A stretch of DNA of 64,000 nucleotides from Halomarina oriensis (lineage in GTDB: Archaea; Halobacteriota; Halobacteria; Halobacteriales; Haloarculaceae), in contig NZ_WSZK01000005.1 of the NCBI RefSeq assembly GCF_009791395.1, forward strand, positions 1-64,000. The letters are read 5' to 3'. The notes under the pieces were generated by a model. The model made no database searches. It was not told where the DNA came from and worked only from the letters and a program-made list of their open reading frames with translations. A program made the translations under genes and the position numbers. This document shows positions 1 through 64,000 of this stretch, in pieces; position 1 is the stretch's first letter; each line of letters begins with the position of its first letter.

Positions 1-72
1 GGGGGGTGGTGACGGACCACCGCGGGGGCTGAACAGCCTCGAACGAGGACGGACGGACGAACACTTGTGAGG

Positions 73-89
73 AGTTTCCAGAGGAAACT
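73..89. repeat. Palindrome resembling the common haloarchaeal ORB core
   Basis: AGTTTCCAGAGGAAACT is a 17-base perfect inverted repeat with a 3-base centre. It resembles the widely conserved haloarchaeal ORB core TTTCCAGTGGAAAC more than the other boxes of this origin do. It lacks the GTGGTGTG tail seen in the others. It may bind an initiator or be a relic of another box type. Confidence 0.45.
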
Positions 90-234
90 ATCGAAGTCAG
101 AGGTGATGAGAGGTATCTCTCGCCGGGCGTTCGAAAATCCTCGGGGTAGAGACGGTGGCGAAACCGAAACCGGTTGTCGCTCTCGTGACGAGGACTCCGT
201 CGGTCTCGGAGTGCTCCCGCCCGCCCGCTCCACT

Positions 235-300
235 ACTTCACTTTCAGTCTATGGTTTATCCTTATATAGATAGAATGCGAACAGTTCATCAAGCTAGTTT
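235..300. other. AT-rich patch, candidate duplex-unwinding element
   Basis: This patch is clearly AT-rich compared with its surroundings, with runs such as TTTATCCTTATATAGATAG. It lies between the 73-89 palindrome and the inverted ORB pair. Such patches usually serve as the unwinding site in archaeal origins; the role here is inferred from position and composition. Confidence 0.4.
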
Positions 301-494
301 TACTGAGTAGAAAGAGAACGACGAGCGTCGTTCTCTGGCCGAACGAGTTCGAGGGGAACTTCACCACCGAGATTCGGTGCTCGATAACTTCCGGTGGGGG
401 AGTTCCCCGTGAGGGTGTCCGTTCACGCATCCCCCGAATCACCGTTCCGTGACCGCCTGTTGCTGCTTTCTCCGGTGATTTCGGTCGACTGGTA

Positions 495-516
495 CACACC
501 ACGTTTCCGGTGAAAC
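495..516 (-). repeat. Origin recognition box 1 (inverted)
   Basis: Read on the minus strand this is GTTTCACCGGAAAC followed by GTGGTGTG. It is identical over 22 bases to the box at 578-599, in opposite orientation, with 61 bases between. An inverted ORB pair is the usual Orc1/Cdc6 loading arrangement. Confidence 0.75.
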
Positions 517-577
517 CGACGGTCGATCGACCCCGAACCCCCCCCTTCGTCTCGACCCACCCCCACCCTCGGAGTCC

Positions 578-599
578 GTTTCACCGGAAACGTGGTGTG
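578..599 (+). repeat. Origin recognition box 2
   Basis: GTTTCACCGGAAAC plus GTGGTGTG, a 22-base perfect match to the inverted box at 495-516. The tail runs on into a short GT repeat. Confidence 0.75.
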
Positions 600-725
600 T
601 GTGTGCGGTCTGTTGGAGTTACTGAAAGAAACACCGAGACTGTGTGTCCGACTTCTTATCCGTTCGATAAATGGCCAGGCGTTAAAGTATCACTTCCACC
701 GACCTGTATGGGGAACAGTCAAGAC

Positions 726-747
726 GTTTCACCGGAAACGCGGTGTG
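726..747 (+). repeat. Origin recognition box 3, abutting the orc1/cdc6 start
   Basis: GTTTCACCGGAAAC plus GCGGTGTG, one substitution from boxes 1 and 2. It ends 7 bases before the initiator ATG at 755. Protein bound here would cover the start of the gene, which suggests autoregulation by the initiator (inference). Confidence 0.7.
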
Positions 748-754
748 TATCCAG

Positions 755-1951
755 ATGTCCGACACCGACGACCTGTTCATCCGGGAGGACCCGGTGTTCG
801 TGAACAAGGAGCTGTTAGAGATCAACCACCTCCCCGACGAGGGACGGATCGTCGGTCGTGACGCGGAGATTGGACAGCTCGCCAACGCGGTCAACCCCGC
901 CATCTTCGGCCAGAGCCCGAGCAACGTCCTCATCTACGGGAAGACCGGGACCGGCAAGTCGCTGTGTGCGAAGTACGTCTCCGGGCGACTCATCGACACT
1001 GCCGAGGAGGAGGGGGTGACGACCGACTTCGCGTACGTGGACTGCGCTCAGGACTCGACGGAGACTCAGGCGGTCCAGACCATCGCCAGTTCGCTCAACG
1101 AACCCGAACAGACGGGTATCAACATCCCCGATAAGGGCATCGCAACCGCGACCTACTACAAGCGCCTCTGGGCGATCCTCGACGAGTGTTACGACGTCGT
1201 CCTCGTCATCCTCGACGAGATCGACAAGCTCGACAGCGACGACATCCTCATGCAGCTCTCCCGGGCGGGCGAGGCCGGTAAGCTCACCAACTGCAAGATC
1301 GGCGTCATCGGCATCTCGAACAAGATCAAGTACAAAGACCGGATGGACGAGCGCGTCAAGTCCAGTCTCTGCGAACGCGAGTTCGTCTTCCCGCCCTACG
1401 ACGCGGCCCAGCTCGGCGACATCATGGCCGCTCGTTCCGACGCCTTCCGTGACGGCGTGCTTGCCGACTCGGTCATCCCGCGCGCGGCCGCGCTCGCGGC
1501 GCGCGAACACGGGGACGCCCGCAAGGCCATCGACATCCTCCGGTACGCCGGGGAGATCGCCCAGTCGACCGGCGCGGAGGTCGTCCAAGAGGAGTTCGTC
1601 GTGCAGGCCCGCCAGCGCGCGGAGACCGACCGCTTCCGCGAACTCATCCGCGGGTCGACACCCCACGCCCGATACGTGTTGCAGGCGCTGACGCTGCTCT
1701 CGCTCAACGAGGGCGACGAGGAGGCGTTCCGGACGACACGCATCTACGAGCTGTACGAGCAGGTCTGTCGCCAGGAGGGTTCGGAGTCCCTCTCGTTGCG
1801 GCGGGTCCGTGACCTGCTCAAGGAGCACGCCTTCCTGGACGTCATCGAGCAGTCCCGTCACAGCGGCGGGTCGGCGGAGGGGAGCTACACCGAACACCGC
1901 CTGCTCGAGGACCCCGAAGTGATTCAGAGCGTGCTGATGGACACGGAGTAA
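755..1951 (+). CDS. cdc6: Orc1/Cdc6 replication initiator
   Basis: AAA+ origin-binding ATPase that recognises ORB repeats and recruits MCM. The 398-residue protein has Walker A GKTGTGKS at residues 62-69, Walker B VILDEID near 151-157, sensor 1 (ISN) near 187-189, and a C-terminal region that would form the winged helix. The length is normal for the family. A GTG at 743 is in frame, but the ATG at 755 gives the usual N-terminus and leaves ORB 3 outside the gene. It is flanked by ORBs on both sides, which makes it the likely cognate initiator of this origin. Its downstream neighbours, parA and a partner, face it on the opposite strand. Confidence 0.95.
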   Translation: MSDTDDLFIREDPVFVNKELLEINHLPDEGRIVGRDAEIGQLANAVNPAIFGQSPSNVLIYGKTGTGKSLCAKYVSGRLIDTAEEEGVTTDFAYVDCAQDSTETQAVQTIASSLNEPEQTGINIPDKGIATATYYKRLWAILDECYDVVLVILDEIDKLDSDDILMQLSRAGEAGKLTNCKIGVIGISNKIKYKDRMDERVKSSLCEREFVFPPYDAAQLGDIMAARSDAFRDGVLADSVIPRAAALAAREHGDARKAIDILRYAGEIAQSTGAEVVQEEFVVQARQRAETDRFRELIRGSTPHARYVLQALTLLSLNEGDEEAFRTTRIYELYEQVCRQEGSESLSLRRVRDLLKEHAFLDVIEQSRHSGGSAEGSYTEHRLLEDPEVIQSVLMDTE

Positions 1952-2014
1952 CAGGCGGAACGCGGCGGGGGTGCCGACGATCGAGAACGGTCTCGAATCG
2001 CGGACAGTGACGTC

Positions 2015-2035
2015 TTCCACCGGAAACGTGGTGTG
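2015..2035 (+). repeat. Origin recognition box 4
   Basis: TTCCACCGGAAAC plus GTGGTGTG, one mismatch from boxes 1 and 2 over this span. It lies between the convergent ends of orc1/cdc6 and the parA pair, so the ORB field covers both sides of the initiator gene. Confidence 0.65.
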
Positions 2036-2078
2036 TCGCGGTCGGTCCCGCCTCCGCGACGCCGACAGCACCCGCTGC

Positions 2079-2492
2079 TCACTCCAGGTCGTCGACGACG
2101 TCCCGTACCTCCGTCGCGTCCATCCCGTCGAGCGTCTCCAAGCCGTGGCGGACGACGGCGGGGAAGAAGTGGCGGTTCTTCTCGAACTCCTCGTCGAACT
2201 CGTACTCGTACGCGACCTTGAGGGTGCCGTAGACCCGTTGGAGTTCGCGCTTCTGTGCCTCGGGGAGGTACATGTAGGTCCCGACGCGCTCGTCTTTGAC
2301 GCTGCCCGCGTCGTCGGCCACGTCCGTCCCGTCGTTCCCCTCGGCGGCTGTCGACTCCGTGCTCTCCGACTCCGCGGTCGACTTCTCGCCGGAGTCCACC
2401 GGTCGTCCCTCGGCGTCGCGCTGCTGTGCCTCGACTCGTTCTCTCGCCTTCCCACGCCGCGAACGCAGGCGACTCGCTCGCTCGTCGCTCAT
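2079..2492 (-). CDS. Small acidic partner protein encoded after parA
   Basis: A 137-residue protein whose start overlaps the parA stop by 4 bases (ATGA), so the two are translationally coupled. The first 65 residues are charged and low-complexity (Ser/Glu/Asp-rich). Residues of about 70-137 look folded, with helical stretches such as LPEAQKRELQRVYGTL. In segregation operons the gene after parA normally encodes the centromere-binding or accessory partner. That role is inferred here from position only; no ParB motif (GERR-type) is visible. The family is otherwise unrecognised. Confidence 0.75.
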   Translation of the reverse strand: MSDERASRLRSRRGKARERVEAQQRDAEGRPVDSGEKSTAESESTESTAAEGNDGTDVADDAGSVKDERVGTYMYLPEAQKRELQRVYGTLKVAYEYEFDEEFEKNRHFFPAVVRHGLETLDGMDATEVRDVVDDLE

Positions 2493-3304
2493 CGGCTTAC
2501 CTCCGCCGCCTCGACGGTCGCTCCGTCGTCGAACCCGAACTGCTCGTCGAGGTCGGCCGCGACGTCGAGGAACGTCTCGGTCATGTCGACGTCGGGGTCG
2601 TACTCGAACAGCGAGACGCCCTCGGAGAACGCCCGCTGGAGGGCGACGCGTTTGCGGACCTCCCAGACCGGGATGTCCGGGAACGCCTCGTCGAACCAGT
2701 TCAACATCGTCCGGCCCTCGTTCGTCGACTCGACGCGGTTGGCGACGACGCCGCGCTCCTCGATGGTGATGTCGTAGTCGAGTTCCAGCGCCTCGACGTG
2801 GTCGAACAGGAGTTCCAGCGCGCGTTTGCTCGTCGACTCGGCGAGCGCGGGGATGAGGACGTTCCGCGTCGCGTGCAGTCCGTTGTCGGTCAGGTAGCCC
2901 AGATGGGGCGGGCAGTCGACGAGCACGTAGTCGTAGTCGTCCTCGACGGTCTCCAGTGCGAGCGCGAGCTGTTCACCCCCGCGCCGCGACAGCGTCAACT
3001 CCGGCTCCGCGGCGGTCATGTCGATGTTCGAGGGGACGACGTCCATCTCCGGGTGATCGAGGACCAGGTCGGGGAACGACTCGCGCCGTTCGGGGTCCGT
3101 CAGCACGTCGAACAGGCTCGGCGGAGCTTCGTCGTACGCGTCCCGGAAGCCGAGTCCTTCGGTGGCGTTGCCCTGGGGGTCGAGGTCGACGAACAGCACG
3201 TCGCGCCCGCGCGCGTTGAGCGCGCCCGCGACGTTGATGCCGACCGTGGTCTTGCCGACACCGCCTTTCTGATTCGAGAAGGCGAGCCTCGCTGGTCCGG
3301 TCAT
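2489..3304 (-). CDS. parA: ParA/Soj-type partition ATPase
   Basis: P-loop ATPase of the ParA/MinD superfamily that moves or positions DNA. The 271-residue protein has the deviant Walker A KGGVGKTT at residues 13-20, a Walker A-prime strand FVDLDPQGN near 39-47, and VLVDCPP as Walker B. The length fits chromosomal or plasmid Soj-type proteins. It is convergent with orc1/cdc6 and coupled to a small partner gene. Co-location of an initiator, ORBs and a ParA is typical of haloarchaeal chromosome and megaplasmid origins, so the window could come from either. Confidence 0.93.
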   Translation of the reverse strand: MTGPARLAFSNQKGGVGKTTVGINVAGALNARGRDVLFVDLDPQGNATEGLGFRDAYDEAPPSLFDVLTDPERRESFPDLVLDHPEMDVVPSNIDMTAAEPELTLSRRGGEQLALALETVEDDYDYVLVDCPPHLGYLTDNGLHATRNVLIPALAESTSKRALELLFDHVEALELDYDITIEERGVVANRVESTNEGRTMLNWFDEAFPDIPVWEVRKRVALQRAFSEGVSLFEYDPDVDMTETFLDVAADLDEQFGFDDGATVEAAEVSR

Positions 3305-3356
3305 ACGAACGGGTTCGGACGGGTCACCTTAACCGTACGTCAGACACGCGTCGGAT

Positions 3357-3374
3357 GTCCGAACCGGTTTGGAC
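3357..3374. repeat. 18-base near-palindrome, copy 1
   Basis: GTCCGAACCGGTTTGGAC is self-complementary except for one base pair. An identical copy lies at 24552-24569 and a shorter relative, GTCCAAACCGGAC, at 3734-3746. It sits upstream of parA among TTCGGA-type repeats. Its function is unknown. Confidence 0.5.
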
Positions 3375-3512
3375 ATCAAAACGAGTTTGAACGAATCGGA
3401 TAGTTTGGAGGTATCAGGTGGTTCGGATGATTCGGATGGTGCGGCGGTGTCGGTCCGCTCGTAGCTTTCGTGTGGGCGGGTCGTCTCCACTACTGAGTGG
3501 CTCTCGGGGCGT

Positions 3513-3534
3513 GTTTCACCGGAAACGACGTGTG
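3513..3534 (+). repeat. Origin recognition box 5
   Basis: GTTTCACCGGAAAC plus GACGTGTG. The core is perfect and the tail diverged. It lies 0.2 kb upstream of parA, on the far side from the initiator. Confidence 0.6.
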
Positions 3535-3945
3535 TCCGACGCGTGGTCCTTGAGAGACCTCTCGACGTGACCGTCTGCGGGACGTCGTCCCGTGGGGGTT
3601 CAGTGTAGTCCAAACTGACCGAGACAGCCGAACTCTCTCGGACGGTTCGGACGCAGGCCGGCCCGTTCGTCCCTCCGAACCTCCGAACCATCGACCCGTC
3701 CGCCACGTCCTCGCTCTTCGCCCCGTCAGAACTGTCCAAACCGGACGAACCGCCCGGGCGGGTCGACCCAGCTAGCGGGTCCGGTTCGGCCGAGTGGTCT
3801 CGGACGGTGACGGGGTCGGTCTGTCGCCACGGGGCCCAGCGACCGCGACGACTCGGACCGGAGAGGCTCCCGCCGCCTCGACACGATATCGGCGAGCGTC
3901 CCACAGACGCGTCGGAGTTAACCGTCGGACGCGCCTACGACGAGT

Positions 3946-4503
3946 ATGAGCGAGACCCGACTCGCCACCTTCGGTGGTGGCTGTTTCTGGTGTACCGAAG
4001 CGGTGTACAAGGAGGTCGAGGGCGTCCACGCTGTCACCTCGGGCTACGCGGGTGGGCACGTCGAGAACCCCTCCTACGAGGCGGTCTGTCGGGAGGAGAC
4101 CGGCCACGCCGAGGTCGTTCAGGTCGAGTACGATCCGTCGGTGGTCGACTACCCCGAACTGCTGGCCATCTTCTTCACCGTCCACGACCCGACGACGCTG
4201 AACCGACAGGGACCGGACGTGGGCAGCCAGTATCGCTCTATCGTCCTCTATCACGACGACGACCAGCGCGAGATAACCGAGGAGTACATCGCGGGACTCG
4301 AATCGGAGGCGGTCTACGACGACGACGTCGTCACCGAGGTCGAACCGCTGGAGACGTTCTACGAGGCCGAGGAGTACCACCAGGACTACTACGAGAAGAA
4401 CCCCGGCGACGGCTACTGCCAGTTCAACGCCGACCCGAAGATTCGGAAGGTCCGCGAACAGTTCGCCGACACGGTCCGATCGGAACCCGGCCAGTCGGTC
4501 TGA
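3946..4503 (+). CDS. msrA: Peptide-methionine (S)-S-oxide reductase
   Basis: Repairs oxidised methionine (S-sulfoxide form) in proteins, in the cytoplasm. The 185-residue protein carries the MsrA signature GCFWC at residues 12-16 (catalytic Cys13) very near the N-terminus, and a GYAGG motif downstream, as in the family. The length is normal. It is transcribed alone. Its neighbour at 4937-5413 is a peroxiredoxin, so this short stretch is concerned with oxidative damage. Confidence 0.95.
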   Translation: MSETRLATFGGGCFWCTEAVYKEVEGVHAVTSGYAGGHVENPSYEAVCREETGHAEVVQVEYDPSVVDYPELLAIFFTVHDPTTLNRQGPDVGSQYRSIVLYHDDDQREITEEYIAGLESEAVYDDDVVTEVEPLETFYEAEEYHQDYYEKNPGDGYCQFNADPKIRKVREQFADTVRSEPGQSV

Positions 4504-4936
4504 GGCCGCGCCGACGGCCTCGATCCGCTCACCTGCCCGCGGGCAGTGGCTCTCGCTTTCCGACCGTGGGGAGAACACGCCCGAGACTGTGAGGACCCAC
4601 GGGTGAGCCACGACTTTTCCGTCGACGTCCCGGGTTCCCGGTTCGTCGAACGGACCGGCCGACTCGACGGCCCGTATCTAGACTGTTAGAACGTTCACGG
4701 TTTCGTGCTAGCCGACCCCGTATCAGTCTACGCTCAACGTTCAATACCGAACCTCCCCAACGGTGGAATCGAGACCGGAACCCCTCGTAGCCAATCCGGT
4801 TTCGGGTGTGACTCCCTCATTCCCACCCTTTCTTCGTTCCACTGTCACCGCCGCTATCGACGCGAAGAGCCGTACGGTTCGTTCGACACACGGTTCGACC
4901 TCGTCCGGCCGACGGCCGGACGGTCGTTGTCGCCGT
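4504..4936. other. Intergenic region, no gene seen
   Basis: This stretch lies between the convergent msrA and peroxiredoxin genes. The open frames crossing it are short, Arg/Pro-rich and lack family features. No clear hairpin, repeat or RNA gene was recognised. Confidence 0.4.
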
Positions 4937-5413
4937 TCAGGCCGCCTCGATGGCGTCCTGTAGCTCCTCGTAGTCGGGTTCCTCCTCGGCGGGGTCGTCG
5001 GCCTCCCACGTGTAGGTGACGGTTCCGCTGTCGTCGACGACGTACACCGCGCGGTTGGCCGCGCCGTAGAGGCCGAGGTCGGGAGCGTCCATCGAGAGAC
5101 CGTACTCCTCGATGGTGTCGCCCTTCTGGTCGCTGACGAGGTCGAACGACAGGTCGTGTTCGTCGCGGAACGCGTTGAGGCAGAACGGCGAGTCGTGGCT
5201 CAGTCCGTAGAGCGACGCGCCCGCGTCCTCGTACTCACCGACGTGCTCTTCGAGCGCGACCATCTCGTTGGAACACGGCGGCGTGAACGCGCCGGGGAAG
5301 AACGCGAGGACGAGCGGTCCGTCGCCCGTCTGCTCCGAGAGCGTGAACTCCTCGAGGTCACCGGTTGCGACCTTCTGCGTGAAGTCGGGTGCGCTGTCGC
5401 CTTCGGATACCAT
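4937..5413 (-). CDS. Peroxiredoxin (AhpE/BCP type)
   Basis: Thiol peroxidase that reduces hydrogen peroxide and organic hydroperoxides. The 158-residue protein has the thioredoxin-like fold pattern and the peroxidatic motif PGAFTPPC with Cys47. A second Cys near residue 78 (DSPFC) could resolve the disulfide. The ATG at 5413 gives the usual short N-terminus, and a CGTTTATCC TATA-like element lies about 30 bases upstream, which suggests a leaderless transcript. The open frame extends further upstream but only into Ser/Thr/Arg-rich noise. Confidence 0.93.
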   Translation of the reverse strand: MVSEGDSAPDFTQKVATGDLEEFTLSEQTGDGPLVLAFFPGAFTPPCSNEMVALEEHVGEYEDAGASLYGLSHDSPFCLNAFRDEHDLSFDLVSDQKGDTIEEYGLSMDAPDLGLYGAANRAVYVVDDSGTVTYTWEADDPAEEEPDYEELQDAIEAA

Positions 5414-5602
5414 GTGTCGAGAGAGGAGCGTGAGGGATAAACGGGTGGCGCTGGTGGTCGCGTTCGCCGCCGTCACGGGGTATATACGTGGCGAGTGACA
5501 CCCCGCTTGAGTGTGGCGCGGTGTGTCCGCGTCGCCCCCCGACCGCGAAACCACCGACGACGAGCGGACAGGCTTTTGCTCGGGGAGGCGTCACGGCGGG
5601 GT

Positions 5603-6007
5603 ATGGTCTCACCGTGTCCGGGTTGGAACGACAGGGATGGGGGGTACGAACGTGACGGGACGGTCGTCGCCGTCGAACCGGTGGCCGTCTACGAGGGCGG
5701 CGGCCTCTCGACGACCGAGTCGGTCCCCGAAGACGAGGCGGACGCCTACGACGTCTCGCTGTGGACGCGCACGACGAACGGCCAGCGGTCGGTGACGCCG
5801 GTCACCTTCGAGCCCCCGCTGGCGGCGTGGGAGTTCGCTCACCTCCTGACCTGGTACGTCGACGACCAGGGGTTCGACGCGACCCGGACTGCGCTCTCGG
5901 GGAGCGACTGGTCGCCTCCGACCGTCGTCACCGACGAGGACGCCGAAACCGTCTTTCGCAACCTCCTGGGCGACGACGCCACGTCGCTCGACGCCGTGCT
6001 CGACTGA
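5603..6007 (+). CDS. Small conserved-looking protein of unknown function
   Basis: A 134-residue acidic protein with no signal peptide or membrane segment. It reads like a small soluble alpha/beta protein: alternating strands such as GTVVAVEPVAVYEG, then helices toward the C-terminus. A GGCTTTTGC element lies about 32 bases before the ATG at 5603, which supports this start over upstream in-frame codons. The composition is typical haloarchaeal coding. It converges on the frameshifted glycosyltransferase. No function is assigned. Confidence 0.7.
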   Translation: MVSPCPGWNDRDGGYERDGTVVAVEPVAVYEGGGLSTTESVPEDEADAYDVSLWTRTTNGQRSVTPVTFEPPLAAWEFAHLLTWYVDDQGFDATRTALSGSDWSPPTVVTDEDAETVFRNLLGDDATSLDAVLD

Positions 6008-6057
6008 CCGGCACAGGGACGCGACGCTCCCCTCCCCTCGTGCTCCTCGTTCGGCGT

Positions 6058-7096
6058 TCAGAGTCGACGAACGACGTCCGCGAACGCCCGTCGGAACGCG
6101 GCCCGTCGCGTCGCCGCGTCGAACGTCCGGCCACGCTCGCGGGCCTGTGCCGCGAGCGTCGCTCGCTCTCCCGGTGGTCGGTCGAAGGCCCGGTTCACGC
6201 CCGCAGCGAGCGCCCTGCTCGTCGGTTCGACGACCAGCGCGGGGTCGAGCGCACGGACCTCCGAGCACGTCCCGGCAGTCTCGGTGACTACCGGTACTCG
6301 TCCGGCACAGAGCGCTTCGAGCGTGCTGACGGGGAACGTGTCCATCCGCGAGGGCTGGACGAACAGTGCGCTCTCGGCGAACAGTTCGACCAGCCGTGCC
6401 TCCTCGACGAACCCGTGGCGTTCGACGCCCGGTACCTCGTCGTAGCGGTCGGGGTGGCCGGCACCGGCGACGTGGAGCGTCGCCTCGGGGTGACGCTCCC
6501 TGACGCGGGGCCACGCCTCGACCAGCAGGTCGACACCCTTGTACCGCGCCCCGCGTCCGACCGTCAGCGCGGTCGGTTCGTCGGGGGGGGTCCTCGATGG
6601 CGAGCAACGACTCGTAGCGTTCGGGGTGGACGTACGGGTGGGCGACGCGGACGGGCGCGTCGCCGACGAACGGGCGGACGAAGTCGGCGGCGAACCCGGA
6701 GACGGCGACACAGCCGTCGATGCTCCGGCGGGCGACCGCACGGACGACCGGGCGACCGAACCGTCCGACGGCGGTCTTCAGCCCCGACTGGCCGGCGAAC
6801 GACCCTCGGCCGAGGTCGTAGAGACCGTGGTCCGCACAGAGGTAGACGACCTTCGCGCCCGCTCGAGCGCGCGCGAGCGTCGCGGCGTACAGCGGCTGTG
6901 ACCCCTCGACGAGGTAGACGTCGGCGTCGGGGTAGGTGAGCGCGTTCAGTGCGTCCTCGGCGACGCTCCCCGAGAGCGGTCCGGCCGACCGGTCGCGGAA
7001 GCCGACCTGTTCCGCGCCGATCGCCCGTGCGAACCCGGCGTGGGCGGGGTGGGGGTCGGTACAGAGCATGACGACGCGGGCCGTCTCGGGGTCCAT
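6058..7096 (-). pseudogene. GT4-type glycosyltransferase, frameshifted in a C8 tract
   Basis: The N-terminal half (about 7096-6591) and the C-terminal half (about 6590-6058) are in different frames but together make one normal glycosyltransferase of about 345 residues. The C-half has the typical GRGARYKGVDLLVEAW donor-domain start and the acidic PSRMDTFPVSTLEA motif. The frames meet at a run of eight G on the plus strand (6583-6590), that is C8 in the gene; one base fewer would restore the frame. It is therefore a sequencing error, a pseudogene, or a slippage-switched gene. The start lies about 32 bases from a TTATATGAC element shared with the divergent gene at 7159. Confidence 0.8.
6583..6590. 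repeat. Homopolymer G8/C8 tract at the frameshift
   Basis: Eight consecutive G on the plus strand, exactly where the reading frame of the glycosyltransferase changes. Homopolymers of this length are prone to slippage both in vivo and in sequencing. Confidence 0.85.
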
Positions 7097-7125
7097 TCCT
7101 CTGGTCGGTCGGCGGTAGCGGTCAT

Positions 7126-7135
7126 ATAACTATCC
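7126..7135 (+). promoter_or_regulatory. ATAAC-type promoter, divergent with the glycosyltransferase
   Basis: ATAACTATCC begins 33 bases before the ATG at 7159, the spacing expected for a leaderless haloarchaeal mRNA. The same AT-rich patch read on the minus strand (TTATATGAC) is at the right distance from the ATG at 7096, so the two genes probably share overlapping promoters. Confidence 0.55.
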
Positions 7136-7158
7136 GGTGTGGTCTGCTCTCCCCGTCC

Positions 7159-8562
7159 ATGTCACGGGTCGCGCGGTCGGTCCCCGCCGAGCGCAACGTC
7201 GTCGTTCTCTGTCTCGACACCGTCCGGAAGGACGCCTTCGACGCGTTCGCGCCACGGCTCCGTGCGGCGGCCGACGTCGAGTACGCGGGCTGTCGAGCGG
7301 CGAGTTCCTGGAGCACGCCGAGTCACGCTTCGATGGTCACCGGCCACCTCCCGCACGAACACGGTGTCAACGCCCACGCCCCGTCGTTCCGCCCGCTCGC
7401 CGGCCGGACGGTGTTCGACCGCCTGCCCCACCACACGGTCGGCGTCAGCGCGAACCCCTACGCCGGGTCGCCACACGGCTTCGACACGCTGTTCGACGAG
7501 TTCGTCGACGTCTCCCGGTACCGCCGGTTCCCGACCGGTGCCGACCCGGACGCGCTCGTCCGGGACCACGCCGACGGGACACCGAGGGGCTACGCTCGGG
7601 CGCTCGCCGCCGTCGCTCGCCACGACCACCCCCTCCGGAGCGCCGCGAATCTCGCGGCGTTTCGCGCCAACGACCTGGTTCGCCACGGGCCGCTCTCCGG
7701 CCCGGAACTGTTCGACGACGGTGCACGGGTCGTCGAACGCGCCACCCTCGACCGTCTGGAGGCGAGCGACGAACCGGTTGCCGTGTTCTGTAACGTGATG
7801 GACGCTCACTCGCCGCTCCGGGCGATTCGCGGCTTCGCCGGCACCGACGTGCCCGAGGGCTGGACCTCCGAGGGGATGACGCCGACGGCGGTCAGCACCG
7901 ACCCCGAGGCGTTCGTCGAGGACCTCCATCGCTACCGGACGCTCTACGCCGCCGCCGTCGACTACCTCGACCGCTGGACGCTGGGGTTCGCCGAGCGCCT
8001 CCAGGCCGCGACCGACCGCGAGACGACGCTGGTCGTCACCGCCGACCACGGCGAGAACCTCGGATACCCGGCCGACGACGGCCTGTTCGGCCACGTCGGG
8101 AGTCTCACCGAGGCGCTGTTGCACGTCCCGCTCGTCGTCCTGAACGCCCCCGAGTCGCCCGGCGTCGTCGACGGCACCGTCTCGCACCTCGACCTGCCGT
8201 ACCTCGTCGAGAGTCTCGCCGCGGGGTCCGTCCCGAACCTCCGACGCGAGCACGTCCTCGCCGAAGTGCTCGGACGTACGCCGGGCAACGACGGCCTCGG
8301 CGAGCGGTTCGACCGGGTCCGTCGAATCGTCTACGACGGCGACCGGAAACACGAGTGGGACGACGCCGGCGAGTCACGGACGCTCGCGCTCGACGCCGAC
8401 CGCCCGTGCTGGCAGACGACCGTCGACACCGTCGACCGTCCCGACTGGACGGCCGACCTGCCGGCGCTCGAAACCGTGCGTGCGGACCGGGCGACCGACG
8501 CCGTCGACGAGAGCGTCGACGAGAGCGTCGAGAGCCGACTCCGTGACCTCGGGTATCGGTAG
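7159..8562 (+). CDS. Sulfatase/alkaline-phosphatase-fold enzyme
   Basis: A 467-residue member of the sulfatase superfamily, metal-dependent hydrolases or phosphotransferases. Seen: N-terminal metal-site strand VLCLDTVRKDAF, then SSWSTPSHASMVTGHLPHEHG, where Ser/Thr replaces the formylglycine Cys of true sulfatases, and the C-terminal metal motif VVTADHGENLG. The CxPSR maturation motif is missing, so it may be a phospho- or sulfo-transferase-like or non-sulfatase hydrolase. No signal peptide is visible, which suggests it acts on a cytoplasmic or membrane-face glycan. A flippase gene follows with no spacer (TAG then ATG). The near C-terminal repeat VDESVDES comes from a 12-base tandem duplication. 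Confidence 0.88.
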   Translation: MSRVARSVPAERNVVVLCLDTVRKDAFDAFAPRLRAAADVEYAGCRAASSWSTPSHASMVTGHLPHEHGVNAHAPSFRPLAGRTVFDRLPHHTVGVSANPYAGSPHGFDTLFDEFVDVSRYRRFPTGADPDALVRDHADGTPRGYARALAAVARHDHPLRSAANLAAFRANDLVRHGPLSGPELFDDGARVVERATLDRLEASDEPVAVFCNVMDAHSPLRAIRGFAGTDVPEGWTSEGMTPTAVSTDPEAFVEDLHRYRTLYAAAVDYLDRWTLGFAERLQAATDRETTLVVTADHGENLGYPADDGLFGHVGSLTEALLHVPLVVLNAPESPGVVDGTVSHLDLPYLVESLAAGSVPNLRREHVLAEVLGRTPGNDGLGERFDRVRRIVYDGDRKHEWDDAGESRTLALDADRPCWQTTVDTVDRPDWTADLPALETVRADRATDAVDESVDESVESRLRDLGYR

Positions 8563-10014
8563 ATGGCCGACCTCGACCGGTCGAGCCTCGCGCTGTACGG
8601 GTCGCGGGTCGGCGTCAGCGTCATCGGCTTCGCCAGCACCGTCTACTTCGCGCGAGCCATCGGCGCGGAGGGGCTGGGCATCTACTTCACCGTCGAGACG
8701 GTGGTCGTCGTCCTCGCGGTGCTCGCCCGGTTCGGCGTCGACAGCGCCGTCGTCAAGCGACTGAGCGGTGCGGCCGACGACGCCGAACGCGCCCGTCACC
8801 TCACCGGCGCGTTCGGTCTCGTCCTCGTCCCACTGGCGGTCGTCTCGCTGGCCGTCCTGCTGTTCGCCGACCCGCTCGCCGACCTCGCGGACCTCCCGCT
8901 CGCACCGCTCGCGCTCGTCGGGATGGTCGTGGCGTTGCTGGTCGTCGAGACCGGACAGTGGCTGTTGCTGTCGGCGCTGCGCGGCGAGCGCCGCCTCGCC
9001 ACGAGCGCGGGCGTCGAGTTCGGCGGCGAGGTGCTCCGCGTCGGGACGAGCGTCTGGTTCGTCCTCGGTGGGAGCGGCCCGGTCGGACTGGTCTACGGTC
9101 TCCTGATCGGTCACGCGGCCCGAGCGCTCGTGGCGGGCGTCCTCCTCGACACGGGCCTCGCCCGCCCGACCCGCGAGACGATGACCAGTCTCGTCTCGTT
9201 CTCGAAGTACACCGCGGGGATGAACGTCAGCCACCTCACCTACTCGTGGCTCGACACGCTCGTCCTCGCGGTGGTCGTCTCGAAGACGGCCGTCGGCACC
9301 TACGAGGCCGCCTGGCGGGTCAGTCTCGTCGTGGCGCTCGCCAGCTCCGCCGTCGGGGCGGCGCTCGCGCCGAACGTCTCGGCGTGGGCGGCCAGCGACG
9401 CGTTCGAGCGTATCGAGGAGGCGTTCACCAACTCGCTGTCGTTCGCGCTGCTGCTGGTCGTCCCGGCCGTCGTCGGTGCAGCGGTGCTCGGCGGGCCGTT
9501 CATGGCCGTCGCCTACGGCTTCGGCGGCGGCGCACTGCTGGCGGTGCTCGTCGCCGGGCAGGTCGCACAGGCGGTCAAGGACGTCGTCCAGTCGACGCTG
9601 CTCGGCCTCGACCGGCCCCGAACCGTCTTCGTCACGAACGCGGTCGGCCTCGGGACGAACCTCGTGTTGACCGTGGGGCTAGCGCTCGCCTACGGTCCCC
9701 TCGGTGCGGCCGTCGGGACGGCGCTCACGGCCGCCGTCGTCGCCGTCGTCCAGTGGCGTGCGCTCCAGTCGTGGCTCGCCGCACGGGTCGACCGGCGGGC
9801 GCTCGCCTGGCAGGTCGGCGGCGCGCTCGTGATGGGTGGTGTCGTCGTGGGGGCCACGCGCGTCGTCACCCCCGACTCGCCGGTGCCGCTGCTCGCGCTG
9901 GTCGCGCTCGGTGCGCTGACCTACGGTGGGGTCGTCTCGCTCCACGCACCGACGCGGACGCGACTCGTCGGTCTGGTCCAGCCGAACGCGACCGGTCAGG
10001 CCGAAGGCTCCTGA
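8563..10014 (+). CDS. Polysaccharide flippase (Wzx/RfbX type)
   Basis: A 483-residue multi-pass membrane protein with about 12-14 hydrophobic helices and the family N-terminal pattern (LYGSRVGVSVIGFASTVYFARAIGAEGLG), typical of the MOP/MATE-Wzx superfamily. It would flip lipid-linked sugar units across the membrane. The ATG directly follows the stop of the sulfatase-fold gene, so the two form one transcription unit. It is one of three flippases in the window (see 50696-52210 and 52214-53767) and is clearly more distant from that pair than they are from each other. Confidence 0.92.
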   Translation: MADLDRSSLALYGSRVGVSVIGFASTVYFARAIGAEGLGIYFTVETVVVVLAVLARFGVDSAVVKRLSGAADDAERARHLTGAFGLVLVPLAVVSLAVLLFADPLADLADLPLAPLALVGMVVALLVVETGQWLLLSALRGERRLATSAGVEFGGEVLRVGTSVWFVLGGSGPVGLVYGLLIGHAARALVAGVLLDTGLARPTRETMTSLVSFSKYTAGMNVSHLTYSWLDTLVLAVVVSKTAVGTYEAAWRVSLVVALASSAVGAALAPNVSAWAASDAFERIEEAFTNSLSFALLLVVPAVVGAAVLGGPFMAVAYGFGGGALLAVLVAGQVAQAVKDVVQSTLLGLDRPRTVFVTNAVGLGTNLVLTVGLALAYGPLGAAVGTALTAAVVAVVQWRALQSWLAARVDRRALAWQVGGALVMGGVVVGATRVVTPDSPVPLLALVALGALTYGGVVSLHAPTRTRLVGLVQPNATGQAEGS

Positions 10015-10152
10015 CGGCGTGCGCTCCACACCCGGCGGAGCGACCCGCCGCCGAGTGCACCTCCCGACGGTGACCGTCCTCCCTCCCGGCCCGTCGTCGA
10101 GTCGCCGGTTAGTATCCGATTTCTAATACCCCCCTCGGCCCAACCTCCGTCC

Positions 10153-10212
10153 ATGATGCCGGTCTCCCGTCCTCGTCCGACCGCCCGCGCTTCGAGAGGT
10201 CGCCATGCGTGA
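10153..10212 (+). CDS. Leader ORF (19 codons) overlapping the methyltransferase-like gene start
   Basis: The peptide is MMPVSRPRPTARASRGRHA. Its ATG lies 32-34 bases after a TTTCTAATACC element (10119-10130), the distance of a leaderless start. Its TGA (10210-10212) lies just inside the next gene, which starts at 10205 behind GAGAGGT. It matches the arrangement seen at 14479, 40081, 45950, 49737, 53805 and 63827. Translation has not been shown. Confidence 0.4.
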   Translation: MMPVSRPRPTARASRGRHA

Positions 10213-12166
10213 CGAAGTGTTGACGCGCTGGGTCGACCAACCGCCGGCCGACCCCGTCTACCAGTACCTCCGGGACGCCGAGAAAGAACAGGCGTGGGAC
10301 CTGCTCGGCTCTCGCGGCCGGGTCCTCGACGTCGCCAGCGAGGCGAACGTCACCGCGGGACTGGACGCCGAGGCGGTCGCTCGCGTCGACTTCTCCGACA
10401 CCGCACTCGACCACGCCGAATCGCTACTCGGCGACCGGGTCGGCCGGTACGAGCAGGTCGCCCCCGAGACGCCCCGCCTCCCGTTCCCCGACGACCACTT
10501 CGACGCCGCGGTGAGCATCGGCCCCTACGACTGGCGGTTCCTCGACGTCGCGGCGCTGACCGCCGAGGTGCGACGCGTCGTCGCTCCCGAGGGCCTGTTC
10601 GTCTTCTCCGTGCCGACACCTCGTTCGCCCTACGAGACGGGCGGGAAGTACGAACAGCGCTACTACACGCCCACGGCGATTCGCCGCCTGCTCGAACCGG
10701 GATGGGCGCTCGCGGACCACCGTGTCGTCTACCAGCACCCCTACTGGCTCCACTCGAAACTCGCCGAGTTCGTCCCCGGCCCGCTCCAGCGGCCGTTCGT
10801 CGACTTCGCCGAGCGCAAGACCGACGCGCTGAACGACGCCCACCAGCAGGCGGCGGCGGACGACGACGCGCCCGACGACGGCCGTCCGCCCGAGGTGTGG
10901 GACGACGCGTCGTACGTCGTCGTCGGCGCACGGCCCGTCGACTACGAGGGGAGTCTCGACGCGGCGCTCGACTGTCTGTTCCGTCCGACCGCCGAGGAGG
11001 GCTTCTGGGCCGCCGACGACGCGGGCGGCCACATCACCCGCGAGTTGACCTACGACGTCGGCGCGGACGGCCGCCCGACGAACTGGACGGCCGAAGACGA
11101 CGTCGTCTGGCGCTACGCCCCGTTCGCGCTGATGGGCGCGATGCAGTGGCGGACCTCCCCTCGGGGGACGGACCGTGTCGACGCGAAGCTCCGCCGGCAG
11201 CTCGCGTACTTCGAGGAGCGCATCGAGGAGGGTGCGCTCGACGAGATGCCGAGCTACGGCCTCGGGCCGCTGACCTGCGCGTTCGCGCTCGCGGCCGACG
11301 TCTTCGACGAGCGGTTCCTCGAGCGGGCGACCGAGCTGTTCGAGCACAGCGAGGAGCGCGTCCAGTACGAGCACAGCGAGGACAGCCTCGTCCTCTACGG
11401 CTGGACCTACCTCTACGAGCGGACCCGCGACCCCGACGTGCGGACGGCCATCGACCGCGGGATGGACGCCGTCGTCCAGCGACAGAACGCCTGGAAGACG
11501 CTCTTCTACTTCGACAACGAGACGACCCGTCGCCACCAGAACCAGCAGTACACGCTGTGGGGGCTGGCGCGCGCCATCGAGGTGACGGGTCGGACGGGCT
11601 ACCTGGAGAACGTCGAGGCCGTCCTCGACTACACCGTCGACGTGCGGATGCAGGCCGACGGCGCGTTCATCTGGGAGGACCCCTCCCGGCGAACGTACTA
11701 CGGCGCGGAACTGCGCCGGGTGCTCGGTACGGGCTTCTCCCGGCCACCACACTGGGAGTTCCTCTACGCCTGCCACCAGACGTTCTTCGTCAACGCCGTC
11801 GCCCACTACTACGCCGCCGGTGGCCGTCGTGACTACGACGCCGAACTCGGTCGGGCGATGCGCTGGATCTACGGCGAGAACGTCCGCGGGACGGACCTGA
11901 TAGCCGAGAGCGGTCTGGGCGTTCCCATCCGGTTCACGACGCTCGACGGCCGTATCGACGTCCCCGACCAGCAGTTCAAGGGGGCGTACGAGGTCGGGTC
12001 GCATCTGATGGCGCTGACGAACCTGCTGGACCTCGAACGTCGCCGGGTCGCGGACGACCGGCACGTCCCCGCTCCGGCGGCCGCCGACAGCGAGGTGAGC
12101 GACCCCGATGCGTACACCGGTCGGTCCGCTCGTCCCGACGGCGAGCACGTGGAGGACGGCGCATGA
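10205..12166 (+). CDS. Methyltransferase-like domain fused to an alpha/alpha-toroid domain
   Basis: A 653-residue two-domain protein. Residues of about 1-250 follow the class I SAM-methyltransferase layout (VLDVASEANVTAG, then LPFPDDHFDAAVSIGPYDW, then a LFVFSVPTPRS strand). However, motif I lacks the normal glycine-rich loop, so SAM binding is doubtful or altered. Residues of about 250-620 form repeated helical hairpins rich in Trp/Tyr (GWTYLYERTRD, QNQQYTLWGLARAIE, HWEFLYACHQTFFVNAV), as in six-hairpin glycosidase or epimerase toroids. A related toroid occurs at 60126-61406. The start has GAGGT 4 bases upstream. The stop overlaps the next glycosyltransferase by ATGA. A role in glycan processing is inferred. 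Confidence 0.8.
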   Translation: MRDEVLTRWVDQPPADPVYQYLRDAEKEQAWDLLGSRGRVLDVASEANVTAGLDAEAVARVDFSDTALDHAESLLGDRVGRYEQVAPETPRLPFPDDHFDAAVSIGPYDWRFLDVAALTAEVRRVVAPEGLFVFSVPTPRSPYETGGKYEQRYYTPTAIRRLLEPGWALADHRVVYQHPYWLHSKLAEFVPGPLQRPFVDFAERKTDALNDAHQQAAADDDAPDDGRPPEVWDDASYVVVGARPVDYEGSLDAALDCLFRPTAEEGFWAADDAGGHITRELTYDVGADGRPTNWTAEDDVVWRYAPFALMGAMQWRTSPRGTDRVDAKLRRQLAYFEERIEEGALDEMPSYGLGPLTCAFALAADVFDERFLERATELFEHSEERVQYEHSEDSLVLYGWTYLYERTRDPDVRTAIDRGMDAVVQRQNAWKTLFYFDNETTRRHQNQQYTLWGLARAIEVTGRTGYLENVEAVLDYTVDVRMQADGAFIWEDPSRRTYYGAELRRVLGTGFSRPPHWEFLYACHQTFFVNAVAHYYAAGGRRDYDAELGRAMRWIYGENVRGTDLIAESGLGVPIRFTTLDGRIDVPDQQFKGAYEVGSHLMALTNLLDLERRRVADDRHVPAPAAADSEVSDPDAYTGRSARPDGEHVEDGA

Positions 12167-13104
12167 GCGACCCGCTCGTCAGCGTCGTCGTCCCGACCCA
12201 CAACCGGGCCGACACGGTCGGTGGGGCCATCGAGACGGCGCTCGACCAGACCTACGACCCGCTGGAGGTGGTCGTCGTCGACGACGGGTCGACCGACGCG
12301 ACCCCCGAGCGCCTCGCCGACTACGCCGACGACCCACGGGTCCGGACGGTCAGAAACGACAGTTCGCGGGGCGTCGCCGGGGCCCGCAACCGCGGCCTGG
12401 CGCTCGCCGACGGCGAGTTCGTCTGTGCGCTCGACGACGACGACCGCTGGCACCCCGAGAAGGTCGCTCGGCAGGTCGCTCGCCTCCGGGAACTCGGCGA
12501 GGAGTACTGCGGGGTCTACTGCGGTGAACGGGTCGTCGTCGAGGGCGAGGACCACGAACGCGAGCGGGTCGTCACGGACGGCTACGAGGGCGACCACCTC
12601 CCGAACGTGCTCGTCCGGATGGACGTCCTCCCGCACTCGGGGCATCTCGTGCGGGCGTGGTGTCTCGACGCGGTCGGCGGGTACGACGAGCGCTTCGACA
12701 TCGCGTGTGACTGGGCGCTCGCCATCGAACTCGCCCGCCGCTGGCAGTGGGGGTACGTCGCCGCCCCGCTCGTCGAGCGCCACCGCCACGGGGAGAACCT
12801 CTCGTCGTCAGCCGCGTACGACGTTCGGGCGCGGGAACTCGTCGCCGAGCACTTCGGCGACGTCGTCGACGAGGTGGGCGTCAGGCGGCCGTTCGAGGCC
12901 GCCGCGGCACGCGAACGGGGTCTCCTGGCGGTCGAGAACGGCGACCGGCGGACCGCTCGTCGTGAGTTGCTCACCGCGCTCCGTCACGTCCCGTCGCCGG
13001 CCCACGCCGCGCTGGTCTGTGCGTCGTTAGGTGGTCGACGTGCGCTCGCCGGTGCGAGAGCGGCCCGGTCGCTCGGGACGCGAATCGCCGTCTGCACCGA
13101 GTGA
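12163..13104 (+). CDS. Family 2 glycosyltransferase
   Basis: A 313-residue GT-A fold enzyme. It has the N-terminal VSVVVPTHNRADTVGGAIE, the nucleotide-sugar motif VVVDDGSTD, and the metal-binding CALDDDDRWHPEK. It transfers a sugar from a nucleotide donor during glycan assembly; no membrane segment is obvious. It is coupled by a 4-base ATGA overlap to the fusion gene upstream. Its 3-prime end runs 78 bases into the convergent glycosyltransferase at 13027-14322, an unusually long tail-to-tail overlap. Confidence 0.93.
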   Translation: MSDPLVSVVVPTHNRADTVGGAIETALDQTYDPLEVVVVDDGSTDATPERLADYADDPRVRTVRNDSSRGVAGARNRGLALADGEFVCALDDDDRWHPEKVARQVARLRELGEEYCGVYCGERVVVEGEDHERERVVTDGYEGDHLPNVLVRMDVLPHSGHLVRAWCLDAVGGYDERFDIACDWALAIELARRWQWGYVAAPLVERHRHGENLSSSAAYDVRARELVAEHFGDVVDEVGVRRPFEAAAARERGLLAVENGDRRTARRELLTALRHVPSPAHAALVCASLGGRRALAGARAARSLGTRIAVCTE

Positions 13105-14322
13105 GTCGTAGACCGACCACAGCGTCCCGGCCTCCCGTTCCCAGTTGTACGTCTTCTCGGTCGCCGCCCGACCGTTCGTCGCCAGTCGCTCCGCCAGCGT
13201 GTCGTCCTCGGCGAGTTCGACCAGCCGAGCGGCGAGCGTCTCGGGGTCACCCTCGGGGACGACCACGCCGCTGTCCGTCTCGCGGACGACGCTCGCCAGC
13301 GTCTCGACTTCGGTGACGACGACGGGCTTGCGCGAGGCCATGTACTGGAACAGTTTGTGCGGAACCGTCGTCGCGGTGTGGGGGTTGTCCGTGTGCAAGA
13401 CCGCACAGACGTCGCTGGCGGCGACGTAGCGTGGGACGTCCGCGAAGTCGACCCAGCCGGGGAACGTGATACGGTCGCCGACGCCCGTCGCCGCGGCGCG
13501 TTCGTGGAGCGAGCGCTCGTAGACGTCCTCGCCGGCCGACCCGACGACGAGCAGGCGTGCGTTCGGAACCTGCCCGACGAGTCGCGGCATCGCGTCGATG
13601 AGCTGTTCGAGCCCTCGATGCGGGCCGAAACTCCCGACGTAGCTGACGACGAACTCGTCCTCGTAGCCCGGTATCGGGTCTGCGGCCGTGTCGTACGCGC
13701 CGAAGTCGACGGTGTTCGAGACGACGTGCACCCGTTCGGGGTCCGCATCGCAGTCCTCGATGTAGTGGGCTCGGCCCGCCGGCGTCGTCGCCAACACGTG
13801 GTCGGCCCGCTCGACACACTCGCGTTCGAGGCGTCTGAGTCGGCGATACGGCGTGAACGTCCGCTGGATGGTCCGTCGGGGTTCGCCCATCCCCGTTCGC
13901 CACTGCCGGGCGGCCTCGGGGTAGTTCTCGTGGAGGTCGGCGACCAGCGGGAGGCCGTGGTCGTCGGCGACGGACTGGGCGGTCCGGACGAGCGGCAGGT
14001 CGTGGACGTGGAGGGTGTCGACGTGCCGCTCGCGGACGAACCGCTCGATCTCGCGCCGCCAGATGACGTCCGTCAGCGTCAGCAGGTAGCGGACTGTCTT
14101 GGCGGTGCGGTAGGGACTCGTGTAGCGCTCTCGCCGGGGGATGCGGACGACGTCGACGTCCTCGAACCGGTCGGCGAGCGGTTCGCTCGCCGACCCGTCG
14201 TCGTCCTCTCGAGCGAGACAGAGCAGCGAGACGGTGTGACCGGCCGCACTGAGCGACCGCGCCTCCTTCTCGACGCGGATGTCGTGCGGGAACGTCCCTC
14301 TGAGTATCATCCCGACGTGCAT
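13027..14322 (-). CDS. Family 4 (group 1) glycosyltransferase
   Basis: A 431-residue GT-B enzyme. It has the N-terminal MHVGMILRGTFPHDIRVEKEARSL acceptor-domain start, a HDLPLVRTA and LHENYPE mid-region, and a donor domain with the FGPHRGLEQLIDA and PHKLFQYMASRKPVVVTE signature. This subgroup is common in polysaccharide clusters. The last 26 or so residues (Arg/Ser/Glu-rich) are encoded within the convergent overlap with the GT2 gene. The start is divergent from the gene at 14508; a CATAGTAAAC element lies about 40 bases upstream. Confidence 0.93.
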   Translation of the reverse strand: MHVGMILRGTFPHDIRVEKEARSLSAAGHTVSLLCLAREDDDGSASEPLADRFEDVDVVRIPRRERYTSPYRTAKTVRYLLTLTDVIWRREIERFVRERHVDTLHVHDLPLVRTAQSVADDHGLPLVADLHENYPEAARQWRTGMGEPRRTIQRTFTPYRRLRRLERECVERADHVLATTPAGRAHYIEDCDADPERVHVVSNTVDFGAYDTAADPIPGYEDEFVVSYVGSFGPHRGLEQLIDAMPRLVGQVPNARLLVVGSAGEDVYERSLHERAAATGVGDRITFPGWVDFADVPRYVAASDVCAVLHTDNPHTATTVPHKLFQYMASRKPVVVTEVETLASVVRETDSGVVVPEGDPETLAARLVELAEDDTLAERLATNGRAATEKTYNWEREAGTLWSVYDSLGADGDSRPERPGRSRTGERTSTT

Positions 14323-14478
14323 GAGAGCAATCGTCCCCCTCTCGGCCGTGCTCGGTGTTTACTATGCCACCACTACTGTCAGTTCATATATGGTATTCAC
14401 AGCCTACACGCGTGCAAGATTGGCTTTGAAGATAGTAGCGAGCCGTTAGCAAGGACCCTTCCGTTCGATGAGAGTGAC

Positions 14479-14514
14479 ATGACACACAGGGGGAGCGAGT
14501 CCCGTCCATGCTGA
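14479..14514 (+). CDS. Leader ORF (11 codons) overlapping the GT2 gene start
   Basis: The peptide is MTHRGSESRPC. The ATG is 33 bases after a TTAGCAAGGACC element (14446-14457), a variant of the local ATAAC-n-A promoter. The TGA at 14512-14514 lies inside the gene that starts at 14508, and a GGGGGAG Shine-Dalgarno-like run for that gene lies within the leader ORF. Its expression is inferred. Confidence 0.4.
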   Translation: MTHRGSESRPC

Positions 14515-15644
14515 TCGAGTTCGGCATCGGACTGCTCGCCGTCGCCGCCGTTCCGTATCTCCTGTTCGGCGTGCTGTACGCGTGGCACCGCCCGAGCGGG
14601 TCGCCCATCGAGAAGGCACCGTACGAACCGACGGTCAGTATCGTCCTGCCAACGTACAACGAGGCGGCCATCGTCGAGCGAAAGCTGGCAGATATCGCCG
14701 CACTCGACTACCCGGTCGAGAAACTCGAACTCGTCGTCGTCGACGCGAGCGACGACCGGACGCCCGACCTCGTCGAGTCGTACTTCGACGACGGTGAGGG
14801 CCCGACCGTCCGTGTCATCCGCGAAACCGACCGGAAGGGGCTCGCTATCGCGCTCAACGAGGGCTACGCCGCCGCGACGAACGAGATCATCGTCAAGACG
14901 GACTGCGACTCGAAACTCGCGCCCGACGCGCTCCGGGAGGCGATGGCGAACTTCGTCGACCCCGAGGTCGGCGGCGTCACCGGCCGAACCGGCGAGGTGC
15001 TCGGCGGGAGCGAGGTCGAATCGGACTATCGGGGGATGCAGACGCACATCCAGACGCTCGAATCACACCTCGACTCGACGTTCATCTTCCACGGCCCGTT
15101 CTCGGCGTTCCGCCGTGACCTCGTGGTCCCGGTCGACGCCGACTCGCTGGCCGACGACTCCGAACTCGCGCTTCGGGTTCGCCGGAACGGCCACCGCGTC
15201 GTCTTCGACCCGGCGGTCAGATACGCCGAGGCCGCCCACTCCGGGTTCCGACAGCGCCGTACCCAGAAAGACCGTCGCGCGATGGGGTTGATTCGACTGC
15301 TGACCCGACAGGCCGACGCGCTCGGCCGTCACGGTCGGTACGGCCGCGCCGTCCTGCCGTTCAACTGGTTGTTCATGATCGTCGGGCCGTGGCTGGCCGC
15401 GGCGGGACTGACCGTCCTCACCGTCGGTGCGTTCGCGTCGTTCGGCCTCGCCGGTGTGGCGCTCCCGCTCGCACTCGCCGCGTTCGTGGCCGTCGGCTCT
15501 CGCGACGCCCTCGGTCCGTTCCAGCCGTTCTACGCGCTGTTCGACACGCAGGTGTCGCTCCTCCACGCCGCGCTCGCACTCCAGTTCACCGCCGCCGACG
15601 GGCAGTGGGAACCGGAGGCGGAACTCCGCGAAGCGTTCGACTGA
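14508..15644 (+). CDS. Membrane-anchored family 2 glycosyltransferase
   Basis: A 378-residue protein with an N-terminal membrane helix (residues of about 5-25), a GT-A domain (VSIVLPTYNEAAIVERKL, LVVVDASDD, IIVKTDCDSKL, then SDDSELALRVRRNG), and two C-terminal membrane helices (about 290-335). This layout is that of processive or polyprenyl-linked sugar transferases. It probably acts at the cytoplasmic membrane face. The start follows GGGGGAG with a 10-base spacer and is overlapped by a leader ORF. It is a single gene, divergent from the GT4 gene. Confidence 0.9.
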   Translation: MLIEFGIGLLAVAAVPYLLFGVLYAWHRPSGSPIEKAPYEPTVSIVLPTYNEAAIVERKLADIAALDYPVEKLELVVVDASDDRTPDLVESYFDDGEGPTVRVIRETDRKGLAIALNEGYAAATNEIIVKTDCDSKLAPDALREAMANFVDPEVGGVTGRTGEVLGGSEVESDYRGMQTHIQTLESHLDSTFIFHGPFSAFRRDLVVPVDADSLADDSELALRVRRNGHRVVFDPAVRYAEAAHSGFRQRRTQKDRRAMGLIRLLTRQADALGRHGRYGRAVLPFNWLFMIVGPWLAAAGLTVLTVGAFASFGLAGVALPLALAAFVAVGSRDALGPFQPFYALFDTQVSLLHAALALQFTAADGQWEPEAELREAFD

Positions 15645-15780
15645 CCGCGACTCGGCCACTCCTCGTTCGAGCGATTCGTCACTCTCTCGCACCGACGGTC
15701 GAGGCACTGACTGCGTGGGTCGACGGGGAGAACTGAGTTCGTCAGGGGTCGCGCACGGACCCGGAAAACGGTCGCCGGCG

Positions 15781-16848
15781 TCAGTCGCCACCGGGCGACA
15801 CCGACGGTTTCGTGCCCTGTTCGGTGTCGTCACTGGACAGCGTGGCGTCGACCTGAGTCGGCACGCGGAAGTAGTAGCTCGTCTCTTCGTCGAAGACGGC
15901 GTACAGTCGCTGTTCGGAGTCGTGGAGGACGCGCTTCTCCGAGTCGATGGCGAGGTCCACGAGGTCGGTCAGCGACGCGACGTGGACCACACGATTCGCC
16001 GTCTGGTCGATTTCGGAGAGTTTCGCCTCGGAGATCCACTCACGATGCCGGTCGTAGAGCAACTCGACACGGGCGGCCTGCTGATCGAACTCTCGTTCAC
16101 GAGTGACGAGGACCGCCGCCCCCGCGACCGCCCACAGTCCGAGTAGCGAGAGGCCGGCGACGCTCGGCCAGTTCGGCGGTTCGCGCTCCTCGACGGTGAC
16201 CGGTGTCGTGTGGGTCTCGTCGGCCGACAGTTCGTCGAGCGAGTAGCCCCGGCCCTCGAAGGCCAACTGCGCGTCCGCGGTCTGCGAGTCGGCGTACGTC
16301 CCCGTGTCGTAGGAGACGTTCAGCCGAACCCGCGCCTCCGCACGGCCCGCCCGCCCGAACTCCTCCTGGATGACGTCGAGGCGCTGGCTGACGGCCGACG
16401 CGTTGACCGTCGCCTCGGTGGTCAGCCCGTCGGTCCCCGTCGCCTCACGGTGGGCGAGCGTCTCCGAGCGCTCCCAGACCACCTCCTCGTCGCGGACGAC
16501 CCGATAGACGAGTTCGAGGCGCTGGTCGACGTCGGCGTTCGCGTCGGGTGACGACGACGTCGCGCTGAGCGTCAGGTTCGGCGACGCCTCGACCAGATAC
16601 ATCGGCTCGTCGTGCAGTTCCGTGCCGGACTCCCAGACCGTGCTGTCGCCGGTGACGACCGCACTGGTGTTGACGACCGCGCCGACCTGCTGGGCGTCGC
16701 GCTGTTCGGTCACGACCGTCGTTCCGGGCGCGAGCACCAGCGACCCGGCGGCGACGAACGCGAGGACACCGACGACGACGAGCACCGCCGCTACCTCACG
16801 GTCGTAGTCCGCGAGCAGGAGTCTGAGCTTGCTGATTCCGGGTGTCAT
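15781..16848 (-). CDS. DUF5305-like membrane protein
   Basis: A 355-residue protein. Residues of about 15-40 form a membrane helix (EVAAVLVVVGVLAFVAAGSLVL). An extracytoplasmic beta-rich domain follows with several N-glycosylation sequons (NTS, NLT, NAS, NVS). A second helix lies near 240-260 (WPSVAGLSLLGLWAVAGAAVL), then a cytoplasmic C-terminal domain. This is the DUF5305 layout found beside archaeal signal peptidases. It is the last gene of the TasA/SipW-like operon, where it could anchor or organise fibres at the membrane, as TapA does in Bacillus (analogy only). The ATG at 16848 places the helix correctly; the upstream open frame overlaps the previous gene. Confidence 0.82.
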   Translation of the reverse strand: MTPGISKLRLLLADYDREVAAVLVVVGVLAFVAAGSLVLAPGTTVVTEQRDAQQVGAVVNTSAVVTGDSTVWESGTELHDEPMYLVEASPNLTLSATSSSPDANADVDQRLELVYRVVRDEEVVWERSETLAHREATGTDGLTTEATVNASAVSQRLDVIQEEFGRAGRAEARVRLNVSYDTGTYADSQTADAQLAFEGRGYSLDELSADETHTTPVTVEEREPPNWPSVAGLSLLGLWAVAGAAVLVTREREFDQQAARVELLYDRHREWISEAKLSEIDQTANRVVHVASLTDLVDLAIDSEKRVLHDSEQRLYAVFDEETSYYFRVPTQVDATLSSDDTEQGTKPSVSPGGD

Positions 16849-16903
16849 GCCTGCTTCCCCATCGCGTCGAGCGTCTGAGTTTGTATCCTTCCAATCATAT
16901 GTG

Positions 16904-17449
16904 TCAACACCAGTCCGGGCGGTCACTCGGGCGGCCAGTACACGCCGGAGGTCCGTTACCTCGTTCTACGTCGACTCCCCTGTTAGAGAGAGCGCCCGAA
17001 AATCCTGTTCCATCGACCTCGATAGTGTACGTAAGACGCTCGGAGTCAGGCAGACTGGTTTCTGCACCGAGTGATTTCGTCCCTCCTGGCTGTATGGTGA
17101 ACGATATTTGATTCGTCTCTGACCGTCCATCGGCGTACAGCGTTGTATCTGTGCCGCCGTTCGCTCCCTGTTCGGTCACTACGACGGTGACGCTGATTTG
17201 AGTACCAACGCGGTTCGTGAGGGTCAGAAATTCGCTCACCTTGCCGCTTCTCACTGCTTGGTCCGTCAGACCGATAACGGCGCTCGGGTCCGTGTCGTCG
17301 ACCACACCGACCGTCGTCCCACGGTCGACACTCGCCGAGGTGAACGACGAGGCTGGGAACGCAGCCAACGCTCCCACGGCCAGCAGGGCCAGCAGGGCCA
17401 GCAGGACGACCAGCGCGCGCCGCGACTTCTCACGCCGTCGTCGTCTCAT
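16904..17449 (-). CDS. Exported TasA/DUF1102-like subunit 2
   Basis: A 181-residue protein with a strongly basic N-terminus (MRRRRREKSRR) and a long Leu/Ala-rich signal helix. A motif FTSASVDRGTTVGVVDD follows right after the predicted cleavage site. The same pattern, FTSA-x-I/V-x-R, appears in the protein at 18440-18961, so the two are paralogous. Such proteins are exported, beta-sandwich matrix or pilus-like subunits. The start overlaps the signal-peptidase stop by ATGA. Three perfect copies of a 9-base unit (17378-17404) encode LLA repeats in the signal helix. The C-terminus ends in a Pro/Arg/Cys-containing tail (PPACTGRPSDRPDWC). Confidence 0.8.
   Translation of the reverse strand: MRRRRREKSRRALVVLLALLALLAVGALAAFPASSFTSASVDRGTTVGVVDDTDPSAVIGLTDQAVRSGKVSEFLTLTNRVGTQISVTVVVTEQGANGGTDTTLYADGRSETNQISFTIQPGGTKSLGAETSLPDSERLTYTIEVDGTGFSGALSNRGVDVERGNGPPACTGRPSDRPDWC
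17378..17404. repeat. Triplicate 9-base tandem repeat in a signal peptide
   Basis: GGCCAGCAG repeated three times without change on the plus strand. On the coding strand it encodes Leu-Leu-Ala repeats in the hydrophobic core of the signal peptide. Copy-number change would lengthen or shorten the helix without a frameshift. Confidence 0.8.
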
Positions 17450-18429
17450 AGCTTCGCCCTCGCTCTCTCGACCCATCGCGGGGTCACCGACCGCATCCGC
17501 GCGCCCCCGTCGAAGAACAGGCTGTACGCCGCGAACAGGGGGCCGAACGTCACCAACAGCACGACGACGCGCGCGAGGTAGGGACTGACGCCGTGCAGTG
17601 TGTCGAGCCACGCCCCCGGCAACACGGCCGGATAGGGCGACACCCGCACTGACGGTTCGTACGTTCCGACCTCCTGTGGTGGGATGTGCAGGGTGAGCGT
17701 CGTCGTCGACCCTTCGACGGTCCTCTCGACCACCGTCGCACCGCTCGCGTCGGCGACGGTCGTAGTGAACGGCAGGTGGTTCGTCTTCACCGTGACCTCC
17801 CGTTCGACCTCCTGACCGGCCGGAATCGAGTGGCGCTGGGTCAACTCGCCCTCCTCGACGGCGTAGCGCGCCGGGTGGACGCTCGTTGCGAACACCATCA
17901 CGAGCAGCGACGCGACGACGAGACCGAGGAACAGCGGTCGAGCGAGGTCGTCGAACGTGTACACCTCTCGAATGGGCGTACCCCCTCCGTTTCCGACGAA
18001 CCCCCACGCGAACAGCGCGGCCACCACCCCGAAGACGAGCAGTTCGTACGTCCCGACGAACCCCACGAGGGGGCCGAGCATCGGAATCACGAGTGGCCCG
18101 CCACCGAGCGTGACGACCGTACCGACGATGGCCGACTCGGAGACGACCGGGTTGCCGGCCGCCTGGTCGGTCGACGGGTTCGCATCGCCCTTGGTGATGA
18201 AGCCCTCGTCCGTCTCGCTGACGATACGGTGTGTGACGTAGCCACGCTCCTCGCTGTGGAAGGTGACGACGTCACCCTCCGAGACGGGCCCCTCGACGAC
18301 GAGGTAGCCGTCGCCGGGCGAGAGCGTCGGTTCCATGCTCCCGGACGTGACGTACGAGAGGTGGAGCGGACCGAACGCTATCGCCGCGACAGCGAGCACC
18401 GCAGTGAGAAAGGCGAGACGACGGTACAT
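17446..18429 (-). CDS. SipW-like archaeal (ER-type) signal peptidase with extra C-terminal domain
   Basis: Membrane serine protease of family S26B that removes signal peptides. The 327-residue protein has an N-terminal helix, the catalytic serine motif VTSGSMEPTLSPGD (Ser near 32), and THRIV, where His replaces the bacterial catalytic Lys, as in SipW and the ER enzymes. GDANPSTD is the last catalytic box. Beyond about residue 150, extra membrane helices and an extracytoplasmic beta domain double the usual length. It lies 10 bases after one TasA-like gene and overlaps the next by 4 bases, so the operon substrates are probably those two proteins. Confidence 0.9.
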   Translation of the reverse strand: MYRRLAFLTAVLAVAAIAFGPLHLSYVTSGSMEPTLSPGDGYLVVEGPVSEGDVVTFHSEERGYVTHRIVSETDEGFITKGDANPSTDQAAGNPVVSESAIVGTVVTLGGGPLVIPMLGPLVGFVGTYELLVFGVVAALFAWGFVGNGGGTPIREVYTFDDLARPLFLGLVVASLLVMVFATSVHPARYAVEEGELTQRHSIPAGQEVEREVTVKTNHLPFTTTVADASGATVVERTVEGSTTTLTLHIPPQEVGTYEPSVRVSPYPAVLPGAWLDTLHGVSPYLARVVVLLVTFGPLFAAYSLFFDGGARMRSVTPRWVERARAKL

Positions 18430-18439
18430 CGACGTCCGA

Positions 18440-18961
18440 TTACACCTTGTTCGCAGTGACGACGACGTTTCCGCCGGACGCGGTGTCTCCGCTCGCCAGG
18501 TCGACCGTCAGAACGACGTAGACGGTTTCACCACCGGCGACCGAAGTCGTGTCGGACTCGACCAGCGAACCATCAGACGTGTACATACTGACACCACTGA
18601 TGAGGTCGTTGCTGCTGGTTACGTCGACGGTGTAGCTCCCGTCGCCACTCTGTCCGGGAGTGAACGTGAACGCCGCCGTGTTGCTGTTCTGTACGGACGT
18701 TTGGCTACCGAAGGTGAAGCTGCTGGACCCCCGGTTCAGGTCGTCGAACTCGAGAGCCATCTTGCCGGTCTGACCGTCGAACGTAGCGACGCCGAGGCCT
18801 CCGTCGGCGAACGTGATCTCTGCTGCTGCAGCGTCGTCATCTGCCACGGTGACGGACGTGCTTCGAGTGATCTCTGCGCTGGTAAACGCTGACGCTCCCA
18901 CGACGGACGCGGAGAGCATCAGCGCTGCCGCTAATGCCGCGAATTTGAGTGTACGTGCCAA
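18440..18961 (-). CDS. Exported TasA/DUF1102-like subunit 1 (TTG start favoured)
   Basis: A 173-residue exported protein: signal peptide ARTLKFAALAAALMLSASVVGASA, then FTSAEITRSTSVTVADDD and a Ser/Thr/Gly-rich beta domain. The FTSA-x-I/V-x-R pattern and length match TasA/camelysin/AbpA-like matrix subunits. An ATG at 18994 lies only 7 bases from a TTTATATATC box, so it would probably precede the transcript. The TTG at 18961 lies about 40 bases from that box and has GAGGGAG 6 bases upstream, and it gives a clean signal peptide. It is first in the operon, followed by the signal peptidase. Confidence 0.82.
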   Translation of the reverse strand: MARTLKFAALAAALMLSASVVGASAFTSAEITRSTSVTVADDDAAAAEITFADGGLGVATFDGQTGKMALEFDDLNRGSSSFTFGSQTSVQNSNTAAFTFTPGQSGDGSYTVDVTSSNDLISGVSMYTSDGSLVESDTTSVAGGETVYVVLTVDLASGDTASGGNVVVTANKV

Positions 18962-18994
18962 TTTAAACTCCCTCGAAGGTATCCAACGTGGCAT

Positions 18995-19005
18995 GATATA
19001 TAAAA
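18995..19005 (-). promoter_or_regulatory. TATA box of the TasA/SipW-like operon
   Basis: TTTTATATATC on the minus strand is the strongest TATA box in the window. Its position relative to the codons at 18994 and 18961 is what argues for the downstream TTG start. Confidence 0.6.
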
Positions 19006-19353
19006 CTTCTTACTAATTCATTACAGACTATCTTTCGGCTAAGAGAATAACGTTCACAGTTGACGGTGGCGGCCGGTTATCGGTTTCCGAATCGATTCGG
19101 GCCCACGCGCGCGCGTCGCCGCCTCGCACGCGACCCTGCGTTATTCACAACCGAGGTGTATCGCCGCGTAGTGGCCCCGATTTCGTTCCGGATGACGTTC
19201 ACTACCGAACCTCCGAACTTCGGTCTCTCCTGGCCCTTTAAATACGGGTCGGCCGTGGCAGTCACCGAGCAGCCGCTTAGCTCGCGGACGTCCGTCGTCG
19301 GTCGGTTCTCGACTCGACACTCGGCGACACCCGGTCACTGGAGGACGCGAGCG
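18995..19353. other. Intergenic region, lower GC, with an isolated TTTAAATA box
   Basis: No gene is recognised here. GC is lower than in the flanks. A CCCTTTAAATACGGG element at 19238-19252 looks like a TATA box on either strand but has no protein gene at leaderless distance, so it could drive a small RNA toward 18995 or upstream readthrough. A CCGAACCTCCGAAC sequence resembles the degenerate repeats near 3.3-3.7 kb. Confidence 0.35.
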
Positions 19354-20523
19354 TCAGTCGATCTCTTCGAGGTGTTCGTCGAAGCGTTCGGTCTGTTCTT
19401 CGACGCCGATGTGCTGGTAGGCGGCGTGGGTCGTCGAGAGGTCCTTGTGCCGAGCGAGGTCCTGAGCGTCACCACGGTCACGGCGGTACACTTCGCCGAT
19501 GATGCCCCGACGAGCGCCGTGGAGCTGGAGGTAGCCCGCCTCGTCGTCCACGTCGATGCCCGCCTCGTCGGTCAGGCGCTTCAGCACGCTCCGTGCGCCC
19601 TCGGTCGTCAGCGCGGGCGGAGCGACGTCACGCTCACGGAGGAGCGCGTCGATGCCACCCGCCTCGTCGACGAGCGCTGCCACGTCCACGTCGTCGCCCA
19701 GTTCCTCCCGGACGGCGGCGTACTTCGACGGGGCGTGGTCGGTCGAGAACACCGGCCAGTCCTCGCTCGGTGGGCGCTGGACGGCCTGCCAGCGTTCGAC
19801 ACCCACCGCGGCCTTCGCGGGGAGTGCGATGGGGCCGAGATGCTGGTCCTTCCCGAGGACGCGCAGCGTCGAGCGTTCGAGGTCGACGTCCGACCATCGG
19901 ACGCCCTGGCGACCCTCCCGGTCGTCCTTGGGGTGGCGGAGCACCTCCGCGCCGCGGACGGCAGAGTACGCCAGGACGCGGACGAGTGCCCGGTCCCGTG
20001 CCTCCGTGGTCGCACCGAACCCCCTCTCGTCGACGGCCTCGGCCGCACGTCGGTCGACGAACCCGACCAACCGACGGCGCTGCTCGGTCGTCCAGAACTG
20101 CTGGTCGGTCCGCGAGGACTCGTCGGCCGGTAGCGCCTCGCGTGCGGTGTTGGTCAGCGCCGGGTTCGTCGGTAGACGGCCGTCACGGACGCAGTAGGTG
20201 AGAAAGCCCGAGAGGTACGAGAAGTAGGCGTTGGCCGTCGACCCGGCGATTCCGCCCGCCGTGACGCGGTCGTCGAGGCGCTCGACGTACCGGCGGACGA
20301 CGAGCGGCCCGTCGTCGCCCGCGAGGTCGTCGAGCCCGCGTCCCCGTGCACGCATCCATCCCACGAATCGCCGGAGTTCGGACCCTGCGGCGTCGACGTA
20401 CGACCCCGACGGGTCGCCCTCGTCGTCGACGCCCGTGGACTTCGACCGGAGATAGCGCTCGACCGCGGTCTGCAGTGCGTCGGCCGTCCGACTCGGGTCG
20501 TCTCCCGACCTGTCCTCGTCCAT
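19354..20523 (-). CDS. Tyrosine recombinase / integrase (XerC/D-like)
   Basis: Site-specific recombinase of 389 residues. The N-terminal SAM-like DNA-binding domain (about 20-140) includes ELRRFVGWMRARG and TANAYFSYLSGFLTYC. The catalytic domain shows Arg in AYSAVRGAEVL, the HxxR box LHGARRG, His in ARHKDLSTT, and the nucleophile Tyr in HAAYQHIG. All key residues are present, so it should be active. No other mobile-element genes flank it, which fits a resident Xer-like or domesticated integrase. A TTTTG box lies about 29 bases upstream, inside a repeated palindrome, suggesting autoregulation. Confidence 0.9.
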   Translation of the reverse strand: MDEDRSGDDPSRTADALQTAVERYLRSKSTGVDDEGDPSGSYVDAAGSELRRFVGWMRARGRGLDDLAGDDGPLVVRRYVERLDDRVTAGGIAGSTANAYFSYLSGFLTYCVRDGRLPTNPALTNTAREALPADESSRTDQQFWTTEQRRRLVGFVDRRAAEAVDERGFGATTEARDRALVRVLAYSAVRGAEVLRHPKDDREGRQGVRWSDVDLERSTLRVLGKDQHLGPIALPAKAAVGVERWQAVQRPPSEDWPVFSTDHAPSKYAAVREELGDDVDVAALVDEAGGIDALLRERDVAPPALTTEGARSVLKRLTDEAGIDVDDEAGYLQLHGARRGIIGEVYRRDRGDAQDLARHKDLSTTHAAYQHIGVEEQTERFDEHLEEID

Positions 20524-20548
20524 CACTCATCGCCGAGGCGGCCGATGC

Positions 20549-20566
20549 ACAAAACCACTTGGTTGT
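20549..20566. repeat. Repeat/palindrome over the integrase TATA box, copy 1
   Basis: ACAAAACCACTTGGTTGT contains the perfect 12-base palindrome AACCACTTGGTT-like core (one central asymmetry). It overlaps the predicted TATA box of the integrase. The same CCACTTGGTTGT recurs 112 bases upstream. It is a candidate operator or recombinase binding site. Confidence 0.5.
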
Positions 20567-20666
20567 GTGAGCCACCGACGCGGTCCCGGCGGCACGCCGT
20601 CGGTCACCGCCGGTCGTGGGTCCGGCGACCCGTGTCGGTCGCCCGACGGCACCGGGAAGCACCTCT

Positions 20667-20678
20667 CCACTTGGTTGT
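20667..20678. repeat. CCACTTGGTTGT repeat, copy 2
   Basis: Direct 12-base repeat of 20555-20566, 112 bases away, upstream of the integrase gene. The flanking palindrome is less complete in this copy. Confidence 0.5.
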
Positions 20679-20963
20679 ATCGCTACACAGCCACGTGATT
20701 CCGACGACCGACCGAAGACCGTCGTACGGCGTCGATAGCTCTTCTCGACGGAAGGATCGGCACTCTCGGCCGCCGATAAACCGCCTTTTGCGATACGTTC
20801 CGGCGTTCGGGTCCGACGTCGTGTCGTCGACGTGCTCGCCGTCCGGGTGTTCGACGATGCCGGTACGCCGGACGACCGCCGCGAACGGCGGTTTGCGGTC
20901 GTCGTAGCGGCGGCCTGTGGCGTGGCCGTCGTCTCGCGTGACTCGTCGACGGGCTACCGAGCG

Positions 20964-21554
20964 TCAGCGGTGTTCGACACGGCGAACGTTCCGCCCGCGT
21001 GGACGGCCGATGCGGGGGACGCCGGGGATGCCGTCGAGGAGCCAGAGGAGGAACGCGCCGCCGAGGAGCGTCACCTCGAAGACGACGATGGCGAGCCCAC
21101 GGGGGCTCTCGAGGACGCCGCCGAACTTCGTGAGGTAGAAACGGAAGTTCTCGACGAACGAGCCGTAGTCGGCACTGGGGCCGGTGACGACCGGCCACAG
21201 CAGGTTGTCGAAGTTGATGCCGTTGCCGTAGACGACGCCGTACATCGCGTCGGCCGGCAGGTGGAGCAGGTAGCCGACGACGAACGCCGCGCCGACGACG
21301 GTCCGGTCGAGTCGCCACGCGACGGCGAGGACGACGACGCTCAGCGGGACGGCGACGAAGACGGAGTGCGCGACAGAGGTCCCGCTCTGGAGGACGTCGA
21401 ACTGCCAGGCGAGTGGTTTGTCGACGAGGTCGGGGAACTGGGTCCCGACGGCGACGGCGACGGCGGTCCACGCGTCGGGCGAACGGTGCCACCCGAGTCG
21501 GAGCGCGAGCGCGACGACCAGGTAGCCGACCGCGAGATGCTCCCACGGCCACAT
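20964..21554 (-). CDS. Membrane-bound metal-dependent hydrolase (YdjM/LexA-regulated type)
   Basis: A 196-residue integral membrane protein with about four helices and the conserved pattern of the YdjM-type family. It shows WEHLAVGYL at the N-terminus, FPDLVDKP near 40, TSVAHSVF near 60, and YLLHLPADAMYG near 95-105, with the His and Asp residues that bind metal. The natural substrate is unknown. The start at 21554 is preceded by a strong hairpin (21562-21584). It is a single gene, unrelated to the integrase upstream of it. Confidence 0.85.
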   Translation of the reverse strand: MWPWEHLAVGYLVVALALRLGWHRSPDAWTAVAVAVGTQFPDLVDKPLAWQFDVLQSGTSVAHSVFVAVPLSVVVLAVAWRLDRTVVGAAFVVGYLLHLPADAMYGVVYGNGINFDNLLWPVVTGPSADYGSFVENFRFYLTKFGGVLESPRGLAIVVFEVTLLGGAFLLWLLDGIPGVPRIGRPRGRNVRRVEHR

Positions 21555-21561
21555 CTCAACG

Positions 21562-21584
21562 GCCCTCCGTCGGCGCCGGAGGGC
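21562..21584. repeat. Perfect 8-bp inverted repeat upstream of the membrane hydrolase
   Basis: GCCCTCCG and CGGAGGGC separated by 7 bases. It lies 8 bases before the ATG at 21554, so in an mRNA with a leader it would fold next to the start. It may equally be a protein-binding site. Confidence 0.45.
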
Positions 21585-21716
21585 TGTCGGTCGGAGCGAC
21601 TGGCGCTCCGGTACCGGGTACGAGGAACTCTCTCATTGCCGACTCTGTTCGCTAGCGACGGATATGAGCCCTTTCAGTCACGTGGTATCACACCCCGAGC
21701 GGGGTCGACGGGCCCC

Positions 21717-22979
21717 TCAAGCGCCGTAATCGAGTGCGACGACCCGCCCGTCGCCGTATCTGACGAGCAGTTCCGGGGTCCCGTCGTCGTCGAGGTCCGC
21801 CGGGGTGACGTGTGTCTCGATGGGGACGCTTCGCTCGTAGGTCGCCAGCACGCGCCCGTCGTCGCCCGCGAGGACCGTGACCGTGCCGTCACGACTCGTC
21901 ACGACGACCTCCTGGTCGCCGTCGCCGTCCACGTCGGCGGTCACCGGCGACCAGACGGGCGCGCCGTCGGCGCTCACCGTGGTTCGCCACTCGCCGTCGC
22001 CGTTCGTCACGTCGATGGCGAGCACCTCGCCGTCCAGCGTTCCGGCGTAGAGTTCGGCCGTCCCGTCGCCGTCACCGTCGGCGACCCCGCGGTAGCGGAG
22101 AATGGCGTCCGGTTCGGCGCTCCACTGGACCGCGCCGCTCGCGCCGTCGACTGCGGTGAGGGTCCGGCCGTCGCCCACGAGCAGTTCGCGGGCCGGGTCG
22201 TCGTCGGCCTGCGTCGACACGACGTACTGTGACGGCCCGGTTCGGGTCCACGCGACCGACCCGTCGGCCTCGAAGACGACCAGTCCGCTCCCGGAACCGA
22301 CGACGACCTCCTGTTCACCGTCCCCGTCCACGTCGGCGACGACGGGGCGTTGCTGGACGATGGTGTCGTCGAGGCCCGCGTCGGCCAGCGACGCCCGCCA
22401 GACGACGCTGCCGTTCGCGGTGACGACGCCGACGTCGCCGTGGATACTGCTGAAGACGACGTCGCGGCCCGGCGAGACGGGGAGGTCCGCGACCGTCGGC
22501 CGACCGTAGCCGAAGGAGGGGTCGCTCTCGTTCAGCGTGACGCGCCACCGCTCCTCACCCGTCTCGGCGTCGTAGGCGATGAGTGCGTTCTCGTAACTCG
22601 TCGAGACGACGAGGGACTCCCCGTCACCGTCGAGGTCCGCGACGACCGGTTCGCTGAGCGCGTGGGTGAAACAGCGGTCGGGCGGGACGGTGGTGCGCCA
22701 CTGGACCGCGCCGTCCTCGGGGGCGAGTCGGGCGAGCGTACAGGAGGTGTTCGTCAGCGGCGTCCCCGGATCGGGCACCTCGGCGACGGGTGCGACGACG
22801 ACGCGGCCGTCCTCGCTCGCGCCGACGGCGTGGTGGTTGCGCTCGTTCTGGCGGGGCGTGTCGCTGGTCCACAGTTCGGTCAGTTCGCCGCCGCCCGCGG
22901 GCAGTCCGACCCCCAGTACGACGACGCCGGCCAGCGCGGCGACGACCAGACCGACGGCCGCCACCGTTCGAGCGCGCAT
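21717..22979 (-). CDS. Exported FG-GAP/PQQ-repeat beta-propeller protein
   Basis: A 420-residue protein with an N-terminal hydrophobic helix (TVAAVGLVVAALAGVVVLGVGLPAG) that acts as a signal or anchor. Repeated propeller blades follow, with DLDGDGESLVV, DVDGDGEQEVVVG, DGDGDGTAELYAG, DVDGDGDQEVVVT and DLDDDGTPELLV, all calcium-binding FG-GAP or PQQ-like motifs. It is probably displayed on the cell surface for binding rather than catalysis. The ATG at 22979 puts the signal helix at the N-terminus. It is divergent from the membrane protein at 23083. Confidence 0.85.
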   Translation of the reverse strand: MRARTVAAVGLVVAALAGVVVLGVGLPAGGGELTELWTSDTPRQNERNHHAVGASEDGRVVVAPVAEVPDPGTPLTNTSCTLARLAPEDGAVQWRTTVPPDRCFTHALSEPVVADLDGDGESLVVSTSYENALIAYDAETGEERWRVTLNESDPSFGYGRPTVADLPVSPGRDVVFSSIHGDVGVVTANGSVVWRASLADAGLDDTIVQQRPVVADVDGDGEQEVVVGSGSGLVVFEADGSVAWTRTGPSQYVVSTQADDDPARELLVGDGRTLTAVDGASGAVQWSAEPDAILRYRGVADGDGDGTAELYAGTLDGEVLAIDVTNGDGEWRTTVSADGAPVWSPVTADVDGDGDQEVVVTSRDGTVTVLAGDDGRVLATYERSVPIETHVTPADLDDDGTPELLVRYGDGRVVALDYGA

Positions 22980-23082
22980 ACCTGCTACTCGCCGACTGTG
23001 GGCCAAAAGGGTGTCTGTCGCCGCCTGGGCGTGTCTCGGGGACAATCGCGGCGCTTTTCGGCGTGCTCGTCCCAGTTCTCCT

Positions 23083-24531
23083 ATGCACTCGCGGTCGGGT
23101 CGTCGCGCGACGCTCGTCGTCGCGCTCGTCGTCCTCGCGCTCTCCCTCGCCTCCGGCGTCGTCGCCGCCCACGAGGTCGGGAACTCCCGGTTCGAGGCCC
23201 CGCTCCCGCTCGCGGCGCTGTTCGCCGGTGCGGGCGCGACCGTCGCGCTCACCGCCGCGTGGCTGGCCGTCACCGACCGAACCGACCCTCGCCGGCAGCG
23301 CGACCTCCCGACGCTCACGCTCCCCGCCCTACCGGTTCGGTTCCTCCACACCGCCGCGGGCGTCGGGTTCCTGCTGGGCGTCGCCGTCGCGCTCTGGAGC
23401 GGGCTGACGGGCCGGCAGGTCGCCGCCGAGAACGTGGCGACGCTGCTGACGTGGCTCGTCTGGTTCCACGGCCTCGCGCTCGTCTCGCTGCTCGTGGGGA
23501 GTCCCTGGCGCGTCCTCGCGCCGTGGCTGACGTTCTACCGGGCGCTCGAACGACTCGAAGGCGGCGCGCTCCCGACGCTCGACTACCCCGAGCGACTGGG
23601 GGCGTGGCCCGCGCTCGTCGGCTTCCTCCTGCTGTTCGGCGTCGTCGAGAACCTCACGCCGGGCATCACCCGGTCGCCGCGACTCACCGCCGTCGTCGTC
23701 GCGGCGTACGCCGGGGTGATGGTCGCCGGGACCGTCGCGTTCGGCCGGTCGTGGGTCGACCACGGCGACCCGCTGGGCGCGTTCTACGATTTGCTGGGCC
23801 GGGTCGCGCCCGTCGAGTGGGAGTGCGGGGATGACGACGGTGTGTACCGTGCGACCCTGCGCCCGCCGTGGCGAGCGTGCGTCCCGCCGGTCGCGGACCT
23901 CGCACTCGGTGCGCTCGCCGTCGCGGCCGTCTACACCGTCAGCTTCGACGGCTTCGTCGAGACCCGCGAGTTCCAGACCGTCCTCTTCACGACCCGCGAG
24001 GCGCTCGGGACGGGGCCGGCGACGACGCTGCCGCTCTACCTCCTCGGGGTCGCGCTGTTCTGCGTCACGTTCGCGCTCGCCGTCGTGCTGGCCGACCGAC
24101 TCGGTGGCGTCGGCGGTGACGACCCCTCGTCCGGCGAGACGGCCCTCCGAACCGACGGCGGGACGGACTGGCGTGGGGGGGTTCGACGGTTCGCCCCGAC
24201 CGTCCTCCCCATCGCGGCGGCCTACGAGGTAGCCCACACCTACCCCGCCGTCGTGACGCGGACGGCGACGCTCGTCGACCTGTCGCTCGCGCCGGTCGGC
24301 GTGACCCTCCCCGACCCGTTGGCGTGGCTCTCGGTGCCGGCGTTCTGGGGATCGCAGGTCGTCCTCGTCGTCCTCGGGCACGTCGTGGCCGTCGTCGCCG
24401 CCCACCTCGCGGCGGTCGCTCGTTACGAGACGCCACGGGCCGCCCGCCGTGGACACCTCCCGCTGGTCGTCGTCATGGTCGGCTACACCGTTCTCTCGCT
24501 GTGGATCGTCTCGCGGCCCGTCGTCGCCTGA
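23083..24531 (+). CDS. Multi-pass membrane protein of unknown function
   Basis: A 482-residue protein with an N-terminal signal-like helix (TLVVALVVLALSLASGVVAAHEVG) and about ten to twelve membrane helices spread over its length. Short charged loops such as DRTDPRRQRD and ERLEGGALPTLDYPERLG lie between them. No transporter signature was recognised. The ATG at 23083 is chosen because it starts the signal helix; the open frame upstream runs through the divergent gene. Function unknown. Confidence 0.8.
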   Translation: MHSRSGRRATLVVALVVLALSLASGVVAAHEVGNSRFEAPLPLAALFAGAGATVALTAAWLAVTDRTDPRRQRDLPTLTLPALPVRFLHTAAGVGFLLGVAVALWSGLTGRQVAAENVATLLTWLVWFHGLALVSLLVGSPWRVLAPWLTFYRALERLEGGALPTLDYPERLGAWPALVGFLLLFGVVENLTPGITRSPRLTAVVVAAYAGVMVAGTVAFGRSWVDHGDPLGAFYDLLGRVAPVEWECGDDDGVYRATLRPPWRACVPPVADLALGALAVAAVYTVSFDGFVETREFQTVLFTTREALGTGPATTLPLYLLGVALFCVTFALAVVLADRLGGVGGDDPSSGETALRTDGGTDWRGGVRRFAPTVLPIAAAYEVAHTYPAVVTRTATLVDLSLAPVGVTLPDPLAWLSVPAFWGSQVVLVVLGHVVAVVAAHLAAVARYETPRAARRGHLPLVVVMVGYTVLSLWIVSRPVVA

Positions 24532-24551
24532 TGCGGCCCTCGCGGACGGGC

Positions 24552-24569
24552 GTCCGAACCGGTTTGGAC
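24552..24569. repeat. 18-base near-palindrome, copy 2
   Basis: GTCCGAACCGGTTTGGAC, identical to 3357-3374 some 21 kb away. Again it is followed by TTCGGA-rich sequence (GGTTCGGAGAGTTCGGACGG). It lies between the convergent genes ending at 24531 and 24642. Confidence 0.5.
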
Positions 24570-24641
24570 GGTTCGGAGAGTTCGGACGGCTCGGGACTGC
24601 CGCCACGGTGTCGGTTCCCGCCGAGGGCGGGGCCCGGCCGC

Positions 24642-25439
24642 TCACTCGACGGGTTGTTCGAGGAGGTGCTGGCCGGAGTCCGCACAGCGGACGACGAACA
24701 CGTCCATCTGTGAGCAACACGACTCGACCACCTCGGAGCTCGTCTCGACGGCCTCTCCACCCGGACACGCCTCGGCGAACAGTCGGAGACCGTTCAGGAA
24801 GACGGTCCGCTGGGCGGTCGGGAGGTCGTCCCAGCCGTCGAGGCGGTCACGAAGGAGACCCGCCGCCGCGACGTCGGCGACGAGCGCGGCGTCGGAGGGC
24901 CACTGCGCGACGGGTCGGAACTCGTCGAGCAGCGCCGTCCCCTCTCCGCGTGACTGAAGGTTCTCGGCGTCGCAGTCGAGCGCGGTGGCGAGTCGCTCCT
25001 CGACGGTCGCCGGGTCGACGTCGGCCATCGCCGCCGTCCACTGCTCGGCGAACCCGTCGGTGAGTCGGAGGTCACGGCCGTCCGGCGTCTCCTCCAGCGC
25101 ACCCACGTCGAGGAGCGTCCGTTCGAGTTCCTCGGGGTCCGAGAACCCCCGCTCGGGGTCGACGCTGACCGTCGCCAGCGGGTCCTTGCCGAACCAGCGC
25201 AACACGCGCCGCGGGAGGTAGCGCTTGGTGAGTTCGGGCGTCCCCGGCACGAGGTAGCCACGGAGCCAGACGAGGACGGCCGCCACCGCCGCGACGAGCA
25301 GGCCGAACGCCCGGTTGTGTCTCCCGGCCGCCACCGCCAGCACGGCGGCGATGGCGACGTTGACGACCGTACACGGGAGACAGCGGTTCTCACCGGTGTA
25401 CGCGGGTTGGCGAAGCGCGTCGAGGGGACGTGAGTCCAT
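24642..25439 (-). CDS. Membrane protein with N-terminal CxxC and C-terminal cysteine cluster, unknown
   Basis: A 265-residue protein. Residues of about 15-60 contain ENRCLPCTVVN and two membrane helices. Residues of about 60-265 form a soluble domain that ends in ESCCSQMDVFVVRCADSG. The paired cysteines at both ends suggest a redox or metal role, but no known family was recognised. The start at 25439 has the typical N-terminus. It is followed by a convergent gene, and no operon partner is close. Confidence 0.75.
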   Translation of the reverse strand: MDSRPLDALRQPAYTGENRCLPCTVVNVAIAAVLAVAAGRHNRAFGLLVAAVAAVLVWLRGYLVPGTPELTKRYLPRRVLRWFGKDPLATVSVDPERGFSDPEELERTLLDVGALEETPDGRDLRLTDGFAEQWTAAMADVDPATVEERLATALDCDAENLQSRGEGTALLDEFRPVAQWPSDAALVADVAAAGLLRDRLDGWDDLPTAQRTVFLNGLRLFAEACPGGEAVETSSEVVESCCSQMDVFVVRCADSGQHLLEQPVE

Positions 25440-25520
25440 TGGACGAGGATACGGCGACGTGGGCGTATATGTTTCGACCGGCGAGGGGGAGTAGTAATCC
25501 GTCGATTGGTCGCGAGCGTG

Positions 25521-25940
25521 CTACTGGAGGGTGATAGAGCCGAGCACCGCGTAGGCGTTCGACGTCTCCCAGACGACCGTCACGGTCGCCCCGGAGGACG
25601 CGCTGGTCGTCGTCGAGTCCCCGACGTCGACGTGTCCGTCGGCCGCGCCCTCCCACGCACGGGGCTCGCCGTCGACGACGAGGTGCAGGGTCCCGACGTC
25701 GATGGACTGGCCCCCTCCGTGGGTGATTTCGAGCGTCTCACCGCCGTCGGTCGTCCGGTAGTCGAACTGTACCCGTGGTGGGTTCGTCGTGCTCTCGCTG
25801 GAGTCGCCGACGCCGAGGACGAACGACCCGAGGACGGCGGTCCCCATCACCGCTCCGAGGAGGAACAACAGCCCGAGGAAGACGCCGAGGACGACCTGCA
25901 CTGGCCGACCGAGCGACCGGAACCGGGTTCTGAGTCCCAT
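25521..25940 (-). CDS. Type IV pilin-like protein with a degenerate N-terminus
   Basis: A 139-residue protein with a single N-terminal helix (VQVVLGVFLGLLFLLGAVMGTAVLGSFVLGVG), whose end resembles the VIGTFVLGLG of haloarchaeal pilins. A small beta domain with many Thr/Ser follows. The usual prepilin peptidase site (RGVSPVIG-like) is replaced by GRPVQVVLG, so processing is uncertain. A TTTATC box lies about 28 bases upstream of the ATG. It may be a minor pilin or an anchored relative. Confidence 0.75.
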   Translation of the reverse strand: MGLRTRFRSLGRPVQVVLGVFLGLLFLLGAVMGTAVLGSFVLGVGDSSESTTNPPRVQFDYRTTDGGETLEITHGGGQSIDVGTLHLVVDGEPRAWEGAADGHVDVGDSTTTSASSGATVTVVWETSNAYAVLGSITLQ

Positions 25941-25990
25941 GCTCTCGGGTTAGCGAAACAGACGATAAATCCTCTGTTCGAGACTGTACT

Positions 25991-25999
25991 CGAAAAAAG
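25991..25999 (-). terminator. T-rich terminator after the halocyanin-like gene
   Basis: On the minus strand this reads TCTTTTTTC, starting 3 bases after the stop of the gene at 26002. Runs of T are the usual archaeal termination signal. Confidence 0.6.
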
Positions 26000-26001
26000 A
26001 A

Positions 26002-26652
26002 TTACCCCGGCGGCTGTACGTCGATGTCCGCGATGCCGAGCAGTCTGGTGAGATGCTCGCCCGCGATGGTCGTCCGGACGTTCGACCCCTCGACGGTCCC
26101 CGGTCCCGGTCGCGCCTCCTCGACGACGACGAGGCCGACCATGCCGTTCATCTCGTGGGGTTGGCAGAGGTAGTTGTAGACGCCGGGCACCTCGAAGGTG
26201 TGCTCGAAGCTATCGCCGGGTTCGAGCACGTCGGAGTCGAACGACGCTGCCGCCTCCGGGATGCGTCGGGTCCGGTAGACGTCGGGGTGGTACGCGGCGA
26301 TGGCGTGGGTTCCGCCCTCGACGCTCCACGTGACGGTCGCTCCCCGTTCGACCCAGAGGATGGCCGGGGTGAACACGTACGGTGCGGGCCCGTCGTAGTC
26401 CGGGATGTCGATGGCCCGCACCGTCGGGTCCGAACGCAGGTCGTCCGGCCCACCACGCTGGTCGACGCGGTAGCGTCGTTCGTCCGGCGTCGCCGTCGGT
26501 TCGGCCGTCGTCGTCGCGGCCGTGGTCGCTCGCTCGCTGGTCCGGTCGTTCGATTCGTCCTCGTTCGCCGCCCCGGCAGAACAACCCGCGAGCGCACCGA
26601 GCGCTGTGAGTCCCCCCAGGCGGAGTACACTCCGCCGTGACTGCCACGTCAT
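26002..26652 (-). CDS. Halocyanin-like blue copper lipoprotein (Tat)
   Basis: A 216-residue secreted electron carrier. It has the twin-arginine signal QSRRSVLRLGG, the lipobox LAGC (Cys about 24), then a Thr/Ala/Glu linker and a plastocyanin-type domain. The copper ligands are visible: His in GGTHAIAAYH, then Cys, His and Met in NYLCQPHEMNGM. It would be anchored outside the membrane and exchange electrons with respiratory complexes. The ATG at 26652 is chosen because it places the Tat motif correctly. A perfect 8-bp inverted repeat lies 28 bases upstream, suggesting metal- or redox-dependent control. Confidence 0.9.
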   Translation of the reverse strand: MTWQSRRSVLRLGGLTALGALAGCSAGAANEDESNDRTSERATTAATTTAEPTATPDERRYRVDQRGGPDDLRSDPTVRAIDIPDYDGPAPYVFTPAILWVERGATVTWSVEGGTHAIAAYHPDVYRTRRIPEAAASFDSDVLEPGDSFEHTFEVPGVYNYLCQPHEMNGMVGLVVVEEARPGPGTVEGSNVRTTIAGEHLTRLLGIADIDVQPPG

Positions 26653-26679
26653 GGATGGAATCAGACACGTAGGGGGACA

Positions 26680-26697
26680 ACACTTTCTCGAAAGTGT
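26680..26697. promoter_or_regulatory. Candidate operator upstream of the halocyanin-like gene
   Basis: ACACTTTC TC GAAAGTGT: perfect 8-bp arms around 2 bases. It sits at the position expected for the TATA/BRE of the gene at 26652, so a bound repressor would block transcription. The regulator is unknown. Confidence 0.5.
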
Positions 26698-26755
26698 GGT
26701 GGTCACACACGACCGTCGGTGCTGAACGCCGGCCGTCGCGTCCGTCGAACGTCGA

Positions 26756-27727
26756 CTACCGCCGGTTCGGGTCGTGCGTCTCGACGGTCCCCGAGAGGTC
26801 GACCTGTGGGTACGGGATGTCGATACCCTCCTCGTCGAAGCGCTCCTTGACGGCTTTGACGAACTCGCTGCGCACGCGCAGGAACTTCCCGCGGTTCGGG
26901 TTCTCGATCCAGAACCGGGCGACGAGACCGACGTAGGAGTCCGCCAGCGGGTTCTCCGAGAGCGTCACGATGGGGTCGGGCAGGTCGAGGACGTCGGGGT
27001 GGCGTTCGGCCTCCGCTAAGATGATGTCCGTCGCCCGGTCGATGTCGTCCTCGTAGCCGATGCCGAACTCGAAGCTCACGCGGAGTTTGTCGCGGGCGGT
27101 CGGGTTCATCACGACGTCGTTGGTGAGCTTGCTGTTCGGAATCGTCAACAGCTGATTGTCGAACGTCTGGACGCGTGTGACCCGGAACGTGATGTCGGTG
27201 ACGACGCCCGCGTTGGGCAGGCCGCCCGTCTCGGGCCACTCGATCCAGTCGCCGATGCGAAACGGGCGGTCGGCGTAGATGAACACGCCCGCGACGAAGT
27301 TCGAGAGCAGGTCACGAAGCGCGAACCCGACGGCGAGCGTCGCGGCCGCCCCGATGGTCGTCAGCGACGAGAGCAGCCCGCCGTAGCCCGCGAGGCTGAA
27401 CGCGAGGGAGACGGCGACGACCAGCGAGACGCCCCGAGTCAGTCGCACCAGCGGCTTGCGGGCGTTCCGCTTCAGCCCTCGAGCAGCGAGCGCACGGTCT
27501 GCCAGCGGGACGACGACGACACGAATCAGCCCGTAGAAGACGACGAACAGGACGACGAACGTGAAGACGGCTCCGAGCGGTTCGGCGTACCCCCGTGGCA
27601 CACCCCACTCTCGAAGCGCTCGTCCGACCGGGCCGACCTCGTCGGGCTGGAAGTCCGGGACCTCCGGCGTCTCGGTACCCGACCCGTCTCCCGTCTCGGT
27701 GCCCTGCTGGGCCAGCCAGCTACTCAT
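26756..27727 (-). CDS. MscS-type mechanosensitive channel
   Basis: A 323-residue channel that releases solutes on osmotic down-shock. It has three or so N-terminal membrane helices. The pore helix is GFALRDLLSNFVAGVFIYADRPFRIGDWIE, the classical MscS signature. The cytoplasmic beta domain has FRVTRVQTFDNQLLTIPNSKLTND, followed by the C-terminal alpha/beta domain. The length is normal for small MscS. It is transcribed alone. Confidence 0.94.
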   Translation of the reverse strand: MSSWLAQQGTETGDGSGTETPEVPDFQPDEVGPVGRALREWGVPRGYAEPLGAVFTFVVLFVVFYGLIRVVVVPLADRALAARGLKRNARKPLVRLTRGVSLVVAVSLAFSLAGYGGLLSSLTTIGAAATLAVGFALRDLLSNFVAGVFIYADRPFRIGDWIEWPETGGLPNAGVVTDITFRVTRVQTFDNQLLTIPNSKLTNDVVMNPTARDKLRVSFEFGIGYEDDIDRATDIILAEAERHPDVLDLPDPIVTLSENPLADSYVGLVARFWIENPNRGKFLRVRSEFVKAVKERFDEEGIDIPYPQVDLSGTVETHDPNRR

Positions 27728-27792
27728 CTCCCCCGATCCGACGCACGGCTGGCTCTTCGTCGTTGGGGTCGCTTCCTCGGGCGGTTTCAGTC

Positions 27793-27797
27793 AAAAA
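27793..27797 (-). terminator. Short T-run downstream of the small membrane protein gene
   Basis: TTTTT on the minus strand, about 20 bases after the stop at 27819 and before the 3-prime end region shared with the MscS gene promoter. This is weak evidence. Confidence 0.35.
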
Positions 27798-27818
27798 GAC
27801 GACGGTTCGGCCAGTCGC

Positions 27819-28118
27819 TCACTCCTCGTCGCGGCTCTCGACGTAGCTCGCCAGGCCGAGCAGCGTCGGTGCCCAGAGTCCCATGAAGATGCCCTGATCT
27901 CGCTTCCCGCGCACGTAGAACGTGAACAGCGAGAGGAACACCGACGCGATGGCGGCGATAGCGATGGGGTCGCCCGCCGCGACGAGCTGGGTGATGCTCG
28001 CGTTCTTCGCCCGGTCGGTCATCGAATCGTTTCGTCCGGGCTCTCGGCGCGTCCCCGACTCCGACTCGGACGGTCGGCTCCCGGGCGTCTCGTCGCTCTG
28101 CGTTGCTGTGTCAGCCAT
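27819..28118 (-). CDS. Small membrane protein, unknown
   Basis: A 99-residue protein. The first 32 residues are hydrophilic and Ser/Glu-rich. Two membrane helices follow: IAIAAIASVFLSLFTFYV and GIFMGLWAPTLLGLASYV. A second ATG at 28022 would remove the hydrophilic tail and give 67 residues; the sequence does not decide between them. No family was recognised. Confidence 0.6.
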   Translation of the reverse strand: MADTATQSDETPGSRPSESESGTRREPGRNDSMTDRAKNASITQLVAAGDPIAIAAIASVFLSLFTFYVRGKRDQGIFMGLWAPTLLGLASYVESRDEE

Positions 28119-28244
28119 CGCTCGGTGTTCGCGCGCGAGAGGTTTCGACCCGTGGCCTGCCCGTGCGTGGTTGCGCCCATCGACGACCCGTCACCGCCGG
28201 GAATCGACGCCCTCTTTCGGGAGACCCACCGAGTCGACGAGGGA

Positions 28245-29549
28245 ATGCTACTACAGGGAACCGTCGTCGCCGACGCGACGACCGTCGTCGAGGACGGCGC
28301 GGTCGTCGTCGAGGGCGACCGTATCGCGGCCGTGGGCGACCGCGAGGAACTCAACGACCGCTACCCGGACCACGAACGGCGCTCGTTCGACGTGCTCGCC
28401 CCCGGCCTCGTGGGTGCGCACGTCCACTCCGTCCAGTCGCTCGGGCGGGGCATCGCCGACGACACCGCGCTACTGGACTGGCTGTTCGACCACGTCCTGC
28501 CGATGGAGGCCTCCCTCGACGCCGAAGGGATGCGCGTCGCCGCCGAACTCGGCTACCTCGAATGTCTCGAGTCGGGCGTCACCACGGTGGTCGACCACCT
28601 CTCGGTCAACCACGCCGACGAGGCGTTCGAGGCCGCCGGCGAACTCGGCATCCGCGGGCGAATCGGGAAGGTGCTGATGGACACGAACTCCCCCGAGGGA
28701 CTGGAGGAGGACACCGACGCCGCCCTCAACGAGTCCGAGCGACTCATCGAACGCTACCACGACACCCACGACGGCCGTATCCAGTACTCGCTCACCCCGC
28801 GGTTCGCCGTCTCGTGTACCGAGGCGTGTCTCCGTGGGGTCCGAGAACTGGCCGACGCCCACGAGGGGGTCCGCATCCACACCCACGCCTCGGAGAACCG
28901 CGACGAGATAGCGACGGTCGAAGCCGAGACGGGGATGCGCAACGTCCACTGGCTCGACGAGGTCGGAATCACCGGCGAGGACGTCGTGCTCGCTCACTGC
29001 GTCCACACCAGCGAGTCCGAACGCGAGGTACTCGCCGAGACGGGTACGCACGTCACCTACTGCCCCTCCTCGAACATGAAACTCGCCTCGGGCGTCGCGC
29101 CCGTCGTCGACTACCACCGCCGGGGCATCAACGTCGCCCTCGGCAACGACGGCCCGCCGTGTAACAACACGCTCGACGCGTTCACCGAGATGCGCCAGGC
29201 CAGCCTCCTCCAGAAGGTCGAGGAACTCGACCCGCTGGCGACGCCCGCGGGGACGGTGTTCGAGATGGCGACCCACAACGGCGCGAGAGCCGCCGGATTC
29301 GACGACGTCGGCTGTCTGCGCGAGGGCTGGACGGCCGACGTCGTCGGTCTCACCACGGACCTGACGCGGGCGACACCGCTCCACGACGTCCTCTCACACC
29401 TCGTCTTCGCCGCCCACGGCGACGACGTCCGCTTCACGATGGTCGACGGCGAGGTGCTCTACGACGAGGGGGAACTCGCCACCGGTGACGCGGCGGCCAT
29501 CCGCGAGAAGGCCCGAGAGGTCGCCAGCGGCCTGCCGACGGCCGACTGA
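28245..29549 (+). CDS. Amidohydrolase (5-prime-deoxyadenosine/SAH deaminase type)
   Basis: A 434-residue metal-dependent deaminase of the MtaD/TrzN group. It has the metal motif GAHVHS, a second histidine in IHTHASE, then LAHCVH and the catalytic GNDGPP. Nucleoside and S-adenosylhomocysteine deaminases have this order, but the exact substrate cannot be fixed from sequence. Upstream of ATG 28245 the frame stays open to a GTG at 28167, which would add 26 residues. The ATG gives the usual MLLQGTVVAD start. Confidence 0.9.
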   Translation: MLLQGTVVADATTVVEDGAVVVEGDRIAAVGDREELNDRYPDHERRSFDVLAPGLVGAHVHSVQSLGRGIADDTALLDWLFDHVLPMEASLDAEGMRVAAELGYLECLESGVTTVVDHLSVNHADEAFEAAGELGIRGRIGKVLMDTNSPEGLEEDTDAALNESERLIERYHDTHDGRIQYSLTPRFAVSCTEACLRGVRELADAHEGVRIHTHASENRDEIATVEAETGMRNVHWLDEVGITGEDVVLAHCVHTSESEREVLAETGTHVTYCPSSNMKLASGVAPVVDYHRRGINVALGNDGPPCNNTLDAFTEMRQASLLQKVEELDPLATPAGTVFEMATHNGARAAGFDDVGCLREGWTADVVGLTTDLTRATPLHDVLSHLVFAAHGDDVRFTMVDGEVLYDEGELATGDAAAIREKAREVASGLPTAD

Positions 29550-29635
29550 GCGCGAAGGGTCCGTCGTCGTCCGACGTTTCCTCCACGTCTCTCGGGACCG
29601 AAACCCCCATCATACCACCGCCCCACCGCCCACAC

Positions 29636-30211
29636 ATGGAGCAGTGGCGACGTGACTTGGTCGGCGGACTGGCGCTCGTGGTTCCCGTCGCGCTCGTCGT
29701 CGCCATCTGCGTCTTCCTCTACCAGCAGGTGGCCTCGCTCGGGGTTCCCCCCGGCTACCCCGCCCCGGTTCGGGTCGCCATCGTCCTCGCCGTCTTCGTC
29801 GTCGTCGTCGTCGCCGTCGGCCGCGTGATGGGGACCGCACTCGGCCCGTTCGTCGACAGCGCGGCCGACGCCACCGCGAACCGGCTTCCGGTCCTCAGAG
29901 TCGTCTACAACGCCGCGAAGTTCACCACCCGGCGACTCCTCGCGGGCGACGAGCGGACCCGGACGCCCGTCAAGGTCGAGTCCTGGCCCGGGCAGTGGAT
30001 GACCGGCTTCCGCACGGGGGTCCGTGCGCCCGACGGCGACGTGATGGTCTTCTTACCGGGAGCGCCCGACCCCACCTCGGGTCTGCTCGTCGCCGCCGAC
30101 CCCGACCGAATCGAGGAGTCCGACGAGACGGTCTCGCAGGCGCTCGTCCGCGTCGTCTCGTGTGGCTTCTCGAACGGCGACGACGTGGACGACCGGGCCT
30201 CCGAGAACTGA
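29636..30211 (+). CDS. DUF502 family membrane protein
   Basis: A 191-residue protein with two N-terminal membrane helices (GGLALVVPVALVVAICVFLY and VRVAIVLAVFVVVVVAVGRVMGTALG). Next comes the conserved RLPVLRVVYNAAKF region and a soluble C-terminal part with GDVMVFLPGAPDPTSGLL. These are DUF502 features; the molecular function is unknown. It converges on the methyltransferase gene. Confidence 0.88.
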   Translation: MEQWRRDLVGGLALVVPVALVVAICVFLYQQVASLGVPPGYPAPVRVAIVLAVFVVVVVAVGRVMGTALGPFVDSAADATANRLPVLRVVYNAAKFTTRRLLAGDERTRTPVKVESWPGQWMTGFRTGVRAPDGDVMVFLPGAPDPTSGLLVAADPDRIEESDETVSQALVRVVSCGFSNGDDVDDRASEN

Positions 30212-30232
30212 CTCGTGTCGTCCGCGGCAGCC

Positions 30233-30928
30233 TCACCGACGGTGAGCGACGGCGACGACCGTCGCACCGGCGTCGAACGTCTCGACGGCCACCCGGTCGA
30301 ACCGCTCGCGGAGCGGTTCGAGGAGGCCGACGTCGGGGTGCCAGTTGGTCAACAGCCACGACCCGCGGACGAGCAGCGGGTTCAGTGCCCGGCGGTAGCC
30401 GGTCTGGAACGGTCGGGTGTCGAACACGGCGAGTCGACCGCCGGGGACGAGCGTCTCGGCGACGGCGTTTAGCACGCCGGGGAGGTCGGGCATCGCGCTC
30501 AGCGAGAGGGTGGCGTACGCTCGGTCGACGCTCTCGGCGGGGAGCGGGAGGTGACTCGCGTCGCCGCGGACGACGTGGACGTTCGACCAGTCCGCGCGGT
30601 CGATCCGCCGCTGGGCCCGTTCGACCATCCCCTTCGAGTAGTCGACGCCGACGACGCGGCCCTCGGGGCCGACGCGCTCGCGGAGCGCGGGGAGGTCGAC
30701 GCCGGGTCCACAGCCGACGTCGAGGACGGTGTCGCCGCGTCGGGCGTTCAGCCCCGCGAGCGTCTGGCGGCGATACGCGTCCTCGCGTCCGGCGAAGACG
30801 ACCCACTTGCCCAGCCGAAACAGTGTCTGGTGGTCGCTCCAGCGGTCGTAGAGGCGCTGTCCGCGGACTCGGGTCGTCGTGTCGGGACCGGTCGTGGTCG
30901 GCGTGTCGGCGTCCTCGTCCACGGTCAC
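30233..30928 (-). CDS. Class I SAM-dependent methyltransferase
   Basis: A 231-residue enzyme with all the standard motifs: VLDVGCGPGVDLPAL (motif I), VVGVDYSKGMVERAQ (acidic strand 2), VVRGDASHLPLPAESVDRAYATLSLS (motif II/III), and LVPGGRLAVFD. It resembles UbiE/menG-like enzymes. The substrate is unknown. The start overlaps the stop of the M48 protease by 4 bases (30925-30928), so they are coupled. Confidence 0.9.
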   Translation of the reverse strand: MTVDEDADTPTTTGPDTTTRVRGQRLYDRWSDHQTLFRLGKWVVFAGREDAYRRQTLAGLNARRGDTVLDVGCGPGVDLPALRERVGPEGRVVGVDYSKGMVERAQRRIDRADWSNVHVVRGDASHLPLPAESVDRAYATLSLSAMPDLPGVLNAVAETLVPGGRLAVFDTRPFQTGYRRALNPLLVRGSWLLTNWHPDVGLLEPLRERFDRVAVETFDAGATVVAVAHRR

Positions 30929-31821
30929 CGGACCTCGATTCGGGTGGCGTTCCGGTCGGCCCGTTCACGCAGGCGCTCGATGCGCTCGTCGGTGTCGGGG
31001 TGGCTCGCCAGCAGTCGCGTCGCCGCGCTCTCCTCGCGGACGAACGGCCACGACGGCCCGTCGAGGCGGGCGAGCGCCCGCGCCAGCGCCAGCGGGTCGC
31101 CCGTCACTTCGGCCGCCCGGTCGTCCGCGGCGAGTTCACGACGCCGCGAGCGAGCCATCACGACCGCGGTACTGGCGACGAGCAGTCCCGCGACGACCCG
31201 GTCGATGCGGGTCCTCGCCCGGCCGGCGAGCGTCTCGCGCCAGTCTCGTGGTCGCCCGGCCACCAGCGCGCTCGCTCGGGCGACCCCCGACAGCACGAGC
31301 GCGAGCGGGAGGAGCGCGACCGCGAGCAGGCCGACGGCGGTCCGCGCGACGCTGAACACGAGCGACCCGACGAGGCCGTCGCGGCGTTCGACGTGAGCGA
31401 GTTCGTGGGCGAGGATGCCCTCCAGTTCGTCGACCGTGAGCAGGTGGAACAGCGCCCGGTCGAGGACGACGGTCCCTCCGAGCGCGAAGGCGTTCGGTGT
31501 CCGTGTTCGGACGACCATCAGCCGGGGCGTATCGAGGCCCATCCGGTCACAGAGGTCGTTGAGGCGAGCGTACAGTCGTGGCGACCGCTCGCGGGGGAGG
31601 TCCCGAGCGCCGATACCGGCGAGGACGCGGGCGGTTCCGGTGCGGTAGCTCAGATAGCCCAGTCCGACCGTGAGGAGGCCGAACGAGAGCACGAACGTCG
31701 CCGGGTCGACGCCCCGTACGACGTCGAGTAACAGCACGGCGAGTAGCGCCGCGCCACCGACGTACGTCACGAGGACGGCGACGCCGACGACCGCGAGGGC
31801 CACGCGAACGGCGAGTCGCAT
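30925..31821 (-). CDS. HtpX-like M48 metalloprotease
   Basis: A 298-residue membrane zinc protease used in membrane protein quality control. It has N-terminal membrane helices, the zinc motif HELAHVERRDG (HExxH) in the middle, a third ligand region AADDRAAEVTG, and additional helices. The length and order agree with HtpX. It is the first gene of a two-gene unit with the methyltransferase. Confidence 0.92.
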   Translation of the reverse strand: MRLAVRVALAVVGVAVLVTYVGGAALLAVLLLDVVRGVDPATFVLSFGLLTVGLGYLSYRTGTARVLAGIGARDLPRERSPRLYARLNDLCDRMGLDTPRLMVVRTRTPNAFALGGTVVLDRALFHLLTVDELEGILAHELAHVERRDGLVGSLVFSVARTAVGLLAVALLPLALVLSGVARASALVAGRPRDWRETLAGRARTRIDRVVAGLLVASTAVVMARSRRRELAADDRAAEVTGDPLALARALARLDGPSWPFVREESAATRLLASHPDTDERIERLRERADRNATRIEVR

Positions 31822-32066
31822 GTCCTCCCTACGGGTGACGCGCGAAAACCGTTGTCGTCGTCACGCACACGATACGACGAACCGCGTGCGGACGGCTCCG
31901 CGTGGTGTGTGGCCGACTCACACACTGTTCGCCGGCGCGGACCGTCCGGGTCACGAGAACTGTGTCCGGCCGTGAACGGTGCTATACATCTAGCCACCGG
32001 AGCAGCGGCGGCTGAACGTCTGTACCTGCAATCGAAATGGCGATAGCTTCACGAGTACCAGTCGTC

Positions 32067-32273
32067 ATGAGCCGAGACGACACGACCGTGCTGGCGGACA
32101 TCGACCGTACCGAAACCGAACTCGAATCGCTCGTCGACGACCTGTGGACCGACGGGGTCGTCACGGACGACGACGCCGAGGAGTTCACCCACCGCGTCGA
32201 GACCATCGCCGCAGAGCTGCGTGCCTGCGTCGAGTACGCCGAGGACGGCCCCCTGGCCGACGATGCGAACTGA
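32067..32273 (+). CDS. Small acidic helical protein (68 aa), first of a coupled chain
   Basis: Very acidic and predicted helical (VLADIDRTETELESLVDDLW, AEEFTHRVETIAAEL). The ATG at 32067 fits better than the open frame start at 32037. Its end overlaps the next small gene (ATG at 32263) by 11 bases. No family was recognised. Confidence 0.6.
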   Translation: MSRDDTTVLADIDRTETELESLVDDLWTDGVVTDDDAEEFTHRVETIAAELRACVEYAEDGPLADDAN

Positions 32274-32448
32274 GGCACCGGCGGACGCGAGCGACGCGCC
32301 GCTCGAATCGCCACTCGCGCACGCCCCCGACCCTTCGACGCCGGGCATCGTGACGGTCTACAACCCCCAGGCCGACGGCGAGTCCCTCGCGGCGCAGTGG
32401 CTGACCGTCGACGAAGACACGCTGTACGACCTTTCGGACTGGCGCTGA
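32263..32448 (+). CDS. Small protein (61 aa), second of the chain
   Basis: The C-terminal half, GIVTVYNPQADGESLAAQWLTVDED, follows the pattern of the 62-residue protein at 36335-36523 (DILLYDPTP, then W and an Asp-rich end). They are therefore probably members of one small haloarchaeal family of unknown function. It overlaps the upstream gene by 11 bases, and its TGA overlaps the next ATG (TGATG). Confidence 0.6.
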   Translation: MRTEAPADASDAPLESPLAHAPDPSTPGIVTVYNPQADGESLAAQWLTVDEDTLYDLSDWR

Positions 32449-32528
32449 TGTCGTCGTTCTCCGAGAGCCCCGTGCCCGCCAGCGACGGCGTCGGCGCTGT
32501 CCGGTCGGTCGGAGGTGGCCCACGGTGA
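32448..32528 (+). CDS. Very small ORF (26 aa), third of the chain
   Basis: MSSFSESPVPASDGVGAVRS followed by six more residues. It is linked by TGATG to the gene before and by GTGA to the gene after. With no recognisable domain it may serve only to pass ribosomes along. Confidence 0.4.
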   Translation: MSSFSESPVPASDGVGAVRSVGGGPR

Positions 32529-32698
32529 GTTCCGGGGCTGTGACCGCACCGGTGTCGGCCCGGCACGTCCTGGCCGTGGTCGCGGTGACGACACTCGCGG
32601 CCGCCGCGAGCGCCGGCGTGCCGCTCGTCCCGGCGCTGTCGGCGACTCTCGGCGTGCTCGTGGTCGCGGTGCTCGTCTGCACGGGCGGTGGCCGGTGA
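32525..32698 (+). CDS. Small two-helix membrane protein (57 aa), fourth of the chain
   Basis: It starts with GTG in a GTGA overlap. There are two hydrophobic segments, VLAVVAVTTLAAAASAGVPL and ALSATLGVLVVAVLVC. Its composition fits a genuine short membrane protein. Function unknown. Confidence 0.5.
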   Translation: MSSGAVTAPVSARHVLAVVAVTTLAAAASAGVPLVPALSATLGVLVVAVLVCTGGGR

Positions 32699-32745
32699 CC
32701 GAGAGACCGAAACCGGTATCACCGCCGTTGGGTGAGAATTCGAGT

Positions 32746-33084
32746 ATGTCGAACGACACAGACATCGCCACGGCTCGACGGTTGAGCCTCGGGATGAACG
32801 TCGTGTTCGTCGCGGCCATCCTCGGACTCGTGGCCGGTGTCGTCCTGAACGAAGCGTTGCTCGTCTTTGCGACGCTCGGCGTGTTCGCGCTCGTCGTCGT
32901 CGTCTACGCAGTCGCTCACGTCCAGTTGCACCGACGGGTGGCCGCAGCGAGCGGTGCGAGCGTCACCCGTGACGACTCGCTCGGTGGTGCGCTCGCACTC
33001 ATCCGCCTCAACCTCCTGCTCTACGTGGCGTTCGTGCTCGTGGGGGTCGCCGTCGCAGTCGTCACGGGACTGCTCGTCCTCTGA
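32746..33084 (+). CDS. Small membrane protein with three helices
   Basis: A 112-residue protein. Helices lie at about 15-35 (NVVFVAAILGLVAGVVLNEALL), 40-58 and 88-110. The N-terminus is in the cytoplasm by the positive-inside rule. The ATG at 32746 is preferred to the longer open frame, which covers the preceding small gene. No family was recognised. Confidence 0.65.
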   Translation: MSNDTDIATARRLSLGMNVVFVAAILGLVAGVVLNEALLVFATLGVFALVVVVYAVAHVQLHRRVAAASGASVTRDDSLGGALALIRLNLLLYVAFVLVGVAVAVVTGLLVL

Positions 33085-33220
33085 CTGCCCGTCTCCCACC
33101 CGGATTTCGGTGGACTCGCCTCTGACAGTACGACGCTCTCACGCCGCACGTGTCGATAGGATGTCACCATTTACATCCCTGTCCGGGACGTGCGACGACC
33201 GTGCCCAACCACTCGTTAAA

Positions 33221-33235
33221 TCACGGTTATCGTGA
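33221..33235. promoter_or_regulatory. Short inverted repeat upstream of the deacetylase gene
   Basis: TCACG GTTAT CGTGA: 5-bp arms, 80 bases before the ATG at 33315. It could be an operator; the arms are short, so chance is possible. Confidence 0.3.
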
Positions 33236-33314
33236 CCATGCAGTTCGTTAGCATGGACTAGTCCAAATGTAGCGACATTGTAACTTAATCTCAGAGGAGT
33301 AATCGGACAGATAG

Positions 33315-34430
33315 ATGACTGGTACCGTCACCATCAGCCTCGAACTCGAACTCGGGTGGGGTGTCACCCGGTTCGGGATGTTGGACAAGATATCGCCGGG
33401 TCGAGAGCGAGAGACCACCCGTCTCGACGCTCTCCTCGACCGGTGTGCTCTCTCGGACGTCCCCATCACGTTCAACGTCGTCGGCCACCTCCTGCTGGCC
33501 GAGTGCGACGGCCACCACGAGGGGCCGTACCCCGACGACTGGTGGGACATCGACCCCGGAAGCTCCGTCTACGAAGCCCCCAAGTTCTACGCCCCGGACC
33601 TGGTCGAGGCGATTCGGGAGTCCCCGACGCCACACGAGATCTGCACGCACACGTTCTCGCACATCGAGTGTGCCGAGGTCCCGGAAGAGACCGTCGCTCA
33701 CGACCTGCGTACGGCACACGCGGCCCACGAGCGGTTCGGCCTCGACGACGTCGTCTCGCTGGTCCCGCCACGACACAGTACCCCGCCCCGGGACGTCCTC
33801 CGCGAGGTCGGTATCGAGACGGTTCGCGTGCCCCACTACCGGTCGTCGGAGTTCGGCGACCCGAGGACGCCGCTCCACAAACTGCGTGAGATCATCACCG
33901 GACCGCACCCCGTCGCGGAGCCACATCTCGTCGACGGTGTCGTCGAGACGTACTCGCCGGTGTACAAGACCCTCGCCGCCGAGTACCTCCCACTGGGCGA
34001 GTACGATACGCACCCCGCGTACCGCTGGATACCGACCAGCGTCGGCAAGCGACTCCACCGCCGATACCACCGGAGAGCGCTCGACCGAGCCGTCGAAACC
34101 GGGGGGCACGTCCACTTCTGGAGTCACCTCTACGACATCGCAACCGACGAGCAGTGGCCACAGATAGACGCACTGCTCGCCGACATCGGTGAACGGGTCG
34201 AACGAGGGGAACTGGAGGTCAAGACGATGGCCGAACTGAACCGCGACGTTCGGCGGGAACTCGAAGGGCCGACGACGGCCGAGGAACGGCCGGACGTGGT
34301 GGAACTCCCCGAGACGACTGCCGGGCCCGCTGAGGCGACCGACGAGCGACCGGAGGCCGTCGAACGCCGGCCGGAGGTGGTCGAGGACCGACCGAACGTG
34401 GCCGACGAACAGCCGACGGTGACCCGGTGA
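33315..34430 (+). CDS. Polysaccharide deacetylase-like protein (NodB fold)
   Basis: A 371-residue carbohydrate esterase 4-type protein. The N-terminal strand TISLELELGWG stands where the catalytic Asp-Asp motif usually is, with Glu instead of Asp. The metal-binding His pair is in ICTHTFSHIEC, and RHSTPPRDVLREVG follows. Residues of about 310-371 form a Glu/Val/Arg/Pro-rich repetitive tail. It would remove acetyl groups from a sugar or glycan. A TAACTTAATC box lies about 37 bases upstream. The stop overlaps the formyltransferase GTG (GTGA). Confidence 0.82.
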   Translation: MTGTVTISLELELGWGVTRFGMLDKISPGRERETTRLDALLDRCALSDVPITFNVVGHLLLAECDGHHEGPYPDDWWDIDPGSSVYEAPKFYAPDLVEAIRESPTPHEICTHTFSHIECAEVPEETVAHDLRTAHAAHERFGLDDVVSLVPPRHSTPPRDVLREVGIETVRVPHYRSSEFGDPRTPLHKLREIITGPHPVAEPHLVDGVVETYSPVYKTLAAEYLPLGEYDTHPAYRWIPTSVGKRLHRRYHRRALDRAVETGGHVHFWSHLYDIATDEQWPQIDALLADIGERVERGELEVKTMAELNRDVRRELEGPTTAEERPDVVELPETTAGPAEATDERPEAVERRPEVVEDRPNVADEQPTVTR

Positions 34431-35299
34431 GCTCCGCCGACACGACCGAGGGGAGTGCGGTGGCGACCGACGAGGACGCGACACCGGTCGCGGCGACCCT
34501 CCTGCTCGACGGCCCGGCGATGCGGCGCTGGGCGGCCGCTGCCGTCGCCCGAGCGATCGACGACGGCGTGCTCTCGGTCGAGCGCGTCGTCATCAACGAC
34601 GACGTCGCCGCCAGCCTCGACGACGACGGGGTGGCGACCCTCCGTCGCTACGTCGATACGGCACGCGACTACGGGGTGTGGACACCGGTCTCCGCGTACC
34701 GAAGCGTCGTCGCCCCGCCCGCCCATCTGGAGTGGGTCGACCTCGACGACCTCCCGTGGGCGGACGTCCCCCGCGTGCTCTGTACGCCACAGCCAGCGGA
34801 GACGTTCGGGCAGGTCCTCCCGACAGAGGTGGTCGACACCGTCGCTGCGGAGACAGACGTCGTGGTCCGGTTCGGGTTCGGCATCGTCAAGGGCGACATC
34901 CTCACCGAACCGGACCACGGCGTCCTCAGCTTCCACCACGGTGACGTCCGGCGATACCGTGGTCGACCCGTCGGTGTGTGGGAGTACATCGACGGTGCTC
35001 ACGAGGGCGGCGTCACCCTCCAGCGTCTCACCGAGACGCTCGACGGCGGAGCCGTCGTGGCCTTCGAGTCGGTCAACCTCTCGGACGCCGAGACGTGGCC
35101 CGACGTCGAACGCCGCCTGTACGCCGCGTCCGAGGGGATGCTCTCGACCGGACTCGCTTCGCTCCGTGCTGGGGAGTCCCCGGAGCGAATCGACTCGGAC
35201 GACCTCGGCCCGCTGTACACGACCCCCGGCGCGCGCGAGACGGTGCGGTTCCTCGTGAAGAACACGGTCGGGATGGCGCGACGGGTCCTCGCTCGCTGA
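34427..35299 (+). CDS. Formyltransferase-family protein
   Basis: A 290-residue protein of the formyl-THF-dependent transferase family. The core GVLSFHHGDVRRYRGRPVGVWE matches the NxH/LPxYRG region of Met-tRNA formyltransferase, with Ser in place of Asn. It keeps the His and the following GGVTLQ...LDGGAVV. In sugar clusters such enzymes N-formylate amino sugars on nucleotide carriers. Coupling to the deacetylase gene suggests deacetylation then formylation (inference). It starts with GTG overlapping the upstream stop. Confidence 0.8.
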   Translation: MSSADTTEGSAVATDEDATPVAATLLLDGPAMRRWAAAAVARAIDDGVLSVERVVINDDVAASLDDDGVATLRRYVDTARDYGVWTPVSAYRSVVAPPAHLEWVDLDDLPWADVPRVLCTPQPAETFGQVLPTEVVDTVAAETDVVVRFGFGIVKGDILTEPDHGVLSFHHGDVRRYRGRPVGVWEYIDGAHEGGVTLQRLTETLDGGAVVAFESVNLSDAETWPDVERRLYAASEGMLSTGLASLRAGESPERIDSDDLGPLYTTPGARETVRFLVKNTVGMARRVLAR

Positions 35300-35381
35300 C
35301 CCCACCGGCCGGTTCGACCACCGTCGGTCGCGTCGACGCCGAATCCGATGGTTCCAAGTCCGACGCGTCCCGAACGGGGGT

Positions 35382-36215
35382 ATGAACGAACCAGGGGGAC
35401 AGGCGCTGTTAGACCAGGCGACCCTGGCCGAACGCGCCGAGGCCGACGACGCTCCCGCGTGGCTGGCCGACCACTGGCGGACGTTCAGCGGCGGACTCCT
35501 CGGCGAGCACAACGGTACGCCGTTCCCGTGTCACTTCGGCAGCGAGTCCGTCCGGGCCGGCGACCCGCTGTACACGGCCGTCCCCTCGATGACCGACCGT
35601 GACGCGCTGTTGGGACTGCGAGACACGCTGTACGAGTACCTCCAGGTCTACGAGGACCACGCCGACCGTGCGTCGCTGGTGACGTTCTTCCGTCCCTCGC
35701 CGAACGTGACGACGGAGGCCGACTACCACGAGGCGCTCTGGCACGTCCTCCAGTTCCTCCACGTCCACGACCCCGAACCGTGGCCCGCGGACATCCCGAC
35801 CGACCCCGACGACGCCGAGTGGGAGTTCTCGTTCGCGGGCGTCCCGATGTTCCCGACCTGTCGCGCCCCGTTCTACGACCAGCGGCGCAGTCGCTACTGC
35901 CCCGTCGGCCTCGAAATCACCTTCCAGCCACGCGCACTGTTCGAGAACCTCGGCGTCACCGCCGACACCGACGCCGGGCAGCGTGCCCGCGAGGTCATTC
36001 AAGAACGTCTGGAGACCTACGACGGCGTCTGCCCCCACGCCGACCTCGGGGACTGGGGTATCGAGGGCGACCGCGAGTGGCCCCAGTACATGTTCAGCGA
36101 GGACGACTCGCAGGCCCCCGACGAGTGTCCGATGACGGTCACCCGCGAGCATCCGCGTATCGACCCGAAGTTCGACCCCGGTCTCGAAACTCTCCTGGAG
36201 ACACCGCGGCCGTAA
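35382..36215 (+). CDS. YqcI/YcgG family protein
   Basis: A 277-residue soluble protein with the family motifs FPCHFGSESVRAGDPLY near the N-terminus, LVTFFRPSPN in the middle, and SFAGVPMFPTCRAPFYDQRRSRYCPVGLEITFQPR in the second half. It contains several cysteines that could bind metal or haem. The biochemical role of this family is not established. It has its own promoter region of 80 bases after the formyltransferase. Confidence 0.88.
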   Translation: MNEPGGQALLDQATLAERAEADDAPAWLADHWRTFSGGLLGEHNGTPFPCHFGSESVRAGDPLYTAVPSMTDRDALLGLRDTLYEYLQVYEDHADRASLVTFFRPSPNVTTEADYHEALWHVLQFLHVHDPEPWPADIPTDPDDAEWEFSFAGVPMFPTCRAPFYDQRRSRYCPVGLEITFQPRALFENLGVTADTDAGQRAREVIQERLETYDGVCPHADLGDWGIEGDREWPQYMFSEDDSQAPDECPMTVTREHPRIDPKFDPGLETLLETPRP

Positions 36216-36300
36216 TCCGACGGTCTCGTGTGGCAGGACCGCCCGACGCGTCGCCCGTCGTCATGGAGCCGTTCCGGGGAAACCGTTCCGGTAGCGAGTA

Positions 36301-36314
36301 ATTACCTATATTCC
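36301..36314 (+). promoter_or_regulatory. ATTAC-type promoter of the small protein gene
   Basis: ATTACCTATATTCC begins 34 bases before the ATG at 36335, consistent with a leaderless transcript. Confidence 0.5.
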
Positions 36315-36334
36315 GAGAGGTTGCAGACCCGACC

Positions 36335-36523
36335 ATGGCAGCGAGTGACCCCGACACCGACGTCCGCGTCGCCGACCACCCCCGCATCGACCTCGAAGCG
36401 TGTCAGACCGAAGACGGCGACATCCTGCTGTACGACCCGACGCCGGGTCACGACACGGCGGACGCCGGCCGGTGGATTCGCGCCGACCCCGACGGCTGTG
36501 TCGACCTGAACGAGTCACACTGA
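36335..36523 (+). CDS. Small haloarchaeal protein (62 aa)
   Basis: Acidic protein with DGDILLYDPTPGHDTADAGRWIRADPDG, the same pattern as the C-terminal half of the 61-residue protein at 32263-32448. Function unknown. A leaderless promoter supports the start. Confidence 0.65.
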   Translation: MAASDPDTDVRVADHPRIDLEACQTEDGDILLYDPTPGHDTADAGRWIRADPDGCVDLNESH

Positions 36524-36645
36524 GCGGTCGCTCCGCGGTCGAGCGTCGAACGAAAACCGCTGTCTTCTCCGGTCGGACTACTCGTCAGTGCCGTCGACGG
36601 TGACGGCGACGGCGAACGAGGCCCGTCCCACGACTGGGTGCGCGG

Positions 36646-37854
36646 TCAGCCCCGGTTGTACCAGACGTCGACGTGTCTCCGGGGTCCGTAGGACTTGCTG
36701 ACGACGTCGAGGCGGCCGTCGCCGTCCAGGTCGACGAGTTTCGCCTCGTGAGTCTCGACACCGCGCTCGATGACCTGCTGGTCGAACGTGCCGTCGCCGC
36801 GGTTGACGAACGCGTAGAGGACCGGGTCGTCGTTGTGGCGGTGGGCCATCTCGCCGACGACGACGTCGAGGTGGCCGTCGCCGGTCAGGTCCCCCACCTG
36901 CAGACTGTGTGGGCAGTAGAGTTCGTCGGCGAGCAGGTGTTCGGTCCACGTCTCGCCGTCGTAGTCGAACCAGCCGACCCGACCGGGATGTGTGCCGTAC
37001 AGCGGGGCGTCACCCTCGCTCAACAGGAGTTCCGGGTCGCCGTCGCCGTCGAGGTCCGCCACGGCCACACGGGTCTTCTCCCAGCCCTCGGCGACGATCT
37101 CGCGTTCCCAGCGCTCGCCGTCGGCACCGTCGTCCGTGCGGTGGTAGACGTGTGGCCCGGCGACGAGTTCCGAGCGGCCGTCGCCGTCGACGTCACCGAC
37201 CCACAGGCCTTCGAGGTCGACCCCTTCGTCGACGACGTGACAGTCGGTCGTCGGCCACGGTTCGAGCGTCGGGTCCTCGGGAACGTCGTAGTAGAACACC
37301 GTCTCGGCCTCCTGTGAGAGACCGACCAGTTCGTCCTCGCCGTCGTCGTCGACGTCCGCGACGAGCAGGTCGTGGTACTTCTGGAAGCGGTCGGTGACGA
37401 GGAAGCGCTCCCACTCCTCGCGTGGGTCCTCGGGCTGGCGGAACCAGTAGACGTCCGAACCGTCGTAGCCCTGTCCGACGAGGAGGTCGGTGCGGCCGTC
37501 GCCGTCGACGTCGGCCAGACACGCCCCCACGTCGAGGTGGAGGTGCTTCTCGGTGGTGAGTGCGTGGCGCTCCCAGTCGCCGTCGCCGCGGTTCTCGTAC
37601 CAGACGACGGGGGTCTCCAGCCGTTGGAAGACGGCCTCCATCCCCGGGAGTTGGCGGACGAGGATGCGTTTGCCGGCGAGAGAGAGCTCCGGTCGGGCAC
37701 CGAGGCCGCTGACGATGACGTCTGGGCGGCCGTTGCCGGTCAGGTCGGTCACTTCGCAGGTGCTGAGAAGCCCCACGGGTGGGCTGTCGTCGAGACGTTG
37801 GTGGCGAAAGCGGAGGGCGTCGCCGGTCGCGTGTTCGCGGTCCGGTGTCTGCAT
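36646..37854 (-). CDS. FG-GAP/VCBS-repeat protein without a visible signal peptide
   Basis: A 402-residue beta-propeller protein with seven or so blades, each carrying a calcium motif (DLTGNGRPDVIV, DVDGDGRTDLLVG, DVDDDGEDELVG, DVDGDGRSELVAG, DLDGDGDPELLLS, DLTGDGHLDVVVG, DLDGDGRLDVVS). Unlike the related protein at 21717-22979 it has no signal helix, so it may be cytoplasmic or exported by an unknown route. The start is supported by ATTACGATACC 33 bases upstream. It is divergent from the epimerase at 37997. Confidence 0.85.
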   Translation of the reverse strand: MQTPDREHATGDALRFRHQRLDDSPPVGLLSTCEVTDLTGNGRPDVIVSGLGARPELSLAGKRILVRQLPGMEAVFQRLETPVVWYENRGDGDWERHALTTEKHLHLDVGACLADVDGDGRTDLLVGQGYDGSDVYWFRQPEDPREEWERFLVTDRFQKYHDLLVADVDDDGEDELVGLSQEAETVFYYDVPEDPTLEPWPTTDCHVVDEGVDLEGLWVGDVDGDGRSELVAGPHVYHRTDDGADGERWEREIVAEGWEKTRVAVADLDGDGDPELLLSEGDAPLYGTHPGRVGWFDYDGETWTEHLLADELYCPHSLQVGDLTGDGHLDVVVGEMAHRHNDDPVLYAFVNRGDGTFDQQVIERGVETHEAKLVDLDGDGRLDVVSKSYGPRRHVDVWYNRG

Positions 37855-37876
37855 GTGACGAGTATCGCGGTCGGGT

Positions 37877-37887
37877 GGTATCGTAAT
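37877..37887 (-). promoter_or_regulatory. ATTAC-type promoter of the FG-GAP gene
   Basis: ATTACGATACC on the minus strand, 33 bases before the ATG at 37854. Confidence 0.55.
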
Positions 37888-37962
37888 AGCCGGACTAAAC
37901 GACGACGGGAGGCCGACTCCCCCGGAGTGTGAGGGTCACGTGACACGGGGGATAGAACGTCC

Positions 37963-37973
37963 ATAACGAAACC
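37963..37973 (+). promoter_or_regulatory. ATAAC-type promoter of the sugar epimerase gene
   Basis: ATAACGAAACC begins 34 bases before the ATG at 37997. A GGAGGGG run lies between them and would be of little use in a leaderless mRNA. Confidence 0.55.
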
Positions 37974-37996
37974 ACCCGGAGGGGTAGCCCGAGAGT

Positions 37997-38917
37997 ATGG
38001 AGATCGCTGGCCGAACGGTGCTCGTCACGGGTGGTGCGGGGTTCATCGGGAGCCACCTCGTCGACGCGCTCGTCGGGGAGAACGAGGTGCGTGTACTGGA
38101 CGACTTCTCGACCGGGAGCGAAGAGAACTGCCACCGCGACGCGACGGTCGTTCGTGGGGACGTCTGTGACTCGCGGGCGCTCGACAGGGCGATGGACGGC
38201 GTCGACCTCGTCTTCCACGAAGCGGCGAACGCCAGCGTCACCCGGTCGGTCGACGACCCCGTCGAGAGTCACCGTATCAACAGCGGCGGGACGCTCGGAC
38301 TGTTCGAGCGTGCCCGCGAGGAGGACGCACGCGTGGTCGTCGCCTCCTCGACGGCCATCTACGGGGACCCGACGCACGTCCCCGTCACCGAGGACGAACC
38401 GACGACGCCACAGTCACCCTACGGCGTCGAGAAACTGGCGACCGACCACTACGCCCGACTCTACTACGAACTCTACGGACTGGAGACGGTCGCGCTTCGG
38501 TACTTCAACGTCTACGGCCCCCGGCAGGCCGGCGGCGAGTACAGCGGCGTCATCACCGCGTTCCTCGAACAGGCGTGTGCGGGCCAGGACATCACCGTCG
38601 AGGGCGACGGCTCACAGATTCGAGACTTCGTCCACGTCAGCGACGTCGTACAGGCGAACCTGCTGGCCGCGACGACCGACCACGTCGGTGAGGGGTACAA
38701 CGTCGGGACGGGACGAAGCGTGAGCATCCTCGACCTCGCGGAGTTGATCCGGGACCTCTCCGGGTCGCGGTCTGAGATCGTCCACATCGACGAGCGGCCG
38801 GGGGACATCCGTGCGAGTCGAGCGGACATCTCGAAGGCACGGGAGCACCTCTCGTTCGAACCGACCGTCTCGCTCAGGGAGGGTCTCGGCGGACTCGTCC
38901 GCCAGCCTGCTCGCTGA
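37997..38917 (+). CDS. NAD-dependent nucleotide-sugar epimerase/dehydratase
   Basis: A 306-residue short-chain dehydrogenase of the UDP-glucose 4-epimerase group. It has the Rossmann motif VTGGAGFIGSHLVDAL, the acidic binding residue in VLDDFSTG, the catalytic SPYGVEKLATD (YxxxK), and the family hallmark RYFNVYGPRQ. It converts one UDP-sugar into another for glycan assembly; the substrate is not decided by sequence. Its leaderless promoter belongs to the local ATAAC group. Confidence 0.92.
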   Translation: MEIAGRTVLVTGGAGFIGSHLVDALVGENEVRVLDDFSTGSEENCHRDATVVRGDVCDSRALDRAMDGVDLVFHEAANASVTRSVDDPVESHRINSGGTLGLFERAREEDARVVVASSTAIYGDPTHVPVTEDEPTTPQSPYGVEKLATDHYARLYYELYGLETVALRYFNVYGPRQAGGEYSGVITAFLEQACAGQDITVEGDGSQIRDFVHVSDVVQANLLAATTDHVGEGYNVGTGRSVSILDLAELIRDLSGSRSEIVHIDERPGDIRASRADISKAREHLSFEPTVSLREGLGGLVRQPAR

Positions 38918-39331
38918 ACAGACACTCCTCACTACCGGAGTGTGACCTGTTGTGTCCGTTCGTTGTCTGTTCCCCAGAACTACCAGTTCGAGTGACAACC
39001 GGCAACAATGGCCCGCAGTGCTCCGGTTTCGCCGTGTTAAATAGTCGGATACTGGAGATGTTCGTTCACGAAACGGAGTATGTATTCGCACCGACTGCAA
39101 CGTGTCGGGGGCGAAGTTGCATCAGATGCATAAATCAGTTACTTATTAAGCTTGTCACGCTATACATAGCAACCACTGACGCAGCATCGTGGGGATGCAC
39201 GAGGTCCGACCCGTATCGTGGCGGATAACGTCCCGAAACGGTCGGCTTAACGGTCCAACGCGGTCCAACACGCGGTCGAACGCTCGAACCGCACCGGTGC
39301 AGCCAGCTGCGGCCAGCCACAGGTGGAACAC
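38918..39331. other. Intergenic region with lower GC and a small inverted repeat
   Basis: No gene is recognised. GC is markedly lower near 39000-39180. It contains TGCAT-CAG-ATGCA at 39118-39130 and a TTATTAAGCTTG stretch. A GGCTTAACGG element at 39242-39251 could serve the regulator gene at 39332, giving a leader of about 60 bases that carries AGGTGG just before the ATG. The long leader suggests this regulator is itself regulated. Confidence 0.4.
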
Positions 39332-39949
39332 ATGAGTATATCCAACACAACGGCGCAGACGCAAACGCAGGCGCAGAGCGACGTCATCGAGGAACCGCCT
39401 CGCCTCCCGCTCGACACGGTCTTCGAGATACTGAAGAACCGTCGTCGCCGCGACATCCTCCAGTATCTCTGGCAGCACGAGGGGACGGCGAACATCGGTG
39501 AGTTGGCCGAACACATCGCGGCACTGGAGAACGACATCGAGGTCTCAGCGCTCTCGTCGTCCCAGCGCAAGCGCGTCTACATCGGCCTCTACCAGTGTCA
39601 CCTCCCGAAGATGGACGACGCTGGCATCGTCGACTTCGACAAGCACCGCGGGACCGTCGAACTGTGCGAGGCGGCGTCCGAACTGACACCGTATCTCACG
39701 CTCGACGAACCCGAACAGACCGACCTCCCGACGACCAGCCTGGCCGTCTCCCTGGTCGTCGGTGCGCTCGTCCCGATGGGCGTCCTGGGACTGGGGCCGC
39801 TGAGCGCGGTCCCCGTCATCGGGTGGGCGCTGGTGAGCACCGTCACACTGCTGGCTGTGACGTTCGCCCAGCTCGCCGACGGTGACCTCGCCGACCTCGC
39901 CGCGTTCGACACGCTTCGGACCCGGCTGGTCAGCGAGCCGTCGTCCTGA
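39332..39949 (+). CDS. DUF7344-type HTH regulator with membrane tail
   Basis: A 205-residue protein. Residues of about 25-115 form the winged-helix domain: LPLDTVFEILKNRRRRDILQYLW, then an EL-rich helix and RVYIGLYQCHLPKMDDAGIVDFD. This is the haloarchaeal DUF7344 pattern. Two C-terminal hydrophobic helices (about 145-185) suggest membrane attachment. AGGTGG lies 5 bases before the ATG, which decides this start over the GTG at 39323. It probably controls nearby polysaccharide genes (inference from position). Confidence 0.82.
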   Translation: MSISNTTAQTQTQAQSDVIEEPPRLPLDTVFEILKNRRRRDILQYLWQHEGTANIGELAEHIAALENDIEVSALSSSQRKRVYIGLYQCHLPKMDDAGIVDFDKHRGTVELCEAASELTPYLTLDEPEQTDLPTTSLAVSLVVGALVPMGVLGLGPLSAVPVIGWALVSTVTLLAVTFAQLADGDLADLAAFDTLRTRLVSEPSS

Positions 39950-40080
39950 GCGAGCCCCGAAACGGCCTTCTGTGGGCCGTACCGGGTGTAACGATTGGCT
40001 ACCGGCGAGTTACTGTTCGCTTCTCTACGATAACCGGTACGTAACAAAGGCCGTTTGTGCCGTTGCTCTCGTCGATAACA

Positions 40081-40145
40081 ATGTTCATCTGGCGCACGAG
40101 TCACGGCCATACACCGTCGACGACGGATCGGGCGGAGGACCGCTG

Positions 40146-40146
<1 letters not shown>
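40081..40146 (+). CDS. Leader ORF (21 codons) overlapping the glmS start
   Basis: An ATG at 40081 opens a short frame beginning MFIWRTSHGHTPSTTD. Its TGA overlaps the glmS ATG as TGATG, and GGAGG for glmS lies inside it. A GTAACAAAGGCC element at 40041-40052 lies 40 bases upstream, looser than in the other leader ORFs. GlmS must start with Met-Cys, so the long leader is real. That this ORF is translated is inferred. Confidence 0.4.
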
Positions 40147-41963
<1,817 letters not shown>

Positions 41964-42251
41964 CGGGTCGGACTGACTCTCGTTTTCGCGTGGCGACGGC
42001 GGCCGTCGCCACGGCCTCGTTTCGCAGTGACTGCAACCAACGTGTCGGCGAGTCGGAGCACTCGGTAGTGGCTGTGAGTGGGGGTATGGTCCCCATACCC
42101 GTCGAACGGGCTCGGCCAAGCCATTTATGCCGGTTCGCACGAACTGCGGTAGTAGAGTTCAGTCACCGCCTACGTCGGACCGTCGGGATTCGTGACAGTC
42201 GCACAATACTATGGGTACATATGGCTCGCCGGTGGACGGAAGCACGAACGG

Positions 42252-42782
42252 ATGTCCAGTCAGTACACCATCGCGGCCGGGACGGGGGGGACGGTGAGCG
42301 AGGAGTCGGACCGACCCGACCCGGCAGACGTGTTGGACCACCTCGGCGACGACGTCTCCCGAACGATTCTCGCGGCCTGTTCGGCCGACGCACGGAGTGT
42401 CGGCGAGCTGGCCGAGGTCTGTGACGTCTCGGAGGCGACCATCTACCGTCGGCTCAACCGGCTGATGAACGCCGGCCTGCTCGACGAGCGGACCCGAATC
42501 AACACGCGGACCGTCTCTGGGGGCAAGGAGTACCGGACGACGGTCTCCAACATCGACGTCGGGTTCGACGAGAGCGGTATCGCGGTCCGGACGACCGCTC
42601 ACGACGACGAGCAGCCACTACCGACGTTCACCGTCGTCGAACCGGCCGACGGCACCGACGAACAGGTCGTCGACCTCCAGCTACGCCTGCCCGAGACGCT
42701 GTTCAGCGAGTTCCTCACGGTCTGGGCGGAGCTCAACCAGCAGACGGCGGCCGACACCGAACTGAGCGCCAACGACGACTGA
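42252..42782 (+). CDS. Winged-helix transcription regulator
   Basis: A 176-residue protein. Residues of about 20-95 form a helix-turn-helix domain: DPADVLDHLGDDVSRTILAACSADARSVGELAEVCDVSEATIYRRLNRLMNAGLLDERT. This resembles ArsR-like haloarchaeal regulators. The C-terminal half has short beta strands and a final helix. A TACATATGG box about 37 bases upstream supports the ATG at 42252. Targets are unknown; the glycan genes are near. Confidence 0.85.
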   Translation: MSSQYTIAAGTGGTVSEESDRPDPADVLDHLGDDVSRTILAACSADARSVGELAEVCDVSEATIYRRLNRLMNAGLLDERTRINTRTVSGGKEYRTTVSNIDVGFDESGIAVRTTAHDDEQPLPTFTVVEPADGTDEQVVDLQLRLPETLFSEFLTVWAELNQQTAADTELSANDD

Positions 42783-42992
42783 GCGTCGCTCGTCGCTCCG
42801 ACCTTCGACGTGGCCTGTGAGACGCGTCTTTACGGGCGAAGACTTAATATCCGCAAGGAGAAACACGCTGGTAGCTTCCCCGGTTCGCGTGCCAGTTCGT
42901 GTGCCAACTAAAAACTTCGTGCTCTGCGGGCCCGGGAAGCCCATTCATACGGCCACGACGCTTCGTGAGCGGCCGTGCCGTGTGGAGGGCGC

Positions 42993-43973
42993 TTACTCGT
43001 CGGCCGCGGCGTGGAACTCGGAGCGGTACCACTCCCACGCCTCGGGCACTAGCTCCCGGAGCGGCCGATAGCTGTAGTCGAGGTCACGCTGTGCCTTCCG
43101 TGGGCTGTAGAACAGCTCCCGCGTCGAGAGCCGAGCCATCTCGGCGTCGAACGGGAACATCCGTGTTCCGAGCACGCGATTGACGGCGCCGACGACCGGT
43201 CCCGCAGTTCGGATGGCCAGCGGTGGCACCTGTGCGAGCGGTGCGTGGCCGTCGATTTCGGCGGCGATGACGTCGAGCGCCTCGTCGTACCGGAGGTTCT
43301 CGCCCGCGAGCAGGTAGTGTTCGCCCGGTCGCCCGCGGTCCATCGCCGCGACGGTGCCCTCAACGACGTCCTCGACGCCGACGAAACTCGCACCGCCGGG
43401 AGGGTGGACGGCCATCTTCGGGTCCGACGCCATCGAGAGCAGCCGGCCGGTGAACTCCTCGTCGCGCGGGCCGAAGATGGACGTCGGGTGGACCGTCACG
43501 ACGTCGAGACCCCGCTCACCGAACTCGTCGGAGAGCTCCTCGGCGGCGGCCTTCCCGCGCTGGTACGCCCCGATGGGGTCGGCGACGTCGTCCTCGGTAG
43601 CGATACCGTTCGTCCGGCGACGGGTGCCCGCCGTCGAGGTGAAGACGACCCGCTCGACGTCCGCCGCCTGGGCGGCTTCGAGGACGTTGCGCGTCCCTTC
43701 GGCGTTGACCCGTTCGACGACGGGAGCGTCCGCCGCCTGCAGGCCGATACCGGCGAGGTGGAACACCCGTTCGTGGCCCGCGACGGCCTCGCTGACGGCG
43801 TCGGCGTCGAGGACGTCCGCCTCGGCCCACGTCACGTCGAGGTCGTCGAGCGCGCTCGTGTCGCTGTTCTCACGGCGTGTGGCGGTGACGTCCCAGCCCT
43901 CGGTCACGAGGCGTTCGACGAGGTGGCTCCCGAGGAAGCCCGTCGCGCCGGTGACGAGTGCGCGGTCAGTCAT
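42993..43973 (-). CDS. NAD-dependent epimerase/dehydratase (SDR)
   Basis: A 326-residue SDR. It has the N-terminal RALVTGATGFLGSHLVERL, the FHLAGIG strand, TSTAGTRRR, and the catalytic GAYQRGKAAAEE (YxxxK). It resembles dihydroflavonol-4-reductase or sugar epimerase-like SDRs. The start overlaps the DUF362 stop by 8 bases (43966-43973). It is third in a three-gene operon with the Gfo/Idh oxidoreductase and DUF362 gene. Confidence 0.9.
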   Translation of the reverse strand: MTDRALVTGATGFLGSHLVERLVTEGWDVTATRRENSDTSALDDLDVTWAEADVLDADAVSEAVAGHERVFHLAGIGLQAADAPVVERVNAEGTRNVLEAAQAADVERVVFTSTAGTRRRTNGIATEDDVADPIGAYQRGKAAAEELSDEFGERGLDVVTVHPTSIFGPRDEEFTGRLLSMASDPKMAVHPPGGASFVGVEDVVEGTVAAMDRGRPGEHYLLAGENLRYDEALDVIAAEIDGHAPLAQVPPLAIRTAGPVVGAVNRVLGTRMFPFDAEMARLSTRELFYSPRKAQRDLDYSYRPLRELVPEAWEWYRSEFHAAADE

Positions 43974-44841
43974 CGCTGCCCCCCGTGAACTGTGGCGGGA
44001 CGAGGTCACCGGTCACCTTCGCGTAGAGGCGGAAGCCGGTACCCATTATCTCGGGCATCTCGCCGCCGTTCGGGTCGGTCGTCTCGTGCGGGAGTTCGGC
44101 GGCGAGGTCCTCCGCGTGGAGGCCCTCGATGGCCTCGCGGCCGACGCCGAACGGTCGGAGGTAGGGGACCTGCTTCGGTTTCAGCCCCGCGACGGGCGCG
44201 ACGGCGCGGTCCACGGCCGGTGCGTCCGTCCCCGCGACGAGGAACCGTGCGCGGTGCGGTGCGCCCGTGTAGGTGTACGTCCCGTCGAGCAGGACGAAGT
44301 CGGGGTCGACGACGGCGCTGGCCGCGACGACGTCGGTCGTCGCGCGTGACCCGGTCGCCGCCTCGGCGACGGTGACCATCGCGGCGGCGAGGTCGGGGTC
44401 CGCACGGAGCGTCGGGACGGCGACGACCGGCCGCTCGTCGAGCGGTGCCGGAACCGTGACCGTGTGGCGCTCGTCGTCGGTGCGGACGACGCGCTCGACG
44501 GTCTCGGCCTCACCGAGGGCGAGCGTGTCCGCGCCCGTCCGGTCGGCGACGTCCTCGTAGCCGAGCATGGAGGGGGCGTTCTGGACCCACTCGGAGTCGG
44601 GCAGGGCGAGCGTCACGTCCGCCGACGCCGCGAGCGCTTCGACGAGCGCCTCGACCACGTCCGGGTTCGTCACCATCCCCGTCGAGGGGTGGAACGGGTA
44701 GTGGCAGTCCGGAACGACGAGCGCCTCGTCCAGGTCGGGCGCACAGTCGGCGACCAGGTCCGTCACGGCACCCGAGAGCCCCGGTCCCGAGACGTCGGCT
44801 CGACGGCCGACGAGTCGGGGGGTCGCCGGACGCTCAGTCAT
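43966..44841 (-). CDS. DUF362-type protein
   Basis: A 291-residue protein with the layout of DUF362 proteins: LVVPDCHYPFHPSTGMVTNPDVVEALVEAL near the N-terminus, TVTVPAPLDERPVVAVPTLRAD in the middle, and RPFGVGREAIEGLHAEDLA near the C-terminus. No iron-sulfur cysteine motif is visible, unlike some relatives. The function is unknown. It overlaps both neighbours by 8 bases. Confidence 0.78.
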   Translation of the reverse strand: MTERPATPRLVGRRADVSGPGLSGAVTDLVADCAPDLDEALVVPDCHYPFHPSTGMVTNPDVVEALVEALAASADVTLALPDSEWVQNAPSMLGYEDVADRTGADTLALGEAETVERVVRTDDERHTVTVPAPLDERPVVAVPTLRADPDLAAAMVTVAEAATGSRATTDVVAASAVVDPDFVLLDGTYTYTGAPHRARFLVAGTDAPAVDRAVAPVAGLKPKQVPYLRPFGVGREAIEGLHAEDLAAELPHETTDPNGGEMPEIMGTGFRLYAKVTGDLVPPQFTGGSDD

Positions 44842-45910
44842 CGGTCACCTCCACGTCCGCACCGGCGTCACGGGCGGCGGCGGTCCCCTCGGCCATCTCG
44901 TAGGCCGTCTGGACGTGCTCGACCATCCGCAAGCCCGCCGCGCCGTTCACGGGCGGCTCCTCGCCAGCACCGACGGCGTCGAGGAAGTCCTTCAGCGCGT
45001 GGTAGTGCGCCTGGTAGTAGTACGTCGGTTTGAAGTACGCCGGCTCCTGACCGCGAGCGCGTTTGGAGACGTTCTCCAGTGCGGACTTCGCAGCGTAGGC
45101 GGTGAACTGTTTGGGGAGGTAGTCCTCGCTGCGGAGCGTGTCCGCGACGCCCTCCAGCCGGAAGTAGCCCGTTATCTCCGGGGGTGTCTCCCACTGGAAG
45201 AACCCGGCGGAGACGGTCGCCTGCGTCCCGGCCTCGGTGGAGACGACGACGAGCGCACTGTCCTCGTATGGGAGGTCCATCGAGGAGTCGACGTGTGCGT
45301 ACTCGACGGTCAACTCGCCGAAGAAGTGTTCGAGGACGTCGAACAGGTGGACGCCGAGGTCCATCAGCGCGCCGCCGCCGGTGGCGTCGGGGTCGAGCAT
45401 CCACCCCGAGACCGGTTCGCGGGCGGGGGGAGCGCTGAACGGGCCGTTGTTGATGCGGGCGATAGAGGCCAGTGGGACGTCCCCGATACGGCCCTCGTCG
45501 TACAGTTGCTTCAGTTTCCGGACCTCCGGCTGGTAGCGGATCGTGTGGTCGACACCGACGGAGACGTCGTTCTCCTCGGCGGCGTCGAGCATGCGCCGAC
45601 CCTCCTCGACGGTCCGGGCGAACGGCTTCTCGACGAAGACGTGACAGCCGGCTTCCGCGGCCGCGACGGCGGCCTCGGCGTGGAGGAACGGCGGGAGGGC
45701 GACGATAGCGGCGTCGACGTCCTCTTCGGCCAGTAGGTCGGTGTAGTCCTCGTAGGTCCGGGGGACGCCCTGGTTCTCCGCACGGGTCCGGTTCGCGGCG
45801 ACCACGTCGGCGGCGGCGACGACGCGTGCGCCGTCGATGCCACGGGTGGACTGGAGGTGGACGGTCCCGATGTTGCCGGCACCGAGCAGTCCCACGCGAA
45901 CCTCACTCAC
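44834..45910 (-). CDS. Gfo/Idh/MocA-family sugar oxidoreductase
   Basis: A 358-residue NAD(P)-dependent sugar dehydrogenase. It has the N-terminal VGLLGAGNIGTVHLQ Rossmann strand, AAVAAAEAGCHVFVEKPFA (the EKP motif), and the second domain GGGALMDLGVHLFDVLEHFFGE. It probably oxidises or isomerises a sugar or nucleotide sugar. The GTG at 45910 is favoured over 45922: GGAGTGGTGA precedes it, and a leader ORF from an ATAAC promoter overlaps it. It is first in the operon. Confidence 0.9.
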   Translation of the reverse strand: MSEVRVGLLGAGNIGTVHLQSTRGIDGARVVAAADVVAANRTRAENQGVPRTYEDYTDLLAEEDVDAAIVALPPFLHAEAAVAAAEAGCHVFVEKPFARTVEEGRRMLDAAEENDVSVGVDHTIRYQPEVRKLKQLYDEGRIGDVPLASIARINNGPFSAPPAREPVSGWMLDPDATGGGALMDLGVHLFDVLEHFFGELTVEYAHVDSSMDLPYEDSALVVVSTEAGTQATVSAGFFQWETPPEITGYFRLEGVADTLRSEDYLPKQFTAYAAKSALENVSKRARGQEPAYFKPTYYYQAHYHALKDFLDAVGAGEEPPVNGAAGLRMVEHVQTAYEMAEGTAAARDAGADVEVTDD

Positions 45911-45950
45911 GACACTCACCACTCCGGCGAGTAGAATCGGTCGGCTCCAT
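45903..45950 (-). CDS. Leader ORF (15 codons) overlapping the Gfo/Idh start
   Basis: The peptide is MEPTDSTRRSGECRE. The ATG lies 32 bases after ATAACAAGATAG (minus strand, 45971-45982). The TGA ends 8 bases into the gene that starts with GTG at 45910. It is one of seven such leader ORFs in the window. Translation is inferred. Confidence 0.45.
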   Translation of the reverse strand: MEPTDSTRRSGECRE

Positions 45951-46016
45951 ACCGGGGGATGGCGCGGTCGCTATCTTGTTATTCTCCGGCTACCGTGAGA
46001 CGCTCTCGAGGCGGCG

Positions 46017-46994
46017 TCACTCGCGGCTGACGGTCCGCTCGACGGCCTCCCGGACCGTCCCGTAGGCACGAGCCAGTTTCAGCCCGTTCGAGAGGGCGAC
46101 GAACCGCGCCTTCTCGGTCCGGTCGAGGTCCTCCCACTCCTCGACGGAACTGCGGACGTTGCTGGGCGGCGAGGGGGTGTAGAGCCCCGGGTAGAACACG
46201 AGTGCGAGCGGGTGGCCGTAGCGTTCGGGGTAGAGTTCTCGCATCTGGTGTTTCCCACGGCCGATGCGGATGGCCTTCTTCAGGAGGGACTTCACCGACG
46301 TGCGCGTGGGGTGGTACATCGAGACGTCGGCGGCGTACCCCATCTCGAACCCCGCCTCGTGGACGCGCTGGCCGAACTCGCGGTCACCACTGGAGACGAA
46401 CCGGACGTCGAAGGGACCGACCTCCTCGACGACCGACGACCGGACGAGCAGACAGCACGTCGGTGCGAAGTGCAACTCGTCGACGTACTTCTCGATGGGG
46501 AAGCCGTTGACCCGGTTGAACCGCGAGGCGAACGTCTCCTCGCCGTCGGCGTACAGCTGGACGTTACACGCCATGTAGTCGAGTTCGTCGGCCTCCATCC
46601 GCTCGATGGCCTGTTCGAGCCAGTCGGTGTCGACGGTCATGTCCGCGTCGATGAACGCCAGCACGTCACCGCGTGCGCGTCTGATACCGCGAACCCGTGC
46701 AGCGTAGGAACTCTGCCGGCGGCGCTCGTCGAGCGCGTGGACGTTGTCGTGGGAGTTCGCGTAGTCCGCGGCGACCGCGCGCGTGTCGTCGAGCGAGCGG
46801 TTGTCGACGACGAGCACCTCGTAGCGCTCGTGGTCGTACGTCTGTCCGACGAGCGTGTCGAGCGTGTCTCGAAGCCCCTCCGGGTCGTTGTACACCGGGA
46901 CGATGACCGAGACGAACGGCGTCTCGAGTGTGGTCCGGTCGGCCGACTGCTCAACGGTTCGCTCCTCCCGCCGAATCTCGTGTACTGTGCTCAT
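46017..46994 (-). CDS. Family 2 glycosyltransferase
   Basis: A 325-residue GT-A enzyme. It has VSVIVPVYNDPEGLRDTLDTL, VLVVDNRSLDDT, DVLAFIDADMTVDTDWLEQA (donor and metal site), and FVSSGDREFGQRVHEAG (acceptor/catalytic region). An open frame begins earlier, at 47162, in an ATGA overlap with the GT39 gene. However, residues before 46994 are low-complexity and their codons have many A/T third positions, so the ATG at 46994 is preferred. Both starts remain possible. It is downstream of the GT39 gene. Confidence 0.88.
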   Translation of the reverse strand: MSTVHEIRREERTVEQSADRTTLETPFVSVIVPVYNDPEGLRDTLDTLVGQTYDHERYEVLVVDNRSLDDTRAVAADYANSHDNVHALDERRRQSSYAARVRGIRRARGDVLAFIDADMTVDTDWLEQAIERMEADELDYMACNVQLYADGEETFASRFNRVNGFPIEKYVDELHFAPTCCLLVRSSVVEEVGPFDVRFVSSGDREFGQRVHEAGFEMGYAADVSMYHPTRTSVKSLLKKAIRIGRGKHQMRELYPERYGHPLALVFYPGLYTPSPPSNVRSSVEEWEDLDRTEKARFVALSNGLKLARAYGTVREAVERTVSRE

Positions 46995-47158
46995 GCGTGT
47001 GCCGACGAGCGACCGGTCCGTTGTCCACGGGGTCGCTCCTGTCGTGTCTCTGTCTACGTTACCACCGTGTTTAGAGGGGTCAGACCCTCCCGAGGGGGCG
47101 AAACTGTTGCAATCGGTTCCCACCACGTTATCTTCAGCCTCACCGGAGGGACCGTCGC

Positions 47159-48688
47159 TCATCGCTCACCCTCCCGCTCGTACCGGTGAACGGTCACTCC
47201 GACGAATGTACGCTCGGCTTTTTCGTCGCTCACGTAGCCGTTCTCCCTCGTGAGCCGTTGAAGTTCCCGTTCGGTTGACGAATCGGTGTGAGAGAACACT
47301 AGCCACACCTCGTCGTGACCCTCCAGGAGTGCACTGATCTCCTCGTCGGTCGTCGGCGAGCGGCCGGTGCCGGAGTCCGCCACGACGACCCCCTCGACGT
47401 CGAGGTCCGAGCGCGTCCGGTAGTGTTCGAACCCGCGTTCGGTAATCTGGTCGGCGACGACGACGAGCGCGCCCTCGCTGGCCTCGTTCTCGACGTACGC
47501 CGTCGCCTCGTCCCACTGCTCGCGCGTGTCCGTCGTCAACTCGTAGGCCGTGACGGGAACGACGGCGACGAGCAACAGGACGACCATGGCGACCCGAAGC
47601 TGTGGGCGTTTGACGCGAGTGACGCCACGGCCGATCAGGAGGTAGAGGGCGAGCGACGCCGGGAGGACGTAGCGTGGCCAGAACACGGGGAACAGTACCC
47701 ACGAGACGGCGATGGGGACGACGAACGTCGCCACCAGCCAGACGACGAGGAGTTCGACGCCCGGTTCCGAGGAGAGCTCGATTCGCTCACGGAGGCCACG
47801 GAGCGTCGCTCGGGGGCTTCGAGAGAGGGACTTCGAGACACAGCCGTCGGTCACCCCCAGTGCGAGCCCACCGACGACGACGGCACCGACGAACAGCGAC
47901 AGCGCCGGGACGGCCGTCTGTGCGAAGAACTGGAGCGTGACACGGGCAACCAGGCCGGGCGTCGGCGGCGGGATGTAGGGGAACGGCGTCGACGCCGTGC
48001 CGCCGAGGCTCAACCGCGTCAGGACCATGAAGGCGACGGGGACGAACGCGACGGCGATGGCCGCACTACCGACGGTCAGCGCTCGTGGCACCGACCGTCC
48101 GGTGGCGAGTCGAACGACGACGTAACAGCCCTCGGCGAGGACGACGAGTGCGGCGAACGGGTGTGTGAGGACGAGTGCGACGGTTGCGAGCACGTACGCT
48201 ACCGTGGTCCGTCGCGTCGCCGTCTCCTCGAACAGTCGGACGAACAGCCACAGCGAGACGAGCGTCAGGAGGGCGACGAGGCTGTACATCCGTACCTCCT
48301 GTGCGTGATAGACGTGGAACTGCGTGAGCGCGAACAGCAGCGCCGCGACCAGCCCCGCCGTCTCCTCGAACAGGTCACGACCGACGAGGTAGACGAACGG
48401 GATGGCGAGGACGCTGAACGCCACCGACGGGAACCGCAGCGCCGTGGCCGACGTGCCGGCGACGCTCACCCAGAGGTCGAGAACGACGTAGTACAGCGGC
48501 AGGTGAGGCTGTTCGAGCGGAATCCGGACGAGCAACTCGAGCGTCGAGTACTGCTGGACGAACTCCAGCGTGATGAGTTCGTCAGTCCAGAGGCTCTCGC
48601 CACCCAACCCGTACAGCCGGACCACCGCCCCGACGAGGACGATAGCGAACAGACCGTGGCGAGCGTTCAGCGAGCGACACCTGCGCAT
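47159..48688 (-). CDS. GT39/ArnT-like membrane glycosyltransferase
   Basis: A 509-residue membrane enzyme with about ten to twelve helices. The first extracytoplasmic loop carries the catalytic motif SLWTDELITLEF (Asp-Glu), followed by EQPHLPLYYVVLD and HAQEVRMYSLVALLTL, as in the dolichyl-phosphate-sugar-dependent PMT/ArnT/GT39 group. A soluble C-terminal domain of about 150 residues follows. It would transfer sugars outside the membrane. The start is 34 bases from ATAACTATGG. Confidence 0.92.
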   Translation of the reverse strand: MRRCRSLNARHGLFAIVLVGAVVRLYGLGGESLWTDELITLEFVQQYSTLELLVRIPLEQPHLPLYYVVLDLWVSVAGTSATALRFPSVAFSVLAIPFVYLVGRDLFEETAGLVAALLFALTQFHVYHAQEVRMYSLVALLTLVSLWLFVRLFEETATRRTTVAYVLATVALVLTHPFAALVVLAEGCYVVVRLATGRSVPRALTVGSAAIAVAFVPVAFMVLTRLSLGGTASTPFPYIPPPTPGLVARVTLQFFAQTAVPALSLFVGAVVVGGLALGVTDGCVSKSLSRSPRATLRGLRERIELSSEPGVELLVVWLVATFVVPIAVSWVLFPVFWPRYVLPASLALYLLIGRGVTRVKRPQLRVAMVVLLLVAVVPVTAYELTTDTREQWDEATAYVENEASEGALVVVADQITERGFEHYRTRSDLDVEGVVVADSGTGRSPTTDEEISALLEGHDEVWLVFSHTDSSTERELQRLTRENGYVSDEKAERTFVGVTVHRYEREGER

Positions 48689-48712
48689 TGACTGTATGGA
48701 GAGAGAACGGGG

Positions 48713-48722
48713 CCATAGTTAT
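48713..48722 (-). promoter_or_regulatory. ATAAC-type promoter of the GT39 gene
   Basis: ATAACTATGG on the minus strand, 34 bases before the ATG at 48688. It is part of CCATAACTATGG, which closely matches the promoter at 54923. Confidence 0.55.
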
Positions 48723-48769
48723 GGGTTACAAACCCATCGTATAACAGACAGTTTCGTCCGGGAGAACGT

Positions 48770-49687
48770 CTACACACCGGGAGAGAGACGACGGACCGAC
48801 CGGACGAACGCGTCGCTCCCCTGCCGAAGCGCGAGTATCGGGTCGTCGGGCGCGTCGTGTTCGAAGACGGCCCACTCCGCGCCGACGTCCTCCGCGGCTT
48901 CGAGCGCCGCGTCGAAGTCGACGTCGCCGGTGTTCGGGTCGACGGAGTGCCAGTCCGCCAGCGGACCGTGGTAGTCGCTCACCGTCGTGTCCTTGAAGTG
49001 GACGAGCGGCGTTCGCGGTTCGGCGAACGACAGCACGTCGCGGGGGTCCTGTCCGGCGGCGGTCGCCGCTCCGACGTCGACCTCGAAGGAGACGTAGTCG
49101 TCGTCGGTCGCGTCGACGAGCCGGCCGAACGCGGTCCGTTCGATGGGGACGACGTCGTCGAGCGACGTGAGCGAGTCGTGGAGCCGGTCGCCGGCCAGGC
49201 CGACGGCGGTCTGGGGCTTGCTACAGCCCTTCGTGTACGGGTGGACGGCCGTCACGAGGCGTTCGAACGCCGAGAGCCGACGGAGCGGGACGAAGTCGTG
49301 GACCTGATTGTGGTAGAGCAACGCGACGCCGTGGTCGGCGAGTCGAGCACCGAGGTCGTCGAGTCGGCGTGCGAGCGCGTCGATACGCTTGGGCGTGCGG
49401 TAGTGTGCGAGCGGGAGGTGTGGAATCGCCAGACGGCGGACGCCGACCTGGGCGTAGCGAGCGGCACAGCCCCCGGGGTTGGCCTCCAGTTCGCGGAGAC
49501 CGACGTGCGCGCCGATCGGTTCGACGTCCGCCTCGGCGAGCGCGGCGACCACGTCGTCGGGGTCGGCTTCGGGGAGTCGGTTGGCGAACTCCACGCCGTC
49601 GAAGCCGGCGTCGCCGACGCGGCGAATCACGTTGGGGAGGGGTTCGTCGATGTCGCGGAGCGTGTAGAGCTGGATGGCCGACTTCAC
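48770..49687 (-). CDS. Sugar phosphate isomerase/epimerase (TIM barrel)
   Basis: A 305-residue AP-endonuclease-2-like TIM barrel. It has KSAIQLYTLRDIDEPLPNVIRRVGDAGFDGVEFAN at the start, LLYHNQVHDF, VSFEVDVGAATAAGQDP and LVHFKDTTVSDYHGPLADWHSVDPNTGDVDF, with the Glu/His/Asp metal ligands of the family. It is probably an isomerase for a sugar used in the cluster. The GTG at 49687 is preferred, since GAGGT lies 7 bases upstream and a leader ORF overlaps it (GTGA). The ATG at 49747 lies too close to the promoter. Confidence 0.88.
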   Translation of the reverse strand: MKSAIQLYTLRDIDEPLPNVIRRVGDAGFDGVEFANRLPEADPDDVVAALAEADVEPIGAHVGLRELEANPGGCAARYAQVGVRRLAIPHLPLAHYRTPKRIDALARRLDDLGARLADHGVALLYHNQVHDFVPLRRLSAFERLVTAVHPYTKGCSKPQTAVGLAGDRLHDSLTSLDDVVPIERTAFGRLVDATDDDYVSFEVDVGAATAAGQDPRDVLSFAEPRTPLVHFKDTTVSDYHGPLADWHSVDPNTGDVDFDAALEAAEDVGAEWAVFEHDAPDDPILALRQGSDAFVRSVRRLSPGV

Positions 49688-49737
49688 GGACGGTACCTCG
49701 CTCCGGTCGGGAACGACACGTTGCCGGTAAGGTTCAT
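49684..49737 (-). CDS. Leader ORF (17 codons) overlapping the isomerase start
   Basis: The peptide is MNLTGNVSFPTGARYRP. The ATG lies 32 bases after ATTACAATGCC (minus strand, 49759-49769). The TGA overlaps the GTG start as GTGA, and the Shine-Dalgarno GAGGT for the main gene lies inside it. Translation is inferred. Confidence 0.45.
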   Translation of the reverse strand: MNLTGNVSFPTGARYRP

Positions 49738-49948
49738 ACCGAATCATCCGGTCCTGGTGGCATTGTAATAGCCAGCCTATACGTCCGCTCGCCGCGCGCG
49801 TCTCGAAACCAACCGTCCCAAACTGTCGGTTAACCGTGTCACCACTCAACCCACCCCGCCGACGGCCGGGCCGGAGAGCCGCCGTCGGTACCGCAGTAGG
49901 TGTGTCAGAGAGTGTCTAACTTAGACCGATCCCGTCGTCGCTCCGAGT

Positions 49949-50155
49949 ATGGTACGCCCGGTCGATCTCGACGCGCTGGTGACGTTCGCGGCTATCGTCC
50001 TCTGTGGAGCCATCGTCGTGCCGCTGTTGGCGCTGTCGGTGGTCGACGGACTGCTGGTCCTCTCGGCGTGGGTCGTGAGTCTCGTCGTCTCGTCGGCCGC
50101 GGCCCTCGCCGTGGCTCGTCGACCGACGGTTTCGACGCCGTCAGAGCGAGCGTGA
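49949..50155 (+). CDS. Small membrane protein (68 aa)
   Basis: Two hydrophobic helices: VTFAAIVLCGAIVVPLLALSVV and LLVLSAWVVSLVVSSAAALAV. A short Arg/Ser C-terminus would lie in the cytoplasm. No family was recognised. A CTAACTTAGACC patch about 30 bases before the ATG may be its promoter. Confidence 0.6.
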   Translation: MVRPVDLDALVTFAAIVLCGAIVVPLLALSVVDGLLVLSAWVVSLVVSSAAALAVARRPTVSTPSERA

Positions 50156-50241
50156 GCAGTGGGACGTGCGCGGCGAGAGTCGAACGGTGATGTATCGAAG
50201 CGTGGACGAGTGAGACGGTCGGGGGGAGACCCGTGGCGGCG

Positions 50242-50637
50242 TCACTCCGGTGCGCCGAACTCGACGCCGCCGCCCGACGTGACCGTCACCTGCACCGTCG
50301 ACATCTCGCTCACCGACCACTCGTAGGTCTGTGCGTCCTCGGTGCTGACCTGGACCGTGAGCGTCGCCGTCTCCGGTGCCTCGCTGGTGAAGACGTTCTC
50401 GATGGTCCGGGAGGCGCTGTCGCCGGACAGCGCGAGGTTGACCGTCTCCTCTTCGAGGTACGTCTCGCCGCCGCCGCTGACCGAGACGGTGACCTGTCGT
50501 GGCATCGCGTCGGTGTTCCGTATCCGGATCGTCCCCGTCCCGCTCTCCTCACCACCGCCACCGCCGCCGAGCGCCGAACAGCCTGCGAGCGTCGTGGCTG
50601 CCCCGGCCAGTCCGGCGAGAAAGACGCGTCGTTGCAT
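50242..50637 (-). CDS. Tat-exported lipoprotein of unknown function
   Basis: A 131-residue protein. It has the twin-arginine signal QRRVFLAGLAG, the lipobox LAGC (Cys about 20), a Gly-rich linker, then a small beta-sandwich (Ig-like or CARDB-like) domain. The ATG at 50637 puts the Tat motif at the N-terminus; upstream codons make little sense. It would be anchored outside the cell. It follows the flippase start region but is probably independent. Confidence 0.8.
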   Translation of the reverse strand: MQRRVFLAGLAGAATTLAGCSALGGGGGGEESGTGTIRIRNTDAMPRQVTVSVSGGGETYLEEETVNLALSGDSASRTIENVFTSEAPETATLTVQVSTEDAQTYEWSVSEMSTVQVTVTSGGGVEFGAPE

Positions 50638-50695
50638 GTGACAATCGCACGAGCGAGAGTTGATAAGTGTTCTCATACCCCGCTCGGAGGGACGC

Positions 50696-52210
50696 TCAGA
50701 TACCCTGTCTGAACTGGCGGAGGAGGTCGTTCAGCCCGAACTCGAACTGCCACTCCAGCACGTAGAGCACCGCCGGGTAGACGACGGCACCGACGACCAC
50801 GCCGACGACGAACCCGACCGGCTGACTACCCAGTTCCGCGATGACCGTCTCCTGTGCGGCGTAGGCGACAGCGCCCATCACGACGCTCGCGACGGCGGGG
50901 TACGCCGGGACGAGCACGAGCGTCCGGACCCGTTCGTCGATGAGTCGTCTGACGAGGTAGACCGCCGGCGGGAGGTACGCCGCTCCCGAGAGGACGACGG
51001 CGATGGCCGCCCCGGTCAGGCCGTAGTCGAGGACGACGACGAGCGGGTAGACGGTGATGGCGAGCGTGACCAGCGTCACGACCTGGAGTTTCGTCATGAG
51101 GTCGGGTCGGCCGAGCGCTTTGAACAGCGGCGCGGCCGGCGTCCGGACCGACCGCAGGATGCCGTAGACGGTCAGCACCTGCATCGGGACCACCATCGGA
51201 GCCCACTGGCTGCCGAGGAACGTTGCGACGAACGGCTCGGCGACGACGATGATACCCACGCCGAGCGGGAACGACACCAGCGTCGAGAGCCGGAGCGTCC
51301 GTCTGAACCCGTTTCTGACCGCCGGGATGTCGTCTTGGATCTTCGAGTACGCGGGCATGACGACCTGTGAGATGGTCTGTGCCACCTCCGTCGCGGGTGC
51401 GTTCGACAGCCGGTAGGCGAGCTGGTAGTACCCCAGCGCCTGCGTGCCGAGCCACCGTCCGACCAGCACGTCGTCACCCTCGCCGTAGAGATACGAGAGC
51501 ATCCCCGCGCCCATCAGCCACTTCCCGTAGCTGACGAGTTCGCGTGCCTTGCCCATCTCGAACGACGGGCGGAACAGACGGTCGGCGACCAGATACGAGA
51601 CGACGAGCTGGGCGGTGTAGCCGGCGACGTAGCCGACGGCCAGCGCGTACGCCGTCTCGGCGACGAACACCGCGTAGCCGATGGAGACGACGACGCGCGT
51701 CCCGGTTCGGGCGACGACCAGCCCGAACTGCTTGTGGAACTGGAGGTCCTTCTGGAAGTAGACGATGGCGGGGTTCTGGAGGCCACGCGCGATGGGACCG
51801 AGCGCGATGAGGTAGATGAGCGGGACGACCTTGCCGGGGTCCTCGCGGAAGAACTCCGCGATGAACGGCGCGGCGACGACGGCGATCCCCGCGATGAGGA
51901 GCCCTCGGAGGAGCTGGAGCACCCAGACGGTGCCGAAGTAGTCGTCGACGACGGCCTCCGAACGCTGGATGAGTGCCTCGTCGAGCCCGAGCTGTGAGAA
52001 CCGTGTGAGCCCGGCGATGACGAGGAGCGCGATGCCCATCAGCCCGAACTCCTCGGGGGACAGCAGTCGCGCCAGGATGACAAGCATCACGAGCTGGAGC
52101 GCCCGGACGCCGCCGTTCGTCAGCCCGAGCCAGATACCGCCACGGACCGTCTGTGAGGCGAGCGAGCCACCCGAGGAGACCAGCCGACTGAGGAGTGAGC
52201 GGAGCCCCAT
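50696..52210 (-). CDS. Oligosaccharide flippase (Wzx-like), tandem copy 1
   Basis: A 504-residue membrane protein with about 14 helices. It has TVRGGIWLGLTNGGVRALQL, GLMGIALLVIAGLTRFSQLGLDEALI and NPAIVYFQKDLQFHKQF, typical of the MATE/Wzx-like lipopolysaccharide exporters. It moves lipid-linked glycans across the membrane. It lies 3 bases after the paralogous gene at 52214-53767, so the two are cotranscribed tandem duplicates. Confidence 0.92.
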   Translation of the reverse strand: MGLRSLLSRLVSSGGSLASQTVRGGIWLGLTNGGVRALQLVMLVILARLLSPEEFGLMGIALLVIAGLTRFSQLGLDEALIQRSEAVVDDYFGTVWVLQLLRGLLIAGIAVVAAPFIAEFFREDPGKVVPLIYLIALGPIARGLQNPAIVYFQKDLQFHKQFGLVVARTGTRVVVSIGYAVFVAETAYALAVGYVAGYTAQLVVSYLVADRLFRPSFEMGKARELVSYGKWLMGAGMLSYLYGEGDDVLVGRWLGTQALGYYQLAYRLSNAPATEVAQTISQVVMPAYSKIQDDIPAVRNGFRRTLRLSTLVSFPLGVGIIVVAEPFVATFLGSQWAPMVVPMQVLTVYGILRSVRTPAAPLFKALGRPDLMTKLQVVTLVTLAITVYPLVVVLDYGLTGAAIAVVLSGAAYLPPAVYLVRRLIDERVRTLVLVPAYPAVASVVMGAVAYAAQETVIAELGSQPVGFVVGVVVGAVVYPAVLYVLEWQFEFGLNDLLRQFRQGI

Positions 52211-52213
52211 CTG

Positions 52214-53767
52214 TCACCCCGCCATGGACGCGACCATCGTTCTGACGTTCCGGCCCACACCCCAGCCGAAACGGTCGAGCACGAGCACGGCACCGGCGTA
52301 GACCACCGCTCCGAGGGCAGCGAGGACGACGAACTCGGCGACGGGAGCGACGTCGAGCATCCGGTCGGCGGCGATGACCGCCGCCGCCATCCCGACGCTC
52401 CCGACCAGCGGGTAGGCCACGTCACGCAGGATGCGCGTGTAGCTCGTCTCGACGATTCGAGCGGCGTAGAACACGTCTATCTCCATCATCGGGAACAGCT
52501 GGACGCCGAGGATGACCAGCGCGGCTCCCTCGTAGCCGGTCAGTCCGTACGGGAGCCCGCCGTTGCTGGCCTGCCAGAGCACGACCGGGAGGCCGAGACC
52601 GAGCAGGAGCACGCGGACCGTCGAGAACTTGGCGATGAGGTCGGGACGGCCCGTCGCCTTGAACACCGGCCCGAACGTCGCCACCGCCGAGCGCGTCAGC
52701 CCGAAGATAGCGAGAATCTGCATCGTCAGCACCATCGCCTCGTACTCCGGAGCGAGGAAGGCGTCGACGAACGCGGGCGTGATGGCGAAGATACCCATGG
52801 CGAGCGGAAACGAGAGGAACGTCGTCATCTGGAGGGTACGGTGGAAGCCCTCCCGGAGCGCCTTCGTGTTGTCCTGGACCTTCGAGTACGCCGGGAACGC
52901 GACCCCCGAGATGACGTGTGTGACCTCGGTGGCGGGCGCGTTCGAGAACCGGTAAGCCAGCTGGTAGTACCCCAGCGCGAGCGGGCCGAGGAAGCCGCTG
53001 ACGAGCAGGTCGTCGCCCTCGCTGTAGAGGAAGTAGAGGATGGAGTTGGCGGTGAGCCACTTCCCGTAGCTGATCATACTGCGGGCGGACGGGACGTCGA
53101 ACGAGACGCTCGGACGGTAGTCGTGCAGGAGGTACGACGCCAGCATGCGGACGAAGTCGCTGGCGACGAACGCGAGGACGAGCGCCATCGCCGTCTCCGA
53201 GACGAGGTAGGCGTAGCCGATGGCGACGCCGAACTGGACGACCGACCCGGACATGGAGTAGAAGAACTGCTTGTGGAACTGGAGGTCCTTCTGGAAGTAG
53301 ACGATGCCGGGGTTGGCGAGGCCGACGAACAGTTGGCCGAGGCCGATGACCTGGATGAGGACGGCCGCGCGGCCGGCGGTGGCGGCGTCCCCGCTGACCA
53401 GGAGGCCGGCGAACGGGTGGGCGATGACGACGAGCGTCAGCGCGATGAACGACGTGCGAGCGATGTCGAGCAGCCACGCCGTGTTCAGCATGTGGTCGAC
53501 GTTCTCCTCGCGGTCGTAGATGAGCGACTGATTGAGTCCGAGTTGCGAGAACCGCTTGACGCCGCTCATGACGACGAGCGCGATACCGAACAGCCCGAGT
53601 TCGGCGGCCCCCAGCAGGTTCGCCAGGATGATCATCAGCACCAACTGGAGCATCCGGTCGGAGACGTTGAGCGCCGCGACCCACATTCCGCCCTTGACCG
53701 TGCGTTCGGTCAGCCCGTCGCCGGGAGAGAGCACACTGCGAACGAGACGAGCGAGACGACGTATCAT
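52214..53767 (-). CDS. Oligosaccharide flippase (Wzx-like), tandem copy 2
   Basis: A 517-residue paralogue of the flippase at 50696-52210, with the same blocks (TVKGGMWVAALNVSDRMLQL, GLFGIALVVMSGVKRFSQLGLNQSLI, NPGIVYFQKDLQFHKQF). The ATG at 53767 (MIRRL) is preferred to 53812 because its N-terminus has the same length as the paralogue. It is also overlapped as ATGA by a leader ORF from an ATAAC promoter. About 14 membrane helices. It is first in the tandem pair. Confidence 0.92.
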   Translation of the reverse strand: MIRRLARLVRSVLSPGDGLTERTVKGGMWVAALNVSDRMLQLVLMIILANLLGAAELGLFGIALVVMSGVKRFSQLGLNQSLIYDREENVDHMLNTAWLLDIARTSFIALTLVVIAHPFAGLLVSGDAATAGRAAVLIQVIGLGQLFVGLANPGIVYFQKDLQFHKQFFYSMSGSVVQFGVAIGYAYLVSETAMALVLAFVASDFVRMLASYLLHDYRPSVSFDVPSARSMISYGKWLTANSILYFLYSEGDDLLVSGFLGPLALGYYQLAYRFSNAPATEVTHVISGVAFPAYSKVQDNTKALREGFHRTLQMTTFLSFPLAMGIFAITPAFVDAFLAPEYEAMVLTMQILAIFGLTRSAVATFGPVFKATGRPDLIAKFSTVRVLLLGLGLPVVLWQASNGGLPYGLTGYEGAALVILGVQLFPMMEIDVFYAARIVETSYTRILRDVAYPLVGSVGMAAAVIAADRMLDVAPVAEFVVLAALGAVVYAGAVLVLDRFGWGVGRNVRTMVASMAG

Positions 53768-53805
53768 CCCCACATCGTCCCTTTCGTGCCGTACGTACCA
53801 GTCAT
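53764..53805 (-). CDS. Leader ORF (13 codons) overlapping the flippase start
   Basis: The peptide is MTGTYGTKGTMWG. The ATG lies 33 bases after ATAACAATGGCC (minus strand, 53827-53838). The TGA overlaps the flippase ATG as ATGA. Expression is inferred; only a GGGG run serves as a Shine-Dalgarno here. Confidence 0.45.
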   Translation of the reverse strand: MTGTYGTKGTMWG

Positions 53806-53936
53806 TGTCCATCAGTTCGCCCAGCCGGCCATTGTTATACCACTCCTAAGACCGTCCCGTCCGACGGAGTGGTATCGGACTCACACGGGGACAGGGGCTA
53901 CCTAACCAAGTCGCCGGGGCCGCTGAGTTCGAACCG

Positions 53937-54890
53937 ATGAGCGACGAGGCACCGCTGGTGAGCGTGGTCGTCCCGACGTACGGCCGCCCCGAGTACCTCA
54001 CGGAGGCCGTCGAGAGCGTCCTCGGTCAGACCTACGACCACGTCGAAGTGGTCGTCGTCGACGACTGCTCGCCCGACCCCGTCGAACCGCAGGTGGCCGG
54101 TGTCGACCCCGGCGGTCGTCGGCTCCGTGTCGTCCGTCACGAGGAGAACCGGGGAGCGAGCGCCGCCCGGACGACGGGCATCGAAGAGAGCGACGGCGCG
54201 TTCGTCGCGTTCATCGACGACGACGACGTCTGGCTCCCCGAGAAGGTCGAGCGACAGCTCGCGGCGTTCGAGGACCCCGAGGTGGGCGTGGTCGCCACCG
54301 GCCTGCGCTACGAGGTCGGGGGCGAGACGTCGAACGTGCTCCGTCCGACCCTCTCGGGTGACGCGACGCTCAACCTGCTCTACGGCGAGCCGTTCGGGAC
54401 GTTCTCGACGCTGATGGTCCGGCGCGAGGTGGTCGAGGCGGCGGGAACCCCCGACGAGCGGTTCCCGTGCTGGCAGGACCGCGAGTGGCCGATTCGACTC
54501 TCACGGCACTGTCTGGTCGACTCCATCGCCGACCCGCTGGTCGTCCACCGGATGGGCGACCACGGACAGATCACCGACGACTTCGAGGCGAAACGCGACG
54601 TGGCCTACCCGCTGTTCGTCGAGACGTTCCGTCCGCTGGCGGCGGAGTACGGTCCCGAGGCCGAGCGGAAACTCGTCTCCACGCGGGCGAACGTCGTCGG
54701 GATGTCGGCGCTCAAAGTCGGCAACCACGCCGACGCGTGCCGGTTCGCACGGCGGGCGCTTCGGGCGAACCCGGCCAGCGGACAGGCCTACCTGATACTG
54801 CTGCTCTCGCTCGGGGGACGACCGCTCTTTCGGACCCTCCAGCGGGCGAAGCGAGCGGTCGTCGAGCGGCGGAAGACCGGTACACTGTGA
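53937..54890 (+). CDS. Family 2 glycosyltransferase
   Basis: A 317-residue GT-A enzyme. It has LVSVVVPTYGRPEYLTEAVESVLGQTYDHVEVVVVDDCSPD, then FVAFIDDDDVWLPEKVERQLAAF, then FSTLMVRREVVEAAG and CWQDREWPIRLSRH. A basic C-terminus may bring it to the membrane. It is divergent from the tandem flippases and just upstream of the phosphatase-fold gene. A CTACCTAACC element lies about 36 bases upstream. Confidence 0.93.
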   Translation: MSDEAPLVSVVVPTYGRPEYLTEAVESVLGQTYDHVEVVVVDDCSPDPVEPQVAGVDPGGRRLRVVRHEENRGASAARTTGIEESDGAFVAFIDDDDVWLPEKVERQLAAFEDPEVGVVATGLRYEVGGETSNVLRPTLSGDATLNLLYGEPFGTFSTLMVRREVVEAAGTPDERFPCWQDREWPIRLSRHCLVDSIADPLVVHRMGDHGQITDDFEAKRDVAYPLFVETFRPLAAEYGPEAERKLVSTRANVVGMSALKVGNHADACRFARRALRANPASGQAYLILLLSLGGRPLFRTLQRAKRAVVERRKTGTL

Positions 54891-54923
54891 CGGCGAACGG
54901 CCTCGACGAGCAGTAGAGAACTC

Positions 54924-54934
54924 ATAACTATGCC
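54924..54934 (+). promoter_or_regulatory. ATAAC-type promoter of the phosphatase-fold gene
   Basis: ATAACTATGCC begins 33 bases before the ATG at 54957. An in-frame ATG at 54930 lies inside the element and so is unlikely to be the start. Confidence 0.55.
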
Positions 54935-54956
54935 GCCGGACGGTTTCGTGAGAACC

Positions 54957-55859
54957 ATGTACTCGCTCTCTCAGGTTCGCCGAGCACTCGATGCGCCCTC
55001 GCTCATCCCCGAGGAGTTCAACCGACTCGCCTACCGACGGCTCAACCGCTGGTCGTACAACGAGGAGGGCGTCGACCTGTTCGAGGAGGACTGGGACAAC
55101 CTGCTCATCCTCGACGCGTGTCGCCACGACATGTTCTGTGAGCGCAACGACCTCCCCGGCCGGACCGAGTCGCGTATCTCCCGCGGGTCGGGGACCTGGG
55201 AGTTCCTCCAGGCGAACTTCGCGGAGCGTGACCTGACCGACACCGTCTACGTCACCGCGAGTCCGATGCTCCACCGCAACAAGTCCGAACTCAACACGAG
55301 CCTCCACGCCGTCGTCAACGTCTGGCAGGAGGACGGCTGGGACGACGACCTGCGGACCGTCATGCCCGAGACGCTCGGGGAGTACGCCCGCGAGGCCGCC
55401 GAGCGCTACCCGAACAAGCGCCTCATCGTCCACTACCTCCAGCCCCACTACCCGTTCATCGGGCCGACGGGCCGCGAGCACTTCGACATCGACACGCTCG
55501 CCATCTGGGCGGAGAAGCGTGCCGGCAACCTCGACATCCCCGACGAGTACTTCGTGAAGGGTACCGAGGAGAGCCTCGACATCGTCCTCGACCACGTCTC
55601 GGAGCTGCTCGACGACCTGGAGGGACGTACCGTCGTCACCGCCGACCACGGCCAGGCGTTCGGCGAACGGGCGTTCCCGCTACCGATCAGGATGTACGGC
55701 CACCCGCTCGGCTCGTACCTCGACGAACTGGTCCGCGTCCCGTGGCACGTCTACGACAACGGCCCGCGCCGCGAGATAACGAAGGAGGAGCCGGTCGCTA
55801 CCGAGGACGTCGACCACGACGTCGTCGAGGACCGGCTCAAACAGCTGGGCTACGTCTGA
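54957..55859 (+). CDS. Sulfatase-fold protein, paralogue A
   Basis: A 300-residue member of the alkaline phosphatase/sulfatase superfamily. It has the metal-site strand WDNLLILDACRHDMF, then SRISRGSGTWEFL, where a Thr or Ser would be the nucleophile, KRLIVHYLQPHYPFIGP, and TVVTADHGQAFGERAFPLPIRMYGHPLG. It is strongly similar to the protein at 59167-60126. It has no Cys-based sulfatase maturation motif and no signal peptide. A role in transfer or removal of phosphate- or sulfate-type groups on glycans is inferred. The ATG at 54957 fits the promoter. Confidence 0.82.
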   Translation: MYSLSQVRRALDAPSLIPEEFNRLAYRRLNRWSYNEEGVDLFEEDWDNLLILDACRHDMFCERNDLPGRTESRISRGSGTWEFLQANFAERDLTDTVYVTASPMLHRNKSELNTSLHAVVNVWQEDGWDDDLRTVMPETLGEYAREAAERYPNKRLIVHYLQPHYPFIGPTGREHFDIDTLAIWAEKRAGNLDIPDEYFVKGTEESLDIVLDHVSELLDDLEGRTVVTADHGQAFGERAFPLPIRMYGHPLGSYLDELVRVPWHVYDNGPRREITKEEPVATEDVDHDVVEDRLKQLGYV

Positions 55860-55893
55860 ACCGGGCCGGACCGACGAGAGCGATAGCACACGA

Positions 55894-55902
55894 TTCTTTT
55901 CT
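55894..55902 (+). terminator. T-rich terminator after the phosphatase-fold gene
   Basis: TTCTTTTCT, about 35 bases after the stop at 55859. Confidence 0.4.
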
Positions 55903-55964
55903 CCGACGACCCGCGACGCGCTTCGGCCACACACAGCGACCCGCTTTCGCCACATAGCGCGCGG

Positions 55965-55975
55965 ATAACAAAGCC
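55965..55975 (+). promoter_or_regulatory. ATAAC-type promoter of the GT4 gene
   Basis: ATAACAAAGCC begins 35 bases before the ATG at 56000, consistent with a leaderless mRNA. Confidence 0.55.
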
Positions 55976-55999
55976 CGTCTCCGCCGAATCGAGGGACGA

Positions 56000-57115
56000 A
56001 TGTCGAAGCAGGACGTCGAACCGCCCGACGAGCGCGTGGTTCGACCTTCGGTGCTGGTCGTCTACTCGGTGAAGAACCTCGGGAAGATAGCCCGTCACGT
56101 CGGCCCGCTGACCCGGTCGGCGGACGTGACGATGGTGTGTGTCGACGGCGACGAGAGCGTCGACGGTGTCGAGTACGTCACCGTCCCGGACGTCGGCTAC
56201 CGGCCGCTGACACTCTTGTTGATGGCGTTCGCGGCGCTGGTCACCGCCCTCCGGGGCCGTGGCCGGTACGACGCCGTCGCCTCGTTCTCGCTGTTACCCA
56301 ACGGCGTCGTCGCCCTGCTCGCCGGGCGACTCGCGGACGCACCGACCCACCTCGGAATCATCGGTATCGACCTCGACGTCCACGCGACCGCTCGGTACGG
56401 GCCGCTCGTCCGCTGGCTGGTCCGGCGGTTCGACGCCGTCACCGTCCCCGGCGAACCGTTCCGTGACCGACTCGCCGAACTCGGCGTCCCCCGCCGGCGC
56501 TCGTTCCGACTCGTCAACCCCATCGACGCCGACCGGTTCCGACCCGCACCCGACGAGGAGGTCGAGTACGACCTGCTGTGGATCGGTCGGTTCGACCCGG
56601 AGAAAGCGCCCGAGCGGTTCGTCGACGCGCTGGCGGAACTCGACGACCGGGGGGTGCCGTTCACCGCCGTGATGGCCGGGGACGGACCACTCCGGGCGGG
56701 CGTCGAGCGACGGGTTCGAGCGGCGGGGCTGGCCGACCGGGTCGACCGACCGGGGTGGGTCGACGACCCGCTCTCACTGTACCACCGCTCGGGCGCGTTC
56801 GTCCTCACCTCCGAGCGTGACGCGCTGCCGCTGACGCTCGTCGAGGCGATGGCGACGGGGCTCCCGAGCGTCGTCCCGCCCGTCGGGAACGTCCCCGACG
56901 TGGCTCGTGACGAGGAGACGGCACTCGTCGTCGACCCGATGACGCCCACGGCGCTCGCCGACGCGCTCGAAGCGCTCCTCGACGACGACAGCCTCCGGGA
57001 GGAACTCGGAACGAACGCCGCGACCATCGGCGAGGAGTACTCCTACGACGGTGCGGCCGACGACTGGCGACGGGTGCTCGACGCCCTCGTGTCGCCCGCC
57101 CCGAACGATGCCTAA
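56000..57115 (+). CDS. Family 4 glycosyltransferase
   Basis: A 371-residue GT-B enzyme. The N-domain has VLVVYSVKNLGKIARHVGPL and the C-domain has LLWIGRFDPEKAPERFVDAL, VMAGDGPLRAGVERRV, and FVLTSERDALPLTLVEAMATGLPSVVPPVGN (the E-x7-E donor motif). It is probably a retaining transferase of the polysaccharide pathway. It is single, in the same direction as the preceding phosphatase-fold gene but with its own promoter. Confidence 0.93.
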   Translation: MSKQDVEPPDERVVRPSVLVVYSVKNLGKIARHVGPLTRSADVTMVCVDGDESVDGVEYVTVPDVGYRPLTLLLMAFAALVTALRGRGRYDAVASFSLLPNGVVALLAGRLADAPTHLGIIGIDLDVHATARYGPLVRWLVRRFDAVTVPGEPFRDRLAELGVPRRRSFRLVNPIDADRFRPAPDEEVEYDLLWIGRFDPEKAPERFVDALAELDDRGVPFTAVMAGDGPLRAGVERRVRAAGLADRVDRPGWVDDPLSLYHRSGAFVLTSERDALPLTLVEAMATGLPSVVPPVGNVPDVARDEETALVVDPMTPTALADALEALLDDDSLREELGTNAATIGEEYSYDGAADDWRRVLDALVSPAPNDA

Positions 57116-57217
57116 TCCCTATGGGTCGGGCGCGGCGCTCACCGTGGCCGTGACCGCCTCGCACACCACTACTGTTCGGGACAATCCTTTCGAGGAAACA
57201 GTTCAGTATTGAATACA

Positions 57218-57853
57218 ATGACAGTCGTAGGGAAGTTGTCGGTGCGCGCGGAGGCGTTCGACCTCGGTCGGGCGCTCGTTGCGCAGGGTGTCCGTTTCGA
57301 ACTCGAACGGACGGTGCAGTGTGACTCCCCGCTGTCGCTGTGGGTCTGGACGAATGACACCGGCGACTACCTCGACCGGGTCCACGAGCGGACGACGGTC
57401 ACGCTCGACGTGGTCGACCACGTCGACGGTGGAGTGCTCTGTACCGTCGCACGCGACCCGGAGGCGAGCGGTCCGTCGCTGTTCGACCTGTTCGCGGACG
57501 CGGGGATGACGATACTCGCCGGCGGTGGCGACGACGAACGGTGGTCGTTCGAGGTCCGAGCGGAGAACCGGGGAGACGTCGACCGATTCCAGCGGACGGC
57601 CACCGACCACGGTATCGACGTCACGGTCGAGGGCGTCCAGCGCCTCTCCGGCCCGGCGACGATTCAGTCGGCGCTCACCGACTGCCAGCGGCAGACGCTC
57701 GTCGCCGCCTACGAGGGTGGGTACTACGACACGCCACGACGGGCGACGCTGGCGGACTTCGGCGAGCAGTTCGACATCACGCCGCGGGCGGTGTCACAGC
57801 GGCTCCGACGCGGTGTCGGCAACCTCGTCGAGGCGACGCTCATCGTCGAGTGA
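57218..57853 (+). CDS. Bat-type HTH transcription regulator
   Basis: A 211-residue regulator. The N-terminal part (about 1-140) is a beta-rich sensor-like region. The C-terminal about 55 residues form the bat-type HTH: LTDCQRQTLVAAYEGGYYDTPRRATLADFGEQFDITPRAVSQRLRRGVGNLVEATL. The ATG at 57218 is preferred to the TTG at 57209. Bat-type proteins activate target operons in haloarchaea; targets here are unknown, but the glycan cluster around it is a natural candidate. Confidence 0.88.
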   Translation: MTVVGKLSVRAEAFDLGRALVAQGVRFELERTVQCDSPLSLWVWTNDTGDYLDRVHERTTVTLDVVDHVDGGVLCTVARDPEASGPSLFDLFADAGMTILAGGGDDERWSFEVRAENRGDVDRFQRTATDHGIDVTVEGVQRLSGPATIQSALTDCQRQTLVAAYEGGYYDTPRRATLADFGEQFDITPRAVSQRLRRGVGNLVEATLIVE

Positions 57854-57924
57854 GACCCGCGGCGGTCGGTGGCGACGACCGGGACACGAAGCTTTGACCC
57901 TCCGGGGCGGAGTACCCCGGACGA

Positions 57925-59130
57925 ATGCGGCTCCACGGCATCCACGACGGTCGCCTGTACGCCAGTACGGCACGGACGCTCTACACCGAACAGCGCACGA
58001 ACGGGAGCGACGGCGTCGGCCGGTTCGTCGCGGACGGCGACCTCCCGAATCCACGGCTCGCGGGGTGGTTCCGACGCGAACTGTTCACCGGGTCGCCGTG
58101 GCGTCTCCTCTCCCGTCTCGTCGGGCGGTTCCCGACGACGAACGTCTGGCGTGACGACGCGGTGACGCTGGCGACACTCAACCGCTGGCTCGTCGCCTCC
58201 CACGACGGCGAACGAACCTGGACGCCGGTGTACGAACTCCCCCGGTCGTCGGGGCCGATGGGAGTCCTCCCGACGGCATGCTGCCGTGACGGCGACCGTC
58301 TCCTGCTCGGGGAGTACCCGCTCGGCGCGGACACCGCCCACCTCCTCGTCTCGACGGACGACGGCCGCTCGTGGCGACGCCTGCTCGCCGTCGACGGCGT
58401 GCGCCACGTCCACAGCGTCCTCCGTGACCCGTACACCGACGACGTGTGGGTGACGACGGGTGACCGCGATTCGGAGAGTCGCCTCTGTCTCCTCCGAGAC
58501 GGTGAGAAAGGGAGCGAGACAGCGTCCGAGGGGAGTGACGACGCTGGCGACGACGAGCACGACGGCCCGTGGCTGGACGTGGTCGGAACCGGCAGTCAGC
58601 GCTGGCGAGCGGTCGACCTCGCGTTCACCGAGGACGCGGTGCTGTGGGGGATGGACTGCCTCTACGCCGACGAGAACCGCATCCAGCGCCTCGACCGCGA
58701 GACGCTGGCCGAGCGCGAACCGGGCGAACGACTCGACGAGGACGCCATCGAGACGGTCGGTGTCGCCTCCGGGTCGGTGTTCTACGCCGAGACGTGGGAC
58801 CACGACGGCGAGCAGTACGTCGCACTGGTCACGGCGACGGAGACGGGCACCGACTCGACGGCCGACGGCGACCGGGCCGTCAACCGGACCGGGACGGCGG
58901 ACGTGCTGGTCTCCTCGTCGGCCTCCGGGTTCGAACGCTGGGAGACGCTGGCGAGCTACCAGAAGAAACCCGCGCTGGCGGACTCGTTACCGGGCGTCGA
59001 GTCCGCGTCGGGGTACGTCTACGTCGCCGCCGACGAGCGCGGCCTGTTCGTCAACCCGTTCAACACCGCCGAGGACGACGGGAAGGTACTTCGCGTCTCA
59101 TCCGAGCGGGTCGCGTCGCTGCTGGAGTGA
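57925..59130 (+). CDS. BNR/sialidase-like beta-propeller protein
   Basis: A 401-residue protein with repeats of the Asp-box kind (HDGERTWTPVYELP, STDDGRSWRRLLAV) and alternating beta strands. These indicate a six- or seven-bladed propeller of the sialidase/exo-glycosidase fold. No catalytic Arg triad was recognised, so glycan binding or a structural role is as likely as hydrolysis. It has no signal peptide. An acidic insert (about 195-215) is low-complexity. It is divergent in function from its neighbours but within the glycan region. Confidence 0.75.
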   Translation: MRLHGIHDGRLYASTARTLYTEQRTNGSDGVGRFVADGDLPNPRLAGWFRRELFTGSPWRLLSRLVGRFPTTNVWRDDAVTLATLNRWLVASHDGERTWTPVYELPRSSGPMGVLPTACCRDGDRLLLGEYPLGADTAHLLVSTDDGRSWRRLLAVDGVRHVHSVLRDPYTDDVWVTTGDRDSESRLCLLRDGEKGSETASEGSDDAGDDEHDGPWLDVVGTGSQRWRAVDLAFTEDAVLWGMDCLYADENRIQRLDRETLAEREPGERLDEDAIETVGVASGSVFYAETWDHDGEQYVALVTATETGTDSTADGDRAVNRTGTADVLVSSSASGFERWETLASYQKKPALADSLPGVESASGYVYVAADERGLFVNPFNTAEDDGKVLRVSSERVASLLE

Positions 59131-59166
59131 GGCGGTGTGAAACGAGAGCGCGGACCTCCGAGCGAA

Positions 59167-60126
59167 CTACAGGTAGCCGAGGTCTTTCAGCCGTTCTTCG
59201 GTGCCCTCGACGAGTTCGTCGTCGGTCGACGCCTCGGCGACGACCTCCTTGCGCTCTGCACCCTCGATGACGAGCCACGGCACCTTCACGAGGTGCTCGC
59301 TGTAGACGCCCTCGGGATGGCCGTAGAGGCCCATCGGGACGGGACACGGCTCGGGGTGTTCGCCGAGCAGGTTGCCGTGGTCGGAGGTGACGACGGTGGT
59401 GCCCTCGAGGTCGTCGATGAGGTCCGGGAGCGATTCGAGCGCGATGTCGAGGTTCTCGCGGTAGGCCTCCCAGACGGTGGCCGTATCGACCTTCCCGCGC
59501 TTGAGTTTGTCCCAGACGTGTTCGTTGTCCTGTTCGGCGTCGTCGCCGTCGGCCATCCGCTTCGACAGTTCCATCCCCGCCTGTGCACCGATTTTCTGAC
59601 CAGTGGGTCCGACGAACGGGTAGTGCGGTTGGACGTAGTGGGCGACGAGACGCTTGTCCGGGTAGCGCTCGGCGGCCTTCCGAACCTCCTCGCTCATGAC
59701 CTCCGGGTGGACCGTGTTCAACTCGTCGTCCCAGTGGTCCTGCCAGACCGAGACGACGTCGTGGAACGTCCCGCTCGGGAGGCGGACGTTGATCTGTGGG
59801 TTCGCCGTGACGTAGACGGTGTCCTCGAACGTCTCGCCCTCGAAGTTCTCGCGGAGGAACTCGGGGGTGTTCGACCCGCGCGAGACGCGCGATTCGAGCG
59901 TTCCGGGGAGCTGGTGTTGCTGCTCGAACATGTCGTAGCGACACGCGTCGAGGATGAGCAGGTTGTCCCAGTCCTCGTCCATCACGTAGAAGCCGTCGTT
60001 GCCCTTGTACTGGAAGTACGGTTTGACGACACACTTCTCGACGGCGAACTGCGCGACGACCGAGCGCCACCAGTTCGCGTCGTTCCAGTTCTTGCGGATG
60101 CTGTTACCGATCGCTTCGTAGTCCAT
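59167..60126 (-). CDS. Sulfatase-fold protein, paralogue B
   Basis: A 319-residue paralogue of the protein at 54957-55859. It has DEDWDNLLILDACRYDMFEQQ, SRVSRGSNTPEFLRENF, RLVAHYVQPHYPFVGPTG, TTVVTSDHGNLLGEHPEPCPVP and GHPEGVYSEHLVKVPWLV. The sulfatase Cys is absent; Thr in SNTPEF may be the nucleophile. It is last in the operon with the toroid, DUF354 and WecC-like genes. Its ATG shares an A with the stop of the toroid gene (TAATG). Confidence 0.85.
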   Translation of the reverse strand: MDYEAIGNSIRKNWNDANWWRSVVAQFAVEKCVVKPYFQYKGNDGFYVMDEDWDNLLILDACRYDMFEQQHQLPGTLESRVSRGSNTPEFLRENFEGETFEDTVYVTANPQINVRLPSGTFHDVVSVWQDHWDDELNTVHPEVMSEEVRKAAERYPDKRLVAHYVQPHYPFVGPTGQKIGAQAGMELSKRMADGDDAEQDNEHVWDKLKRGKVDTATVWEAYRENLDIALESLPDLIDDLEGTTVVTSDHGNLLGEHPEPCPVPMGLYGHPEGVYSEHLVKVPWLVIEGAERKEVVAEASTDDELVEGTEERLKDLGYL

Positions 60127-61406
60127 TAGTCGGCCTCCGTTTCCGCCGTCGGGTCGTCCGTCGTCTCGCCGTCCAGCATCGAGTACCGGAGATGCTCGGC
60201 GAGCGAGTACGCCATCCACGCCTCACACCAGCGCATCAGCGTGAAGCGCTTGGTGTAGAAGCGCTGTTTCCGGAACCAGAACCTGCCGTTGCCGGCGTAG
60301 AGGTTCCCGAGCACCCAGTCGACGATACGCCGGGCGAAGGCGTGGTCGCCGGCCATCGAGAAGACGATGATACCCTGGGTCGCGGCGTGGATGTCCTTGG
60401 GGAACTTCGCGTCCTCCTCCCAGTTCGGTGCGCCATCGTCCTCGAACAGCACGTTGCGGTAGAACTCCAGCGACGTCTCGATGGTGTCGGCGTGGCGGTC
60501 CTCGCCGGTGACCTCGCGGTAGCGCAGGAACCCCTCGATGATGAACCCGTTGTGGTGGTTGTCCATCGAGAGGTGTGAGGCGCTGGGCGGGTCGCGGTAG
60601 GTCCAGCCGCCGATGTCGTGCTGTTTCGTGGCGACGTAGTCGAGCAGCTTCGCAGAGCGCTCTCTGAGTTCCTCGTCGCCGAAGTACTCGTAGAGGTCGA
60701 TGAGCATCCGGGCGGCGATGGCCCCGCAGTTGAGCGTGTAGAACTCGCCGGTGTACTCGGGCTGGTACTTGATGCGGGCACCGCCCTCCAGTTCCCGGTA
60801 CTCCAGGTCCTGGTAGACGAACTCGGTGGCGGTCTTCGCTATCTCCGCGTAGCGCTCCTCACCGGTCCGCTCGGCCATTCGCAGGAGTGCCTTCACCGCG
60901 AACGAGGTGGGAATCGCGTTCGGCATGTACGCGTCCCGGCGCTCGTCGAGCAGTTGCATCTCGTGGGTGTGCCCGCCGGCGAAGCCGGCGAACCCCTCGG
61001 CGGCGTTGTCGACGAGCCACTCCGCCAGTTCGACGGCCTCGCGGTCGTACATCTCGTCGCCGGTGACGTCGCTCGCGGTGAGGTTCGCCATCGAGAACAG
61101 CGCACTGCCCTTGTAGTTCTGGCGGCGCTCGACGAGGAACAGCGGGCGGAGGTTGATGGGCGCCCGCTTGATGCCCTCCTGGACGGCGATGTTGACCCAC
61201 TTGTTGTCGAACGGGAGGCCCTTCAGCACGCGCGAACTCATCCCGTCGAAGTAGTCCCAGCCGGTGTAGTCGCGCTCGCGGGCGTACCGGAGCGTATCGA
61301 GCATGAGTCCGGCGAGGAACTCGTCGCGGCGGGCGGGCGGCGTCGTCCCGACGCGGGCGGTGGCGTCGTCGGTCTCGACAGCCTCACCCTCACCCTCGAC
61401 GCTCAT
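60126..61406 (-). CDS. Alpha/alpha-toroid protein (glycosidase- or C5-epimerase-like fold)
   Basis: A 426-residue protein of repeated helical hairpins. It has KVLLRMAERTGEERYAEIAKTATEFV-like repeats, GGWTYRDPPSASHLSMDNHHNGFIIEGFLRYREVTG, HAATQGIIVFSMAGDHAFARRIVDWVLGNL and RFTLMRWCEAWMAYSLAEHL. Similar patterns occur in the C-terminal half of the protein at 10205-12166. Related folds include glucuronyl epimerases and polysaccharide lyases; the activity here is unassigned. It is coupled to DUF354 by ATGA and to paralogue B by TAATG. Confidence 0.82.
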   Translation of the reverse strand: MSVEGEGEAVETDDATARVGTTPPARRDEFLAGLMLDTLRYARERDYTGWDYFDGMSSRVLKGLPFDNKWVNIAVQEGIKRAPINLRPLFLVERRQNYKGSALFSMANLTASDVTGDEMYDREAVELAEWLVDNAAEGFAGFAGGHTHEMQLLDERRDAYMPNAIPTSFAVKALLRMAERTGEERYAEIAKTATEFVYQDLEYRELEGGARIKYQPEYTGEFYTLNCGAIAARMLIDLYEYFGDEELRERSAKLLDYVATKQHDIGGWTYRDPPSASHLSMDNHHNGFIIEGFLRYREVTGEDRHADTIETSLEFYRNVLFEDDGAPNWEEDAKFPKDIHAATQGIIVFSMAGDHAFARRIVDWVLGNLYAGNGRFWFRKQRFYTKRFTLMRWCEAWMAYSLAEHLRYSMLDGETTDDPTAETEAD

Positions 61407-62485
61407 CGCGTCACCTCGTCGACGACACCGTCGGTGATGTCGACCACCTCGTCGCGCACGCGCCGTGCACGGTCGAGGTCGGGTTGGACGTCGCCCTTCG
61501 AGAGACCGGTGAGGTAGTCGACGATGTCGTCGGGGGCACGCGAGTGAAAGACGCGGTCCTGTTCGACCAGTCGCTGGTCGACCGACAGCATCGTATGTGG
61601 GAAAAAGGAGACCGCGGGCTTCGCCATCGCGGCGGCCTCGCGGCCCATCGTCCCCGACCCGGTGAGGGTACAGTCGGCGTGCCACGCCAACTGGAGGCCG
61701 GGGAGCGGTTCGTCCGGGACGAACACGCGGTCCGTCGAGTACGGCGCGGCGTGTTTCCGGTCGCCCGGTCTGCGGGGCAGGTAGACGACGTTCATGCCGG
61801 CGTCGACGATACGGTCGAGCACCTGCGGGACGAGCGACTCCTCGGGTTCGAGGTCGACGTACGCCGCCCCGATGGCCTCGGGCCGGACGACGACGAACTC
61901 CTCGAACGGGAGGCGGTCGAGGAAGTCGGGGTCCGGTTCGAAGTCGGCGACACAGACCTCCTCTTTGAACCCGTCGTAGGTGTGGATGGAGTCGCGGGAC
62001 GCACCGTACTCGGTGAGTTCGGCGAGCTGGAACGCGTCGGGGACGACGTGGGCCGTCGCCATCGCCCGGAAGTAGTTGAACCCCTCCTCGACGAGCGGCG
62101 TGTCGAGGTAGTAGGTGATGTCGTTGTCCGTGAAGTGGATGGAGGGGATGCCGTGGACCTTCGAGGCGAGCACGCACATCGCGTTGCGCTGGGAGAGCGA
62201 CACGTCGGCGTCGGGCGTGTCGGCCGCCAACTGGAGCGTCCGCAGGGGGACGCCGGCGGTGCGGAGCCACTCGTTGTCGTAGTCCTTCCCGCGGACGGTG
62301 AACTCGAAGCCGGCCTGTTCGGCCAGCGAGACCGTCTCGGTCTTCTCGCGGGCGGTGACGACCGTCGGTCGGTCGAGGCCGTCGGCGACGGCTTTGAAGA
62401 AGACCGGGTGCGAGGGGCTGGCGAGGTCGATCCAGACGCGCTGGCCGAGGCTACGCGCGGGCGACCGCTGCTCGGCGACCGTCAT
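61403..62485 (-). CDS. DUF354 glycosyltransferase/epimerase-like protein
   Basis: A 360-residue GT-B-like protein. It has RVWIDLASPSHPVFFKAVADGL, AMCVLASKVHGIPSIHFTDND, FVVVRPEAIGAAYVD and ADCTLTGSGTMGREAAAMAKPAVSFFP, as in the DUF354 and UDP-GlcNAc 2-epimerase-like families. It may modify a nucleotide sugar or transfer it. It is coupled by ATGA to both neighbours (wecC-like upstream, toroid downstream). Confidence 0.88.
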   Translation of the reverse strand: MTVAEQRSPARSLGQRVWIDLASPSHPVFFKAVADGLDRPTVVTAREKTETVSLAEQAGFEFTVRGKDYDNEWLRTAGVPLRTLQLAADTPDADVSLSQRNAMCVLASKVHGIPSIHFTDNDITYYLDTPLVEEGFNYFRAMATAHVVPDAFQLAELTEYGASRDSIHTYDGFKEEVCVADFEPDPDFLDRLPFEEFVVVRPEAIGAAYVDLEPEESLVPQVLDRIVDAGMNVVYLPRRPGDRKHAAPYSTDRVFVPDEPLPGLQLAWHADCTLTGSGTMGREAAAMAKPAVSFFPHTMLSVDQRLVEQDRVFHSRAPDDIVDYLTGLSKGDVQPDLDRARRVRDEVVDITDGVVDEVTR

Positions 62486-63762
62486 AGCCCGACCACGTCG
62501 AAGCCGGCCGCCGTCCACGTCTCGGCGTCCATCGTGCCCTTCGTGTCGAGCAGGAGGTCGCCGCGCATCTTCGAGCGGATCTCGTTCGCGTCGAGGGCAC
62601 GGAACGCGTCGTGGTCGGCCGTGACGACGATGGCGTCGGCGTCCGTGACCGCCTCGTCGACGTCGACGAGGTCCAGTCGGTCGTCGTCGACCATCGGGTC
62701 ACAGAGCCGGGTCTCGACGGCCATGCCGCCGTCGGCGATGGCCTTCTCCGGAACCGCCTGCTGGAGCGCCCCGGCGAGTTTCAGCCCCGGCGAGTTGCGC
62801 GTGTCGTCGACGTTCGCCTTGTAGGCGACGCCGAGGACGGCGATACGCTTGCCCGCCAGCGTCCCTAAGTGCTCTTCGAGCAGGTCGACGACCACGTCCG
62901 ACATGCCGTCGTTGACCCGACGAGCGCTGTAGATGAGGTCGAGCGCGTCCGAGTCGTGTGCGAAGAACAGCGGGTCGACGGGCAGGCAGTGGCCGCCGAC
63001 GCCCGGCCCCGGCTGGAGGATGTCGACTCGTGAGTGGCGGTTGGCCAGCGCGATGGCCGCGCGGGAGTCCACGCCGTAGTCGCGCGCGACGTTCGACAGT
63101 TCGTTGGCGAACGCGATGTTCGTGTCGCGGTAGGCGTTCTGTGCGAGTTTGACGAACTCCGCGGTGGTCGCGTCGGGCGTGCGGTGGACGGTCCCGTCGA
63201 TACACGGCTCGTAGAGCGCGGCGACGTGGTCCGTCGACTCCTGGTCGACACCGCCGACGAATCGGTCGTTGTGCGTCAGTTCGTGGAGGATGTTCCCCGG
63301 CAGCACCGTCTCCGGGGAGTACGCGAGGTGGAAGTCCTCGCCCGCACGGAGCCCCGAGCGTTCGAGCGCCTCGCGGAGCGGTCCCTCGGTCGTTCCGGGA
63401 GGGACCGTCGATTCGAGGAGGACCGTGTCGCCCTCGCGGAGGACGTTCGTGATACCCTCCGCGGCCGAGAGGACGTACTCCAGGTCCGCACGCTCGGCCT
63501 CGAAGTCCAACGGCGTCGGTACGCAGATCACGTGAACGTTCGCCGGCTCGACCGTGTTCGAGGGGACGAGCGTCCCGTCGTCGAGCGCCTCCACGATGTA
63601 ACGTTCGAGGTCCGCCTCGCCGAGGCGAAGCTCCCGACGGTGGAGTCGGTCGAGTTTCCGCTCGTCGACGTCGTAGCCGACGACTTCGTTCCCGTTGTGA
63701 GCCAACAGTGCGGCCGTCGGGAGCCCGACGTACCCGAGACCGTGAACGCACACCGTAGTCAT
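62482..63762 (-). CDS. wecC: Nucleotide-sugar dehydrogenase (UDP-ManNAc dehydrogenase-like)
   Basis: A 426-residue enzyme that oxidises a UDP-amino sugar (ManNAc-type) to the uronic acid. It has the N-terminal VCVHGLGYVGLPTAALLAHNG, CVPTPLD, LLESTVPPGTTEGPLREALE, and the catalytic Cys in GVGGHCLPVDPLFF. The C-terminal domain has VVTADHDAF. The length fits WecC. Product uronates are typical of acidic haloarchaeal glycans. The start follows GGAGGGTCG and overlaps the leader ORF stop (ATGA). It is first in the four-gene operon. Confidence 0.92.
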   Translation of the reverse strand: MTTVCVHGLGYVGLPTAALLAHNGNEVVGYDVDERKLDRLHRRELRLGEADLERYIVEALDDGTLVPSNTVEPANVHVICVPTPLDFEAERADLEYVLSAAEGITNVLREGDTVLLESTVPPGTTEGPLREALERSGLRAGEDFHLAYSPETVLPGNILHELTHNDRFVGGVDQESTDHVAALYEPCIDGTVHRTPDATTAEFVKLAQNAYRDTNIAFANELSNVARDYGVDSRAAIALANRHSRVDILQPGPGVGGHCLPVDPLFFAHDSDALDLIYSARRVNDGMSDVVVDLLEEHLGTLAGKRIAVLGVAYKANVDDTRNSPGLKLAGALQQAVPEKAIADGGMAVETRLCDPMVDDDRLDLVDVDEAVTDADAIVVTADHDAFRALDANEIRSKMRGDLLLDTKGTMDAETWTAAGFDVVGL

Positions 63763-63827
63763 CGTCGACCCTCCACGGGAGACACCCGCTGTCGACGCGT
63801 CAGAGGGGAGTGCCGTGACATCGTCAT
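63759..63827 (-). CDS. Leader ORF (22 codons) overlapping the wecC start
   Basis: It begins MTMSRHSPLTRRQRVSPV and ends GRR. The ATG lies 35 bases after ATAACAAAGGGCC (minus strand, 63850-63862). The TGA overlaps the wecC ATG as ATGA, and the strong GGAGG for wecC lies inside it. A GGATATACAG box (63833-63842) gives an alternative promoter for wecC. Translation of the leader is inferred. Confidence 0.45.
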   Translation of the reverse strand: MTMSRHSPLTRRQRVSPVEGRR

Positions 63828-63890
63828 CTGGCTGTATATCCGGCAGACCGGCCCTTTGTTATGACTCGCCTGTCGCCACGAGCAACCGTG

Positions 63891-64000
63891 ATGGTCCGCG
63901 ACAGCGACCGACGAACCGACGGGAATCGGAGGCTCGTGGCGACACCGACGAGCGACGGGACGCCGCCGCTACCGGTCGGAGAGGCGAGAGAACAGCGTTA
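63891..64000 (+). CDS. Start of a further gene, truncated by the window end
   Basis: An open frame starting MVRDSDRRTDGN runs off the end of the window without a stop. A TTTGTTATG patch lies about 30 bases upstream and could serve as promoter. An in-frame ATG at 63861 overlaps that patch. Too little is visible to name it. It is divergent from the wecC operon. Confidence 0.35.
   Translation, partial: MVRDSDRRTDGNRRLVATPTSDGTPPLPVGEAREQR

Follow-up and report, generated by a model that had tools for sequence, protein, structure and literature searches.

Described fibres of bacteria and archaea offer comparisons for the locus analysed here. In bacteria, the precedents are TasA and TapA, encoded in the tapA-sipW-tasA operon of Bacillus subtilis (PMC10269814, PMC10151520, PMC9674648). 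A phenylalanine at position P2' of TasA is associated with a dedicated peptidase, and the tapA gene is reported to overlap the sipW gene (PMC10151520). In archaea, the bundling pili of Pyrobaculum (AbpA) and the threads of Sulfolobus are donor-strand fibres independent of type IV pilin signal processing (PMC9715654). For haloarchaea, a solved structure has been deposited under the name 'Pilin' (PDB 9p0a), and NCBIfam contains models of Taf fimbrial proteins (TafA, TafC and TafE, NF052520-NF052522; NCBI 2026) with curated cut-offs of 155-410 bits. Our literature search found no paper on haloarchaeal SipW cassettes, on Taf fimbriae or on DUF5305.

Organization and conservation of the four-gene unit

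We analysed a 64,000-nucleotide stretch of Halomarina oriensis DNA (hereafter, the window). Four genes follow one another on its minus strand (Table 1). The first, sub1, encodes an exported subunit, and the next an ER-type SipW-like signal peptidase; a further exported subunit (sub2) and a membrane protein of the DUF5305 family complete the order, exactly as proposed in the preliminary description. The latter had also reported spacings of 10 and 4 bases. The first does separate sub1 from the peptidase gene, but the second is in fact a 4-nt overlap of the peptidase stop codon and the sub2 start codon, and sub2 is followed by a gap of 55 nt before the DUF5305 gene. The overlap suggests translational coupling of sub2 to the peptidase; if so, sub2 would probably be made in small amounts. 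A simple gene caller missed sub2 and shortened several subunits; starts were set manually from overlaps and alignments. For sub1, the true start is probably the TTG codon rather than the ATG at 18994, because the TTG matches in alignment the ATG of L063:4259, the closest relative, is preceded 6 nt upstream by the motif AGGGAG, and lies downstream of a TATA-like box, shared with L063, that abuts the ATG at 18994.

Table 1. Features of the putative fibre operon in the window.
Feature	Position	Strand	Remarks
TATA-like box TTTATATAT, upstream of sub1	18996..19004	-	a similar box aligns in L063; putative function
AGGGAG, Shine-Dalgarno-like motif	18968..18973	-	6 nt before TTG 18961; alignment with L063 GAGGGAGTTTAAAATGGCACG
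sub1, exported subunit	18440..18994	-	184 aa from ATG; probably 173 aa from TTG at 18961
SipW-like ER-type signal peptidase	17446..18429	-	327 aa
4-nt overlap ATGA, peptidase stop/sub2 start	17446..17449	-	kept in 28/34 loci
sub2, second exported subunit	16904..17449	-	181 aa
DUF5305 membrane protein	15781..16848	-	355 aa; PF17231

The gene order was conserved elsewhere, as the preliminary description had suggested checking. We found sub1-peptidase-sub2 in 34 loci of haloarchaea; where the available sequence extends far enough, DUF5305 usually comes next. In 28 of the 34, the sub2 start and the peptidase stop overlap by 4 nt (RTGA). Recurrence of the order and of the overlap is more than chance would produce. 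Across the class, 31 of the 391 genomes, belonging to 20 genera, encode a peptidase of the operon subtype, and 38 of the 40 loci chosen by DUF5305 alone had a SipW-like peptidase within the fetched stretch. The DUF5305 protein, used as query for related loci in genome contigs, gave no match.

Relationship of the subunits to haloarchaeal pilins

The signal peptide of sub1 ends in ...VGASAF and has no twin arginine, and that of sub2 has an Arg-rich n-region; sub2 carries the motif SFTSASVDR. The shared sequence FTSA-x-[IV]-x-R previously noticed in the two subunits is exact in both (FTSAEITR in sub1, FTSASVDR in sub2). Both families carry, directly after the signal peptide, [AS]-[FY], six residues and an arginine. 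This Arg, at fixed spacing, is invariant in the family alignments (35/35 members for sub1, alignment A3, and 33/33 for sub2), and the preceding conserved position is F or Y in 34/35 and 32/33 members, respectively, the cut site itself being a prediction. For this N-terminal motif the paralogy of sub1 and sub2 is clear, but for the protein body it is weak (59.8% probability).

Comparison of the sub1 family with subunits of Tat-type cassettes (alignment A5) yielded a match over the whole length (hhalign 99.8%, E=1e-27), which persisted after removal of the signal peptide and motif (99.2%, E=2.4e-19), and the Tat-type subunits matched PDB 9p0a at E=2e-31. Membership of sub1 in the same superfamily as this solved haloarchaeal pilin is thus supported by profile comparison. 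The profiles of sub1 and sub2 also reached 9p0a directly (E=3.6e-5 and 5.6e-5), in matches that owe much to the N-terminal motif and the signal peptide preceding it; it is via the Tat-type family that sub1 is linked over its full length. Natrinema gari carries a subunit gene whose product matches the 9p0a sequence with 100% identity (locus L141); the genes downstream encode a secreted protein, a SipW-like peptidase and DUF5305. The H. oriensis and N. gari cassettes share, in one gene group, a subunit homologous over its full length (signal peptide, G/A-F-x-S-V-x-A-x-R motif, beta body), a SipW-like peptidase with an extra domain, and DUF5305. Nevertheless, the N. gari subunit (213 aa) has a twin-arginine type signal peptide, unlike sub1, and a 361-aa secreted protein, instead of a 4-nt coupled sub2, occupies the place of sub2. 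In addition, the N. gari subunits are encoded upstream of the peptidase, whereas those of H. oriensis flank it on both sides.

These observations make it probable that the operon produces a thin extracellular fibre (pilus or fimbria), with sub1 as its likely main subunit. Pilus cassettes with SipW and DUF5305 are widespread in haloarchaea, and the operon most likely represents a variant of them that is both distinct and conserved; this cassette homology upholds the earlier idea of a variant fibre system with two exported subunits and a SipW-like peptidase bearing an extra domain. As a prediction from sequence, the fibre reading is well supported. The subunits might instead be surface or matrix proteins that do not polymerise, whether soluble or associated with the S-layer, with the peptidase and DUF5305 serving only to process and retain them; acidic beta-sandwich exoproteins are indeed common in haloarchaea, the Foldseek matches of sub2 are generic Ig-like domains, and the H. 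oriensis operon offers no direct sign of polymerisation. However, this is unlikely, since a deposited pilin, encoded in the same kind of cassette, belongs to the family with which sub1 shares homology over its full length.

The Taf models matched members of both families, TafE 24 of 35 sub1 and TafC 21 of 31 sub2 proteins, all below the cut-offs. The H. oriensis sub2 (P0003) scored 22.4 bits with TafC (cut-off 410; E=5.6e-5) and 13.8 bits with TafE (cut-off 155), and sub1 (P0001) had no Taf match in NCBIfam at E up to 0.1. Single-sequence PDB searches with either subunit returned chance matches only. The Pfam matches of sub1 to CCDC158 and DUF5648, weak, below cut-off and absent across its family, were likewise discarded as chance, as were NCBIfam matches such as blaPenA, also weak, below cut-off and without family-wide support.

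Comparison with TasA and AbpA, and a probably dedicated signal peptidase

The preliminary description saw in this locus a mirror of Bacillus tapA-sipW-tasA. As an analogy of operon logic, this holds: both systems have an ER-type peptidase, A-F after the cut, and a second subunit resembling an initiator, encoded by a gene that overlaps that of the peptidase, and the combination of a SipW-type peptidase in the operon with an aromatic residue right after the predicted cut is that of the TasA type. Kinship with TasA, in contrast, found no support in sequence similarity between the subunits. Moreover, DUF5305 is outside the described Bacillus operon and the H. oriensis peptidase, unlike B. subtilis SipW, has an added domain of ~95 residues. 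In hhalign comparisons of the subunit profiles with TasA only the signal peptide aligned; the TasA structures 8aur and 5of1, present in the PDB set searched, were unmatched by the sub1 and sub2 profiles, and the TasA/camelysin family was absent from the Pfam and NCBIfam matches of 35 sub1 and 31 sub2 proteins. TasA was also absent from the 50 best Foldseek matches of both predicted models; that of sub1 was poor (pLDDT 69.1, with no Foldseek match at E<=0.001) and, therefore, too weak to decide on a TasA-like fold or donor-strand geometry. Given these results, it is very improbable that the operon is an orthologue of tapA-sipW-tasA with subunits of the TasA/camelysin family, despite the similar architecture (subunit, SipW-type peptidase, subunit), a mature protein beginning with A-F as in TasA, an overlap of subunit and peptidase genes like that reported for tapA and sipW (PMC10151520), and a peptidase score of 40.8 bits against the SipW model, below its cut-off of 190.

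AbpA and thread chains in the PDB were unmatched by the sub1 or sub2 profile at E up to 10, and an AbpA chain was absent from the 50 best Foldseek matches of the two models. If our proposal holds, the H. oriensis fibre would resemble AbpA pili and Sulfolobus threads in being an archaeal donor-strand fibre made without type IV pilin signal processing.

The peptidase scored above the cut-offs of TIGR02228 (60.9 bits, cut-off 51.85) and PF10502 (27 bits, cut-off 22.9). Its catalytic residues, Ser in SGSMEP, His in VTHRI and Asp in KGDANPSTDQ, are conserved in an alignment with 26 relatives and, together with the TIGR02228 score, place it among ER-type (SipW/Sec11) enzymes. Alignment and hydropathy locate membrane spans and the added extracytoplasmic domain (about residues 187-283), which is common to cassette peptidases, downstream of the catalytic residues. 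There is little chance that this is a general enzyme located between the subunits incidentally, as subunit-like genes elsewhere in the genome (C49, C7), on which it could act in trans, might suggest, given the recurrent linkage and gene overlap, the extra domain, and a second, separate ER-type (Sec11-type) peptidase encoded elsewhere in the H. oriensis genome, which fits a dedicated role of the operon enzyme.

Proposed assembly of the fibre

In the fibre that we propose, pre-sub1 and pre-sub2 would be exported, by Sec judging from their signal peptides, and cut by their own ER-type peptidase just before [AS]-F/Y, leaving an aromatic residue at or beside the new N-terminus; the motif is evident in the alignments and the exact cut is predicted. 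Such a cut would parallel that of TasA, where F at P2' pairs with the dedicated peptidase. The freed N-terminal stretch (F-x6-R-...-V-x-D) may then act as a donor strand completing the beta-sandwich of the next subunit, resulting in a sub1 fibre. This donor-strand assembly would be compatible with the free N-terminus seen in the models, which are of monomers only. In the AF2 model of sub2, residues 32-48 are disordered (pLDDT <50) and the predicted Ig-like sandwich (residues 59-162) is mostly above 90. The disordered N-terminus could also be a mere linker.

Sub2 would start, cap or anchor the fibre, in the role that TapA plays for TasA, and is likely its initiator, tip or anchor; its predicted free N-terminus and generic Ig-like sandwich may recall TapA, by analogy and not homology. 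In two relatives, a lectin-type or lamin-tail domain has been added to sub2, as would suit a part located at the tip or binding to surfaces. The DUF5305 protein (138.9 bits against PF17231, cut-off 29) has two membrane spans (about residues 21-39 and 230-248), enclosing an extracytoplasmic part of ~190 residues, and a cytoplasmic tail of ~105 residues. With this large part outside the membrane and its constant linkage to the other genes, it is likely the fibre base or assembly platform. That the extra domain of the peptidase or DUF5305 might be a subunit-like domain was unsupported by body-only hhalign comparisons.

We can also envisage, tentatively, a more specific scheme: a chaperone- and usher-free donor-strand fibre for which the peptidase (via its added domain) and DUF5305 together form the platform, the coupled sub2 serves as initiator or interchangeable tip adhesin, and export of one and the same subunit family follows the Sec or Tat route according to lineage. 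The operon provides a compact and recurrent unit of four genes for a haloarchaeal fibre that is widespread but poorly described, with likely roles for DUF5305, as pilus base, and for the extra domain of cassette peptidases. With it one can test whether usher-free donor-strand exchange builds archaeal fibres of this kind, and whether bacteria and archaea share the solution of a peptidase specialised for an aromatic residue behind its cleavage site. Finally, the position beside polysaccharide genes named in the preliminary description did not recur in ten other loci checked, but it is real in the H. oriensis window and in its closest relative, L063.

Operon organization and distribution

The minus strand of the window carries a real and conserved operon whose exported subunits (sub1 and sub2) would form a fibre in the host, a distinct form of an already known haloarchaeal pilus type. 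All four genes of the preliminary description were present in the order proposed. The 10-nt gap was also correct, whereas the supposed 4-base spacing is actually a 4-nt overlap (ATGA). The DUF5305 assignment was unambiguous (138.9 bits versus a cut-off of 29) and the SipW-like, ER-type peptidase exceeded the archaeal signal peptidase I cut-off (60.9 versus 51.85 bits). The true start of sub1 is probably the TTG at 18961, since it lines up with the nearest relative's ATG, is closely preceded by AGGGAG and follows a TATA-like box common to both.

Genes of the operon
Feature	Coordinates	Strand	Assignment
sub1	18440-18994	minus	exported subunit
SipW-like peptidase	17446-18429	minus	TIGR02228 match
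sub2	16904-17449	minus	second exported subunit
DUF5305 protein	15781-16848	minus	family match

DUF5305 was present in 92 of 116 genomes of the host's family. A SipW-like peptidase also occurred in 38 of 40 DUF5305 neighbourhoods, chosen solely for the presence of DUF5305, the majority with subunit-like genes bearing the same N-terminal motif. We distinguished two cassette subtypes: the common A, whose Tat-type subunits (M-x-RR-x-F-L) precede the peptidase, and the rarer B, including the window operon, with one subunit on each side of it. Defined by a peptidase search at E<=1e-30, subtype B occurred in 31 of 391 genomes across the class (20 genera). Gene order proved conserved in other haloarchaea: sub1, peptidase and sub2 stood together in 34 loci, usually followed by DUF5305 where the sequence extends far enough. 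The sub2 start and peptidase stop overlapped by exactly 4 nt in 28 of these 34, which suggests translational coupling of sub2 to the peptidase.

The host's second cassette, of subtype A, lies on contig 49 (L004, G000:C49:18000-36000, 7918-13209) and comprises a pair of Tat-type subunits, a SipW-like peptidase of 387 aa and DUF5305; an HTH-like gene and one more secreted subunit, the latter matching the fimbrial model TafC (E=2.5e-13), lie on the opposite strand. At another locus (L060, G028:C1:1181500-1195000, 4421-10902), a B-like subunit, peptidase and DUF5305 converge tail to tail with an A-type peptidase and subunits.

Kinship with a haloarchaeal pilin

The common subunit motif was borne out (FTSAEITR in sub1, FTSASVDR in sub2). 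Alignments of 35 sub1 and 33 sub2 proteins gave [AS]-[FY]-[TS], four residues, any residue, Arg, then V-x-D, with the Arg invariant (35/35 and 33/33). Profile comparison showed full-length homology between sub1 and the Tat-type subunits of subtype A (99.8% probability, E=1e-27; still 99.2%, E=2.4e-19, without signal peptide and motif). Paralogy of sub1 and sub2, as originally claimed, is likely but not proven, because their N-terminal region is common (98%, E=1.4e-13) but their bodies are only weakly alike (59.8%).

The Tat-type profile matched PDB entry 9p0a, 'Pilin', at E=2e-31; the sub1 and sub2 profiles hit it too, at 3.6e-5 and 5.6e-5, with most of the signal in the N-terminal region, and found no other convincing PDB entry. 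Over the part covered by the alignments, 9p0a is 100% identical to a Natrinema gari locus in which a secreted protein of 361 aa, a SipW-like peptidase and DUF5305 are encoded downstream of the pilin gene. A cassette of this kind is therefore the source of the deposited pilin, and the subtype B operon adds a variant to the pilus type known from it. Independently, the NCBI 2026 fimbrial models TafE and TafC matched 24/35 sub1 and 21/31 sub2 proteins, respectively, all under curated cut-offs, which supports the pilus link.

Some subtype B sub1 proteins (L093, L094, L110, L111) start with M-x-RR-T-x-I, like Tat substrates; most, including the window's, lack the twin arginine. Within one family, subunits seem to change from one export route to the other. 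Outside both cassettes, a subunit-like reading frame (L130, G000:C7:200325-200696; TafE, 4.3e-15) may be served in trans by a cassette peptidase.

Analogy with TasA

Bacillus subtilis TasA, with Phe at P2', is cleaved by dedicated SipW and poorly by Escherichia coli LepB (PMC10269814). The window operon resembles this system in its operon logic, ER-type peptidase and aromatic residue, just before which the signal peptide would be cut. The TapA gene overlaps sipW, and TapA donates a strand from its unstructured N-terminus, its complete Ig fold making it an initiator only (PMC10151520). Likewise, sub2 overlaps the peptidase gene and its AlphaFold2 model predicts disorder at residues 32-48 before an Ig-like sandwich whose pLDDT mostly exceeds 90; the fibre may be built by donor-strand assembly. 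With the sub2 model, Foldseek returned generic Ig-like matches and one fimbrial subunit, PsaA; the sub1 model was too weak for fold assignment. Homology to TasA was not supported: profile comparison aligned only signal peptides or chance stretches, and family-model searches matched no TasA/camelysin family. Given good analogy but failed homology, 'works like TasA' is reasonable and 'is TasA' was dropped.

Accessory components and surroundings

The peptidase retains the catalytic Ser, His and Asp. Its extra extracytoplasmic domain, conserved in both subtypes and ending in Y-x-A-V-L-P-G, resembled neither the subunits nor DUF5305. A separate ER-type, Sec11-like peptidase is encoded on contig 7, which makes specialisation of the cassette enzyme probable. 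DUF5305 spans the membrane twice and has a large extracytoplasmic region and a tail in the cytoplasm. Its constant linkage to the cassette suggests a role as membrane base or assembly platform.

C-terminal additions in some sub2 proteins (Laminin_G_3 lectin-type, E=2.2e-18, L127, 35-1222; lamin tail, E=1.3e-14, L099, 5781-6626) fit a role at the tip or in surface binding more readily than one as a repeated rod subunit. That the two domains differ would be in keeping with an exchangeable tip. G+C is 57% in the 3' half of sub2 (16904-17200), against 67-68% for the genes of the peptidase and DUF5305, and the sub2 C-terminus (ACTGRPSDRPDWC) lacks conservation; this region may be evolving fast or have been exchanged recently.

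Polysaccharide genes do adjoin the operon in the window. In the upstream direction along the plus strand are genes for a flippase, a protein of sulfatase type, another with a methyltransferase domain, and three glycosyltransferases; the closest relative (L063) keeps two of the three next to its operon. None of them was seen in that position in ten other loci examined, so the link is local. A methyltransferase domain occupies the N-terminus of a 653-aa protein in this cluster (10205-12166), whose long C-terminal portion matched no Pfam family at E up to 0.001. On the opposite side, an integrase-like gene (19354-20526; PF00589, E=3.1e-5, just under cut-off) adjoins the operon on the same strand, and the operon may lie at the edge of a mobile segment.
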